Assembly (NCBI GenBank): GCA_024516035.1
Contig: CM044964.1
Span: 8,873,736-8,937,735, forward strand
Length of the DNA stretch: 64,000 nt
Source of the DNA: Bactericera cockerelli
Taxonomy: Eukaryota > Arthropoda > Insecta > Hemiptera > Triozidae
Reading direction: 5' to 3'
Positions 1 through 64,000 of this stretch are shown one piece after another. The position numbers and the translations under genes are program-made. The notes beneath the pieces were generated by a model. The model ran no database searches. It worked only from the letters and a program-made list of their open reading frames with translations, and was not told where the DNA came from. Each line of letters begins with the position of its first letter. Positions within the stretch are counted from its first letter, which is position 1.

Positions 1-1651
1 GAAGGTCATCGTTCAACATTTGAATAGCATTATTGATATTATCAACCGAAGAATGGATATATAGCTGTAAGTCATCAGCATACAAATGAAAAGAGCAGTG
101 TCTGAATATTTTTCCAATGTCATTTATAAACATTGAAAATAAAATCGGACCTAGTATGCTGCCTTGAGGAACACCTGTTGTTGTAAACAGAATTTTAGAA
201 AAAGCATCACCATTGAAGACATATTGCTGGCGATTTCTCAGATATGTAGAAAACCATTGGAGAACAGAAGTCGAGAAGTTGAAATATTTTTTTAGCTTGA
301 TAAGAAGAATGTCAAAATCAACCGAATCAAAAGCTTTACTAAAGTCTGAAAGTAGTAGTACAGTAACTTGAGTTTTATCCATACTCTGACGGATGTCATC
401 AGTTACTTTTATCAGAGCAGTAGTTGTGCTATGACCCGGCCGAAATCCAGATTGATAGGGATTGAACAGATTATTAAAATTACAATAATTGATGATTTGA
501 AAATGTACAACTTTCTCAAGGACTTTGGAAAATACAGGTAAAAGTGAAATGGGACGAAAATCGTTCAATCCCTTAGGTTTAGATATCTTGGGCAGAGGAA
601 CAATGCGACCAATTTTCCATTGTTGTGGAAATACGCCTGTTGATAGTGAGGAATTAATAATATGCGTCAAAGGAGAAACAATGGAATCTAAAATCAGCTT
701 GAGGAAACGGATGGATAAACCATCAGTACCAGTTGCATTGGATCTAATAGTTAAAAACGCCTGCCTCACATCTGCACAAGAAACATCTTGGAAGCAAAAC
801 TCAGGATGTGTTGGATTAGGTTGAGCAAGTATGCTATCAATAATATTTAGCTTATGTGTTGGGTCTAAACTTACAGGTGGCGTTACAAATTGTTTATTAA
901 GATCATCTAAGCTGAATTGAGGGTCAATACGTTTAGTTGAATCATTCACATTTATACCAAGACTCCTTAAAAACTGCCAAAGTGATTTTTCATTTTCACA
1001 GGATGCTATACCCTGAGATATATAAATTTCTTTAGCATCACGAACAGATCGGTTACATAAATTTCTCAGATGTTTATATTTTGCATGTTGAAGCTCCGAT
1101 TGAGTTCTTCGAAATTTGTTGTAGGCTCGATCTCTTCGTTTCATAAGATTTAAAATTTCAGGAGTAAGCCATGGAGTAGGAGGATATTTCACTTTGGCGT
1201 TTTTTAAAGGAGCATGTTTATTAAGAAGCCTTGTAGTAATATTGGTGAATAATTCAACTTGAGCATTTGAATCACTCAATTCAGATACGAGACTCCATTC
1301 AGTGCTTTCAGCATCACTAATCAGATTGTCAAGGTCCATATTACGGAAATCCCTGAACCTAATTTTTCTTAAAGAATATTTAATATTACCAAGTTGATAA
1401 GCCATGAAAATTAAATCATGGTGAGAAAAGCCAGGTGCAGAAATCTGCTCATAATATTGGACTTTATTAGGTGATTTTACAATTGTGAGATCTAACAAGC
1501 TGTCATAATTGTCTAAGTGAAATGTTGGTTTTGAAGGTAAAATGGACAAACTGACTGACTTCATTAGATTTATAAATCTTTTTGAATGCAGATTAGCAAC
1601 ATTAAGATCACAATTAAAATCACCCATAACAATAACATCTTCATAGTGAGG
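1..1651 (-). pseudogene. LINE 1 ORF2, end of endonuclease plus reverse transcriptase (partial)
   Basis: The - strand frame starting at 1651 continues the endonuclease with a VMGDFN motif at about 1636-1619, followed by the SHHD-type endonuclease motif and then the RT palm. RT motifs seen include FRPISLLPVFSKVLE, the DFSKAFDS aspartate block, GVPQGSILGP and the catalytic YADD (about 84-73). By eye the frame appears open to the window edge, where it runs off, so the C terminus is missing. It is cut from its own N-terminal half by the hAT insertion at 1660-3801, and so cannot make a working protein as it stands. Confidence 0.85.
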
Positions 1652-3809
1652 CAAGAAAGCAGTGGCGGCTCCTGACTTCAAGACTAGGTGAAGACAAATT
1701 ATACCCAGAAGTATTGAAAAAATAAAATTATTAATTTATCAGATCTTAGTTCTTATGGTCTCATAAACACAGCCCATTGTAAGTTATGGCTGTTTCCCTG
1801 CAGAGCATGATTTTCTCTCATACCAGTTTTGCATCATATAAGTTTTTATAGGTACTTTTTTTGGAAACACTTGGTACTTAATGAATAAACAAGGCCAGCA
1901 GAACAATTTGTCAACACTTGAGCTGGTACACAGCCATTCATTTTTCATAAGCCATTCAGGCTTGAACTGTAGGGCTGTGGGGCAGGCATTTGCTTTACTT
2001 TTTTAGTGGTGGTTATACATAGTAATTGGAGAAATTGGACATCCAGTAATCATAATATCTTTCTTAGACTCATTACTTCTTAATCTGAATGGGGTTACTT
2101 TTAATGTTTGAACCCCATGATTTTGTGGGAATCTCATTGTTTCTTTGAAATATTCATCTTAATAAAAAATATTTAGGTATTCATTCATCTTAATAAAAAA
2201 TATTAACTAAAAGTTGGTAAAACGGAATTAAAATAAAAATATTAGGATTATACCTCAGTAGATAGGTAGGTACAACATTTTAAAGAGGGGTTAGAACTGG
2301 GAAGGAAAGAAAGTTAGTTGAAGACTAAAAATTACAATCCAAAACTGCAAGAAAATCCACCACCAGATTACAAAATAAATCTAAGAAAACATACTTACTA
2401 CAAATATAAAATCAGCTTAAATTTGTGTTACCATTGATGTTTAAATGACTATTTATGAAAAACACAGATATTGCCTTATAATTTTAAGTACCTACCTACT
2501 TCACTGGAAGCTGTGTGCTTAGCTACCTGCATAATTATAATGTTATTTCTGACACTGAAAGAAGTACATAGCTACTTCATATTCAACTTATTATGAAAAG
2601 CACAGGTCAGATCAGGTAGGGAAAATGTTTCTATCCTGTATCAAATACTGGGAAATAACTTTATTAATTAGTTACACCAATTAAAAGTCACTTGATTACC
2701 GTTGAAACGATTTGAAAATAATCTAATAAAATTTAAAAAGTGCGCCACAAGTTTTGTTTACATTCTAAAGATAAGAGATACAATGTTGCCAAGTTCATTT
2801 CATAGCTAAATTTCTACAAACTTCAAGAGCTATATTTTAAATTTAAAGAAATCCCTCAAATCATGTAAGACGTATTTATTTATTTGAAAAAATAATACTA
2901 CACCGACTGAACAGAATTTTCTCTTGAGAATTTCATTTCAACACGTCTAATTTCATGATTTTTTTAAAAGTGGTTCCATAGTCAGGATCTTAAACAGTAC
3001 CACCATTGTCCCTATTTAAAAACTTCTTGGAACAACTAGATACCAGATTATCTTATTTGGCTCAATTTCGGTACTACATTAAATAATTATTTCCGAGATT
3101 TGACTTCAATCGAGATGTCCTTTATAAGGCTATAGTTGACAAGATACATAAATAGTTAAAATTTATTGGTATCGGCTATCGTTTAGGAACTATGTACAAA
3201 ACTAGAACCAAAAAAATGAGAAATAATATCCAAAATTCCTGACACAAAATCCTGCTTTCCTAACGCCTACGTTATTATTATTATTTTTTTTTTTTTTAAT
3301 ATTACAAGATTGTGCTAGATATGTGAGGCTAAATCATTGACTGGTTTCCTAGGTCTGGCATAATGCTACTGGCAACAATGTTAATATCAAAAACACATGA
3401 CATCGCACATGGTATGTGGCTTCGTGACATTTCGTATGAGGTCGTGTAGATAATGTAAACTGAATACAACTGAAGACTGTCCTCAGTAGCATATTACATA
3501 GATATAGTTCTTGCTTAATATTTCATGATACCTACTTGGAAATACTCAACTCTGATTGGTTGATTCAAGGACAACTGAAGACAATTTCGAATTGTCTTCA
3601 CATTTGGTGTTCTCCTTGGAAAGTAACATGGAATGTTAAGCAGCATTGATCTATTTTACACAAAGCTTACTCTTTTTTTTTTTTTTTTTTTTCTTTGAGT
3701 TGGATCAATTGTGCCATGTTCAAGGGATTATGAGTAGTGTTTTCACTGTTCAAAATTAGGTGAAAATGTCTTCAGTGTCTTCACCCGACGAGCCGCCACT
3801 GCAAGAAAG
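1652..3809. mobile_element. Non-autonomous hAT-like element, copy A, with its 8-bp target duplications
   Basis: The element is 1660-3801 (2142 bp). It starts CAGTGGCGGCTC and ends GAGCCGCCACTG, a perfect 12-bp terminal inverted repeat. It is flanked by the 8-bp duplication CAAGAAAG (1652-1659 and 3802-3809), the hallmark of the hAT superfamily. I see no transposase ORF inside, so it would need a helper. Subterminal GAAGACA/TGTCTTC motifs occur near both ends, and the inverted repeat GAAGACAATT-tcg-AATTGTCTTC lies at 3577-3599; these could be transposase-binding sites. It is nearly identical to copy B at 6372-8514. Confidence 0.93.
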
Positions 3810-4332
3810 CACCTAATAGAGTCTCGAGATCCTCAGAATAAGCAATAGTAGGCGGCCTATAAACTACACCCAACAAAAGTTTTTTATGACAGAATCTTAC
3901 TTCCACCAAAAGGTATTCAACCTTCTTAGCGGCATTACCATCAGAACATTCAAGAACTGAAAAGTCTATACCGTCTCGAAGGTAAATACCTACTCCACCA
4001 CAACGTGAATGCAGTCTGTCATTTCTTATGAGAGTGTAGCCAGGGATAGAAGCCAAAACATCAGGTAATGATGGTTTGAGAAAAGTCTCAGAAACAAGAA
4101 TGGCATGAAAACTTCTATTACCAAATGTTGCGAGTAGGTTGGCATGATGAGATATAACAGACTGGGCATTTATGTGGGAAACTCTGAACGAAGAGGAGTA
4201 AGGTGTCAACTGTTGTAATAATGCTGAGGAAAGTGGAGGAGCAACCAGTGAGTCTTCGGAATCAGTCGAGTCAGATGAAACATCGGAATACACATTGCCT
4301 GGAAAAGTAAAAATATCAGAATCAGAAAACAT
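3810..4332 (-). pseudogene. LINE 1 ORF2, N-terminal endonuclease part
   Basis: The - strand frame from ATG 4332 gives an AP-endonuclease-like N terminus: HINAQS, then ILVSETFLKP (catalytic glutamate block), a GGVGIYLR stretch and GVVYRPP. This order is typical of non-LTR retrotransposon endonucleases. The frame hits a stop at 3781 inside the hAT terminus. Joined at base 1651 it continues in phase into the RT part. The first ~45 residues are serine- and aspartate-rich and may not belong to the domain. Confidence 0.85.
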
Positions 4333-5454
4333 ACAGTGCTATAAAAAAAAGGAAGGGGGAGGGGGAATAATATAACAATAGAGGGAATACGGGGACAAGG
4401 AAGGGGGAAGGAGTAAACAATAAATTAGACCTTTTCAGAGGAATTTAAATATTTGAAAGAGGAAAAAAAAAGAAAGAAAGAGAAAAAAAAAAAAAAAAAA
4501 CAAACAAAAGAAAAAAAAAGAAGATTTTTCATAAAGTCTAATAACAGCCGAACAACTTCAGAAGTCAATGTCAGAGAACCAAAATTTCTAATGCAGGTTT
4601 CAAAGAAGTATTGCGATTTTAATCCATTGAAAATTTCAGGGACGTATCCAGGGGAAGTCCCAGGAGTCATATACAAAATCCCAAATAAGAACACCTTGTT
4701 GTTTTTTAACTTTGTCACCGATTCAACCCCAATATCAGATATATCAGAAGGAGAAGAAAAGACGAAGAAAAAAAAAAATCGTCTTCGTCCACCGAATCAA
4801 AATGACGGCCACCCGAAGTCTGAAGATTCAGGTCGATCCTCTCTAAAACGGCAAGCAACGAAGCTGCCCCACCCCAACACTCTATTATCTCTAACGTTGT
4901 AGTACATGATATAATCACTGTTATTAAATAAAAATAAAAAATATAAGATTCCATCAATCTAGAACTTCACCCTTAATCATGGCCAGGGCCGTATAATTGA
5001 TTATTATGTTATCATATCATGTGATACATCTTCAGAGAAGACAAAAAATAAGACAGAACAAACCCATCACTCAGCGACCCAGAGACAGTCAACCCGAAAC
5101 CCCTGTGCAGCGGGCGCCATTTCGGTTCTTTAAATAATAGAGCTTTCGGATATTCCGCAAAACACTTCCGATATAGAAGTTAAATCAACAAGGTTAGAAG
5201 AGAGAAAAAAAAAAAAGGGGGGGGAAATAAAATTTAAGATTTGTATGTTGACCCCACTGGGACCAACCCCGTGTACGTCCCTCAAATCCCAAATAAAAAA
5301 CGCATTACCTACAGTCTACATCCAAAATTTCAATTCTCCAACTTTGACCCCTCAAAAACTAATCAGCCGCTGCCGGACCCTATGAACACAAAAAAAATAA
5401 TAATAATAATAAATCTCTCAAGTATTAAGGTAGTAAGAAAGGTTATAACAATTT
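4333..5454 (-). other. LINE 1 inter-ORF region, low complexity
   Basis: About 1.1 kb lies between the end of ORF1 and the start of ORF2. It has long purine runs on the + strand (4456-4522, 4758-4779, 5202-5224). Open frames here (for example + 4453-4902, lysine-rich) look like by-products of composition. I see no domain. The spacing is unusually long for a two-ORF LINE, so part of it may be an old insertion or lost ORF sequence. Confidence 0.5.
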
Positions 5455-6371
5455 TCATTTTTTGAAATTCTTGCTTTTTCTTTTCTTTAGAAATGCTGGT
5501 TTAGGTTTAGGAATGTTGGTTTTGCTATTGGGGGCGGCTCTGGTGTTATAAGCTTTTGATGTATTGGGAAAACTGGAAGTAGGAATAATGCTGGGTGAGG
5601 AGGGAGCAGGAGGGTTGGTAGGAGTGGCAACATAGGAAGAAGTGGGAAAACTGGAAGTAGGAATAATGCTGGGTGAGGAGGGAGCAGGAGGGTTGGTAGG
5701 AGTGGCAACATAGGGAGAAGACGGAGGGGAGGGGTGTGTTAATGTTTTCACACTCATGTCCCTAAGCTGATCCATACTGCTTACGACATGTTTCTTATCT
5801 CCATCATTTATCATGACCCTTCCATCTAGAGTCCACACATTACTTGCCGAGTAAATTGCCTTTGCTTCCAGTAAAAGCTGGAAGTTGGCTTTAGTTAGTG
5901 ACTCAGTAATGTGTATACCTGAGCCTTTCAGTAATTTTTTGTTAGAGAACACAAGTCTTCGGTGATAATGGGACACAAATTTGACAATGATGGGTCGACT
6001 CTTTCCGTCTCTCTTGTGTGGTCCAATACGGTGGGCGCGGTCTATGTGTGAAGCTTGTACATCCACTTTCATCTTCTGATGGAATATGGCAACAACCTCA
6101 TTCACACAATCATTTTCCGTTTGAAATCCATCTTCAGTAACTCCATGAATCAGCAGACAGTTTCTCCTTGAATATTGCTCCATATTATTCAGCTTCTCGT
6201 CCTGATGTTTCATGTGCTCCTTGATGGAGGAGAGCTCGCACATAACAAGAGCTTTGAAGGAGAGAAATAAACTCTCAAACACAGTAATAGGATCCGTGGC
6301 ATCAGCTGAATTAGTAGTAGAATTTTTGAGAGAAGTAAATCGCACTTCTAAATTATTCAGAGTGGACATAA
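5455..6371 (-). pseudogene. LINE 1 ORF1 (nucleic-acid-binding protein), main part
   Basis: The - strand frame gives a short coiled-coil-like start, then NMEQYSRRNCLLIHGV, the AHRIGPH motif, RPIIVKFVSHYHRR and a lysine-rich tail. This is the L1-transposase-22-like/RRM-type ORF1 protein common in arthropod LINEs, thought to bind the element RNA. Near the C terminus a proline/serine segment is repeated almost exactly twice in tandem (DNA about 5566-5714). The true N terminus is on the far side of the hAT copy B insertion: a start codon at 8544 is followed by eight more codons up to the insertion point. Confidence 0.85.
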
Positions 6372-8522
6372 CAGTGGCGGCTCCTGACTTCAAGACTAGG
6401 TGAAGACAAATTATACCCAGAAGTATTGAAAAAATAAAATTATTAATTTATCAGATCTTAGTTCTTATGGTCTCATAAACACAGCCCATTGTAAGTTATG
6501 GCTGTTTCCCTGCAGAGCATGATTTTCTCTCATACCAGTTTTGCATCATATAAGTTTTTATAGGTACTTTTTTTGGAGAACACTTGGTACTTAATGAATA
6601 AACAAGGCCAGCAGAACAATTTGTCAACACTTGAGCTGGTACACAGCCATTCATTTTTCATAAGCCATTCAGGCTTGAACTGTAGGGCTGTGGGGCAGGC
6701 ATTTGCTTTACTTTTTTAGTGGTGGTTATACATAGTAATTGGAGAAATTGGACATCCAGTAATCATAATATCTTTCTTAGACTCATTACTTCTTAATCTG
6801 AATGGGGTTACTTTTAATGTTTGAACCCCATGATTTTGTGGGAATCTCATTGTTTCTTTGAAATATTCATCTTAATAAAAAATATTTAGGTATTCATTCA
6901 TCTTAATAAAAAATATTAACTAAAAGTTGGTAAAACGGAATTAAAATAAAAATATTAGGATTATACCTCAGTAGATAGGTAGGTACAACATTTTAAAGAG
7001 GGGTTAGAACTGGGAAGGAAAGAAAGTTAGTTGAAGACTAAAAATTACAATCCAAAACTGCAAGAAAATCCACCACCAGATTACAAAATAAATCTAAGAA
7101 AACATACTTACTACAAATATAAAATCAGCTTAAATTTGTGTTACCATTGATGTTTAAATGACTATTTATGAAAAACACAGATATTGCCTTATAATTTTAA
7201 GTACCTACCTACTTCACTGGAAGCTGTGTGCTTAGCTACCTGCATAATTATAATGTTATTTCTGACACTGAAAGAAGTACATAGCTACTTCATATTCAAC
7301 TTATTATGAAAAGCACAGGTCAGATCAGGTAGGGAAAATGTTTCTATCCTGTATCAAATACTGGGAAATAACTTTATTAATTAGTTACACCAATTAAAAG
7401 TCACTTGATTACCGTTGAAACGATTTGAAAATAATCTAATAAAATTTAAAAAGTGCGCCACAAGTTTTGTTTACATTCTAAAGATAAGAGATACAATGTT
7501 GCCAAGTTCATTTCATAGCTAAATTTCTACAAACTTCAAGAGCTATATTTTAAATTTAAAGAAATCCCTCAAATCATGTAAGACGTATTTATTTATTTGA
7601 AAAAATAATACTACACCGACTGAACAGAATTTTCTCTTGAGAATTTCATTTCAACACGTCTAATTTCATGATTTTTTTAAAAGTGGTTCCATAGTCAGGA
7701 TCTTAAACAGTACCACCATTGTCCCTATTTAAAAACTTCTTGGAACAACTAGATACCAGATTATCTTATTTGGCTCAATTTCGGTACTACATTAAATAAT
7801 TATTTCCGAGATTTGACTTCAATCGAGATGTCCTTTATAAGGCTATAGTTGACAAGATACATAAATAGTTAAAATTTATTGGTATCGGCTATCGTTTAGG
7901 AACTATGTACAAAACTAGAACCAAAAAAATGAGAAATAATATCCAAAATTCCTGACACAAAATCCTGCTTTCCTAACGCCTACGTTATTATTATTTTTTT
8001 TTTTTTTTAATATTACAAGATTGTGCTAGATATGTGAGGCTAAATCATTGACTGGTGTCCTAGGTCTGGCATAATGCTACTGGCAACAATGTTAATATCA
8101 AAAACACATGACATCGCACATGGTATGTGGCTTCGTGACATTTCGTATGAGGTCGTGTAGATAATGTAAACTGAATACAACTGAAGACTGTCCTCAGTAG
8201 CATATTACATAGATATAGTTCTTGCTTAATATTTCATGATACCTACTTGGAATTACTCAACTCTGATTGGTTGATTCAAGGACAACTGAAGACAATTTCG
8301 AATTGTCTTCACATTTGGTGTTCTCCTTGGAAAGTAACATGGAATGTTAAGCAGCATTGATCTATTTTACACAAAGCTTACTCTTTTTTTTTTTTTTTTT
8401 TTTTTCTTTGAGTTGGATCAATTGTGCCATGTTCAAGGGATTATGAGTAGTGTTTTCACTGTTCAAAATTAGGTGAAAATGTCTTCAGTGTCTTCACCCG
8501 ACGAGCCGCCACTGGGACATAA
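6364..8522. mobile_element. Non-autonomous hAT-like element, copy B, with its 8-bp target duplications
   Basis: The element is 6372-8514 (2143 bp), with the same 12-bp terminal inverted repeats as copy A. It is flanked by the duplication GGACATAA (6364-6371 and 8515-8522). It differs from copy A only at scattered single bases and in homopolymer lengths, so both copies moved recently. The inverted repeat GAAGACAATT-tcg-AATTGTCTTC is at 8288-8310. It lies in the first codons of LINE 1 ORF1. Confidence 0.93.
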
Positions 8523-8544
8523 GTAGATCTATTTTGGAATCCAT
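8515..8544 (-). pseudogene. LINE 1 ORF1 start codon fragment
   Basis: On the - strand an ATG at 8544 opens a frame (MDSKIDLL then MS) that runs straight into the 8-bp target duplication. It is in phase with the ORF1 body beyond hAT copy B. This shows where ORF1 originally began. The upstream A-rich stretch 8572-8590 is presumably 5'UTR. Confidence 0.75.
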
Positions 8545-8760
8545 TTTGAAAAGAAAAGTAAATCTTTTTATTATTAAAAAAAAAAAAACACGAAATATTA
8601 ATGTCTTAAATAAATTAAATTCCTCTTAAAGATCAATAATGTCCCCAAGTGTTTTCACTTCATTATAAAAATGTAAAACTAATTAAAATTTAAATAAAAT
8701 AAATTAAAATGTTCAAGAAAGTGTTGTTCGTATAGTTAACTCGGTTTTTTTTTTTTTTAA

Positions 8761-8868
8761 GGAGAGGTGGTAAAATCTGTAGACGAACACTAGATTTTAC
8801 CCTAGTGAACAGTGTGAGTACTGAGATGCGGACAACAGTGCATCATCCTCACTAAAAACCACCTCTCC
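8761..8868 (-). other. LINE 2 3'UTR nested inverted repeats (possible RNA hairpin)
   Basis: GGAGAGGTGG (8761-8770) is complementary to CCACCTCTCC (8859-8868). Inside it, GGTAAAATCT (8769-8778) pairs with AGATTTTACC (8792-8801). The block lies immediately before the poly(A) tail of LINE 2. Structured 3'UTRs are recognised by the reverse transcriptase in several LINE families; that role here is inference. Confidence 0.6.
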
Positions 8869-8936
8869 CCCTAAACATATGATCCCGGAACCGTTCAAAA
8901 CATTACATCGGGTATCATATGCTTTTAGGTCTCCCA

Positions 8937-11911
8937 TTATGTGTTTTGGGGGTTTCTCTCGTTCTTTTCTTTCTCATTTATAATTTTTCTAATCATTTCT
9001 TCGATGTTTTTCCAGCTTTCAGGTGAACTTAGCATTTTTTCAATTATATTTTCCTCGCTCAATTGTCCTTCTATTCTGAGACATTTTACTCTTAGATAAT
9101 TGAACCTCTCGCAGAAGAAGACAGTATGCGCTGGATTATCTTTGATATGTGGACAGTATCTGCACTTTTCGTCCTTTGACTTTTTAATTTTGAATTGGAA
9201 GGTTCCAAAATGACCATGACCAGTCAAAAACTGGCATAGTTCATAGGAAACATCTCCATGTTTGCGATTTATCCAATCTTCCAAATTTTTAATCAGTGTT
9301 TTCGTCCATTTACCTTTATCACTATTTTGCCATTTGGTTTTCCACTTCTCTAAGAGTTCTTCATGTAAGTCTTTCTCTTTGCTCTCCCTTTCTTCTTTAT
9401 CTGTTTAGTTTTGGTGTATTTCAGAAATTTTGACTTTTTCTTCTACCATGAGTTCTATGGGCAATGAACCCGATATGACTTGGAGTGCCGCAGTAGATGA
9501 TGTTCTATATGCTCGACACAGTCTCATCATTACTTTTCTTTGGACTTTTTGGAGCAGGTTGGCATATTTCTTCATTTTCACTACAGCACCCCAGGCCGGT
9601 GCTCCATATAGCAACGTAGAGTAAACAACTGAAGCTAGTATCTTCCGTTTGCTGTTGTCTGGCCCTCTGAGATTTGGCATACACCTACTCAGCATTCCAA
9701 TGACTTTGTCCGACTTGGACACAACATATTTTATATGCTCGGACATCTTCAGGTTTTCATCAAGAACTACTCCAAGATATTTTGCAGACTTCTTGGAGGA
9801 TATTTGGAGACCTTCTATGTTGACATTTATTTGTCTACATTTCCTTTTGCTGACGAGGAGCACCACTTCTGTTTTTTGAGGAGCAACTTTGAGTTGAGCA
9901 TTTTCCATCCAATTGATGACGGAATCAATAGCGCTATTTGTGATGGACTCTATATCTTCTTTGTTTTTTCCTTCTGTAACAATTACAAGGTCGTCGGCAT
10001 AAGCGATCATTTTAGAGTAGGGTGGGAGTATTGTTTGCAGTACGGGATCGTAGTATATGTTCCAAAGGGTTGGCCCTACGACGGACCCTTGTGGAACTCC
10101 ACTGGAAAGATCACTTATGATTCCGTCATCGATCAGAAGCTTTCTGTCCTGGAAGTAGCTGCAAAGGATCCTCAAAAGGTAATTAGAGATTCCTTTTTTC
10201 TTTAACTCGGAAACTATGCCCTTCCAAGGCATTGAGTTGAAAGCGTTTTTGACGTCGATTAATGTCATTGCACATAGTTTCCTCCGTTTTTTTGCTTCTT
10301 CCGCTAGCTTCAGTACAGCTTGTAAAGCTCCCAATGTGGATTTACCCTCTCGGAAACCAAATTGTGATTCAGATAGATCACCTTTTACTTTGAGTTCACA
10401 CAGTATCCTGTTTTTTATCAGGTGTTCCATAACTTTTCCAAGGACGTTGAGCAAGCAGATAGGACGATACGTCATGTTGCCTTCGCTGTCATTTTTTCCT
10501 TTTTCCAGAAGGACCAACTTTGCAGTTTTCCAACCAACTGGAAAAATTCCAGTGTTCCAAATTTTGTTGAACATGTTTAAGCAGTAATTTGGGTCGAGTT
10601 CGAAGAACACTTTCAGTATTTCTGTACTGAGACCATCTGGTCCAGGAGCTTTTTTATTTTTAAGCTTATGGAAAGCCTCTACAACTTCATCCATGGTAAG
10701 TATGGGTATATCTTCTGCTCTTACTTCAATATGATCCCATATTATGGAAGCATGGCGGGAAATAATTTTTCTGCTTCTCTGACTTTTTCTTCTGGTTTTA
10801 ACGTTTTTTGTGGCAGAAACTTGAATTTTTTGCATACTATTTTGAATGCACTTCCCCACACATTTTTGTTCAAGTCTGCGCACAGCTTTTCCCAACATTT
10901 CTGTTTTGATGAGTTTATGGTCCATCTTAATTCTTCTTTCGATATATAATATTCTCTGCGGATTTTTTCTTTCTCTTCTACAGATATATATATTCTCCTA
11001 TTTATCCTTACCATTTTCCTCTTTAGTGAATGACACGTTTTCCTGCGTTCTGCTATATCCGAGTTCCACCAATAGAGAGGTCTCTTGTGTGATTTTCCAT
11101 TTTTTATACCGAACACTTCTTCACATACTTCCTGTATAAGATTTTTACATTCTTCAGGGTCTGGTTCTTTTCCTTGTATTTTTTCTTTAAGATGGTCTTG
11201 AAAGGTTTCCTTCTTTTTCTCATCATATCTCCATTTCTGTGTGTCTGTACTCATTACTGGGTTGCTTATGTTTACATTATTTTGAGTAAAAATTTCAAAA
11301 TAGATATTCTGATGGTCGCTGAGGTTTTCTTCATCAGATACACGCCATTTTTTTATCTTTCGAAAAAGTGATTTTGAACAGAGGGTGATGTCCACTATTG
11401 ATGAAGTACCTCCCCTCACAAAAGTGGGTGTATCTCCTTGGTTCAAAATTTCTAGTCCCATTTCAACTATCCATTCTGATAAAATATTTCCCCTTGAGTC
11501 TTCAACCCTAGAACCCCATTCTTGAGACTTAGCGTTAAAATCACCACCCAACAGAATATTATCATAAGATGTCTTCAGTATTTCACATTTCAGTTGTTCA
11601 AGGTAGTTGATGAAAGACTGATTTGGAATGTTCGGGGAAATATAACAGCTGAAAATTTGATATGTCTCAATTAGTACCCAGACAAAACCCTCTCCACGTC
11701 CAGAAGATTCAACTCTGAGATTTTTATCAGTAACTTTGATAACTGCATCATTTCTTTGGTCAGCAAACCACTCTAAACTATTGTTTATTACTTCTCTCTT
11801 GTTTGGTTCACTAAGTAGTAGAATTCCAATATTTTTATCCAGTACAGTTTTATTGACTAGATCATGACACGCCTTAGATAGGTGAGTATTTAGCTGTAAA
11901 AACTTAATCAT
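8937..11911 (-). pseudogene. LINE 2 ORF2: endonuclease, reverse transcriptase, C-terminal CCHC-type motif; two lesions
   Basis: The N-terminal endonuclease (from ATG 11911) begins MIKFLQLNTH, then has the LLSEPNK glutamate block, ILLGGDFNAKS, and SIVDITL and LSDHQNI near the end of the domain. The frame ends at a stop at 10742. The RT continues in another frame, with KKAPGPDGL, TYRPICLLNVLGK, LIDVKNAF, SGVPQGSVVGP and catalytic YADD. A single-base loss near 10755-10760 best explains the switch. The RT frame stops at a TAA (9407-9405) but continues in the same frame to 8937, where CRYCPHIKDNPAHTVFFC gives the R1-type cysteine-histidine motif. So there is one frameshift and one nonsense codon; otherwise it looks recent. 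Confidence 0.88.
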
Positions 11912-13643
11912 TATTAGCTTCTTTTTCCAAATCCTCTACCTCTGATAATTCTTTGTCTCTTTGGTAATTTTTGACTAGATTTTTTGTTTTATTCACTTGA
12001 TCTATCAGCTTTCTGAAAGATGGACAGGAGAAAGAGTCACACCTGTGACCCACCACTTCACACATGCTACAATACTTAACACTAGTGCATTCTTTTGCTA
12101 CATGTCCAGATTGTGTGCAATTTAAACACTTTTTTTCCAGTCTTGGTTCCCTGCATACATCAGAATGGTGTCCCATCTTCAAGCAATTGAAACAGCGTAC
12201 AAAGTCATACTTGGGTTTTACTCTGCATCGGGTCCATCCTATTTTGATATCCCCACTACTCAACAATAATTCAGCAGCTTTCATTGGCATGGAGATGGAA
12301 GCTACTTGAGTTCCTGATTTTGCAGTACGAAGGCTTCTCACAAACATATCCTTCTCCTTTGTTTCTATTTTGATACATTCCTCTATTTCCTTCTGATTGA
12401 TTGAGGCGTCAATATCAAGTATCATTAAATTGGTGTTTTTCTCGGTCACTCTTGCTTCCACTCCAAGGTTTTTAGATTCTATTGCCTTATAGAAAATCTC
12501 TGCTTTACCAGCTTCAGTTTCTATGATGACATTTTTGTCCCGGGTTAATTTAACTGTGTTAATGCCAACACCAAATTCATCTGGATCAATAGCTGCTCTA
12601 ATACTTCTCAGCGTTTCAGCATAGGTAGTAGCATTCGTTTTAATAATCACAGCCTCAGGTTTTTGGCCTTTTCTAATAAGCTGTGGTTTTTTCAACATTT
12701 TCTTTTGGGGGACAAAGAATTTGACTTCCCATTTTGTCTCAGGAAATAATATTTCCATGTTCTTTCTTATTAGATCTCTAGATTCAGGGTCACTTACTGC
12801 GACATTCAGTGCTTTAACATCCTCCATCAGATTCTCATTTTTGACTTTTGTCAGAATTTTCCTCAAGTCTTTCTCTCCTCTAGTCTCAAGCAAGTGAATT
12901 CTTTTTTTGTTCTTTTTCTTTTTGGTGCTGATCGTACTTTCAAGAAATTGTATTCTTTCTTCTTTCTCAGCTATATCCGTCACCATATCTTCAATCTCAG
13001 GGTACCTTGATTTTACTATGTTCATCAGTGGGCTGTCTTCATTTTTTTCATTTACAAATATCAGCACATCTCCCTCCTTTGTTGTCAAAGGATTTCCTTC
13101 TGTTTCTTTGGTCTTTTCAAAAGTTCTCTCTGGCCATGGTCTATTTACCAATTCCAAATATTGTTTTTCTTCGTATTTTATTGCTTCCTGTATACTAAGT
13201 TTTATGTTCTTACTTTCTTCCTCTTCTTGATCTAGCTCGGCAGAGCACCTGTCACAAAAATATCTCATAAGGCTGGCTGAGTTTTGTTCACATTTTTTAT
13301 TCACTATCAAAGAAGTGTTTGATGGCTGTATTCTCAACTTGTTTAACAAAGAACCCCCTAAAATTATCCTGTTGAGATCTTGAAGTTTTTCAGCATTCTC
13401 TTTAATATTTCTACGAATTTTTGTCCCGTCTCTGATTTGATTGTAAAGTGTTGTGATCAAGTCGCTCACTTTCCCTATATCTTCAACTATTTGGAGCTGT
13501 CCTTCTTCTATCTTATTTTCATGATGATTGGATGGTGATGCTTCAGTTGTATTATTTCCATTTTGAAGCGAATTTGAGAAAGTTGAGCTTTTATTAGTAT
13601 CTCCATCATCAACAGTAATGACTTCTTCCTTGTTTGTAACCAT
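11904..13643 (-). CDS. LINE 2 ORF1: Gag-like protein with three CCHC zinc knuckles
   Basis: Open for 579 codons from ATG 13643. The N-terminal half is charged and probably coiled coil. The C terminus carries three tandem knuckles: CFNCLKMGHHSDVC, CLNCTQSGHVAKEC and CSMCEVVGHRCDSFSC. This is the usual R1/TRAS-clade ORF1 product, which packages the element RNA and directs localisation. Its last 8 bp overlap the start of ORF2, suggesting coupled or reinitiating translation. No internal break is seen, unlike ORF2. Confidence 0.88.
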   Translation of the reverse strand: MVTNKEEVITVDDGDTNKSSTFSNSLQNGNNTTEASPSNHHENKIEEGQLQIVEDIGKVSDLITTLYNQIRDGTKIRRNIKENAEKLQDLNRIILGGSLLNKLRIQPSNTSLIVNKKCEQNSASLMRYFCDRCSAELDQEEEESKNIKLSIQEAIKYEEKQYLELVNRPWPERTFEKTKETEGNPLTTKEGDVLIFVNEKNEDSPLMNIVKSRYPEIEDMVTDIAEKEERIQFLESTISTKKKKNKKRIHLLETRGEKDLRKILTKVKNENLMEDVKALNVAVSDPESRDLIRKNMEILFPETKWEVKFFVPQKKMLKKPQLIRKGQKPEAVIIKTNATTYAETLRSIRAAIDPDEFGVGINTVKLTRDKNVIIETEAGKAEIFYKAIESKNLGVEARVTEKNTNLMILDIDASINQKEIEECIKIETKEKDMFVRSLRTAKSGTQVASISMPMKAAELLLSSGDIKIGWTRCRVKPKYDFVRCFNCLKMGHHSDVCREPRLEKKCLNCTQSGHVAKECTSVKYCSMCEVVGHRCDSFSCPSFRKLIDQVNKTKNLVKNYQRDKELSEVEDLEKEANND

Positions 13644-15667
13644 GACTGCTGTATATAGTGGAAAAACAGAAGGAAATTTAAAAAAAAAAAAAAAAAAAAA
13701 ATGGATATATGACTTTTAATTTTAATTATTATATAAATATATGGGTCATTAGCCTCTTTTGTGGTATAAAATACTCTTTTGTGGGTACTCTTTTACAAAT
13801 ATTTCAGGTTTAAAGGTAAAAGCAGAGAAAACGTATAAAAGGCTGTAACAAGTTTTAACCTCTTTTTGGGACTAGACCTCTTTTTTGGGTTCTTGGACCT
13901 CTTTATATAAAAAAGTTAAAATATAAAGTAAATCAATTTTGATATTTCTTTTAATTTTTAATTTTAATTATTATATAACTATATGGGTCAATAGCCTCTT
14001 TTGTGGTATAAAATACTCTTTTCGGGTATGTTTTAATGTATTAAAAATTACCTACTCTTTTACAAAAATTTCAGGTATTAAAGGTAAAATACAGAGAAAA
14101 ACGTATAAAAGGATGTTACAATAAGTTTTAACCTCTTTTGGAACTAGACCTTTTTTTTTTGGGTTCTTGGACCTCTTTTAAAAGTTACAAAAAATAAAAG
14201 TAAGGTAATTGGGTTATTACTTTTACTTAATATTATTATTATAATTATGCGGGTCAATAGCCTCTTTTGTGGGTATGTTTTAATGTACCTATGATTCAAT
14301 TAAATTAACTAATATTTTTAAAAAATTTCAGGTTAATAGGTAAAGTATGATAATAAGCACCTATCTTTTTTTTATATATGAACTTGTGTTTAGATAGGTA
14401 GATAAAAAGATTGGTTAACTATGTTGCACAAGTAATTACCTATATTTATTCACACAGTATTGGCTAAATCAAAGAAGTTGTCTTGGTCTATCTGGCTAAC
14501 CTCACTGAGATTCCATCAAAATAAAGATTTCAGTGTTTGAAGTAAAAATCTTACAGTACCTTCTCTAAAATGCTAGATGTGTAGGTAACCATGGAAAATT
14601 ATATGTCACAAAAAACACCAAATTATTAATTGAGAAACTATTAAAACAAAAGACAAAATGTATGAGTTGGAATATCTGTACCGGGATCTCCAGTTAGTAC
14701 TCAGCACTCAGGAACGCTTGAAATCCTCAGGAAACAGGTACCAGAAGTTCTCTTAGTTTCTTATCCAAAATTGTATCAGCCGGCAATCAGAAATAATCTT
14801 ATTGCAGAAAAACCGCAGCACTTTTTACTTTGAAATTGAAAATTAGGAGGGAAAAAATAACCCTAAGATTGTAAAAACCCTGAATTTGAAAAAACCCTCG
14901 AGTCGTTTGAGTTTGTATTTTGAAAACAACGCGCACAAAATTGGAGTTGGGCACAGAAACGGCACGTGCACCTCACCCTACAGGGTTGGTGTTGACCTTG
15001 AAATAGCTTGCAAGCCGGTCTCTGGATTGATGCAGATGTGAAATTTATGGATGCGGATTCTTAGAAATTATTCGAAAGGGAATGAAATTGCACTGATAAC
15101 GAATTTAATATTAAGGTTTAATTTTAAGTTAACGTCTATGCGTATGCGATTTTAAATACTAGAATTATGAAAACTTATAGCACTGTGAAACATTGTTTTC
15201 AGATCGAATTAAAAATCTCTTTCGAAGCAGCTATTTGCTGACAATTTTTAAGAATAATTAAGAGAAACTATATTTTATTGATATCTTTGGTCAGTTTTAA
15301 ATCACTAATAATGATTTAATTAGGTTTTCACTAGGATTACTACAGATATAAGAGATTTAAACTGTATTGTACTTGTGATTTAACTTTATAATTCTAAATA
15401 TTTTAGATTACCACGAGTTAGTTTCAGAATGAAAAAAAAATTGTTTTTTAATAGTTTTTAGACTAACTTTTTGGTTCTAATCTACATTAAATCACTTCTG
15501 AAAACACATTTTGAAACACGGATATCACTGGATATATCTATTTAAACCAGATAGTTACTAATTCACTTCCGAAAAACCAAAATCAAATTTTTGTTGAAAA
15601 AATCAAAATCAAAAACACGGAGCTCATTTACACACGTCCTGCACGCTTCAGATCCTTCGCGCGAGTC
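13644..15667 (-). other. LINE 2 5'UTR, ~2 kb
   Basis: This lies between the ORF1 start and the outer target duplication at 15668. It contains an A run (13681-13702), the tandem repeats listed separately, and otherwise AT-rich sequence. Long repeat-bearing 5'UTRs often act as internal promoters in LINEs; no promoter motif is clear to me here. Confidence 0.65.
13710..14365 (-). repeat. Tandem ~245-270-bp repeats in LINE 2 5'UTR, about 2.6 copies
   Basis: The string ATGGGTCA(T/A)TAGCCTCTTTT recurs at about 13741 and 13981 and, with one change, at about 14248. Each is followed by shared segments (ACTCTTTTACAAA, TTTCAGGT, ACCTCTTTTGG and similar). The third unit is truncated. Such 5'UTR monomers resemble promoter monomers in other LINEs. 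Confidence 0.75.
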
Positions 15668-15680
15668 AGTTAACTCGGTT

Positions 15681-16364
15681 GCAAATTTCCCTTAGCAACG
15701 GGTAAATAATACACAAATGAAAGTTTAGAAAAATTATCGGCGTTTACTTGGTTACAGAAAAGTTCTTAGCAACGAATCAACAACACATAATTTATGAAAA
15801 ATGGAACTTGGGATTATTATTATTAACTCTTATGTTTGAAAAGAAAAATTAAGAATTTAAGTCAATTTTATTAAAGAAGAGAAAAATGTCTATAATATGG
15901 TTATAAATTGCTCTAGGTTATTTATCATTTTCACTTGAAAAAAGAATTTTCAATAAACAATGTTTTTGTATTCTATCAATTATTAGAAGGAAACTAGATG
16001 TTTTTATTTATTTTACCAATAACTTTTTTATATCAAAATATTTAGAATAACAAACTAGATATTATTAAAGCAGACGATTAGCTATTTAAATTGGTTATAA
16101 ATTTGCACTATTAAATCTATTTATTACACTTTAAACAATAAACTATTGCGGAGCAAATTTTTCGAGATGCAAAAAAAAATACCGTTTCGCCTAAAAATTG
16201 TTTAGGCGAAACGGTAAGAGATAGCGAAAAATTGATGAGAGATGACCCCAAGTAAAATTGCCGGAAAATACCAGGAAAATTATCAAAAGTCCGAAATTCC
16301 AAACCATCCTTGAGTTATGACCTTCCTCAAGTATTTCCTTGAGGAAGGGTCCGATTTTAAGACA
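15681..16364. other. AT-rich sequence without recognised gene; may include the outer LINE 1 5'UTR
   Basis: No domain-bearing ORF. Immediately right of the LINE 2 target duplication the sequence may continue the LINE 1 5'UTR that LINE 2 interrupted. It contains the short hairpin at 16181-16215. Confidence 0.5.
16181..16215. repeat. Perfect 15-bp-arm hairpin
   Basis: ACCGTTTCGCCTAAA (16181-16195), a 5-nt loop AATTG, then the exact reverse complement (16201-16215). It lies just outside the repeat-rich Helentron-like block that follows and could be part of one end of it. Confidence 0.8.
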
Positions 16365-16369
16365 GTCTT

Positions 16370-16900
16370 TGCCCTGGAACTTGAAATCTATCGCGAGGAC
16401 CTATATTTTTTATTATTTAATGACACATTAGACAAAATTGGCTTTCATTTAATTCAATTTAGACCACATTCTGACGTACCGTTCTGGAGATATAAGCCAG
16501 AATGTTCGAAATTTCGACCTTTTTTTCAGACTTTTCACGTTTTTTAGCAGATTCCAGCGCGGAACTTAAAATTTGTCGCGAGGACCTATATTTTTTATTA
16601 TTTAATAACACATTAGACAAAACTAGCTTTCATTTAATTCATATTAGGCCACATTCTGACGTACCGTTCTCGAGATAGAAGCCAGAATGTTCGAAATTTC
16701 GACCATTTTTTCAGACTTTTCACGTTTTTTTTTACAGATTCCAGCACGGAACTTAAAAGTTATCGCGAGGACCTATATTTTTATTGTAAAAACTGTCTGA
16801 GAACATCACATGATTTTATTTGAGCCCTTTGTTGCCATATTCTGACAAACCGTTCTCGAAATATGGGCCAGTTTGCTACATTAGCTCGGGATTTTGAAAT
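16370..16900. repeat. ~185-bp tandem repeats, three units
   Basis: GGAACTT(G/A)AAA followed by TCGCGAGGACCTATA recurs at 16376, 16561 and 16748 (periods 185 and 187). Each of the first two is followed by a shared ATTCTGACGTACCGTTCT block. Related ~190-bp units occur inverted at 20670-20945, next to another GT/CA array, so repeat plus microsatellite forms a module. Confidence 0.8.
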
Positions 16901-16916
16901 TTACAGCGATGATGAC

Positions 16917-16918
<2 letters not shown>

Positions 16919-16948
<30 letters not shown>

Positions 16949-17050
16949 GTGATGTGTGTGTGTATGTGTGTGGTTTGTGTGTGTTGTGTTGTGTGTGGTT
17001 GTGTGTGTGTGTGTATGGTGATGTGTGTGTGTGTGTGTGTGTGTGTGGTG

Positions 17051-17082
<32 letters not shown>

Positions 17083-17181
17083 TGATGTGTGTGTGTGTGT
17101 GGTTTGTGTGTGGTGTGTTGTGTTGTGTTGTGTGTGGTTGTGTGTGTGTGTGTGTGCGTGGGTGGGTGTGTGTGGGTGAGC

Positions 17182-17212
<31 letters not shown>

Positions 17213-17379
17213 GATGGGTGTGTGTATGTGGTGTGTGTTGTGTGTGTGTGGGTGTGTTTGGGTGGGTGGGTGTGTGTGTGGATGTGGATGTGTGTGTGGA
17301 TGGGTGTGTGAGGTGTGTGTATGTGGTGTGTGGGTGTGGTGTGTGTGATGGCTTGGCGAAGCGGGTGCAGCCCGCTAGT
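16919..17379. mobile_element. GT-rich microsatellite ending in a Helentron-like terminus
   Basis: About 430 bp of degenerate GT/GTGG repeats are followed by GGCGAAGCGGGTGCAGCCCG and CTAGT. The GCGGG..CCCGC hairpin next to CTAG, preceded by a microsatellite and tandem repeats, resembles the non-autonomous Helentron/HINE class of rolling-circle elements. The reverse complement of this end, degenerate, occurs at about 20543. Class assignment is tentative. Open frames through the GT array (cysteine/valine repeats) are not genes. Confidence 0.6.
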
Positions 17380-17461
17380 TATGTATATAAGTATTCATTC
17401 ACAAACCTTTCAATCCACATGTCCCGATGTGAAATTGTGTAAAGGTATACTAACCCATAAA

Positions 17462-17765
17462 TAGTCGCCGGTGCTGAGTGAGTTAGCGCGCTAAGCTTAC
17501 CACGCATGGTGACCTGTATTCGATCCCCAGCTGGGCAGGAATTTTTCCGCACATTACTTGGGTGTTTGGGGTCCACTCATACCTCGTGAGGAAAAATGAG
17601 TAGTTACTGAATAAGTAACGACCAGTGGCGGCATTACCAGAGTAAAAATAAATTAATGTAATTGAATTTGAAAAGTAAAGGAGGCTCTTAGTAATGCTGC
17701 GCTACCCACAAAATTTGTGAAGAGGCCTTGTGCTTGACCACAAATAAGTTCATACATACATAACA
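17462..17765 (+). mobile_element. SINE family C (tRNA-headed, ~300 bp)
   Basis: The head has tRNA-like A- and B-box segments (GAGTTAGCGCGCTAAG, then ATTCGATCCCC). The body has CTCATACCTCGTGAGGAAAA and GGAGGCTCTTAGTAATGCTG. Further copies are at 50205-50515 (+) and 39467-39640 (-); a diverged relative is at 19620-19790. Confidence 0.75.
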
Positions 17766-18157
17766 ATATTAAACCTGTTATACCCAAGGAGTGAAAAAGA
17801 CAAGATTTTTTTTTCTTCTAAAATGTTGGTTATATTAGGTTCAAAAATGTAAAAAAATCTCTAGTACCCAATGTTACATAATATGTATGTGTAACATGAA
17901 TGTCATAAATGTTTGGGGACCTTTCTAAGTGGGAAATGTAAAGTTTCATAGAAAACTTTGTAAAAGCCCCTACACTACCTAATACCTATTCCTAATTAGG
18001 AATGTAAGGTACATAGGAAGTGAAAGGCTTCCCTCCCTATCCAATTCTCTCTAGTAAATATTTCTTCCACTGGCCGCTAAAAAGTTTATTATACAAAGTA
18101 CGAGCTAAAGTGAAGCTTTTATGTGTTGCAAACACCACGCGATAAAAATAAAATCAG
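17766..18157. other. AT-rich intergenic stretch
   Basis: Nothing recognised: T-rich and A-rich runs with no domain-bearing ORF. Confidence 0.5.
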
Positions 18158-18240
18158 TTAGCTCAGTAGGTAAGGCGGCACTGAGTGAAACTATAGATGC
18201 CAGTAGTACGCGGGTTCGAAATGGGACATATGATTTTTTT
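18158..18240 (+). mobile_element. tRNA-headed SINE fragment
   Basis: TTAGCTCAGTAGGTAAGGCG and GGGTTCGAAATGGGACAT resemble A and B boxes of the family D SINE at 35278 and 56416. The body after the head is lost and replaced by a T run. Confidence 0.5.
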
Positions 18241-19475
18241 TTTTAAACAAAATACTCTTTACTTATTTTAGTTTTACATAATTTACATTAAATTTAGTGA
18301 GTTTATGAGGTACTATTAACTTTTTTGTTGTGGGTTGTACTGTACCTCAGTTATAATATAAAATAAAAAATTAACAGTTAAAAAAATAAAATATTTTTAC
18401 ACATTTATCAAGCTCGCCGGTAGGCGAGCGCTCGTCAAGTAGCGCCAGCCAACCGGCCTATATTAACACGAAACAGAGTTTATATGTATTTTGTTTTATT
18501 GTTTTCGCCCACTTCCCGCTAACTTTTATCAATTTTTATTTCAAATTCGTAATGAGACGCGAAAATAGATTGTGTTTCACGAAAGCGCGAGGTTCCTACG
18601 TACAGTTAAAGTCGTTTACTGGCCACGCCGAAAATCTTGAAATTCATGAAATTTTTCATACGGGTTTTTTTTTTTTTTTTTTTTTTCAGACCAATTTTCT
18701 GTCAAGGGTACAGCAACGTGTGCTTATCGTGGAAAGACGTGAGCTACGTTTTTGAATAGGGAATTTTTATCTCTGCATACCTTTTATAGTTTCACGTATT
18801 TATTTTTTATAGGATAGGTGATATAGCCTTTTAAAAGAAAACCATATTTATTTTTTCTTTTTTTTTCTGATCATCTTGGAGCTGCGATTGTGGTATTTAT
18901 CAAATGTCCTTATCATAGGAAATAATATTTTGGCATAACCAAAGTATTTCACTGGACCGAAATTGAGTTATAGCCTTTTACAAGAAACCCGGATTTCTTT
19001 TTTCTTTTTTTTTCTGGATATCCTAAATATGTAATTTTTAGTGTTTTTAAAAAAGTCTAGTCAATAAGAACAAGCACACTTGTTCTCAGATGGTTGAAAC
19101 AAGTAGAAAAGTATTTAAAGTCCTCTAAAGGAATATCTATAATGAACCCCGGAGCCACGCCTATTTATCCCAAGTGGATGACTGAAAGTTCTTTCTAAAG
19201 GTCTAATTACGCAGAATTATACTACGATGTAAATAAAAATTTACAAAAAATCAGCGTCAGTGTGAGACATAAAAAGAAAAAACTGAATTTTAATTTATGA
19301 GAGTAACAAAAAAACTTCACCTCACACAGAACCTAATTTATGCGGTTTACGTCCTCGCTTCATCCAAGCTGCCAACAGACCGACTTATCAGCACGGGAAT
19401 AATAACGTCCTATAACTTCGTTCAAAGATTTCTACATCACGATAATATTATCATAACAATCATAATAATTATATT
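18241..19475. other. AT-rich stretch, no gene recognised
   Basis: Contains T runs (18664-18686, 18847-18866) and a small inverted repeat at about 18416-18428. Open frames are short and carry no domain. Confidence 0.5.
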
Positions 19476-19545
19476 TCAAAGGTAAAACATTTCTTCAAAC
19501 TCACTACTGAGAGGAAGCGTGCCTCTGATATTATTAGAAAAGTAT
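19476..19545 (-). mobile_element. Short copy of the retroelement end also found at 63366
   Basis: AGGTAAAACATTTCTTC followed by AGAGGAAGCGTGCCTCTGAT matches, with few changes, the sequence at 63366-63417. It is a truncated copy of the same element 3' region. Confidence 0.55.
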
Positions 19546-19619
19546 AAATATTGGCCAGTAAGAGGCAGAATATTTATTAATGTAGATCAAATGATAAATA
19601 TAATAAAATATTAAAATAT

Positions 19620-19790
19620 TGTGATCGTCGACTGGTGTAGGTAAAACACAAAGTTTGCAAGGTGACCTGTGTTCGAATCCCGGCTAGGTAGAATTTTTTA
19701 CTCTGTACTTTGGATGGCCGGTTTTCTGTTATATTTCGTGAGAAAAGAAAACAGTAGTTACTAGTTTGAGTCAACCTCCTATGACCGTTT
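19620..19790 (+). mobile_element. SINE family C relative
   Basis: AAGGTGACCTGTGTTCGAAT and CCCGGCTAGG form a B-box-like segment, followed by a GAAAAC..AGTAGTTAC body as in family C. The head is diverged. Confidence 0.5.
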
Positions 19791-19974
19791 AATTTCGAAT
19801 GAAGTGAGTATGGTTTAACTCGATCAACATTGATATGTTACAATCTAACTATCGGTCTACCTATACTATGACTGTATGTAACGTGATATAAGTTGCATAT
19901 TTTTTTTTTTACATTGTAGGTTAGGTATTTCTATATTTTATATCACAAACACTTCGTTCAATGAATTTGTGAAG

Positions 19975-20400
19975 GGGAATGAGCCCGCAATGCTGGCTGC
20001 ATTCCCCCTCTGAGCATATTTTGTCCAATCGAGCTGAAATTTTCAGGGTATGTTTCATGGATACATGTTTGCCTATTAACTCTGCCCGTAGTCCTATTAA
20101 CTCCTATTTTCCCGAGTTCAACTCTCGGTTGGGGCAGACTTTTCGACGAAAATTTTGTTTCATCCAAACACGTGAGGCTAGCATTTCCGGCCCTACCCAG
20201 GCTGGGTGAGGTTAATGTGGGTAGCTGGTACGATTCCCAGCGAATGGAGGGTAAAACCCCCGTCCTGACTATCTCAGTCAGAACGTTAAAACCAAACAGA
20301 ATCAACTGGTCACAATAGATCTAATTAGGTCGCAGTGTTAATTGTAAGGGTTTCATTGGAAACCCTGCAACCAGGTCAGATAATAATAATAAAAATGTAT
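19975..20400. mobile_element. Diverged SINE-like repeat
   Basis: It contains GATTCCCAGCGAATGGAGG and GTAAAACCCCCGTCCTGAC, shared in part with 25860-25925, 56285-56335 and 59585-59695 (motifs for an upstream CCCAGC, then AATGGAGGGTAAAAC). It ends near an ATAATAATAATAA tail. No coding capacity is supported. Confidence 0.45.
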
Positions 20401-20469
20401 AATCTAGAACAGTTTCTTACTTTTTCTGTTTATACTGATTATGCTGAAATGACACCATGTTTAGCAACT

Positions 20470-20543
20470 TACCGACCTCAGTAGCTTGATCGATAAGGTA
20501 GTGGACTTGTAACCTAGAGGTCGGTGGTTCAAGTCCCGGTTTA
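20470..20543 (+). mobile_element. SINE family A head (tRNA-derived)
   Basis: CCGACCTCAGTAGCTTGATC then GGTTCAAGTCC: A- and B-box-like. Related copies: 27138-27273 (-), 27631-27755 (+), 29214-29355 (-), 30587-30722 (-), 35921-36049 (-), 52606-52741 (-). The full unit is ~140 bp and ends ..TTAACACAAATATGAT. Here the body is replaced by a Helentron-like end. Confidence 0.75.
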
Positions 20544-20990
20544 CACCCACCGCTTCGCCAGCCCATCACACACACACAACACAACACAACACACCAGACC
20601 ACACCACCACACACACCACACACACACACCACCCACAAATCACACACACACACACACACACATCACACAAAAAAAGCCTAAAACTTTCTCACTTTGAGTT
20701 GATATGTCGTCACTTCAAATTTCAAAAAAAAATGTCATTTAGGTCACAATATTTTACGTGTTACCCATCCATTTTTTTTTTTTTTTACCTTACCTGGCGT
20801 AGCTCAAGAACGGCTGATCAGAAATTTGCGATCGATATGTCAATTGAAAGCTCAAACCCTTGCCTAAAACTTTCTGGCTTTGAGTTGATAGGTCGTTGCG
20901 ACAAATTTCGAAAAAAATGTCATTTAGGTCTAAAAACGTAAAAAAAATAGTGTCGCCTTTCCAAGTTTTAGGACTCGCCCTTTTCACCGG
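20543..20990. mobile_element. Helentron-like fragment: CA array plus ~190-bp repeats (inverted relative to 16370-17379)
   Basis: CACCCACCGCTTCGCCAGCC and a CA-rich array (20568-20667), then CCTAAAACTTTCT.CTTTGAGTTGAT at about 20677 and 20869, each followed by a shared AAAAATGTCATTTAGGTC. It mirrors the module at 16370-17379 on the opposite strand, which supports a mobile unit made of hairpin end, microsatellite and tandem repeats. Confidence 0.55.
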
Positions 20991-21597
20991 GGCTGGATAT
21001 ATTTAAAACCAAAACACCTAACAAATTTTGTGAACCGAGATTTATCTCCTGTACACGTTCAGAATGAAAAAATGTGGGATTTAGTTAGTGTGAGATTTAG
21101 TTAGTGTACTGAATGATGAAAGAACCGGTGCTTTTGTACTTGGTTCTTGAGTAATTACTCGAATCCACTATTCCATTTCCATCCGCTCTCAGAATCTCAA
21201 AAACCAAGTACGAAAGAACCTGGGTAAATACTCGGTACTTTCATGTAATCGATTACTGAAGTACCGGTTCAATGAAATACTCGGTATTACCCATCTCTAA
21301 TTATTGCCAACAATACTGAATTGGGGTACTTTTCTGTTAGTGAATCTAGCAGTGGGTTTCAAAATTTGAAAAGATCAACAAAATTCCTGAAGGAGCGCTA
21401 TTTAGTGTCACTGAAAGGATCACACTTGTTATCTCAAGATTTCTCCTCTCTTCAGAAAGTATACTATAAAATTTTCTCTCAGCATCTTTCTAAAGTTTCT
21501 TTTTGTTTGCGGGGCTTGGTGGAAAAGGGCGTAAGTCGATTTACGCCCTTTTTGCATCACTGATTGAGGAAAATCAATTAAATCAAAAAGTAGTGAT
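20991..21597. other. Intergenic stretch, nothing recognised
   Basis: No domain-bearing ORF and no clear repeat; a short inverted repeat around AAAGGGCGTAAGTCGATTTA (21526-21553) is the only local structure. Confidence 0.5.
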
Positions 21598-22021
21598 ATC
21601 CCCCAAAAACACTTCGTGTAAAAATAGTCGTCAAGTGTTGGAATAATTAAAAAGAACTGATATCAAATACGTCAATTTTCTATGTTTCAAGGAATTATTT
21701 TTCACGTAATTAGTCACACAACAAAATAATACTCTTGGAAGAACCATGTTGTATAGTTACAGAACCACGTTCTTGACTACTGCACACTGTTTTGTTAGCA
21801 GATTACTACACATAAATTTCAGAACAAAACAGTGTGCAGTAGTCAAGAACGTGGTTCTGTAACTATACAACATGGTTCTTCCAAGAGTATTATTTTGTTG
21901 TGTGACTAATTACGTGAAAAATAATTCCTTGAAACATAGAAAATTGACGTATTTGATATCAGTTCTTTTTAATTATTCCAACACTTGACGACTATTTTTA
22001 CACGAAGTGTTTTTGGGGGAT
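21598..22021. repeat. Perfect 199-bp-arm palindrome with 26-bp spacer
   Basis: The left arm 21598-21796 and right arm 21823-22021 are exact reverse complements by base-by-base reading. The spacer is 21797-21822. The outer ends begin ATCCCCCAAAAACACTTCGT, closely matching the outer ends of the larger foldback element at 23973-24987. No coding potential. A transcript would fold into a ~200-bp hairpin. Confidence 0.9.
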
Positions 22022-22082
22022 TACTTGAACAACACAAAAAGCTTCGTTCTCAGTATTCTTTCACAGAAATTAATCGTAAAAA

Positions 22083-22141
22083 TACATAGTTATCCTCCTA
22101 TTTGGGATTTTTACCACATAATACTACATCTTGGGCATACT
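22083..22141 (+). mobile_element. SINE family D tail, left half of an interrupted copy
   Basis: GTTATCCTCCTATTTGGGAT then TTTTTACCACATAATA matches the tail of the family D SINE at 56505-56545. It is interrupted at 22142 by an hAT-like element and resumes at 22819-22860. Confidence 0.65.
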
Positions 22142-22818
22142 TAGGGTGACCAGATTTTTTTGAAGCCGAAGCGGGACGCGTTACAGGGGGGGGGGGGGGT
22201 AGGAGTTTCTGGTGTCAAAAGTTATAAATAGTCTCTACTTAACAGTGTACACTAGCTCCCATGGCTTAATGGTGGTCACTGCACTAGACCTGGCGGGGGC
22301 AATAGCTTGTCACCGTGTATGTTTTCGGGGGTCACTTAGCCTAGCCTCGTGAGGACATAGAGTAGCTGTAGAGGCATTGTCTATAGCGACCCAGTGTCAG
22401 CATGTAGGTAAAAATGGGATTAATGAGATTTGAAATTTTTATTTTTAAAAAAAAAACCATTTTTTTGTTATTTTTTTCAAAACATTTGAAAAGTACGCTT
22501 TTTGGCGGCGCTCCTGGCGGTGCACTGGTACCTACCACAAAATTTAATAGACGAAATTGCGCTCTGTGCCTTTGGACCTACATCGAAAAAAAGAAAAAAT
22601 ACTAATAGCTTACGAAGTATGCTCGATCTTCGTTAGGTAATTATTAAATATTTCTTTATAATAAGATAAGGAAAGTAAAAAGCGGGACATTTTAATGATT
22701 TTGGTCAAAAGCGGGACATTTTAGCGTCCCGAAGAGATTGCTCGGGACAGCGGGACAAACTACTCCAAAGCGGGACTGTCCCGCCGAAAGCGGGACGTAT
22801 GGTCACCCTAGGCATACT
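22134..22818. mobile_element. hAT-like MITE with 8-bp target duplication
   Basis: The element 22142-22810 (669 bp) has TAGGGTGACCA / TGGTCACCCTA ends and is flanked by the 8-bp duplication GGCATACT (22134-22141 and 22811-22818). Internal GCGGGAC motifs near both ends extend the inverted repeat imperfectly. It has no transposase ORF. It sits within a SINE tail. Confidence 0.88.
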
Positions 22819-22860
22819 GCTGGAATAATGGGACTTAAAAGTCCTAATTATTATATCTGA
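22819..22860 (+). mobile_element. SINE family D tail, right half
   Basis: GGACTTAAAAGTCCTAAT corresponds to the GTCTTAATAGTCCTAATC segment of the intact copy at 56557. It follows the hAT target duplication directly. Confidence 0.55.
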
Positions 22861-22861
22861 C

Positions 22862-23010
22862 ACTAGCGGGCTGTCGCCCGCTTTGCGGGCCGAGGCATGG
22901 CCGTGAAAGCAAAAAATCCTTTTTCGCCAATGGCAGGTGTTGTAGTGGGAATTTCGAAAAATCCCGTCTTATTGCACATCTAGACTATAAGACAAAGCTA
23001 CCCACCAATA
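22862..23010 (-). mobile_element. Helentron-like terminus fragment
   Basis: On the + strand it opens ACTAGCGGGCTGTCGCCCGC, a hairpin next to CTAG in the other orientation. It shares about 150 bp, reverse complemented, with 50600-50742, including the CCATTGGCGAAAAAGGA segment. Non-autonomous rolling-circle (Helentron) class is likely but not proven. Confidence 0.6.
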
Positions 23011-23972
23011 TGTTCAGTGTGTACCCACTATTTGAACCAGTTGAGGGGCCCATCTGGATAAAATGAATGGCACCACACAGTATCCTTGTAAAAGTCTGTG
23101 ACAAAGGGCCAATTTATGAAACGGGATTAATTTTAGAATAACCCGGACTATCTCTCTAATCGTTCTTCGACTTGAGGGAGGGAGCGAAGCAACCTCACTA
23201 AGGGGTTCTGTTTTAACTTGCATACTGGACGATTTGGCTTTCGTTTGTCTGTCTCATAAATAAGGCGAGATCATTATTATAATAATAAAATGCTATCATT
23301 ATTATAATAATAATGATAGCACAATTAGCAAAATTAGCACAATTCTTGTAGTTGTAGGAAAAAAAGTACAAAAAGTACATGAAGGAAATCGGACTATAAA
23401 TAAATATAGATTGGGGCACGATAAAGACAAGCTTTGAAAAAAGAACCATCAAAATCATTTGAGTTAAGTTGGAGAAAACCAAACTTTAAAAACGTCATTT
23501 TTTTCATCATTTTCTGATTTTTCTTTCACGTTGACCGCTCTATAACCAAAACTACTAGACCAATTTTCACAAACGATGGCAAATTTTTTTCTCGTGAGTG
23601 GTGGTAGGTGTGCTTTTTTATTGTTCTATTATCCTAAAAGGGACATTTGGCCCTTAATTGGGAAAAGGATCATTTTCAGAGCTCAGAACAAAGTTGCTGT
23701 ATAGATATTCAGTATCTAGTATATTATCACTCTCCCAGATGAGTCAAAAGCCGCATATCTACTTTTTAGGTGAAAGAATAATTTGTAGAAGGATACTGTG
23801 CTTAGGTATGAATATCAAACTAAAATCTTTATCTTCACATTCAAACTGTTTCATTTATAAACACTTGTTCCTTTAAAGTCATTATTAATTTAATATGTTA
23901 AATAGTTTTATATTGAAACAACATGTATCATACACCCCACACCTATGCAGGGCCACTACAAAAAGTTATAAG
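23011..23972. other. Intergenic stretch with TAA microsatellites
   Basis: ATTATTATAATAATAATG inverted runs at 23273-23318 are palindromic. No domain-bearing ORF seen. Confidence 0.5.
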
Positions 23973-24987
23973 ATCCCCCAAAAAATATCACTTCGTGACA
24001 TAAAAAAGTCCCGCCAAGTCGTTCCCCAAAAATATTTCAGTTCCCAAATTCATCCCTCCCTCCTTCCCTTCCCAAAAAAATATATTAGTATTTGTGACCC
24101 CCCCCCCCAAAAAAATTATTGAAATCAATTTATGGCCCCGCCTTTTATTCATTCACCTAAGTGCAACATTATACTTATTAATAGCCTCCCCTCTCTCTTT
24201 CTTCTAATGTCTTCTTTCTTTTGTTCCTTGTTGCATGTTGGAATGTTTCCTTTACAAACTCAGCAGAACTTAAGTCTTATTTCCTTGCTCCTTTCACCGA
24301 CTTGGGCTCTTGGCGGAGTACCACCAAGCAGGTCCGTTCTTAGCCAAAGGAAGTGATGTCTTGGTTTTTTTCTAAGATTATATATACCTAAATGTAGACA
24401 TATGTAAATATGTGATCCTTGGAAATGAGCCGGAATAGTGACTTGTTCTGATGGTCCAATTTTCGTTGGTGGCAGATATTTTGCGACTTAGATACAGATA
24501 ATGCATCCTTGGGTCGCGGTCGGCTCGACTTCTCATTTCCTGTTCTCCATAAGAACCACTATGTTAAATTATCTCTTTTAAATTCTTTAAAAATAGCACT
24601 GTCTATTAGATTCATATATTTATCATTCCCAGTTAGTGGTACTCCGCCAAGAGCCCAAGTCGGTGAAAGGAGCAAGGAAATAAGACTTAAGTTCTGCTGA
24701 GTTTGTAAAGGAAACATTCCAACATGCAACAAGGAACAAAAGAAAGAAGACATTAGAAGAAAGAGAGAGGGGAGGCTATTAATAAGTATAATGTTGCACT
24801 TAGGTGAATGAATAAAAGGCGGGGCCATAAATTGATTTCAATAATTTTTTTGGGGGGGGGGGTCACAAATACTAATATATTTTTTTGGGAAGGGAAGGAG
24901 GGAGGGATGAATTTGGGAACTGAAATATTTTTGGGGAACGACTTGGCGGGACTTTTTTATGTCACGAAGTGATATTTTTTGGGGGAT
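23973..24987. mobile_element. Foldback element: 352-bp inverted arms around a 311-bp spacer
   Basis: The arms 23973-24324 and 24636-24987 are equal in length and appear to be exact reverse complements. The outer ends start ATCCCCCAAAAAATATCACT, sharing ATCCCCCAAAAA and ACTTCGTG with the palindrome at 21598-22021. The arms contain a homopolymer C run followed by A (24099-24117) and are G/C-asymmetric. Identical small frames read on opposite strands of the two arms reflect the duplication, not genes. No target duplication could be fixed with confidence. Confidence 0.88.
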
Positions 24988-25635
24988 TTTATTATATAAT
25001 AGATAATAATGATATCTTCCCCACATTGTGAACAGAGCACCACCAGGAAGAGTGTATCTGATTAAAAAAAAAAGAGGAAAAAAAAGAAGAAATAAAAAAA
25101 ATCTACTTGTCATATTTCATTGATTATATTTACTCCCTACCCACGAGACAAAGGAAGTATCCTTTAGTGTGGGTAGGTGAGCATCACTAGTAGAATTAGA
25201 ATATAAGTAATGTTCTTACATTTTAATCATTATATTATATTATTAATTATGTTCATGTATGTAACATTTAATACAATAAACGATGCTGATATTTACAATT
25301 ACAAAAAAAAAAAAAAAAAAAAAAATTACACCCTTTCGGGACTACTTCACACCCTCGAGATGAGATAATCTAGATATTAATTATATTAAATCTAATCAGG
25401 GGAAAGCACAAAGCTATATTCACCCGAGTGATAAAATGATAAAAAAAAATAATTTTAATAAATCATTCCGTCAGTCAGTGTGATATCATTTTATTAATCC
25501 CCAAGTCATCCAATTCAGTCGCTCTCTATTTCCTCTGACCATGCAAATCATATCATAGATTGCTAAGGTGGGCGGGTCAGTCCCACACCGGCAGATTCTT
25601 AGTGACACCTCCTCAAGTCTTCACCTATTGAATTC
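24988..25635. other. AT-rich intergenic stretch
   Basis: Poly(A) run 25302-25324, possibly the tail of a degraded retroelement ending at 25301 (preceded by TTTAATACAATAAACGATG). Nothing else recognised. Confidence 0.45.
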
Positions 25636-25830
25636 CCATTAAGATCTGTCTGGTAATCCAGGTAGCGTGGGATCTGTTGGTTCGGATCCCACCCAAAACA
25701 TGAAAATTTTCTTCATTAATTTGAGTTTGTGAGCACATAATAATAAGACTCTGAGGGTTAGGTGGTAGAAAATGCTCTGACCATTAACCTCGCCTGGTGG
25801 TTTCCTTCCACTAAAAATTGTTATTATTAC
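25636..25830 (+). mobile_element. SINE family E copy
   Basis: GTCTGGTAATCCAGGTAGCG then TTCGGATCCCACCC: a tRNA-like head. The body AGACTCTGAGGGTTAGGTGG and AACCTCGCCTGGTGGT matches copies at 54220-54424 (-) and 57472-57662 (-), and a body fragment at 37275-37370. Confidence 0.7.
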
Positions 25831-25854
25831 AAGTTATTGTTCTATGCAACTCAA

Positions 25855-26200
25855 TTTTGTGGGATTTAACGTCGCTTTCAACAGCATGGTCATGTCACGT
25901 CAAGAGTTTTACCCTCCATTTGTCACAATGTCACCCGGCCGAAGTGAAGGCCCGGACTAGCCATCATCACAAGGGTTTGAATTTGAATGGTCACCCATTC
26001 AAGTCCTAACCTCGCTGGACATGGCTAAACTTCAGTGACAGAACGGAAACTGGTACCAGTTCTGTCAGTTCCAAAGACACCGTTGGCGCCCTTAATAGGG
26101 GGTTAGGAAGGGCATCCAGCCTTAAAATTTGTATATTATCACTGTGGCATAACCGAGCTGTGGTCAGCCTTCGTGACGGAAAATCTTTTTTTTTTTAAAT
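25855..26200. mobile_element. Diverged SINE-like repeat
   Basis: TTTAACGTCGCTTTCAACA, then CATGGTCATGTCACG and ACCCTCCATTTG, is shared with 28819-28865 and, reverse complemented, with 59640-59700. An isolated repeat fragment with no coding potential. Confidence 0.45.
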
Positions 26201-26284
26201 ACCTAATATCGGTCAGCTGATAAAATCTAAGGGTCGGTTTAGATACTAATCCTCTTTCATAATACGGCCCTACTCTAGTACTTT

Positions 26285-26400
26285 ACGCTTTTTGGTGGAA
26301 GAGATTGCCATAGGCAATAACCCCACCCTTTAGTTAGGACATATGTTACAGTTTATATATTTTTTTCATTTTTATTGTATTTATTGTTTCCATTTTATTT
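26285..26400 (+). mobile_element. Retroelement 3'-end repeat (GGTGGAAGAGATTGCC family)
   Basis: GGTGGAAGAGATTGCCATAG then GCAATAACCCC is a high-copy 3' end: other copies at 32762-32947, 40062-40215, 48541-48748, 49319-49475, 51248-51395 (+) and 54427-54626 (-). Full copies end with TTCTACTAATAAAG and an A-rich tail, as expected for a LINE or LINE-dependent SINE. Confidence 0.7.
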
Positions 26401-27137
26401 ATCCTCTTCCTTCCCAAGCGCTTTTTATCATTTGTAGTGGTACCTGTCCGATGTACATCCAAATGCACATTTTCTGAGTAGTGTTATCTTCCCAATCGCA
26501 ATATATAGTTTGTAATGGTATCTTCCCAAGGTGCATTCAAATGCACAAAAACTTTTCTGAACTCATGTTGATTTTAATCTTTATTGTAAGCGGATCTTTA
26601 CCACAGAGGTTTTTTCAAAGGAAGGAGAACTCTGTGCGTTATTATAGGCGGGACAATTTTGTCTTGGGATGATAGCATTACCAAAAAAATGTGCATTCAG
26701 ATGCACATTGGGAAGGAAGAGGTTATTGTTAAAATAATTATTTGTACTGTACAATTGTTCATTTATAATTTTATATCTAGTAAAGTGTTGAATAATAATA
26801 ATAATACGCATGAGCGTCTATTATTACGACGCTCACTGAAGTTAAGCAACGTCCGGCGAGGTTTGTGATTCGCGGGCAACCAAAACATTTACTTCAGACT
26901 CCCATCCGGCACCTCATGGGAGGAAGAAGAAAAATGGTAAAAAATAAGTAAATATCGACGCATAAAAAATTGAACATACATGGCAATGTCGGGTGAACTG
27001 GTCTGGGTCACCATTTATTTTTGGTACAGTGAGACTAATACTGTTTTGGGCTGACATTCCATATATAAAAAACATTTATAGTACATAGGTACAGGTACAT
27101 AGTATGTATACTTACTACATACATACTTTTCTTTACA
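26401..27137. other. Intergenic stretch with a dispersed GCATTC/GTGCATTC repeat motif
   Basis: TCCAAATGCACA-like strings recur at 26458, 26536 and, diverged, 26691. Nothing coding recognised. Confidence 0.45.
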
Positions 27138-27273
27138 TATTTGTATTAATCACTTTCGTGTTATCGCAACTACTCAAACTCGCTTTACTAAATATACGCT
27201 GAAATCATGATTTGAAACACCGAGTTCCAGGTTACAAATCCGCCGCCTTATTGATCAAGCTACTGAGGTCGGT
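27138..27273 (-). mobile_element. SINE family A copy
   Basis: On the - strand the head CCGACCTCAGTAGCTTGATC is followed by an A/B-box-like segment and a tail through TTAATACAAATAT. Diverged from the other copies by about one base in ten. Confidence 0.75.
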
Positions 27274-27477
27274 CAGTATTTACTTAATAATAATATAGAT
27301 AATATACTTGACTCTTTCCCCAATTCAGTAACCTGTATATTACGTAAGTTGCCCTGCATTTACCCAGCTAGATTTTAAGACGTATTTTTTACCAGAGCAG
27401 AAACTAAGACAGTCTAATATGTGAGAGGAATTCTTTATTAATGTTAATTAAAGACAATAAAACCACTCGAGACGTTA

Positions 27478-27572
27478 CCCAGGCTGAATGAAACCTGCCT
27501 GGTCTCCATAGCAACGGGAAGACGCGTGGGCGTGTGTTGGACGTGGGTTCGAATCCAATCTAGAGCAAAAAA
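27478..27572 (+). mobile_element. tRNA-like SINE head fragment
   Basis: GTTGGACGTGGGTTCGAATC is a B-box-like segment, and an A-rich tail follows. The family is not one of the others here. It is not a convincing functional tRNA. Confidence 0.4.
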
Positions 27573-27630
27573 ATGAAGAAAAAAAAGTTATCCTAAATTT
27601 GTGTTGTTCACGATGTGATATTTGAGTAAT

Positions 27631-27755
27631 AACCGACCTCAGTAGCATGATCGTTCAGGCGGTGGAGTTGTGACCTGGAGGTAGGTGATTTAAGTCCTGG
27701 TTTCAGAGTAGAATTAGTGAAGCTAGTTTGAGTAGTTGTGATAAAACAAATATGA
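27631..27755 (+). mobile_element. SINE family A copy
   Basis: ACCGACCTCAGTAGCATGAT, then GAGGTAGGTGATTTAAGTCC and a body with AGTTTGAGTAGTTGTGATAA. Near full length. Confidence 0.75.
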
Positions 27756-27847
27756 TAACTTTAACTTAACTTATATTTGAGTAATAATTATTGTGATCAT
27801 ATACATTTTTTTTATCATAATTATTGATTATTGTTATTATTCTATTA

Positions 27848-27936
27848 CCAACCTCGGTAGCTGGATCGACAAGGCCTCGGACTCTTAACCGGAGGTCGTT
27901 AGTTCGACTCTCAAACAATCTCAGTAGCACACTTTC
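27848..27936 (+). mobile_element. SINE family A-like fragment
   Basis: CCAACCTCGGTAGCTGGATC and GGTCGTTAGTTCGACTC give a diverged head, cut off by the MITE that follows. Confidence 0.6.
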
Positions 27937-28133
27937 TACCACTTAGACGACCGGCATGGTTTTTCGTGAATTCTCTTGTGGGACCGGCGATAATGCGGCT
28001 ATACCGACCCCGTGTACCACCGGTGGTACACCCGGTCCATTCCGTACGAACGTGCGTGTACCACCGGTGGTACACCCGGTCCATTCCGTACGAACGTGCG
28101 TGTACCACCGGTGGTACACCCGGTCGTCTAAGT
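27937..28133. mobile_element. piggyBac-like MITE, palindrome subfamily, three palindromes
   Basis: Ends ACTTAGACGACCGG / CCGGTCGTCTAAGT. The interior holds the 20-bp perfect palindrome GTGTACCACCGGTGGTACAC three times at a 44-bp period (28012, 28056, 28100). The TTAA flanks seen in the copies at 35630 and 53712 are mutated here. The repeating peptide frames across it are by-products. Confidence 0.8.
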
Positions 28134-28261
28134 GCTACTGTCTGACTTGTAGCTATTTATGTACCGAATTATTTTATTTGTTGAATGGTCTTGAGTGTCT
28201 TGATATTATGAATAGCTTCATCCGAGTTGCGACCCAAAGCATGGTGTTTTTTTTTTTAAAG

Positions 28262-28415
28262 GTATTTGTGCCCCGGAACCGCTTTCGCATTACTTTACCT
28301 TTACATCCATGCCATTCCGGAAAAGGAAAATTTCGGTCAGAAATTTCCGCTCCGGCCGGGATTCGAACCCGCAACCTCCGGGTCAATAACCAATGCTCTT
28401 AACCACGGAGGTCGA
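28262..28415 (-). mobile_element. SINE family B copy
   Basis: On the - strand the head is CGACCTCCGTGGTTAAGAGC with the B box GGGTTCGAATCCCGGC, and the body includes GGAAACGG-like and GGGGCAC segments. Other copies at 53197-53362 (+) and 54952-55105 (-). Confidence 0.8.
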
Positions 28416-29213
28416 CGAAGCATGGTGTTCTATATACCTACTACAGACATACTCTTATATAATATTTTTACACAATGATTGAAACATTGCCGTACATCTC
28501 TTGGCTTGAATTATTAATGACCTATGACTTATCCAGATAAAAATAAGAATTAAAGGGACGAAACAGTTAAAAATCCTAAATTTGCCTAGGTATTTTTTTA
28601 ATTTGTCCAATTTTTACTTTCCTTATCCTATAGAAAGTAAATATTTTTTAATTAGGTACCTAGGTATCAATTAGGTAAATTTCATTTTTGTAGTTTGATG
28701 TTTCAGCCTACTCAACTGACGTAGGCTTTTACATCCTGTGGTTTTAATGGTCATTATAATAATTATGATGGTGGATAGTGTTTTTTTTTTAACACCTAAT
28801 GGTGTTTTTTTTTTTTTAATTTGGGTTTAACCTCGCTTTCAATTGCATGGTCATGTCACGACGGAAAGGTGTTTTGGTGTTGTAAAGTGCTCTTAATAGT
28901 GCTGGGTAGTAGTATTGGTGGAAAGCGTGGGTGGTGTAGGATCGGCGAGCTGCGGAGATGAGAGAGATCGCGTGTTGCACCACGCGGCGAAGTAGTAAAT
29001 TAAATAATTGACAAATGTGGGTTAGTTTATTTTCTACAGCAGTCATTCAAGACATTCCTCACAGAATACCGTTATAGCGGCATACGTAGGTAGTTCTATT
29101 TCTACACAATCCGTATGGACGCATAAAAAAATAATTTTAATTGAAAAAAAACCTAAAATTGGTTTCCACCTAATATAGGTACGTATTATTATTATTATTA
29201 TATTATATTAAAA
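28416..29213. other. Intergenic, with a repeat fragment at 28817-29045
   Basis: 28819-28865 shares the TTTCAATTGCATGGTCATGT block with other SINE-like repeats. The frame - 28816-29046 across it has no recognised domain, and I treat it as repeat sequence. Confidence 0.45.
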
Positions 29214-29355
29214 TCATATTTGTGTTAATCACTTTTGTGATATCACAACCATACTCAAACTCGCTTTACTAATTCTACGCTGAAACCCGGACTTGAACCA
29301 TTGACCTCCAGGTTACAAGTCCGCCGCCTTATCGATCAAGCTACTGAGGTCGGAG
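29214..29355 (-). mobile_element. SINE family A copy
   Basis: Near full length; the - strand head at 29355 is CCGACCTCAGTAGCTTGATC, and the tail ends at ATATGAT (29214). Confidence 0.8.
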
Positions 29356-29474
29356 GTACTTATTAGGTTAGTTAGAAGGTCTGTCTATCTAGGTATTTAT
29401 ACAAACAGGTAATCAATGTACCTTACTATTATAATACAAGATATCCAACATCATATTGTGAATTAATATTTATT

Positions 29475-29512
<38 letters not shown>

Positions 29513-30586
29513 ATAAATAATCAAAGTGAAAATATGTTTACCAATAGTTTTCTAGAACTAACCCCAATGTCAAGTTTTTTTTAGGGGGAAATCGTTCCCT
29601 ACTCAGTGAAACTTTTGGTATTGCTTTCTAGTGTTGAATTTGGTTGGTGTTAACAGAGATCCCTGACCTTCACAAGTTAGGGCCCAGACTTTGACCCGGT
29701 AACTTTATACCCTGTGAACTTATGGAGATGGTGGAAGAGTAGTTATGTATGTAGAATTTGTAGACGCTTAGATCCAATGTGTAAGGGTCGAATTACGATA
29801 TCAATAAAGATAAGCCGTCTCTTAAATCAGAGTTTCAAAAAAGGGTCAAATTATGAAATATAGGTTTTATCGACCCTCAAGTCAGATATTTATACCATTC
29901 ACAGTGTTCTATTTTCGGATAAGTCTCGACAGGTGCCGCGCCCGAAATTTAAGTTAAACTAAAATTTAGCAACATCAAATCGCTTTTATGTATAGGTATT
30001 TTTTTTTCTGAATTTTTTTCTCATTTTACTTCTTATATTGTATACCTAATTAATTTGTTACTGTCGGTGTTGTATATTCTTATCAATAAAGTATAAAATA
30101 ATAATAATAATAATAATCAGTTATCTTTATTGTAATCCTATTTCATAGTGTGGCCCTAAACTCGTGGGACCATTTTGAGGGCCATGTTTGAGAACTGTTG
30201 TGTGGACACACCAGAGCAAGAGAATCGTAGATAGTGGCTCAAGGATATGAGGATATTGCTCTTCGACTTTTTATCACCATAATATTTTGAAAACCCATAC
30301 AGCGCGTCACAATAAAGCACAACGGAAATCCATGCACTATACACCAGAGAGATAATATATCTACTGTGATGTTTATATGTTCATACATCATGTTGATTGT
30401 ATGTACAGGGTGGTGCACTATACACCAGAGACATATACTGTGATGTTAATAATTATGTTTATACATCATGTTGATTGTAAGAACAGGGTGAATCTCGTTT
30501 TTTTTTCTCTTTAATCCAAGCACACCATAATAATCAAATTCAAGGACGGTTCAGTTTGGCAGAAATACAGTTATTAGTTAGTTATC
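29356..30586. other. AT-rich intergenic stretch
   Basis: Poly(A) run 29479-29511. A direct repeat of GCACTATACACCAGAGA with TGTGATGTT.. and ATGTTGATTGTA occurs at 30331 and 30415 (~85-bp period, two copies). No gene recognised. Confidence 0.5.
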
Positions 30587-30722
30587 ATATTTGTGTTAAT
30601 CACTTTCGTGATATCACAACTACTCAAACTCGCTTTACTAAAACTACGCTGAAACCGGGACTTGAACCACCGACCTCCAGATTACAAGTCCGCTGCCTTA
30701 TCGATCACGCTACTGAGGTTGG
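30587..30722 (-). mobile_element. SINE family A copy
   Basis: Near full length on the - strand, with the head at 30722. Confidence 0.8.
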
Positions 30723-30951
30723 TAAAATATGACCTGAATGTAAGAGAACTCAAGGGACGGGAGGACGCACCAAATAAAAATTTCTTTTAGAAAAGATCCT
30801 CAGAAATTTAATTGTAATGTAATATACAGGTAATTATCGGACATGGAAATTGTTCTCCTATATCGAGGTTTCTCTAATATCCAGTTCTCTTATACACAAG
30901 TTCAACCGTGTATTACCTCTATAATTTTTTTTTCTCAAAATTTAAATATAA

Positions 30952-31357
30952 TATACAGGGTGTTTCAGAAAAGTGTGCATTAATTTTAACCACGTATTTT
31001 ATGTACCATTTTAGGGGGGGTCAACTCTATAACAAAATGGGCGAAACCTCCAAAAAAGTATGGCCTATTTTCTTTCAGTTAACCCCCTGTGGCCGTCCCT
31101 GAAAGTGCAATGACCTCAATTCTCACATCAAAATAACGGCGTCATTTTGTATTGGGAGTCAATTTTTTTCCGCGTTTCAATAACTCTAACAGGTAAGGCG
31201 TAATTCAAAATCTAAGATTTTTTTAAAGAACCTTTAGAGATGTGTATCTCCCTTATGAAGCACTTTCGCCCATTTTGTTATAGAGTTGACCCCCCTAAAA
31301 TGGTACATAAAATACGTGGTTAAAATTAATGCACACTTTTCTGAAACACCCTGTATA
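30952..31357. mobile_element. TA-flanked MITE with ~93-bp inverted arms (mariner-like)
   Basis: The element 30954-31355 starts TACAGGGTGTTTCAG and ends with its reverse complement, flanked by TA. Arms of about 93 bp match except for a one-base G-run difference. TA target and ACAGGGTG termini fit Tc1/mariner-type MITEs. No transposase. Confidence 0.85.
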
Positions 31358-32071
31358 GGTATTACCTATATAACATTTCTTTCGTACTTTTTTTTTCAAA
31401 TATACATAGATCAAATTACAGCTCCATCTTCCGTTACGTGTTAAATTTTTTTCTTGTACCTCGTAGTCTCGTTCCAACTGCTCTAATCATTTCGTTCCAA
31501 CTGCTCTAAAAGTTTGGGTTAAAACCCAATTTTTCAATCTCGAAAATGATTTTTGTGATTTTTCACTAAGTACCTAAATAAGCTATTCTTGACAATTACC
31601 TCTATAAATATTAAATAAATAGATAAATAACTACATCAGGTAAAACAAGACGTTAAACAATAAATAAATTGAAACCAGTAACAAATTAAACCAGTAACAA
31701 ATTAAACATTTTATTTTGTTTATTTTTTTCCATGGAAGAGCGGAAGTGAAATTCTCTCTCGGGTACCCTGTATATCTGTGTTTCTATAAAACAAACTACA
31801 ACATTTTGGTAGGGTTGATGTATTGTGGAAAATAATAATAATAATATCATTAATAGTAGAATAATTATAATAATAATTCAATATACACTCTGGTATTGTG
31901 TATTCTTTTCAGATAGCGGAAATACAGTTTCGTGATAGTACAACACGCGATGAGAACTTAATACGGTTTGATATGCTCACAAGTCACACACATGTTCCTG
32001 CAGACGAATTTGTTTAATGGTTTTTAAAATGTAAGAGTGTTTTTTATTTAAATTATGGTATTTAGACAACA
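31358..32071. other. AT-rich stretch upstream of RhoL, nothing recognised
   Basis: Short direct repeats (TCGTTCCAACTGCTCTAA at 31470 and 31492; CCAGTAACAAATTAAAC twice at 31674-31706). No promoter could be assigned to RhoL, whose 5' exon(s) should lie at or left of here. Confidence 0.5.
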
Positions 32072-32255
32072 CTCGGTGTGTGTGTGTGTGTGTGTCTGCT
32101 TCATATGGTGTGTGGGTGAGTGTGTGTGTCTGCTCTATAAGGTGTGTGGGTGAGGGTGTTTATGTGTGTCTGCTCTATAAGGTGTGTGGGTGAGAGTGTG
32201 TGTGTCTGGTCTATAAGGTGTGTGGGTGAGGGTGCGTGTGTGAGTGTCTGAGAGA
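32072..32255. repeat. GT-rich minisatellite, ~50-bp units
   Basis: GTGTGTGGGTGAG recurs four times, most copies separated by TGTGTGTCTGCTCTATAAG-like spacers. It lies in the sequence upstream of the first visible RhoL exon. Confidence 0.75.
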
Positions 32256-32761
32256 GCCCTTTTTAGGGTTTTATTCATATTAAGAAAAAACCCTACAACG
32301 TCACTAACGAGCCTTTTTCCGAACGCCGTCTGTCATAAGTCATACTTCTTAAACGGTTGTAGATAAAGAGCTGGATTGGACCTCAAGGGTACCCTTGAAT
32401 GCCGATTTCTATTTTCAACCATTATCTTCTTGTAAATTGCGTAGGAGTAAGATTAGAATGGATTTATCAACATGATACGAGGTCAGAATAATTGGATTGA
32501 ACAAACGCAGAGTATAATTTTATTCATTACCTACTACTTTCTATGTAGCTATACTTAATTTTATGTATCTGAGGGTAGATTGAACCGTTCCAGAATATAC
32601 CAGAGTAAACTGATTTTCATAAGTGTTATTACCACTTATGCTTTTATAGCTTAATGGGACTACCTCTCTTACGCTGACAGTCTAAATAAATAAATTACCA
32701 TACAGTTGAAAGCGACGTTAAAACACAAACAATGCTTATTTTTTGTGATAATAATAATAAT

Positions 32762-32947
32762 ATAAACAAGGGTTGGGTGGAAGAGATTGCCATAGGCAAT
32801 AACCCCGCCCTTTAGTTAGATATTTTATTTATTTTTTTCTTGTTTATATTATTATTGTCATTTTTATATTTTTTTTCCCCCATTATTTGTCTGTATACAA
32901 TATGTTCTACTAATAAAGTGTTTCTAAATAAAATAAAATAAATAAAT
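32762..32947 (+). mobile_element. Retroelement 3'-end repeat abutting the RhoL exon acceptor
   Basis: GGGTTGGGTGGAAGAGATTG followed by GCAATAACCCCGCCC and a tail TTCTACTAATAAAG ending in AAATAAATAAA. It ends about 26 bp before the RhoL exon acceptor at 32971-32973, so the branch-site region of that intron may be element-derived. Confidence 0.75.
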
Positions 32948-32973
32948 TTTCCTAAAATTCCCCTTGTTCTCAG

Positions 32974-33208
32974 GACTCCGATCCCTCCCAGCCGATCATT
33001 CCCGAAGAGACCACCTGACTTCGGCCATGCTCGGGGACTCACACACGAAGAAGAAGAAGACGTTTGGGGCCGCCCTCGACACGCAAAGCCGGGGCCGCAA
33101 GAACAGGGCCCTCAAAATAACGGCCGTGGGCGACGGTATGGTGGGCAAGACGTGTTTGCTCATCACCTACACCAACAAGGTGTTTCCCTTGGAGTATGTT
33201 CCTACAGT
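32974..33208 (+). CDS. RhoL: RhoL exon with start codon (53 nt leader plus 182 nt coding)
   Basis: Acceptor TTCTCAG ends at 32973. ATG at 33027 is in a fair context (GGCC before it). Encodes the N-terminal basic extension, P-loop and switch I up to VPTV. It ends ..CCTACAGT before donor GTAAGT at 33209. The last 32 nt (33177-33208) are the first unit of the donor array. Confidence 0.85.
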
Positions 33209-36200
33209 GTAAGTTTCAACAAAACATCAAGGTGTTTCCCTTGGAGTATGTTCCTACAGTGTAAGTTTCAACAAAACAAGGTGTTTCCCTTGGAGTATGT
33301 TCCTACAGTGTAAGTTTCAACAAAACAAGGTGTTTCCCTTGGAGTATGTTCCTACAGTGTAAGTTTCAACAAAACATCAAGGTGTTTCCCTTCGAGTATG
33401 TTCCTACAGTGTAAGTTTCAACAAAACATCAAGGTGTTTCCCTTGGAGTATGTTCCTACAGTGTAAGTTTCAACAAAACATCAAGGTGTTTCCCTTGGAG
33501 TATGTTCCTACAGTGTAAGTTTCAACAAAACATCAAGGTGTTTCCCTTGGAGTATGTTCCTACAGTGTAAGTTTCAACAAAACATCAAGGTGTTTCCCTT
33601 GGAGTATGTTCCTACAGTGTAAGTTTCAACAAAACATCAAGGTGTTTCCCTTGGAGTATGTTCCTACAGTGTAAGTTTCAACAAAACATCAAGGTGTTTC
33701 CCTTGGAGTATGTTCCTACAGTGTAAGTTTCAACGAAACAAGGTGTTTCCCTTGGAGTATGTTCCTACAGTGTAAGTTTCAACGATAATCGACCTTTACT
33801 CAAGCCGTGTTTTTTTTTTTGTTTTTTTGTTTTGGAAAAAAAAATCCAGGTTTGGTACCTGTTTCCATTTTCTTCCAAGTTTAGCTTCCCCAGTATTCGT
33901 GAAAGAAAAATGCGTTTCGGTACTTTTAAAGCTAAACAATGGACTTAACCTATAATAAGAATTTTATAAATCACTTTTGGTTCACCAAACTGGAAGAAGA
34001 TTTTTCCTCTTCCAAAAGAAACATGACTTTCTTCCAGTTCGTCCATTTTATTCTATTTTAATCCACTTTGGTTAGAAAGAAAAGTACAGCTAATGTCTTT
34101 TCACTTCCGATAAATTTCTAATATTAGAAATCGGCAGTTTGTGTTCGTTTTTGTAAAGATATAATAGAAAAATATACTCCGATATTATATCTCTGGACAT
34201 GTCATAATCTCTTGAGCAACTTTGGTTTTGTGTCTGTCTGTCGGAATGTTTGTTACTTTGCATTCCTCACAACTTCTTCCCCTTCTCCAGCAAAATATTG
34301 ATTTTTACCACAGATTTTACACTTATTTCTGCAATAGCATAGATAGTAACTCTTGCAGAGGTACTAGGTACTTTTTCTTAATTTTTCCGGGACGATATTG
34401 ATTTTTACCACAGATTCTAAAATTAATTCGTCAAATTAGGTACTGATTTTTCTTCATTTTTTTCGGGACGATATTGATTTTTACCACAGATTCTAAAATT
34501 AATTCGTCCAATTAGGTACTGATTTTTCTTCATTTTTTTCGGGACGATATTAAATTTACCACAGATTCCACAATTTATTCTCAAATTAGGTACTGATTCT
34601 TCTCCCTTTGCCCTCAGATTCGACAATTTCTCCGGCACAATAGCAGTGGACAGCCAGGTGTATGACATCACCCTGTGGGACACCGCGGGACAGGAAGACT
34701 ACGAGAGACTGAGGCCCATGTCCTACCCTCATGTAAGTGTGACCCATATATGTCCCATGTCCTACCCTCATGTAAGTGTGACCCATATATGTCCCATGTC
34801 CTACCCTCACGTAAGTGTGACCCATGTCCTACCCTCATGTAAGTGTGACCCATATATGTCCCATGTCCTACCCTCATGTAAGTGTGACCCATGTCCTACC
34901 CTCATGTAAGTGTGACCATGTCCTACCCTCATGTAAGTGTGACCCATATATGTCCCATGCCCTACCCTCATGTAAGTGTGACCCATATATGTCCCATGTC
35001 CTACCCTCATGTAAGTGTGACCCATGTCCTACCCTCATGTAAGTGTGACCCATATATGTCCCATGTCATACCCTCATGTAAGTGTGTCCCATGTCCCATG
35101 CCTTACCCTCATGTAAGTGTGACCCATGTCCTACCCTCAAAGAAGTCAATAACTTGGTACGACTGTCATTGGCAGTACAGCGTAGAAATACCTCGAGCCT
35201 GGTAGGCACCATGTGTCGGGAGAAGAACGATGACATATTTGTTATGTAAAGATTTCAATAAATTGATACTTATTATGTACCGGTAGGTCAGTGGTAAAGG
35301 CGGCACTCTGTGAATCCACAGGTTCCAGAGGTCGTGGGTTCGAAACCCAGCCGGGACATGACAAGTTATCCTTCCATTTGGGATTTTTACCACATAATAA
35401 TTATGTCCTTATCGGGCATTATAAATAAGGCGATATTATTATTATTATATTAGTACGAGTACATGTAGTTGTAAATGTTTTTTTTTTTCCCCCAGACGGA
35501 CTGTTTCATCCTCTGTTACTCTGTGAGTAGCCGGCCCTCCTTCGAGAATATAGAAAGCAAGTGGTTCCCCGAGATACGGCACCATTGTCCCAAAGTACCC
35601 ATCATCTTAGTCGGTAAGTAAATCAGTGATTAACACGTAGACGACCGGGTGTACCACCGGTGGTACACGCACGTTCGTACGGAATGGACCGGGTGTACCA
35701 CCGGTGCTACACAGGGTCGGATAGCCGTATTATCGCCGGTCCCACAAGAGAATTCACGAAAAACCATGCCGGTCGTCTAAGTGTTAAACTTGAAATGTAT
35801 GTGTGGCCAACAGTTGGAATTTCAACCAATTACAACAGTGCACTAGTATAGTCAGCTGATAGTGTCCACTTAGATTAAATCTAATTCTGTTTCATAATAT
35901 CGCCTTTTAAGTTCACGTAATCATATTTGTGTTAATCACAATTACTCAAACTCACTTTATGAAATAGGTTTTGTTTTAACTTGGGACTTGAACTACCGAC
36001 CTTCAAGTTACAAGTCCGCCGCCTTACCGATCAAGCTACTGAGGTCGGTCCTGCTGTATTCAACAAGCCCTATAGCAAACTGGCCCAAAAATGCCTTCGA
36101 TTAATAATTTGGTATCCTTTTTTCCCCCCAGCAACCAAAGCCGATCTACGAGACACAACGGAACCGCCCGCCGAGTCACAAAACACCGAGCGTGGTGAGA

Positions 36201-36442
36201 AGTTCCAACACGCCAAGTCCACGCTGAGCCGAATCTCTCACCTCGGCAAGTCGGGTGGTGCGTCGAACGCCAAGAGCCTGGTCAGCGCGCGGGCAGGAAA
36301 GAAAATGAAGCGAAAAATAGGTGCGGTCGCGTTCCTGGAGTGCTCAGCTATGAAGAATGAAGGTCTGGAGGAGGTGTTCGAAGCCGCTGTGAGAAGCGCT
36401 GTCAAGAGGAAGAGTAAGCACTGCTGTTGTGCAGTGCAGTGA
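33027..36442 (+). CDS. RhoL: Rho-family small GTPase, RhoL-type (four visible coding exons)
   Basis: Spliced exons 33027-33208, 34618-34732, 35496-35613 and 36132-36442 sum to 726 nt (241 aa plus TGA), with all phases agreeing and GT/AG at each intron. Motifs: P-loop GDGMVGKT (35-42; Met where Rac and Cdc42 have Ala, as in Drosophila RhoL), effector Thr60 in EYVPTVFDNF, DTAGQE (82-87), TKAD (140-143), ECSA, and prenylation box CAVQ (238-241) after a basic stretch. Rho GTPases switch actin and adhesion programmes at membranes; in Drosophila RhoL acts in haemocyte migration. Compared with Drosophila RhoL it is ~50 residues longer, from a basic N terminus and a ~40-residue Ser/Ala/Lys-rich insert after the G4 motif. 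Gly before the TKxD motif is Ala (codon formed across intron 3). The frame is open upstream of ATG 33027 to the acceptor at 32973, so an upstream exon could add residues. Confidence 0.9.
33177..33784 (+). repeat. Array of 12 copies of the RhoL exon 1/intron 1 junction
   Basis: Units of 52 or 49 bp (last one shorter), each 32 nt of exon end plus ~17-20 nt of intron start, repeat with almost no change (one C for G at about 33393, one G for A in the last two). Every unit keeps GTAAGT; donors at 33209, 33261, 33310, 33359, 33411, 33463, 33515, 33567, 33619, 33671, 33723 and 33772. In the exon-1 frame each donor reads GTG TAA, so using any donor but the first puts a stop codon in the message. Confidence 0.95.
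33785..34298 (+). other. RhoL intron 1 middle
   Basis: AT-rich with a T run (33810-33831). It has short complementary CTTCCA/TGGAAG motifs, but no repeat family or gene was recognised. Confidence 0.5.
34299..34617 (+). repeat. Array of acceptor-like units at the 3' end of RhoL intron 1
   Basis: TACTGATT plus a pyrimidine tract plus CAG/ATT recurs with ~75-bp period: TACTGAT at 34441, 34517 and 34591; CAG ends at 34313, 34413, 34489 and 34564, then the real acceptor at 34617. The upstream CAGs are all preceded by TTTACCA and followed by ATT, as the true exon is (ATTCGAC). Using the units at 34413 or 34489 would give V-F-stop (GT/A TTC TAA), and 34564 also stops soon after. Confidence 0.75.
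34618..34732 (+). CDS. RhoL: RhoL exon 2
   Basis: 115 nt, acceptor CCCTCAG, donor GTAAGT at 34733, ends in phase 0. Encodes FDNF through [20 protein letters not shown], that is switch I end, the G3 DTAGQ motif and switch II. Its last 18 nt form the exonic part of the second donor array. Confidence 0.9.
34715..35145 (+). repeat. Array of 12 copies of the RhoL exon 2/intron 2 junction plus one without a donor
   Basis: Units of 39, 27-28 or 35 bp carry CCTACCCTCAT (or CAC) plus GTAAGTGTG. GTAAGT donors at 34733, 34772, 34811, 34839, 34878, 34906, 34933, 34972, 35011, 35039, 35078 and 35113; a thirteenth unit at 35131 lacks it. The short units lack the ATATATGTCCC segment. Donors 2 and 3 are 39 and 78 nt beyond donor 1, in frame and without stops, adding 13 or 26 residues ([13 protein letters not shown] unit) after switch II. 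Later donors shift frame or pass a stop. Confidence 0.95.
35278..35440 (+). mobile_element. SINE family D copy in RhoL intron 2
   Basis: CCGGTAGGTCAGTGGTAAAG then CGTGGGTTCGAAACCCAGCC, A/B-box-like, with body ATTTGGGATTTTTACCACAT and a TATTATTATT tail. It ends about 55 bp before exon 3. Confidence 0.8.
35496..35613 (+). CDS. RhoL: RhoL exon 3
   Basis: 118 nt, acceptor after a T/C tract (CCCCCAG), donor GTAAGT at 35614. Encodes [20 protein letters not shown] through VPIILV, the core beta-4/alpha-3/beta-5 region. No donor duplication here, but a TTAA MITE starts 17 bp into the intron. Confidence 0.9.
35630..35787. mobile_element. piggyBac-like MITE, palindrome subfamily, two palindromes
   Basis: TTAACACGTAGACGACCGG to the inverted CCGGTCGTCTAAGTGTTAA, with TTAA on both sides (35630-35633 and 35784-35787). 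158 bp, with one perfect and one imperfect copy of the CCACCGGTGG-centred palindrome. Opposite orientation to the copies at 27937 and 53712. Confidence 0.88.
35921..36049 (-). mobile_element. SINE family A copy in RhoL intron 3
   Basis: The - strand head CCGACCTCAGTAGCTTGATC is at 36049; the body is slightly shortened. It ends 82 bp before exon 4. Confidence 0.75.
36132..36442 (+). CDS. RhoL: RhoL exon 4 and stop codon
   Basis: 311 nt, acceptor CCCCCCAG ending at 36131, stop TGA 36440-36442. Encodes TKADLRD, a ~40-residue Ser/Ala/Lys-rich insert, [20 protein letters not shown], and the basic tail [12 protein letters not shown]. The three adjacent cysteines suggest palmitoylation next to the prenylated cysteine; this is inference. 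Confidence 0.88.
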
Positions 36443-36700
36443 GACCATCTCAGTAACCATCACAAGTTTCTGTGTCTGAAACCCAGGCTGGGTGAGGGAC
36501 ATTTGAGAAGTGCCGTGAAGAGGAAGAGTAAACTCTGCTGTTGTGCAGTGCAGTGAGACCATCTCAGTAACCATCACAAGTTTCTGTGTCTGAATTCCGT
36601 ACTTGGAAAATTTCCGGTCCAACCCAGGCTGGGTGAGGTACATTTGAGAAGTGCCGTGAAGAGGAAGAGTAAACTCTGCTTCAGTTCAGTATAGGGAGAG
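36391..36700 (+). repeat. Tandem copies of the RhoL C-terminal coding end in its 3'UTR
   Basis: Unit 1 (36391-36504) contains the last 52 coding nt plus 62 nt of 3'UTR. Unit 2 (36505-36645) repeats GAGAAGTGCCGTGAAGAGGA through the CTGCTGTTGTGCAGTGCAGT end and the following UTR. Unit 3 (from 36646) is partial. All copies after the first lie behind the stop codon. GCACTGCTGTTGTGCAGTGC forms a small hairpin in unit 1. Confidence 0.9.
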
Positions 36701-37600
36701 TCATTTACCTACTCAGTCTCTATAAATAACAACATGTGTTTACATTTTGTACTTGAAAAATTCCGGTCCATCTCAGGCTGGGTGAGGATGTCACTCTGAG
36801 AGTAGCACGCCTGGTAAAATATAATTAGTTAAGGTAGGTATTGAGACTATTGTGAAAATATTAACTGTCCCACCAAATACAAAAACAAGCTTCATCATCT
36901 CCTCAGGTTAACCTTTAACTTCTGTTAATCATGTAATACCTAATTTTCAGTGGAATGAAAATTTCTTCTAATTTTATGTCATAATTTTTCATTTACATAA
37001 AAATGTCTATTTTTTTATGTTATAATTTTCAGTCAGTAGATTTTAAGTCTTCCCTGGTAATATATTTACAATCATGACCGTTTGTAATCCAGAGGGCGGG
37101 ATTAATAGATGAAATTCAAGACTCAAGTTTGAGTCTGAGTTATGAGTAACTCACAAGTTTGCAAGATGGAGTAATTTACTTAATGAAGTGCACTGCTAGT
37201 CAAGTTTTTCCTATCTTACACAGAACGCAATCCGTGACTTAGCGCCACAGAGGTATTACCAAAACGTCTATTAATCCGAAATAAGACTCTGAGGGTTAGG
37301 TGGTAGAAAATGCTTTGAGCATGAACCTCGGCTGGTGGCTACCTTCCACTAAAGAGTGTTATTATTATGATAAGTATTATCATATGGCTTGCAAGTTCTG
37401 GTCAAATCGTGCACTATAAATAATGCGATATTATTATTAAACCAAAAAATAAATAAACAATAATAATAAAACTTATGACTACCAGAAGACTCAAGCCTTT
37501 CTTATCTATCAATTCCTCCCCTGAATAAACCCATTTGTACATAAACCATTCATTGCGTTGCGCAGAATTAAAAAAAAAAAAGAAAATCACCAAATGCTTT
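36701..37600 (+). other. RhoL 3'UTR / downstream region
   Basis: Candidate polyadenylation signals AATAAA occur at about 37448-37453 and 37523-37528. Includes a possible small MITE (37094-37281, ends resembling GGATTAATAGACG inverted) and a SINE E body fragment (37275-37370). The transcript end cannot be fixed from sequence. Confidence 0.5.
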
Positions 37601-38299
37601 TGTTATGTATTTAATTTTTATATTTATTTTTTGTGCTTTGTCTAAATTAAACATTTTTGGAAACAAAATTTTCGTTTCTCATTTTCCCTAGATAGTGTGT
37701 CTCCAAATGTAAATATTTAAGGGGAGTTCAGGCATCTCATGGACTATCATTTAAGCCTGAAATTTGCCTTGGGACATTTTGTTTAGTTAAAAAATTATGG
37801 CTAAATCACTTTTTTCTACAAGTTAAGAGTATGTTTGGATGCACGTTTTAACAGAAATCAAGGTACTCCTATCAGGATAACCATCACATAAAGTCTCAGC
37901 TAATCAACGATCACGTTGATTATCTGAGACTAGATCTGTAGATCTTCTTCTGTAAAGGTTGGGCACACCTGGTATATACCATTAAGAAAAGTATGTAAAT
38001 ACAGATTTTAACAGTACATAATGTTAAAAAAGTATATAATTATTGTGTCCACCATTGATAGACTAAAAACTTGTAAACGAGAAAGAAGATTATAAAAGAA
38101 TAACAAAACAACTTTTTTTCTTTAAAATATTAACAATATTTTTGCAGTCTAGTTTTGAAGAGAAAGAAAGGTCAATGAAAATAATAATTCAGTAAAAAAT
38201 CATTGAAATTGAATTATATCTCACTTCATGGTTTATCTCTTGTTGTATGTATATAATTATATCTCTCTCATTTCACGGATTAATTTATTGTTTCTCTGA
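37601..38299. other. AT-rich gap between converging RhoL and NOG1
   Basis: No ORF or repeat recognised. It should hold the 3' ends of one or both genes. Confidence 0.5.
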
Positions 38300-38881
38300 A
38301 ATCCTGGTTCATCTCTCACACTGCCTGGTTTACCACCTCATGTTAATCACTTGCCTTTATTACTGTGGTCCTCATGAAGACAAAAAAAATATATATCTTA
38401 CCACCTGGTTTCTCACTTAATGATCTATCTCTCTCTGGTTTCTCACTTCCTGATTTATCTCTCTCTGGTTTCTCACGTCCTGATCTATCTCTCTCTGGTT
38501 TCTCGGCCTCTGTTTTACCTCCTCCCGGTCTATCTCCTCCTGATTTCTCACCTCCTGGTCTATCTCCTTCTTTACCTCTATCTGATTTCTCACTTTCTGG
38601 TTTACCTCCATCTGATATATTACCTTTGGTTCATCTCCTCCTGTTTTACCTCCTCCCGCTCTATCTCTTTCTGGTTTCTCGCCTCCTGCTCTATCTCCTT
38701 CTTTACCTCTCTCTGATTTCTCACTTTCTGGTTTACCTCCATCTGGTTCATCTCCCTCTGATATATTACCTCCTGGTTCATCTCTCCTGTTTTACCACCT
38801 CCCGCTCTATCTCTTTCTGGTTTCTCGCCTCCCGGTCTATCTCCTTCTGGTTTCTCGCCTCCCGCTCTATCTCCTCCTGGC
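38300..38881 (-). repeat. ~30-bp TC-rich minisatellite in the NOG1 3'UTR
   Basis: CTGGTTTCTCACTTCCTGAT-like units recur every ~30 bp (starts at 38407, 38437, 38467, 38497 and on), running up to the NOG1 stop codon. On the gene strand it is GA-rich. The peptide frames across it on either strand are repeat by-products. On the gene strand an AATAAA at about 38361-38356 lies within the array's far end. Confidence 0.85.
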
Positions 38882-39054
38882 TTATCGCCGGTCCGTCTTG
38901 CCGATGCCCCGCTTGCCGGAGAACAGATGCTTGGGCTTCTTGGTCCCGATGAAGCGGTCGCCCTCCCCCTTCAGTCCCCACTTGGACACCTTCTTCGCGA
39001 TGGCCTTGTGAGCCACCTTCTTGACGCGGGCCAGGGTCTGAGGGTCGCGGAGTC
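38882..39054 (-). CDS. NOG1: NOG1 exon 10 (last) with stop codon
   Basis: 173 nt, acceptor CCCCCAG, TAA at 38884-38882. Encodes [20 protein letters not shown] through the conserved basic end [18 protein letters not shown], which carries nucleolar targeting and rRNA-binding lysines in the family. The minisatellite begins right after the stop. Confidence 0.95.
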
Positions 39055-42000
39055 CTGGGGGACACAAGAGGCGACACACAGGGTGTTCGTTATTTGCTCA
39101 AATGAATAATAAAAACTCTATTTTTATATTTACCATTATTTGTCTGTATATATGTTCTACCTACTAATAAAGAGTTTCTAAATATAAATAAATAAATAAA
39201 ATAAATAAATAAACGGGGAATAGAGAGGGTTCATTGTTAGTAAGTCATTATTTTTGCGAACCAGTGCGCACGGTAATTATTTTTGTTTCATGGGCAAAAC
39301 CCCTTGGAAACTGAAGAAAACCACTGGGTAAAATTATTGTTTATAATGGAACTAAATAATAATAATGCTTTTTCTTTGTGTTATTATGTCACAGTTTTAG
39401 TGGGTAGCGCAGAATTATAGGACTTTCACCACTTTAATTTACAATATCTTGTATTTTTTGCCTATGATTCTGCCACTGGTCGCTGCTTCACATCAAAGCA
39501 GCGACTTATTTTTCCTCACGAGGTATGAGTGGACCCGAACATCCAAGTACAGAGCAGACAAATTCCTACACCGCTGGGAATCGAACCCAGGTCACCATGC
39601 GTGCAATGCCTAGCGTGCTAACTCACTCTGCCACAGTTACTACTTATAATGGAACTAAATGTAAACAAGGACTCTTTTAGGACTCCGACCAGTTTTAAAT
39701 AAATGCTAACTAGCAAATAACACTGGTCAACAATATTTTTTTGTTGTATTTCCGAATTTGATTAATTCTGATTTATTCTGATGCACTGATTACGTAAAGG
39801 TCATTCATTAGTTTAGATCAGATCTAGTTCAGTAGTTGTGCACCTGTGATTGAAAGTGGACTAATTACGTATATTTTTGGTAACTCACTTTAAAAATATT
39901 TGGATTACTATCAATACAGTTTCCATTACATTTCTAGTACCCTCTAATGTAGGTGTAGTATACAAAAAAAAAAAAACATGTAGGCAACCCATACAAAATT
40001 AGTGAAAACTACCTACAGTCCCTAAAACTCGTGTTTGTACAAGATCGAGTGTAATAAGGGTTGGGTGGAAGAGATTGCCACAGGCAATAACCCCGCCCTT
40101 TAGGTAGGACATTTCTCTCTTTTTTTCCTTCTTGTATATTTGTTTAATCTTTTTGTTTTTCTTTGTATTTCATTGTTTTCTACTGTATATATTTTTTGTT
40201 CTACCTAATAAAATTCTGGCTGGGGGACTATAAACAGGGAGTAGACCAGCATTGGCTTGGTTCTGGGGGCCCTTGTCAATTATTAGCCTCCTTGCAAAGA
40301 CAGTGGTAGAAGTGCTGAGTCATTCCTCCACTGTCTGGCTACCATCGTTCACGATGATGCCACCCTATGATGATGATGACCTAACAAAGCTTAAAAAAAA
40401 AAAAAAAAAAAATAGACATAAAAATAATACATACCAGATTGGTCACGTGGAGTGACACGTGAGTCACTGCGAGCACGCGACTTGGACCCGGGCCGCAGCG
40501 GGAACAGGCCGGCCGTGATGCTTCGGCCCGCCGAGTCCACCCGAAGTCGCTTGCCGCCAGCGGGGTGGTCCGTTTCATCAGCCTCGGTGACGGCACCGCC
40601 GCTAGAGCGCGCACGAGAGCGACTTGCGCGCGCCTCCACGCCTGCGGGGAGGAAGGAGATTGTAGAGTTGATGGTGGATAAAAATGGTTAGAGGAAAACA
40701 AAAATATTTATGGCGGAATTAATAGCCTCCTGAGACCTGGGCATGTTTTCCCGAAAATACTGATTTAGATTGATGGTGGATAAAAATGGTTAGAGGAAAA
40801 CAAAAATATTTATGGCGGAATTAATAGCCTCCTGAGACCTGGGCATGTTTTCCCGAAAACACTGATTTAGACCTGGATGTACTTTTAAAAGTATACAGGG
40901 TGGGGCAAAAGTCTGGAAACCCCTGAATAACTCTCGAATGGCTTCTTCGGTAAAATTAAAATTTTGTACGGTAAACCGGGCTAATAAGACCTTCTCTTAG
41001 AGTCGGGTCAATTTTTGCTACCGGCCCCCATGTCGGGGCCAGGGGGGCCAACTTCATTTTTTTAAATACGAACCCCCACCTTGCGATACATTTTTGGAAA
41101 GGTCTTTAAATAAGAAATACATAGGTGCAAATTTTATTTTTTTAATATTATTTGTTTGCAAATGGCGTCCAACTTTGTGTATGCAGTAAAGTCTGGAAAC
41201 CCCTGAATATCTTTCGAAAAGACTTTCTCAGTAAATTTAAAATTGTGTACGGTAATCCTTGGTAATTAGACCTTATATTAGAATTGGACCGATTTTTTTT
41301 TACTGGCCCCCAAGTCGGGGCCAGGGAGGTCAACTTCATTTTTTTAAATACGAAACCCCATCTTGCGATACATTTTTGGAAAGGTCTTATTACCCCGACT
41401 TACCGTGCACAATTTTAAATTAACTGAGAAAGCCTTTTCAAAAGATATTCAGGGGTTTCCAGAATTTACTGCATACACAAAGTTGGACGCCATTTGCAAC
41501 CAGTTTAATATTAAAAAAATAAAATTTGCACCTATGTATTTCTTATTTAAAGACCTTTCCAAAAATGTATCGCAAGGTGGGGGTTCGTATTTAAAAAAAT
41601 GAAGTTGGCCCCCCTGGCCCCGACATGGGGGCCGATAACAAAAATTGACCCGACTCTAAGAGAAGGTCTTATTAGCCCGGTTTACCGTACAAAATTTTAA
41701 TTTTACCGAAGAAGCCATTCGAAAGTTATTCAGGGGTTTCCAGACTTTTGCCCCACCCTGTATAAGACAGATACTATCGAGTCCTCGGCATGTATTTCAG
41801 AAAGTACTGATTAAGACCTGGCGTACTTTTAAAAGTACATGGAATTTTCAAAAACTCCCGACGGTTTTTGAGAGAAGATAGTAGTGTAAAGTGAAGTTGT
41901 CTTATGTACTTTTAAAAGCACATTCAGGTCTTAGGAGGATAGACAACATCAATAACTTAAGTCGTTGGTAAGTGTCGGTTTTCCCTATCTTACACAGTAC

Positions 42001-45000
42001 GCAATCCGTGACTGAGCGCCACAGAGGTATTAAAAAAGCGTCTTTTAATTCCACCCTTACTGTGAATTCCTAATCTACTGGGTTGTCAATAGTCACAGTA
42101 TAAAATTCAACCAGTTAGGTATGTCATTAAATATTTTTAATATACATAAAAATATAATATATGTTATATCCCAGGAGACCAAGGCAATCGAGCATCGATC
42201 ACCAACGTTTCACCCTGAAAAGGATCCGAGGGGAAGAAAAGAGGGTGACTCGGGGAACGAGTAACTGCTCTCTGGATACCCCTCGTCAGTCCGTTGCTAT
42301 ATCTCGTGAAGTATTGATATAGCCAGGGAGTTGCGTGTCTTGCGTCTACCAGTTGAAATTACGTGTTTGTGAATTAGCTATCAATCATATCATCACCATA
42401 ATATTATCTTTTATCAAATCTTTGTAAATAAAATAAATCTTTTAAAAACTCTTATTCTGTGTTACTCTATTTTCTAATTTACCATCAATGAACCCTTAGA
42501 GGACGGGGAAATACCAGAGGAGAGCCCGTACCACGGGTCTCCCTCATCAGAAGTGGGATATCAACCGCACCGATCTGAACGTGGATACCGAACAATATCG
42601 GAGAACAGCCAAACACACAGTTCCCAGGATGGAAACTCAACCCCGCGGAGTAACTATGCTCAAAATTCATCAGACCCTACTGTAACTACTGCCGGATCCC
42701 AGGACATCTCATTTACGATTGCCGCAAGAGGACTTCAACCCTCATCTCGAAGCCCAGCCGAGCCACTGACACCAGACGTGACCGTTTCTCTTCAAGTCAA
42801 CCACAAGAGCGAGAGAAGTCTGTCACCTGCTTTCACTGCCGTGAGGTGGGACACTACTCTACTAAGTGCTCCCAGAAGAAATAAGCTATCGATCGTCCAC
42901 CTGTCAAGGAAGTGAGACTGTGCGCTGTCAATCCTCATGGCCAACTTACACATAAGGGTGAGATGTTTCAGTTTATTTTCGATAGTGGTTCAGAATGTTC
43001 CCTATTGACTTCTAGTACTTCCTCAGAATTCGAGGGAAAGTGTCACTATAACACAGTGAATCTAATAGGATTAGGTAAATCCCTTGTATCTTGTAGCAAA
43101 CAAGTGCAATCCTTAGTGTCAATTAATGACAACGAGTTTGAAATTTTATTTCACGTTGCCCCTGATGCAATCATGAGCGAACCTATTGTAATAGGGCGCG
43201 AAATCCTTCAAGACAATTTCACAATGGAAATAGATAAGAACCATTGTATTCTTAAGAAAAAGGGGAATAACGGTTCGAATCCGCTAGAAATTCCCTGTGA
43301 CAATGAGACTACACCGCAGTCTCTGGATCCCATTGAACTTGACCTATTAACCGAGTTGTGTAAAGAAAGTGAGAGTTATATTCAGGAGTGTGGGTCAGGT
43401 AAACAAAACCACACAGATCCTTGCGAAAAGTCAATGAACTCAGTGTCTATTTACGACTCTATTGTAACGAGCTTAACTCCAAATGATAGAGTAAAATTAT
43501 TTTCAATCCTTGAGAAATACGAACCTCATTTTATTGATGGTATCCCTAAGACCAGAATTAAAACAGGTGAAATGACCATCAGACTAAAAGATCCGTCCAT
43601 TATCAACTCTCAGCGTCCCTATAGATTAGGCGACGAGAAACGCGAAGTAGTACGTAAGCTAGTAGGAGAACTGCTCGAGGCGAATGTTATTCAGCCTAGC
43701 CGTTCGCCTTACGCAAACCCAGCTTTTCCTGTAGCCAAGAAAACCGGAGGACACCGCCTCTGTGTAGATTATAGAGCTTTAAATGCCAATACAGTATCTG
43801 AGAAATTCCCGTTACCTCTTATTCAGGACCAAATAGCCAGGTTAAAAGGCGCTAATTTTTTCTCTTCCCTAGACATGGCTAGTGGATACCACCAAGTCCC
43901 AATTCACCCCGATTCGGTCGAAAAGACCTCTTTCATTACTTATCATGGAACTTGGGAGTACTTAGCTGTACCTTTTGACCTGAAAAATGCCGGAAGCGTT
44001 TTTCAGAGGGCCGTGTTAGAAGCGCTAGGGGAGATAGCCCACGACTATGTTGTCGTATTCCTAGACGATATTTTAATCGTAGCTGATAGTAAAGAACATG
44101 CATTGAGTAGACTAGATGCCGTTCTGAAGGTGAACTCAATGACAATTCTGATGTAGAACTTGGTCGTATTCGATCATTAGCTCATGCTGAAATTGAGAAA
44201 TCTGCAGCATACAACAAATCTTTATTTGATAAGGGTAAAGCTAAAGTGAAACCTTTCAGTGTAGGCGATTTAGTACTCTTGAAGAACGAAGAAAGAAACC
44301 AAAATAAACTAGATCCTAAGTACAAAGGTTCCTTTAAAATAACTCGAGTCCTTGAAAACGACCGATACGAAGTCACATCTATTGATGGGAGAAGACAATA
44401 CAAATACCCCCATGATCGCATGAGATCAATGCCCAGGCTCGATGAAATTAACCCTTCTGTTATCCTGAGTGACAGTGATACAGACGAAGCGGTTAGCGAC
44501 GAGGCATTGATCGAGTAGTTTGCAACGTAGAATAGTTTGTTTTGTTTCCCTTGATTTGACTGCTTTATAACAAAAGTCTAAATTGTATTAACTGTCCCTT
44601 AATTTGCCTAAATTTGGCGAGTATAGATCGAAAACAAGAATACACTGATGACTGACATTGTAGGAGATCGTTCTACGTGGATGAGTGTGCTCTTGACGGG
44701 TAATCTCGAGCAGGACGCTCAGTTATGGGATTACTCTGGAGCAGATCACTCGGAAGCAGACAGAGTTCGATTATTCCCAACGAAGTGTCTTGTCCATTCA
44801 GTAAAAACTCTTAGTTCGATCCATACCTCGCAACTAGATTCATAAATCATTGTCACCAAGCAACTCATGGGTTAACTTCTCATTTGATAGAAAACAGCTT
44901 TCTCTTTTCGACCCCTCTATAATGAAACTAAAGCAAACTACGTTGCAAACTAACCCCATGCGAAGACAATAAAGAAAAGGGTACCGTACCCAATTTCGCA

Positions 45001-48000
45001 GTCTCACACTGAAAAAGATTGCTTTCTACTACGCAGTAAGCGCAGTACCACATTTATGAGGTAGTAAACCCAAATGTCGGCTCCTTTTGTCAAATCTTGA
45101 TGATCCCTTTTTTCTTCAAATTGCTCAAGCCCGAACGGCTTTAAAAATGATCTTTATCATCATCTAAATTTGTTTTCTCAAGATTCATTTCTAAATTATT
45201 GAAAAGTCAGCAAGACCAATTACAGGTCAGGAAGGACCGAGCGTAGTCTTACTTAGATCAAGTATCAAACTACAATTTCGGACATCTAAAGTTGAATGTC
45301 CCTCCCCGCAGCTCCTACAAACACAAACACCGACGCGAGTAGCCTCGGTTATGCAGGAATACTACTTGACATTGTGGGTGGGAAACCCAGAGTAGTAGCT
45401 TACTTTAGCAAGCGCACTACACCTGATGAGTCCAAATACCATTCCTATGAACTAGAAACCTTAGCCGTAGTAAAATCAATCCAGCATTACAATAATTATC
45501 TTCAGGGTCGTCAGTTTAAAGTTGTAACTGACTGCTTATCCTTAAAAGCTACTCAGAATAAGAAGGACATTATTCCACGTGTCCAACGTTGGTGGACTTT
45601 CCTTCAATGTTACGATTTCGTCATTGAGTACAGGAAGGCCGAGCGGATGGCTCATGTAGACTTTCTTAGTAGGAATCCCATTGAAAATTACCAAAACCCA
45701 CCTTCACTCGAACAAGACAAGAACACCGACACGACACAACCTACAAACCACCAAACATCTGATCTTTCCGTGACATCCAAAGCTAGACCACATGGTAAAA
45801 AGAACAATCGTCCTAGACCCCAAAACATCGTAAATCACAAAAAGGTAAACCTCACTCAGATATCTTCGGAGTGGTTACTCACTGAACAAAACAAAGACCC
45901 CGACATTATAAACATTAGGGATCAGCTTCGAAATTCTGAAATAGACGAAGAAATACGTAATACCTACGAGATCAGAGCAGGTATCCTCTGTAGAAAAATT
46001 CAGCGAAACGGAAGTACCCGTTGTCTTCCTATTGTACCTAACGCTTTAAAGTGAGCAGTAGTCAACAATGTACACAATTCCTTGTTCCACATGAGTTGGG
46101 ACAAAACTGTAGAAACTTTGTATAACCATTACTGGTTTGAAAGAATGTCCAAGTTCACAAGAAAATTCGTAGAAAATTGTCTTACCTGTAAGGTGAACAA
46201 ATCTGACTCAGGTGCCAAACAAATACAATTACATCCCATACCCAAAACCAACATTCCGTGGCACACCGTTCATCTCGACACGACTGGCAAACTCAGTGGG
46301 AAAAACGACGCAAAAGAATACCTCTTTGTGTTCATTGACGGTTTTACTAAATACACTCTACTAACACTCACTAAGAACTTAGACGCCGAGTCCGCAATAC
46401 GTGCTCTTTCCCACACCGTAAATCTGTTTGGGCCACCTTCCCTTTTGATCGTTGATCAAGGCCGATCTTTCGCCAACAAAAAGTTCAAAGACTACTGTGC
46501 TCAACAACAGATAAGTTTGCACTTCATTGCAACCGGTGCTTGTCGCGCCAATGGTCAGGTCGAGCGTCAAATGAGAACGTTGAAAAATATGGTAACCGTA
46601 GCCAAATCCAAAGAAAATAAAACATGGCAAGAAGCCATAGGAGACGTTCAATTAGCAATTAACACTGCTCCCCATAGAGTCACCAAAAGCTCCCCTATGG
46701 AACTTACGTTTGGGCGCGTATCTCGCCCTAGAAGTCTCATTGTTGCTGAAAGCGACGCTGAAATTGTCGAAATAAATCTTGATCAAGTTAGGCAACAAGC
46801 CGTTACCGAAATAGAAAAATCAGCTACTTACAATAAAACCCGATTCGATAAAGGCAAGGCAAAGATAGTCCCCTTTAGTGTTGGTGACCTAGTTTTACTG
46901 AAAAACGAAGAACGAAACCAAACAAAACTCGATCCGAAATACAAAGGTCCTTTCAAAATCATAACAATTTTAGAAAACGATAGGTACGAAATAACTTCAA
47001 TTGATGGCCGGAGGAAGTATAAGTATCCTCATGACCGCTTGCGTATTGTTCCTGATCTATCTGATATTAACCCATCACTGGTCTTAAGTGATGAGGAAAT
47101 TTTATCCGACGAAGAATTGGTGTAAGAAGACAAGTAAAGGAAAGCTCTAGAGCGAGCGTATCACTGAGGAATGGTCGTATCATTTTGTTTTGTGCAAGTT
47201 CACACGGTTTTAGAGTTGGTGCTCAGATGAAACCGTTCTGAACAGTTTGTACTCGCATTTTGGTTTCGGCCCACCCTCGCTTTGTGTTATCGCAGACTTA
47301 AGCAGAGCAGAATTCCTTAGTACAGTCTTATTACCATTCTCGTCTCCTTCTAGTAAATCTTAAAATGTTAATACCTAAATATTAATAAAAAAAAAAAAAT
47401 TGAAACACAACACCCTACTCTAATAAAAAGGACCCCACAAAAAGTAAAACTAATAAAACAGATTCTTGTCACTACCCTCCTACCCACCCAAAAAAATCCC
47501 CCTTTTGAATCTTTGTATCATACCGTCTTCAAAACAAACTATAGCTTGCATAATATAGCATTTCATTATTTTCATTCATTCGTTGTGTTGGTTCCGTGTC
47601 GATCTTCTGGGAACTGCAGGAAGTAGTTCGGATAAGAGATTTTGGGAACAGACAATACAACACAATGCTGAACAGCAATTCCGACTCCGAAATCTTTTGA
47701 GTTATTAGAAACAATGAAAAGCGCATTCTTAATTTTGTAATTACGTAGCAACATTATAGTTACAAAGTGTTGTACTTTGTACCTACTAACCTGACGGGTA
47801 GTCAGTTAGTAATATCGAACGGGACGGACGTTCAGAAAACAAATCCATACCTATTGTCACAAGGTTATGTAAAGTACCAAACTATATCTTGGATGCTAAA
47901 ACCATCCCTCCCTGTGCTAATGATATAATCTATTCTTATTCTACCGATTGCCGCACAACTATTTTTAAATGTGCAGGACTATCTTTCAAGATCCTTACTG

Positions 48001-51000
48001 CACCCTAATATGACTGTTACAGACCGCCAAGGCAGATTCAACTAAAACCCCCGAGAATCCGTGTGTTCGGAGCGCCGAGGACGGCTTGGTCGTCAGGAAG
48101 GCCGTGTTATATCCCAGGAGACCAAGGCAATCGAGCATCGATCACCAACGTTTCACCCTGAAAAGGATCCGAGGGGAAGAAAAGAGGGTGACTCGGGGAA
48201 CGAGTAACTGCTCTCTGGATACCCCTCGTCAGTCCGTTGCTATATCTCGTGAAGTATTGATATAGCCAGGGAGTTGCGTGTCTTGCGTCTACCAGTTGAA
48301 ATTACGTGTTTGTGAATTAGCTATCAATCATATCATCACCATAATATTATCTTTTATCAAATCTTTGTAAATAAAATAAATCTTTTAAAAACTCTTATTC
48401 TGTGTTACTCTATTTTCTAATTTACCATCAATGAACCCCTTAGAGGACGGGGAAATACCAGAGGAGAGCCCGTACCACGGGTCTCCCTCATATACATTAT
48501 ATTTTTATGTATATTAAAAATATACATAAAAATTTAACAAAAAGGGTTAGGTGGAAGAGATTGCCATGGGTAATAACCGCATTCTTTAGTTAGGACATGT
48601 GTATATATTTTGTTTATTTTTTCTTGTTTATGTATAATGTATATTATGTATTAATATTGTCAATTTTATGTTTAATTTTTACCATTATTTGTCTGTATAC
48701 ATGTTCTACTAATAAAGAGTTTCTAAATAAATAAATAATAAATAAGAATATACCTTGTTTATACTGCCGAGGGTATAAGTTGGAATCCAACTTTCAATTC
48801 ATTGTTCATTAGATGGCACAGAATTATTGGAAGAAATGGTAGGTGTACAAATTTATTTATCTCTTCTTTTACATTATTACCATTATTTTTACAATAAACA
48901 TGCCCATTAAATATACTTGGAGGAAGAAAAACAAAACGCTTATGTTCTTAGAAAAGACAAGAAGCCTAATGAGTTTATTTTGGTGCAAAGCACGATAATT
49001 TTTAGGAAACTCGAGTTAAAAAAATAAGTCATACCTACGTCATATGTATAGACACACCTTGTATTTATGCAATATTTATGTACCATCACCATGCTAATCT
49101 CTGCACAAAATTGAGTTGGAGAGAGTGTAGCAAGGTGGAGGTAGTACTTAGTGTAGCATTTCATATCCCCCTGAAGAGAGTGCATGGTGGAGCACTGCTC
49201 AGGTCTACTGGGAATGCTGGACAAGATATCTCAATCTCACACTATATTGTTCTTTTTGTTTTTAGCTTTTCTTAGTTATTGTAGGTATTTTTAAATTTAA
49301 ATTAAAAAAAAAAAAAAAATGTTGGGTGGAAGTGATTTCCATGGGCAATAACCCCGCCCTTTATATATTTAGTTTTTTTTTCTTGTTCTCAATTTTGTAT
49401 TTTAATTTTTATCATTCATTGTTTGTACATATTATGTCCTATTAATAAAATAATTCAATAATAATAATAATAATAATTATGTGTCTAGAACAAAAATTTA
49501 TGTAAATATAATTGAACTTCACACCAGTGAATGACATTATTTAGACTGACTGGCCATAGGCAATAAATCCGCCTTTTTTATTTATTTATTTACAATTTAT
49601 TAATTGGACATATTATAAACAACACAAATAATTACAAATTAATATACAATATAAGAGAAAGAAAATATATTTATACATAATATATGTCCTAACAGAACTA
49701 TAGGGCGGGGTTATTGCCTTTGGCAATCTCTTCCACCCAACCCTTTATATATTTTATCTGTTTAGACTGTAAGAGTAAAGGATTTTTTGAAATCTTATTC
49801 TCGCAGGTGTACTATCAGAATTTGAAAACAATAAAAAATGTACCATCACCTTACAAATCTCTGCACAAAATAGAATTGGAGAGAGTGTAGCAAGGTGGAG
49901 GTGGTACTTAGTGTAGCATTTCATATCCCCCTGAAGAGAATGCATGGTGGAGCACTGCTCAGGTCTACTGGGAATGCTGGAGAATATTCTTGGGGTGAGG
50001 GTAAATATTAGCTAATATATCTTTGGAATTGGCAATGTATAACTTTAGAAGACTTTTACATTTATGTAAGTCCAAAGCCTAATGGGCATCGCCCCATTAG
50101 AACCCTTCAGCCTAGCAGAATTCTAAAATTGTAAATATGAGTATAATTGAAAATAGAGGTAGTTTTTACTATTTATTGTGATCTTAATATATAAATGTCA
50201 AAGAGTAGTCACTGTGGCAGAGCGAGTTAGCGCGCTAGGCATTGCACACATGGTGACCTGGGTTCGATTCCCAGCGGGGGAGGATTTTTTCTGCTCTGTA
50301 CTTGGATGTTCGGGGTCCACTCATACCTCGTGAGGAAAAATGAGTAGTTATTTGTATGAGTAACGACCAGTGGCGGCATTACCAGAGTAAAAAGAAATTA
50401 ATGTAATAGAATAATTCGAAATGTAAAGGAGGCTCTTAGTAATGCTGCGCTACCCACAAAAATTGTGAAGAGGCCTTGTGCTTCACCACAAAGAAATTCG
50501 TACATACATATATAAATGTCAAAGTCACTGACTGACTGACCACTGACTGATCATCGCTCTACAGCCCAAACCGTAAGTCCTGGGAAGCTGAAATTTGGTA
50601 GGTAGCTTTGTCTTATAGTCTAGATGTGCAATAAGACGGGATTTTTCGAAATTCCCACTACAACACCTGCCATTGGCGAAAAAGGACTTTTTGCTTTCAC
50701 GGCCATGCCTCGGCCCGCAAAGCGGGCGACAGCCCGCTAGTAATTATATAAACTTCGATTATTATTTTTTTACATCCTACTTTGCCACCTAGGCTGAAAA
50801 GAGATCACTATAGTATATTTTTAAACCCTTAAGTTTGTAAATTTCTCTAAATGATTAACTCTTCAATAAAGGCTATTTTATTTTATTTTATTTAGTATCT
50901 AAAACATAACCCTCATCTACACTCCTCAGGTTGGTAATAATGTAGTGACATAAAAAAATAAATATTGAGTTACCTGTTTCAATGTATTTTTTTCTATCAA

Positions 51001-54000
51001 TCTGATAAAAAATGTACCATCACCTTACAAATCTCTGCACAAAATAGAATTGGAGAGAGTGTAGCAAGGTGGAGGTGGTACTTAGTGTAGCATTTCATAT
51101 CCCCCTGAAGAGAGTGCATGGTGGAGCACTGCTCAGGTCTACTGGGAATGCTGGAGAAGATATTTCAATCTCAATATTGTTCTTTTTTATTTATAGCCTT
51201 TCTTAGTTATTGTAGGTATTTTTAAATTTAAAATTTTAATAAAAAAAAGGTTGGGTGGAAGAGATTTCCATGGGCAATAAGCCCTCCCTTTATATATTTA
51301 GTTTATCTTTTTTTCTTGTTCTCAATTTTGTATTTTAATTTTAATCATTACTTGTTTGTACATATTATGTCCTATTAATAAAATAATTCAATAATAATAA
51401 TAATATGTGTGTAGAACAAAATTTTATGTAAATATAGTTGAATTTTACACCAGTGAATGACATTATTTAGACGGACTGACCATAGGCAATAAATCCGCCT
51501 TTTTTATTTATTTATTTACACTATTAATGGGGCATATTATTGTGATTATTATTATTATTATTTTTACACTATTAATTGGACATATTATATACAAAACAAA
51601 TAATTACAAATTAATATACAATATAAGAGAAGAAAAAAAAAAAAACTAAAGGGAGGGGTTATTGCCTTTGGCAATCTCTTCCACCCAACCCTTTATATAT
51701 TTTATCTGTTTAGACTGTAAGAGTAAAGGATTTTTTGAAATCATATTCTCACAGGTGAACTATCAGAATTTGAAAACAATAAAAAATGTACCATCACCTT
51801 ACAAATCTCTGCACAAAATTGAATTGTAGAGAGTGTAGCAAGGTGGAGGTAGCACTTAGTGTAGCATTTCATATCCCCCTGAAGAGAATGCATGGTGGAG
51901 CACTGCTCAGGTCTACTGGGAATGCTGGAGAATATTCTTGGGTGAGGGTAAATATTAGCTAATGTATCAAAACATACACCCTCATCTACATTCCTCAGGT
52001 CGGTAATATTGTAGTGACATAAAAAAATAATATTGAGTTACCTGTTTCAATGTATTTTTTACTATCAATCTGATAAAAAATGTACCTTCACCTTACAAAT
52101 CTCTGCACAAAATTGAATTGGAGAGAGCTAGGAAGGTGGAGGTTATAGTTAGTGTAGCATTTCATATCCCCCTGAAGAGAATGCATGGTGGAGCACTGCT
52201 CAGGTCTACTGGGAATGCTGGAGAATATTCTTGGGTGAGGTTAAATATTAGCTAATGTATCTAAAACATACACCCTGATCTACACTAATCAGGTTGGTAA
52301 TAATGTAGTGACATAAAAAAATAAATATTGGGTTACCTGTTTCAATGTATTTTTTACTATCTAACTGATAAAAAATGTACCTTCACCTTACAAATCTCTA
52401 CAAAAAATTGAATTGGAGAGAGCTAGCAAGATGGAGGTGGTACTTAGTGTAGCATTTCATATCCCCCTGAAGAGAGTGCATGGTGGAGCACTGCTCAGGT
52501 CTACTGGGAATGCTGGACAACTCAATGGCAAGGTGAAATGATTACCTTCAGTCTATATATTTCAATGTAATAGTGAAATTCAACCTTATGATATTATAAA
52601 AAAAGTTATCATATTTGTGTTAAACACTTTCTCACAACTACTTAAACTCGCTGTACTAAATCTATGTTGAAACCAGGACTCGAACCACCGACCTCCAGGT
52701 TACAAGTTCGCCGCCTTATCGATCAAGCTACTGAGGTCGGATTGAAATTTAACCCTTATCTTTTAGAGCTGCTTTCACTACAAAAGAGAAAAAGTTTAAC
52801 CAAAATATTCCTCAACTGATGAGTGATTTTCACAATTTCCAACACTCCAATTGGTATTCTGATTTTAGTTGGTTCTTTTTGTAAGGACGTTACAATCACT
52901 TTGACTTGAACCAACTATAATGTGGTACCACTGATACTGACTGAATTTACAAGAAGTTAAAAAAAAAAGAAAAAAATATATTGTAAGGTACCAGCACATT
53001 TTAAAACAAATCTGTATTTATATAACTAACTACATACATACATATTTTAAAATAAAATAAAAATATTCGGGGCGAAATTAATAGACGTTTTTCTAATACC
53101 TCTGTGGCGAAGTCTCGATTTGCGTACTGACTACTGATGGGGGATACCAGGGCCAAGTCATGACTTAAGACCTCGATTTTGTCTACTAATTTCGCCGACC
53201 TCCGTGGCTCAGTGGTTAAGAGCGTTGGTTACTGACCCGGAGGTTGCGGGTTCAAATCCCGGCCGGAGCGGAAATTTCCGACCGAAATTTTCCGTTTCCG
53301 GAATGGGATGGATGTAAAGGTAAAGTGTCCTGAAGTAATGCGAAAACGGTTCCGGGGCACAGTTTCCTTAACACTTTGAGTCCATGAATACCATATATGA
53401 CTCTCAGCTGACATTTCACAAAGGACATGAGTACCATATATAATTATGACTCTCACCCGAAATTTGACTGTGGACATGAGTACTCTATATGGTATTCACG
53501 ACCTTCCTTTACTTTGAAGACATGAGCAGGGCACTCTCTATGGTAATCGTTTCTATGTGTTTCTCATAGGAAATAGGTTCTAGTGTTCCTTGGGAGCAAT
53601 GTATGAGTGTTGGGTTCTGAAATTAGTGGTCCTTCGTGCTCACTCGCCGATCACAGCTCTGGGACTCAAATTGTTAAAAAAAAAAAAAAAAATCGCCCTT
53701 AATGTTTACATTTAACACTTAGACGACCGGCATGGTTTTTCGTGAATTCTCTTGTGGGACCGGCGATAATACGGCTAGCCGACCCCGTGTACCACCGATG
53801 GTACACCCGGTCCATTCCGTACGAACGTGCGTGTACCACCGGTGGTACACCCGGTCCATTCCGTACGAACGTGCGTGTACCACCGGTGGTACACCCGGTC
53901 CATTCCGTACGAACGTACGTGTACCACCGGTGGTACACCCGGTCGTCTACGTGTTAAAAATGTGAAGAAAAAAAAACCACTCACCCTCTCTGTTCTTGGA

Positions 54001-57000
54001 CAGAGCCTGGCGGCCCAGCCTCGCCTTCGTGCACTGCTTGACGAGCAACGCGTCCTGCCGCATGATGCTCTTCTTGTCCCGGATCTGTTGGGCGAGCTCC
54101 TTGATCTCCAGCAAGGTCTGGTCGTACTCTATCTTGGGCACCGCGTAGTAGCCCGCCTCCTCCCTCGCCGCCTCCTCCTTCTCCAGCTCGTCCAGTTTCT
54201 GGAAGATATAATAATAATAATAACACTCTTTAGTGGAAGTTAACCACCAGGCGAGGTTAATGCTCAAAGCATTTTCTACCATCTAACCCTCAGAGTCTTA
54301 TTATTATGTGGTCACAAACTAAAATTAATGAGGAAAAATTCATGCACTGGGTGGGTTTCGAACCAATGGATCCCTGCGCTACCTGGATTACCAGACTAGC
54401 GCGTTAACCACTTGACTACCAGTGAAGAAATTTATTTATTTATTTATTTAGAAACTCTTTATTAGCAGAACATATATATACCTATACAGACAAACAATGG
54501 TAAAAATTAAATATAAAATTGACAGTATTAATAATATAAACAAGAAAAAAATAAATAAAATATATACATATGTCCTAACTAAAGGGCGAGGTTATTGCCT
54601 ATGGCAATCTCTTCCACCCAACCCTTATATTTCCATTGGAAGAAATATTTTATTTGTAAGGTGTTTGTTATGTTGTTTTGTGTAAAAATAAAGATTATCG
54701 AAATAATTTGAACATAGAACTAATTTACCCTTACCTCTTTTTTAACTTTAAATTTAATATTGTGTATGTACATTTTTGTATTCCATATTCAGAATAAAAC
54801 TTATTATTATTAGTATTCTACACATCAAAGTTTTTCTAGTCCTACATCAATTTTTTTCAGTCCCTTGAGTTCTTCTTTATCTAGGTGCGACAGTATTACA
54901 TTGAATAATATTTTATTGTTATTACCTTTTTTTATTTAAAAAAGGTAGTTGTGCCCCGGAACCGCTTTCGCATTACTTCAGGGCACTTTACCTTTACATC
55001 CATGCCATTCCGGAAACGGAAAATTTCGGTCAGAAATTTCCGCTCCGGCCGGGATTCGAACCCGCAACCTCCGGGTCAGTAACCAATGCTCTTAACCACT
55101 GATTACTGTTATTACCTTGAAGATGTCCGGATCAATGTAGTCCGCAATGTTGACTCCCTCGAGGAACTCCGGGATCACGTCGTACTTCATCTCCTCCGGC
55201 AGATCGTAGTTCTTGTTCAGATCCAGCACGTAGTCGTCTCCCATCTCCTCTTCAATGTGTCTCTCCAGCTTCCTCTTCACTCCCCGGGCCCGCTCTTCCT
55301 TCCTGGCCAGAGCCGCCTCTGCAGATGAGTAAAAGATAAGACAGAGTAAGGACCAAATTATGGAACAGAATCAAAGTTCAGCCAGACGTACCATTAACAC
55401 ATACACGACCGGCACCATTTTCAGTGTATGTACGCATGGGACCGCTATATCTGAGCATATCTGACCTCCTGGGACCGAAAAACCCGCGTGGAGAGTAAAA
55501 TTATACAGGGGTATAGAGTATATTTTTATACTAAAACATAGGAATAGGTGTCCCACCGGTGGGACAAGCAGGTTTGAAATCAAGAAGGTCACTTGTCCGA
55601 CCGGTGGGACAACCGGTCCATTGCGTACATACTCACTTGTCCCACCGGTGGGACAACCGGTCGTGTATGTGTTAAGGTGGAGTTTCAACCAATCACAGCG
55701 TACTATAGCCCGAGTTGAGGTATGGTTGGGTTTATCTTAACTTTAATCCTGTTAGATACATTTACTCGTACAGTCGGAATAAATGTGACAGATTTTAAAG
55801 TAAGATCTCAACCAATAAAGCAACTTTGTCCAGATTACATAATTATGATTGTAAACAAACTCTACATTGTGATAAAGCCATGGCTATGTTGAGTTTTGTT
55901 TAACCAATTTAGACGGATCACTGATAATGGTTACCTATCTGTGATGCAAAAAAAAAAAAAAAAAAAAAAAAAATGCTCAAAATAAAATAAAAGGTAAAAA
56001 ATAACCTTGAATGGTCTGAAAAAAAGTGGAGTGGTGCCTGTACTTTTTGTGTCATTCAAAAATATTCTAAAATATTTTTCATTTAAATTGAAAAACTGAC
56101 ATAGTTGACTAAAATTTGTCTACAGGTATATTTTAACCTCCTGAAGTGGCTTGTTGAATTTTTTTTCTTCAAATATCAAAAAGAAGCAAATGTTGATCAG
56201 TTTACTGAAAGAAAAATGGTACCAACTAATTCACATGAGAGGTTAGCATTTCCAGTGTAACCTAGACTTGATGTTAGTTTAATGTGGACAGTTGGTGTGA
56301 TTCCCATCAGATGGAGATTGAAACCCTCATATTGAAACCTGATCATTATGTTGATCCTAAAATCAAGTGATAGGACAGGGAAGTAACTTGGACATTGTAC
56401 TAAGGAAGTAACTTGTCTTTCCCGGTAGCTCAGTGGTAAAGGTGGCACTCTGTGAATCCAGGGGTTCCAGAGGTCGCGGGTTCGAAACCCAGCCGGGACA
56501 TGACAAGTTATCCTTGCATTTATGATTTTTACCACATAATAATACGTCTTGGGATGGGTCTTAATAGTCCTAATCGGGCAGTATAAAGAAGGCAATATTA
56601 TTATTATTTCAGTGTTTACAAAAACCTTCCGCGACCGTGATTTGACTTTATATATGATTTATGCCTTTTTAACAACAAAAATGTTAAAGAAAAAAAAAAA
56701 AAAAAATAGAAATAGCTGATTATTACTGTTAACAATATGTCTTCAATGAACTAAATCGTTTATAGATAGTATAAACGAGTTAAGTATAGCATTTTTATCT
56801 TGAATACAAAATCTTCCACCTTATTTTTGATAAGTTACCTGGTATACAGGGTGGCCTCTCCTTCTTATCTCGAGGTGCAGGCATGGCCACACGCAGTCTG
56901 TTCAACACATTGTCCACTTTCTTGGCTCTCAACTTATTTTCCACCCTGTATGCAAGCAGAGTCTCACATGCTGTCTGTTTCACTTCCATCACACCCTGTT

Positions 57001-60000
57001 GATATGAAAACTCTCTTTTTAACATGTAAAATCGCGATTTGTATAAATGGACATGAAGTCTGTAAAATAATAATAATAATAATAAAAAAAAAAATAGTAT
57101 TAAACAGAATAAAGATTCCAAACTTGAGGGCCATTCTTCGCTTACCTTAGTTGAAATCTTTTTTTTTTTTGTAATTTGGCACTAAATTTTAATGAAGTGG
57201 TGGTAGATATTATAATGTTCATTTTCCACTATGAAAAAATTCCACATTACATAGTATTAGATTACAAACAACAGTTTGTGTGTTGTTCAAATTTATGACT
57301 TCTGTTCCAAAAAAGTTCTTGTCTAGAATTACATCTACATTGGGTTACTTCAAAGAACAATAGAAGCCTAGAAAATGTCAACAGACAAGAAATTTCAAAT
57401 CTCCAGATATTTTAAGCATGGTACAGGTAGAAAAAACAACAACAACAAAAATTAAAAAAATTAAAATAAACCCTTTAGTGGAAGGTCACTAGGCAAGATT
57501 AATTCATTTTCTTCTACCTAACCCCAGAGTGCTACTATTATGTACCTTGTCATATACTCAAATAAATGAGGAAAAATTCATGCACTCGGTGGGATTTGAA
57601 CCAATGGATCCCTTCTCTACCTGGATAACCAGACTGGTGCCTTAATCTTTTGACTACCAATAATCATCAAAACCCACCTCATCAGTGAGCATTGACATGG
57701 ACATCAGGGGAGTCTCCAGCTCATCAAACACCTCCAGCAATTCCTTCTTCTCCGGCGCAAGCTCTTCCATGGATACAATGTCCGTTTTGGTGGCCACAAC
57801 TAGGAGAGGCTGTGAATAGAATTGAGAAAATAAAACATAAATATGAAAAAAAAAAAAACAGAAAATATATAAATATTAAAAAATATTTCAAACCTAATTA
57901 TGAAAGTAAAAATAACACAGAGTTTTGACCACGGGAACCTGTAAATATCTAAACTTATTTTAAAAACATCCAGTATAATGTATAATCAAGTGTTCATATA
58001 AGCAAGGTTCATGAAATTAGGCTTCTACTGTATTTATGATTATTTTTTTTATTCAGTATTTTATTACCAACCTTATTGTTGAACAAGGGTCGAATTGACT
58101 GAAAAAGTCCAATCTGTTCTTTGATTGAGTGTCCACACTGCTCTGATATGTCAACAAAGTAGAGCACGGCAGCTCGCAAATGAGCCAGAGCTGTCACAGC
58201 TTGCATCTCTATGATGTTACGTTCCTCAAGTGAGTGATCTAGAATTCCTGGGGTGTCAATGACTTGCCAGCGAAGGTACTTGTAGTCAGTGTGACCTACA
58301 TACAGGGACTTGGTGGTAAATGCATATGGCTGAACTTCAACATCAGCACGGGTAATCTGGGAAAATGAGTTATAGATTTGGTCGTTATTAGCAGAAAAAA
58401 TTCATATAAAAAAACAATATATAACAATAGCAATTTAGCCTGCCATTCTATCATAATGGACAGTTTAAGATGTCATTTTTCACACAGATTGTTCCATGCA
58501 ATCCAAAGAGGAAATGCTGCAAGTGTTTTCTCAGGTTTACTTAAGGGTGATCATTAAGAATATTTTAAGATTATGATCAAGTCTGATACAGGTTTCTTAC
58601 CTTGTTCAGAAAACTGGATTTGCCCACATTGGGGAAACCACAGATGATAATAGTCCGAGTGAATGGGTCAATGCTAGGGAGACGGGACAAGTGTTGACGG
58701 ACCTGCTCTAAGTACTCCAAGTTTGATGCCTGCCGTTTCATGATTGTAGCCATTCTGAGGGAAAATAATTAGAGGAAGCAATGTTGAAGTTTGAATCCAC
58801 TGTACAATAATGTGATTATATTGTCAGTCACAATAGTAATGTTTCTACTCCATAAATGAAAAATATCTAATAATTTTTCAAGTGTGGATTCACAATTCTT
58901 ATAACTATTTATTTATTTTAGATAGAAGAGAAGATCTACAAGAAGATATTTTTTGTTTGTTGATATACAGTGCTTGAAAGTTAGCATGTGTCACATGTGT
59001 GCTGATACTACAGATCTTGAACTATTTTTCTTAAAAAAAACAACTCACCTTCCAAGAGCTGCCTTCTTAAGCTGTTTACATCTGTAAAGAGAGTCAGCAT
59101 ATTTCATGAGCCTCAAATAATCTTTGGCTACATTGTCAATGAGATGTCTAGCTTGATTCAACTGTCCCAGACCCAGCTTGTAATGGTCTTTGTCATAGAG
59201 AATATTCATCAAGTCAGCATAGAATGGATGAATGTTGTCAAGCTTCGGAAACTCCTGAATGATTTGTGACAGACGTTCATGAAAGTTGCTCTGGGTATAT
59301 TTGATTTTTCTCATGTAGAAGGATCGGATTCGTGATATTTTATACTGCTTATGAATAACTGTTGGAGTTTTCCTCTGAGTTTTGGACAGCATAATGTCCA
59401 CAAATTCCTAGAATTGCATCATAAGACATGTCAATAAGGTACAGAAGAGTAGAATTGGAGCTTAAAAATACCAAGATATCCAAATGTTCTAAGCCAGCAT
59501 TGATGGCACGTTCAATGCACCAGTTCTTTTAGGATCACCAAAGTTAGGAACACCAATGTCAAGCTAGATGAAGACTTCATGATGCTCGCATTCCAGCCTA
59601 AAATTTGGGTGCCTACCAGGTTGGTGAGTTCCCTGCAAATGAAGGGTAACACCCCCATTATGATATGACCATGAAGTTGAAAGTGACTTGAACCCAAATT
59701 AAAAAAAAAAAAACATATCTGCTAAAACTGTCTGGTCATTATTTGATTAATTTTTTTTTTTATTATTAATTACCGATTGGTGGGGAATTACATTGGGCCG
59801 TATTCATAGAAAGAAGCAAGAGCATTTCCTTTTTGAGATTTATCCTCCTGAGACCTGATTGTGCTTTTAAAAGTACATAAGACAACTTCACTTCACACTA
59901 CTATATTCTCTCAAAAACCGTCGGGATTTTTTGAAAATTCCATGTTCTTTTAAAAGTATGACAGGTCTTAATCAGTACTTTCTGGAATACATGCCGAGGA

Positions 60001-60450
60001 CTCAAGCAGTATCTTATGTACTTTAAAAGTACATTCAGGTCTAAATCAGTACTTTCAGGAAAACATGCCCAGGTCTCAGGAGGATAAATGGTACATAGAT
60101 ATTCATTGAGCTGACCTTTTCCTTTTATTTATAGCTCATCCAACTTACAACATGGAGCAGCTAATTGTGAGCTAATGGAAATGATCATGAATACAAAAGA
60201 GAGCAAATGCTTTTTCACCACTGCTTTTTCCTTCAGACCTTTTCTTTTATTTCTTGCTTTTGCTCACGAGCATTTGCTAATTGCTTATTTTTTAATTCAG
60301 CCCATTATTACAGTTCACATTCATTGATGTATTAAGGATCCCTGGATAACAGAAATTTAGAGCAAGATTTCCGAAAACACGTCCAACTAGCTTTATACGT
60401 ACCTTAGCCGTTGGGACCACGGCTATTTTCTTGAAGTTGTACATAGGCAT
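38882..60450 (-). CDS. NOG1: NOG1 / GTPBP4, nucleolar GTP-binding protein 1 (ten exons)
   Basis: Exons, in order on the - strand: 60450-60403, 59407-59049, 58754-58601, 58356-58072, 57809-57678, 56995-56839, 55318-55116, 54198-53985, 40641-40435 and 39054-38882. They sum to 1932 nt (643 aa; human GTPBP4 is 634), and all phases agree with GT/AG introns. N terminus [16 protein letters not shown] is the family signature; the [15 protein letters not shown] helical region follows; G1 GFPNVGKS (175-182), G3 DTPG (221-224), G4 TKTD (289-292; usually NKxD), [19 protein letters not shown], and the C-terminal [15 protein letters not shown] tail. NOG1 is an Obg-family GTPase that binds pre-60S particles in the nucleolus. 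Intron 8 (40642-53984) is 13.3 kb and holds most of the repeats. Probably a functional housekeeping gene. Confidence 0.96.
39100..39230 (+). mobile_element. Retroelement 3'-end tail fragment
   Basis: TTACCATTATTTGTCTGTAT then TTCTACCTACTAATAAAGAG and an AAATAAATAAA tail; only the distal part of the GGTGGAAGAGATTGCC family, in NOG1 intron 9. Confidence 0.65.
39467..39640 (-). mobile_element. SINE family C copy
   Basis: TTTTTCCTCACGAGGTATGA then GGGAATCGAACCCAGGTCAC: family C read on the - strand, in NOG1 intron 9. GTCGCTGCTT and AAGCAGCGAC around 39479-39505 form a small hairpin. Confidence 0.75.
39641..40434. other. NOG1 intron 9, right part
   Basis: Contains the GGTGGAAGAGATTGCC retroelement 3' end at 40062-40215 (+) and an A run 40393-40411 near the donor of exon 9. 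Otherwise unremarkable. Confidence 0.6.
40435..40641 (-). CDS. NOG1: NOG1 exon 9
   Basis: 207 nt, acceptor CCCCGCAG, donor GTATGT. Encodes the GC-rich, Arg/Ser-rich low-conservation linker ([14 protein letters not shown] to RVTPRDQSG). Markedly more GC-rich than the surrounding introns. Confidence 0.9.
40669..40870. repeat. 102-bp direct tandem duplication in NOG1 intron 8
   Basis: GATGGTGGATAAAAATGGTT through the CCTCCTGAGACCTGGGCATG and CCGAAAA.ACTGATTTAGA segments is present twice (from about 40669 and 40771), nearly identical. It starts 28 bp upstream of exon 9 on the gene strand and includes the outer end of the MITE described next. Confidence 0.8.
40831..41940. mobile_element. CCTCCTGAGACCTG MITE interrupted by a TA MITE
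   Basis: The left end CCTCCTGAGACCTGGGCATG and right end CAGGTCTTAGGAGGAT bracket sequence matching the uninterrupted copy at 59841-60086 (shared ACTTTTAAAAGTACAT, CTCAAAAACC-like and AGTACTGATT segments). It is split by the element at 40894-41762. Confidence 0.75.
40892..41764. mobile_element. TA-flanked long-TIR MITE (mariner-like), nested
   Basis: The element 40894-41762 starts TACAGGGTGGGGCAAAAG and ends in the reverse complement, with TA on each side. The arms are long (roughly 270 bp or more with mismatches), and a second, diverged copy of the arm motif (GTCTGGAAACCCCTGAATA) lies inside at 41191, so the element is itself partly duplicated. No transposase. Confidence 0.85.
41941..42161. 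other. Spacer with a MITE-like fragment
   Basis: TCCCTATCTTACACAGTACG, then CAATCCGTGACTGAGCGCCA, is shared with 37208-37250; a related reverse-oriented fragment is at 53085-53135. An old MITE family of unclear type. Confidence 0.5.
42162..42546 (+). repeat. 5' LTR
   Basis: 385 bp, TGTTATATCCCAG to GGGTCTCCCTCA. Near-identical to the 3' LTR. AATAAA occurs at about 42429-42440. Confidence 0.93.
42547..42884 (+). pseudogene. gag remnant: last knuckle region only
   Basis: The frame ending in TAA at 42882-42884 shows a partial knuckle ([10 protein letters not shown]) and a complete CCHC knuckle [14 protein letters not shown]. Only ~340 bp remain between LTR and stop; matrix and capsid regions are missing, so the copy cannot package itself. 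Confidence 0.8.
42912..44156 (+). pseudogene. pol part 1: protease and reverse transcriptase, then truncated
   Basis: Protease motif [10 protein letters not shown], a linker, then RT with [40 protein letters not shown] and the catalytic [20 protein letters not shown] carries Asp and Gly where the family usually has PFGLKNAP.., likely damaging. Soon after the catalytic motif, near 44128, homology jumps, in a different frame, to the end of integrase. Confidence 0.85.
44140..44518 (+). pseudogene. Integrase C terminus belonging to block 1
   Basis: [13 protein letters not shown] and YKYPHDR with an acidic end, about 80% similar by eye to the integrase C terminus at 46860-47125. The thumb, RNase H and integrase core between RT and this piece are absent. 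Confidence 0.8.
44521..45295 (+). other. Block 1 3' untranslated-like segment
   Basis: No domain; it follows a stop codon and precedes the RNase H frame. Not obviously similar to the 47126-48104 UTR. Confidence 0.55.
45296..47125 (+). pseudogene. pol part 2: RNase H and integrase with one in-frame TGA
   Basis: RNase H-like start ([44 protein letters not shown]), then integrase with an HHCC zinc region (CLTCKVNK), core HLDTTG, VDQGRSF and GQVERQM (D, D and E residues present) and a [14 protein letters not shown] terminus. The frame is single apart from TGA at 46052-46054. It has no RT of its own. Confidence 0.88.
47126..48104 (+). other. 3' untranslated region before 3' LTR
   Basis: Non-coding, with an A run at 47387-47399. 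No polypurine tract is clear immediately before 48105. Confidence 0.6.
48105..48490 (+). repeat. 3' LTR
   Basis: 386 bp; equals the 5' LTR with one extra C in a C run near 48437. Followed by the TATA duplication (48491-48494). Confidence 0.93.
48541..48748 (+). mobile_element. Retroelement 3'-end repeat
   Basis: GGTGGAAGAGATTGCCATGG family, full 3' segment with TTCTACTAATAAAGAG and an A-rich tail. Confidence 0.75.
50205..50515 (+). mobile_element. SINE family C copy
   Basis: GAGTTAGCGCGCTAGGCATT then GTTCGATTCCCAGCG and the standard body; nearly complete and close to the 17462 copy. Confidence 0.8.
50516..50742 (+). mobile_element. Helentron-like element fragment with terminus
   Basis: GACTGACTGACCACTGACTG start, CAGCCCAAACCGTAAGTCC, and a CCCGCAAAGCGGGCGACAGC hairpin ending CCGCTAGT. 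Shares ~150 bp, inverted, with 22862-23010. The short GACTGACT array and the hairpin next to CTAG support a rolling-circle type. Confidence 0.65.
52606..52741 (-). mobile_element. SINE family A copy
   Basis: Full-length on the - strand, with the head at 52741. Confidence 0.8.
52742..53196. other. Intronic spacer with MITE-like fragment
   Basis: GGCGAAATTAATAGACGTTT then ACCTCTGTGGCG at 53072-53107 matches, inverted, the family seen near 37240 and 42030. Otherwise AT-rich. Confidence 0.5.
53197..53362 (+). mobile_element. SINE family B copy
   Basis: CCGACCTCCGTGGCTCAGTG and GCGGGTTCAAATCCCGGCCG give clear A and B boxes; body to CGGTTCCGGGGCAC. Its 3' end is cut by the TTAA MITE that follows. 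Confidence 0.85.
53368..53677. mobile_element. piggyBac-like MITE, GAGTCC subfamily
   Basis: TTAACACTTTGAGTCC at the left, with the inverted form GGACTCAAATTGTTAA at the right, TTAA at both ends (53368-53371 and 53674-53677), 310 bp. The interior repeats a GGACATGAGTAC motif. No ORF. Confidence 0.85.
53712..53957. mobile_element. piggyBac-like MITE, palindrome subfamily, four palindromes
   Basis: TTAACACTTAGACGACCGG and the inverted CCGGTCGTCTACGTGTTAA ends with TTAA on both sides. One imperfect and three perfect GTGTACCACCGGTGGTACAC palindromes at 44 bp spacing. It ends 27 bp before the NOG1 exon 8 donor side. Confidence 0.9.
53985..54198 (-). CDS. NOG1: NOG1 exon 8
   Basis: 214 nt, acceptor TCTTCCAG, donor GTGAGT. 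Encodes [20 protein letters not shown] through the conserved [16 protein letters not shown], a charged helical segment. Confidence 0.95.
54220..54424 (-). mobile_element. SINE family E copy
   Basis: The - strand head CACTGGTAGTCAAGTGGTTA then CATTGGTTCGAAACCCACCC; the body and tail end close to the exon 8 acceptor (about 22 bp away). tRNA-like folding is suggestive but mismatched. Confidence 0.75.
54427..54626 (-). mobile_element. Retroelement 3'-end repeat
   Basis: The - strand copy of the GGTGGAAGAGATTGCC family; the A-rich tail side is (TTTA) repeats at 54427-54450. Confidence 0.75.
54952..55105 (-). mobile_element. SINE family B copy abutting NOG1 exon 7
   Basis: The - strand B box GGGTTCGAATCCCGGC is present. 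The head lacks its first ~10 nt and the element begins about 10 bp downstream of the exon 7 donor (GTAATAACAG). Confidence 0.8.
55116..55318 (-). CDS. NOG1: NOG1 exon 7
   Basis: 203 nt, acceptor CTGCAG, donor GTAATA (weaker than consensus). Encodes [40 protein letters not shown] and [14 protein letters not shown], the most conserved post-GTPase motifs of NOG1. Confidence 0.95.
55394..55675. mobile_element. piggyBac-like MITE, CCCACCGGTGGG subfamily
   Basis: TTAACACATACACGACCGG / CCGGTCGTGTATGTGTTAA ends with TTAA both sides, 282 bp. The palindrome TGTCCCACCGGTGGGACA occurs at 55550 and 55638, and imperfectly at 55592. A sister of the GTGTACCACC subfamily with a different palindrome. 75 bp upstream of exon 7. 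Confidence 0.9.
55676..56415. other. NOG1 intron 6, part
   Basis: A run 55949-55972; a SINE-like fragment at 56225-56345 with GATTCCCATCAGATGGAGAT. No gene. Confidence 0.5.
56416..56600 (+). mobile_element. SINE family D copy
   Basis: CCCGGTAGCTCAGTGGTAAA then CGCGGGTTCGAAACCCAGCC, body TTTATGATTTTTACCACATA, ACGTCTTGGGATGGG and a TATTATTATT tail. The most complete copy in the window; - strand frames across it are not genes. Confidence 0.85.
56839..56995 (-). CDS. NOG1: NOG1 exon 6
   Basis: 157 nt, acceptor ATCAACAG, donor GTAACT. Encodes [20 protein letters not shown] and [20 protein letters not shown], the conserved region after the G5 motif. Confidence 0.95.
57122..57471. other. NOG1 intron 5, part
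   Basis: AT-rich, nothing recognised. Confidence 0.5.
57472..57662 (-). mobile_element. SINE family E copy
   Basis: Head ATTGGTAGTCAAAAGATTAA (diverged) then CATTGGTTCAAATCCCACC on the - strand; body as in 54220-54424. It ends ~15 bp from the exon 5 donor. Confidence 0.7.
57678..57809 (-). CDS. NOG1: NOG1 exon 5
   Basis: 132 nt, acceptor TTCACAG, donor GTGGGT. Encodes [20 protein letters not shown] and the MSMLTDE end; TKTD is the G4 base-specificity motif (Thr for the usual Asn, a change that should be checked against relatives). Confidence 0.95.
58072..58356 (-). CDS. NOG1: NOG1 exon 4
   Basis: 285 nt, acceptor TTTCCCAG, donor GTTGGT (GT present but weak). Encodes [20 protein letters not shown] (switch I), [12 protein letters not shown] (G3) and [20 protein letters not shown]. 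Confidence 0.95.
58601..58754 (-). CDS. NOG1: NOG1 exon 3
   Basis: 154 nt, acceptor TCCCTCAG, donor GTAAGA. Encodes [20 protein letters not shown] and the P-loop [16 protein letters not shown]. Confidence 0.96.
59049..59407 (-). CDS. NOG1: NOG1 exon 2
   Basis: 359 nt, acceptor ATTCTAG, donor GTGAGT. Encodes [54 protein letters not shown] and [15 protein letters not shown], the NOG1 N-terminal helical domain that contacts the pre-60S rRNA. Confidence 0.96.
59580..59700. mobile_element. SINE-like repeat fragment in NOG1 intron 1
   Basis: GCAAATGAAGGGTAACACCC and ATGACCATGAAGTTGAAAGT match, with changes, the repeat at 25860-25925 inverted; an A run follows at 59701. Confidence 0.5.
59841..60086. 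mobile_element. CCTCCTGAGACCTG MITE, uninterrupted copy, in NOG1 intron 1
   Basis: TATCCTCCTGAGACCTG / CAGGTCTCAGGAGGATA ends (17-bp inverted repeat) with internal inverted TTTTAAAAGTACAT segments. ~246 bp, no ORF. The same family is broken by a TA MITE at 40831-41940. Superfamily uncertain. Confidence 0.8.
60403..60450 (-). CDS. NOG1: NOG1 exon 1 with start codon
   Basis: ATG at 60450-60448, 48 nt, encodes [16 protein letters not shown], ending before donor GTACGT. This nearly invariant NOG1 N terminus fixes the start; the ATG two codons downstream is not needed. Confidence 0.95.
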
Positions 60451-60664
60451 TTTGAAAAGGTAAAAAAAGTCACTTTATTATGAAAGAAAGTACAAGATTT
60501 CAGCAAATTATTTGCTGATAGAAACCACGTTTTTCACGTGTTCCCTTGAAGAGAAATATTCCAAAAAATATTTTTTGTTTACTTTTCTCAAGGATCTTAT
60601 AACAAAGCAGTATACAAGCACTAGGAAGAAAGTGTGACCTAAGATTTTCAACTTCCGCCATTTT
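60451..60664 (-). promoter_or_regulatory. Presumed NOG1 5'UTR and core promoter
   Basis: On the gene strand AAAATGGCGG lies at 60664-60655, about 205 bp upstream of the ATG. It resembles the YY1-type AAnATGGCGG element commonly near transcription starts of translation and ribosome genes. That link is inference; no TATA box is convincing. Confidence 0.35.
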
Positions 60665-63365
60665 ACCAGTGATTTTTACCTTATCAGCTTATATATATAA
60701 AAACTTGTGATTTTTAAGTTTAAGAATTTAATTTGCTAAAAAAATCACTAATAATATACAGTTAGCATAAATTATCATCGCACCACTTGTATCTCGAGAA
60801 CCTGTCAAGTTATCAACAGGCCGTAAAGTGTTTGGATACTTGCTCATATGGAATTTGGGGATTTATTTTGGGTGCAAAATTTTTAATCTGCGCCTGACCA
60901 TGAAGGCTTTCCATTATTTTCACTCTCATAATCTTCAAATCTCCCTTTCAACTGTCACACAATTACATCTCTGTATTTGTGACTTAATTTTTTCTTTAGA
61001 TACACGATAAGCCGTCCTTGCTTATGTTAATTACTTATTCACACCTATAGAGGTCCATCTATGATCCTAAAAATCCATCCTCTCAAAATATTGCAACCCG
61101 TTCCACACAGCTCGTCGGTATATTTTATTAGTGGGTTTCGACGTAGATGGGGCCCGGAGAGTATTTGTGGTCACCCTGTAGACTTTATTTGTCTCAATCT
61201 CAAAAATAATTCTAAATTAACTACTTGCCATTACCTCCTTGAAAAAAGGGGGTTTCCCGGGAAAATTTAAATTTTCTTATCAATATTTTTTTATGTAAAA
61301 AACACAAAAATGATATCAAAGGCTCTGATGTTTATTGGCAATTAAAATAACTTCATTAGGACTTAGGGCTATTAGTTACATGCCAAAATCCCCTACATAC
61401 ATTTGACTTGATATCTGACGCCGAGGAACTATTATTTTATAGCCAAAAATTTTATGGCTAGAAGTTCTACCAAACAAAAAAATTAAAGGAAACCTAAGTA
61501 CTCTGTCTCAGTTAATAATGGAATAATTAGACCAAGACCCCCCTCTAGAGATATGTAGTAAGTTATCTAGTTTAATTTTTTTCTCAAATCGAAATTTTCA
61601 TAGTTAGATTTTTTTCTTGGTATATTTCTCATTTTGCATTCAGTTGATTATCATAGACCTAGCCTTTTTTAAGGGTGCTGCCACCAATAATAAAGTCTAT
61701 TCTTATATATTCAGGGGGTGAGAAAAGTCTTTGAACACCTTTTTTTCCCTAGAACAAAAAAAGACAATACAACTTGCAATTTTCATCATTGTTATTCAGT
61801 GTATTGATTTTTTTCATGGGCAACTAAATTTTTTCCTCTTCAGGGAATGATGGATGTTCATCAACTTTTTTAATAAGTGGGATGACTCCTTAATTTTTAT
61901 TTTGATATTTGAAATGTACTTCAAATTCTACCTATCAACCCCTCACTTGATCCTTAGAACCAACAGATCTTTGATGTACCCAGCAGAATAATGCATTTTT
62001 CTTTGGCTTAAAAGTGTTAAAACATAGAGTGTGATACATCAAATCAGTGTAATCTAAGAAAGAAAATTTAAAGTGACATTAATTTACAACTTTCGGAAGC
62101 TGTCATTCTTTGTTGTTATTGAAAAGATGAATATCTTTTGATTTCACCAAAGTATTTTTTAAAATGGAGTTGATCAATAAACAAATTCAAAAGTGGGTCA
62201 TTCCATTTAAGATTTTAAATTTATTCCAACCCTTGCCACCAACAATGGGCACCAATTCCATAATTTGGATGCCAACCAAAATGCATTGATCTAGAAAAAT
62301 TACCTAAATAAAAAATTCTGAAAATTGAAATAAGTAAATTAAATTTTAATCTTCCTAAGACTGTAGACAAAGTTCCAGCTTTCTATCTTTAAATGTTAAA
62401 AACATTAAAATGAGGGGTAGTCCTTTATAAACAGACTCTATGATACATCTAAACAGATTTTATAAACAGACTCTATGATACATCTGAAGATCAAAATAGG
62501 CTATCCAAAACATTAATATAAATAATTATATTTCTGCAGAAGATAGTTCAGAACATTTTTATCGGAAGATGTACTTACATAATTAAAAACTCAATTTGAA
62601 GGTTGTTTGAAAAGGAAAGTATTGGCTTTTTTCAATGTTGGTGGACCCTGTTTAGAAGCCCTTGAAAACATTGTCAAAATGAAAGTAATGTGATGTGGAA
62701 TTGATAAAATCATAGAATTATGTAAATATCATAAAAATACAAATTATCTTTAGTAATATTATGCACTTACTTTCAGTCATATTTTTCAGTAACACATATT
62801 TTTTTCTTTTGAAATTTGACAGCTCCTAGAAGGAAGGGGAATCATTTTTCAAGATTTTTTGTTGTGGAACCCACCTAAATTGTACCCACAGGAATGGGCT
62901 CTTGAATTATTGTCCATACATTTATTTACACCCCCTGTTTATTACATATTATAATTAGATGTGAAATAACAATTGAATAAGTGTCTAGAAAAACTATCTA
63001 TGTTACAAATTTTTGAAATAGTTTTTTCTTGAAATTAATGATTTGAAAGGGTTTAGAATACAAAGCTTCAATTTTTTATTGTAAAAATGTTTACAAGGCC
63101 CTGTCTTAAAAACGTTTTTTCACCAACAAAAAATTGAAGTTATGTATTCTAAACACCTCTCATTTTATTATTATTATAATGTATTTTCAAATATAAACTG
63201 TTTCCAAATTTTTTATCATAATATATTGTCTTTCAAGACATGTATGTATTCAATTATTAATAATTCTAATATTTTATTAAGGTTTATAATATTAATTTTT
63301 TTTTTTTTTGGCTGGTACCGTCCACACCATGTGGTTATAAAGTAAAATGTAGTGTTATATTTCAA
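60665..63365. other. AT-rich stretch upstream of NOG1, no gene recognised
   Basis: Only short frames without domains. A 25-bp direct repeat (ATAAACAGACTCTATGATAC plus ATCT) is at 62426 and 62462. No SINE or MITE family from this window is obvious here, unlike the rest. Confidence 0.55.
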
Positions 63366-63716
63366 AGGTAAAATATTTCTTCCATCTCATTACCCAGAGG
63401 AAGCGTGCCTCTGATGCTCGAGCTATTGCCCCTTTGGATGGCCTGTGATATCTTTTGTATCAGGAACTGATGCGAGCGAGAATCACCAGAAACGCGCCGA
63501 AGGGCAGAGCCAATCTTTTTTAGAAAAGATATCGACTCAGCTGCCCAAGGACCCAACGTTTCAACTGAGAACGCAAGAAAGCTATAGTTGTCTTTTATCC
63601 TTGAGTATTTCAAGTGCTTTTTGCGTGCAGCGTTCTCAGAGGAAAATCCAGTCCTTCAGCATCGTTTCTGTTAGTTCTCGCTAACGAATCAGAACAGGTC
63701 GCATCCCACACCAGCG
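63366..63716 (-). pseudogene. Retroelement ORF fragment with an ETLGPW motif
   Basis: The - strand frame 63613-63362 gives FLAFSVETLGPWAAESISFL, then FLKKIGSALRR, FLIQKISQAIQRGNSSSIRG, a C-terminal signature I associate with reverse-transcriptase-type ORFs in arthropod and other invertebrate repeats. Coding similarity appears to continue upstream to ~63716 out of frame. The 3' end resembles the copy at 19476-19545. Confidence 0.5.
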
Positions 63717-64000
63717 CACGTCCCCTCTCCCAAGCAACATTTGTTACACAATGTTAAATATTAAAATGAAGATCCATGACTGATTATCATATTTTTTATT
63801 TAATACAAGACAATCAGTAGCTACTGACTCAGGGACCACCCAGTAAAGATTTCACGAGTGACCTGTATGAAGTGCAATGTCAGGTGCCAAATATTGAGAT
63901 AAATCATTATTACAATCAGCATCATCATTATTACTTTTAGTTTTATTATTATTAAAATATACAGGAGCCAATATGACATGGACGTTTTCATTACATGCTA
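63717..64000. other. Right edge, AT-rich, nothing recognised
   Basis: TTATTATTATT microsatellite-like sequence near 63900-63955 only. Confidence 0.5.

Follow-up and report, generated by a model that had tools for sequence, protein, structure and literature searches.

RhoL of the psyllid Bactericera cockerelli carries, at the 3' edges of two successive coding exons, tandem arrays in which the end of the exon and the adjoining 5' splice site are repeated, with twelve GTAAGT donors in each array. Analysis of the window (the whole stretch of 64,000 nucleotides at positions 8,873,736 to 8,937,735 of contig CM044964.1, assembly GCA_024516035.1), of a second assembled copy of the locus and of donor-like words across the genome suggests that both arrays are probably recurrent, fast-changing minisatellites at exon 3' edges, tolerated since splicing would use the first donor.

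Two donor arrays at exon ends of RhoL

The RhoL gene is intact in the window on the forward strand: its four coding exons (Table 1) join into an open frame of 241 aa that scores as Ras (E=2e-47), is 54-61% identical to eight aligned hemipteran relatives and contains an insert common to the psyllids Cacopsylla and Cyamophila. The best 120 of the 4261 RhoL matches listed include no protein or transcript of B. cockerelli itself. Upstream of the first coding exon lies a GT-rich array (32076-32242, units of 34-40 nt, with ATAAGGTGTGTGGGTGAG) that may be near a 5'UTR donor and has a counterpart in the second copy. RhoL is neighboured on the minus strand by NOG1, pieces of which are 71% identical to Diaphorina citri; the hit numbers WDU94_002024 (RhoL) and WDU94_002025 (NOG1) suggest the same neighbourhood in Cyamophila. 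Repeat finding and self-comparison of the window placed none of the nine NOG1 donors in an array. Right after the NOG1 stop codon (minus strand) a degenerate array of 15-42 nt repeats begins (38405-38889); it covers about 480 bp in the window, and its counterpart at C10:8820833-8821998, in the second copy, about 1.17 kb. Elsewhere in the window, a 44-nt palindrome-like unit (CGTGTACCACCGGTGGTACACCCGGTCC...) is dispersed at 28011-28125, 53786-53944 and about 35640-35720, twice as short arrays, and inspection of the open reading frame list by eye gave reverse-transcriptase-like and gag-like retroelement frames at 42478-47125 and 8937-13715.

The original prediction placed twelve tandem copies on the first exon/intron boundary, all with GTAAGT, and two methods agree on this: Tandem Repeats Finder reports 33176-33783 with period 52, 11.9 copies, 97% matches and a score of 1139, and an exact count finds GTAAGT at 33209, 33261, 33310, 33359, 33411, 33463, 33515, 33567, 33619, 33671, 33723 and 33772. 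Array 1 is thus a tandem repeat of minisatellite size (period 49-52) whose unit holds a 5' splice site and whose first unit is the real RhoL boundary. Units are 52 nt long where the unit junction has ATC and 49 nt where it lacks it; the one base change in the array turns TTGG into TTCG in the copy that precedes donor 33411. A GA variant follows the last two donors, and the final unit continues into intron sequence that is unique. This variant matches a simple joint of intron to exon sequence, which suggests that array 1 grew from one founding duplication. The further prediction that only donor 1 yields the full protein was confirmed by a frame test: in the predicted splice products of the eleven later donors the protein ends after 61 aa in every case, because GTG TAA is included in frame. 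A recent expansion, also proposed earlier, still holds in view of the donor count, the unit variants and the differing donor numbers in the second copy, and chance origin of the arrays is ruled out by the Tandem Repeats Finder scores and the motif controls presented below.

The next intron begins with a second array, overlooked in the earlier analysis. Exon 2 ends in ...SYPH, followed by GTAAGT, and it is this boundary that array 2 repeats. The predicted inserts from its second and third donors, 39 and 78 nt long, fall at SYPH/TDCF, a point that by Rac1 numbering we take to lie one residue away from the insertion point of RAC1B; donors 4-12 give a frameshift or a stop in the frame test. The donor is intact in all 12 full units of the window copy and in 31 of 33 units of the second copy. 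Two of 41 substitutions in array 2 fall in GTAAGT, which makes up 6 of 28 unit sites; since 17 of the 41 fall at one unit position, the copies lack independence and the donor-less partial unit at the end is outside the count, conservation is not clearly higher in the donors than elsewhere in the unit, and we make no claim of selection keeping them.

Table 1. Positions in the window of the RhoL coding exons, donor arrays and associated features.
Feature	Position	Strand	Basis
Array 1: 12 copies, each 32 nt of exon end plus 17-20 nt of intron start	33177..33784	+	Tandem Repeats Finder and exact donor count
Donor 1 of intron 1: sole array 1 donor predicted to give full-length RhoL	33209..33214	+	Frame test of all 12 donors
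Donors 2-12 of array 1: each brings an in-frame stop	33261..33777	+	Frame test
Array 2: 12 GTAAGT, unit length 27-28, 35 or 39 nt (exon end of 18 nt, remainder intron start), closed by a partial, donor-less unit	34715..35139	+	Repeat finding, donor count
Donors 2 and 3 of array 2 (34772, 34811): in frame, +13 and +26 aa, predicted RhoL of 254 and 267 aa	34772..34816	+	Frame test
Coding part of the first RhoL coding exon, with CCTACAGT at its end, next to donor 1	33027..33208	+	Open frame and RhoL alignment
RhoL exon 2, ends SYPH	34618..34732	+	Frame and alignment
RhoL exon 3	35496..35613	+	Frame and alignment
RhoL last coding exon	36132..36442	+	Frame and Ras score
End of RhoL CDS and following sequence, duplicated in pieces (stop codon included)	36390..36787	+	Self-comparison

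A second assembled copy of the locus

The locus is assembled a second time 92 kb away (C10:8805669-8868779); its colinearity with the window starts at 25328 and extends past the window end. Pieces longer than 1 kb are 88.6-97.4% identical, and the pieces above 250 bases, counting those from the arrays that overlap, average 91.6%. The second copy is a 79-kb contig between two gaps of 100 N, in which homology reaches the right end, inside a tandem repeat; the left 16 kb contain no colinear piece above 250 bases. Judged from these features it is probably the other haplotype, left unpurged, which is the likeliest reading; the alternative is a segmental duplication. Ras-family matches elsewhere often come in pairs of equal or similar score, some 60-105 kb apart and sometimes farther (for example C8:15201469 with C8:15287099 and C1:8823409 with C1:8929147), and these pairs, recognized by score and position, suggest that haplotypes are retained in the assembly.

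Arrays 1 and 2 hold 12 and 12 donors in the window versus 2 and 31 in the second copy, a difference that fits alleles and paralogues alike, and the two copies also have different unit orders and unit variants. The RhoL coding sequences differ by 10 synonymous and 0 non-synonymous changes in 240 aligned codons, plus a one-codon indel. All ten codon differences being synonymous, both copies of RhoL look functional, and near-identity of the protein in the face of such unequal donor numbers indicates that it is kept whatever the length of the arrays.

Donor arrays elsewhere in the genome

Arrays were counted across the 565.0 Mb genome as three motifs spaced 14-44 bases apart, with the reversed motif as control; matches overlap within arrays, so that the counts are weighted by array length. 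By this measure the donor words AGGTAAGT and AGGTGAGT give 3018 and 6203 triple arrays versus 214 and 665 for their reversed forms, and at an exact period of 37 nt AGGTGAGT gives 264 versus 1, with at least seven clusters up to C3:14.4 Mb among the matches listed. The control words behave differently: AGCTGAGT, in which the donor GT is changed to CT, gives 255 versus 224 reversed, AGGTCAGT 407 versus 139, the permuted word GTAAGGTA 232 versus 1022, and the acceptor-like word TTTTCAGG 139 versus 145, reversed or permuted words overall ranging from 26 to 1022 matches. A second acceptor word, TTGCAGGT (152 versus 26 reversed), was dropped as a control because CAG/GT is also a donor. Abundance of the donor words is not supported as the cause of their excess in a small sample of 203 kb, where as single words they occur 8 versus 6 and 8 versus 13 times reversed, and TTTTCAGG 14 versus 17. 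Among 20 sampled acceptors one has the exact TTTTCAGG, and among 32 sampled donors two have the exact AGGTRAGT (by eye, some boundaries being unsure); thus the acceptor word does not seem to be a much rarer form of its site.

Clusters, counted by hand among the matches listed with places within 5 kb merged, point in the same direction on a smaller scale. The first 5.1-5.2 Mb of C1 contain three clusters of AGGTAAGT and five of AGGTGAGT. Among the matches listed for the controls, GTAAGGTA forms 21 clusters up to C8:27.4 Mb, TTTTCAGG 24 up to C11:10.8 Mb, AGGTCAGT 10 up to C3:46.3 Mb and AGCTGAGT 7 in the first 57 Mb of C1, so that the density of donor clusters is several-fold to more than tenfold higher, although the donor side is measured on one short stretch. 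In that same stretch AGGTCAGT, AGCTGAGT and GTAAGGTA have one cluster each and TTTTCAGG has none; the fair local contrast is therefore 8 clusters for two donor words versus 3 for four control words, smaller than the whole-genome totals imply.

Six of these eight donor clusters end an open frame preceded by an AG acceptor; they represent five distinct exons, as C1:491392 and C1:1305091 show the same exon. Homology identifies one as an exon of AREL1, a HECT ubiquitin ligase (E=7.4e-6 over 43 residues), with 57 copies of AGGTAAGT, and another as the PDZ exon of APBA/X11 (E=1.6e-31). Of the remaining two clusters, the array at C1:8217 has before it a frame that is short and weak, a 20-residue exon piece nearby giving no match in a homology search, and that at C1:5179993-5181845 has no coding exon in the preceding 500 nt. 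A gene on C10 adjoining the window provides a further case: behind its exon end ...RTNVSTSVIS the second copy has about 44 units of 23 nt (Tandem Repeats Finder, 72% matches; 15 exact GGTGAGT), whereas the window copy has one GGTGAGT followed by an insertion and at most an apparent unit remnant. Donor arrays can thus differ strongly between copies in this gene as well. This exon matches weakly in PDB (E=0.027); a Pfam search of four peptides (L071/L072, L074, L075 and the C10 exon) gave no match, nor did a homology search with L075. In all, arrays of unrelated sequence stand at seven genes (RhoL, the C10 gene, AREL1, APBA/X11 and three more), which rules out an oddity of RhoL alone.

Boundary-spanning duplications were also sought within 300 nt on each side of 20 exons hand-picked from 151 Ras-family matches. 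One spans a donor (82 nt, 85%) and one an acceptor (105 nt, 97%); tandem duplication thus affects both exon edges, and what sets the donors apart is their long arrays. Arrays resembling repeated 3' splice sites, with pyrimidines, CAG and a readable frame, were noted by eye at C5:30496207, C6:33335963, C4:14045642 and C4:50329131.

Origin and significance of the arrays

The explanation that we regard as probable begins with a short tandem duplication across the 3' edge of an exon, by which the exon's final bases, together with the 5' splice site, would become a repeat unit. The first donor would stay on the exon and the added copies would end up in the intron; if splicing takes the exon-attached first donor, the normal protein results and the array is free to grow and shrink. 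Arrays would persist because their copies sit on the intron side and the first donor is used. An added upstream AG at an acceptor may be used first, and a duplication inside an exon breaks the frame. Extra acceptors could accordingly displace the true acceptor, and this asymmetry would explain why donor arrays outnumber acceptor arrays. The later donors of array 1 would be at most minor decoys, their products open to nonsense-mediated decay, and donors 2 and 3 of array 2 could yield in-frame isoforms. Of the three functional options raised earlier for array 1, that of a neutral minisatellite seeded at a splice site remains the best fit, but as an isolated event it does not stand, donor-word arrays being over-represented genome-wide. 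Unequal survival alone would leave unexplained why donors exceed neutral sites with similar words, and in addition either GC-rich exon edges would have to duplicate more often or a process linked to donors would have to act. Several observations count against the minisatellite explanation: the local contrast is 8 clusters versus 3 and the larger counts are weighted by array length; one of the eight clusters has no visible exon and another a weak frame only; the single donor and single acceptor duplication in 20 Ras-family exons amount to no donor bias at that sample size; no NOG1 donor lies in an array; and some acceptor-like arrays exist.

A process acting on DNA at donors, such as breakage and repair coupled to transcription or to U1 and R-loops, might instead amplify the neighbourhoods of 5' splice sites in this genome. 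The single base change from AGGTGAGT to AGCTGAGT, which takes the matches from 6203 to 255, ties the excess to the intact donor word, the acceptor word has no excess over its reverse, and the arrays at the seven genes are unrelated in sequence. We nevertheless consider such a process unlikely, as much of the bias could come from unequal survival combined with GC-rich exon edges, a boundary-spanning duplication was also found at 1 of 20 sampled acceptors, the cluster contrast is modest where all words are comparable (8 for two donor words, 3 for four controls), and the mechanism is hypothetical. Misassembly, whether of the array lengths or of the second copy as a whole, appears very improbable: the gap-bounded contig whose homology runs to its right end in a tandem repeat would suit it, as it does an unpurged haplotype, but both copies hold both arrays with distinct unit orders and variants, and unrelated genes also carry such arrays.

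Regulation by the arrays is decidedly improbable in our judgement. On this view U1 would be titrated or stalled by the extra donors, and an adjustable fraction of the transcripts would go to nonsense-mediated decay (array 1), where donors 2-12 all give an early stop, or to Rac1b-like isoforms (array 2), where donors 2 and 3 add residues in frame. The RAC1B insert, between codons 75 and 76 behind switch II, is described as making the GTPase fast cycling (PMC6356296); the boundary is nearly the same and the insert is likewise in frame in a Rho-family GTPase, but in RAC1B it is a separate 57-nt exon whereas in psyllid RhoL it would arise hypothetically by donor choice. Human IFI6, in which a repeat at a splice border is reported to have two downstream units used as donors, giving three mRNAs (PMC4526556, PMC2572611), is the single-locus precedent for donor arrays, since there too a tandem repeat is tied to the splice border and its units contain or serve as donors. 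It differs in being one human locus with reported use of downstream donors, whereas the psyllid arrays occupy two RhoL introns as well as several further genes, are mostly frame-breaking and are known from sequence alone. The number of donors, so unequal between the two copies, does not look maintained, and conservation of the array 2 donors does not clearly exceed that of the remaining unit; both count against regulation.

The minisatellite explanation also has a likeness to intron gain by tandem genomic duplication (PMC4974935, PMC3443670), in which a short tandem duplication likewise includes splice-site sequence, except that in the psyllid the intron pre-exists and the copies extend into it. 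The RhoL arrays do not appear to be new introns in a former exon, as relatives align to the frame spliced at donor 1 with no insert, and the added copies are intronic. In the literature searched, which left most subscription papers outside, we found no report of a genome-wide class of donor arrays, weak evidence of novelty, nor, in the same literature, of a donor-linked mutation process connecting splicing or transcription to genome change.

Experiments on how one of several equivalent 5' splice sites is chosen usually rely on engineered duplicates. The psyllid arrays, rows of 2 to 57 donors (RhoL, AREL1) that are nearly identical, flanks included, and differ mainly in distance from the exon, provide a natural test of donor choice, to which two assembled copies of one locus with different donor numbers add. 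It is possible, if doubtful, that amplification targeted to 5' splice sites has turned hundreds of exon 3' edges in psyllid genomes into arrays, each with 3 to about 60 nearly identical donors, of which only the first would be read, amounting to hundreds of natural experiments. Where exons end in such arrays, the annotation of genes and the mapping of short reads would be unreliable, and a donor-linked mutation process, if true, would link splicing or transcription to change in the genome.
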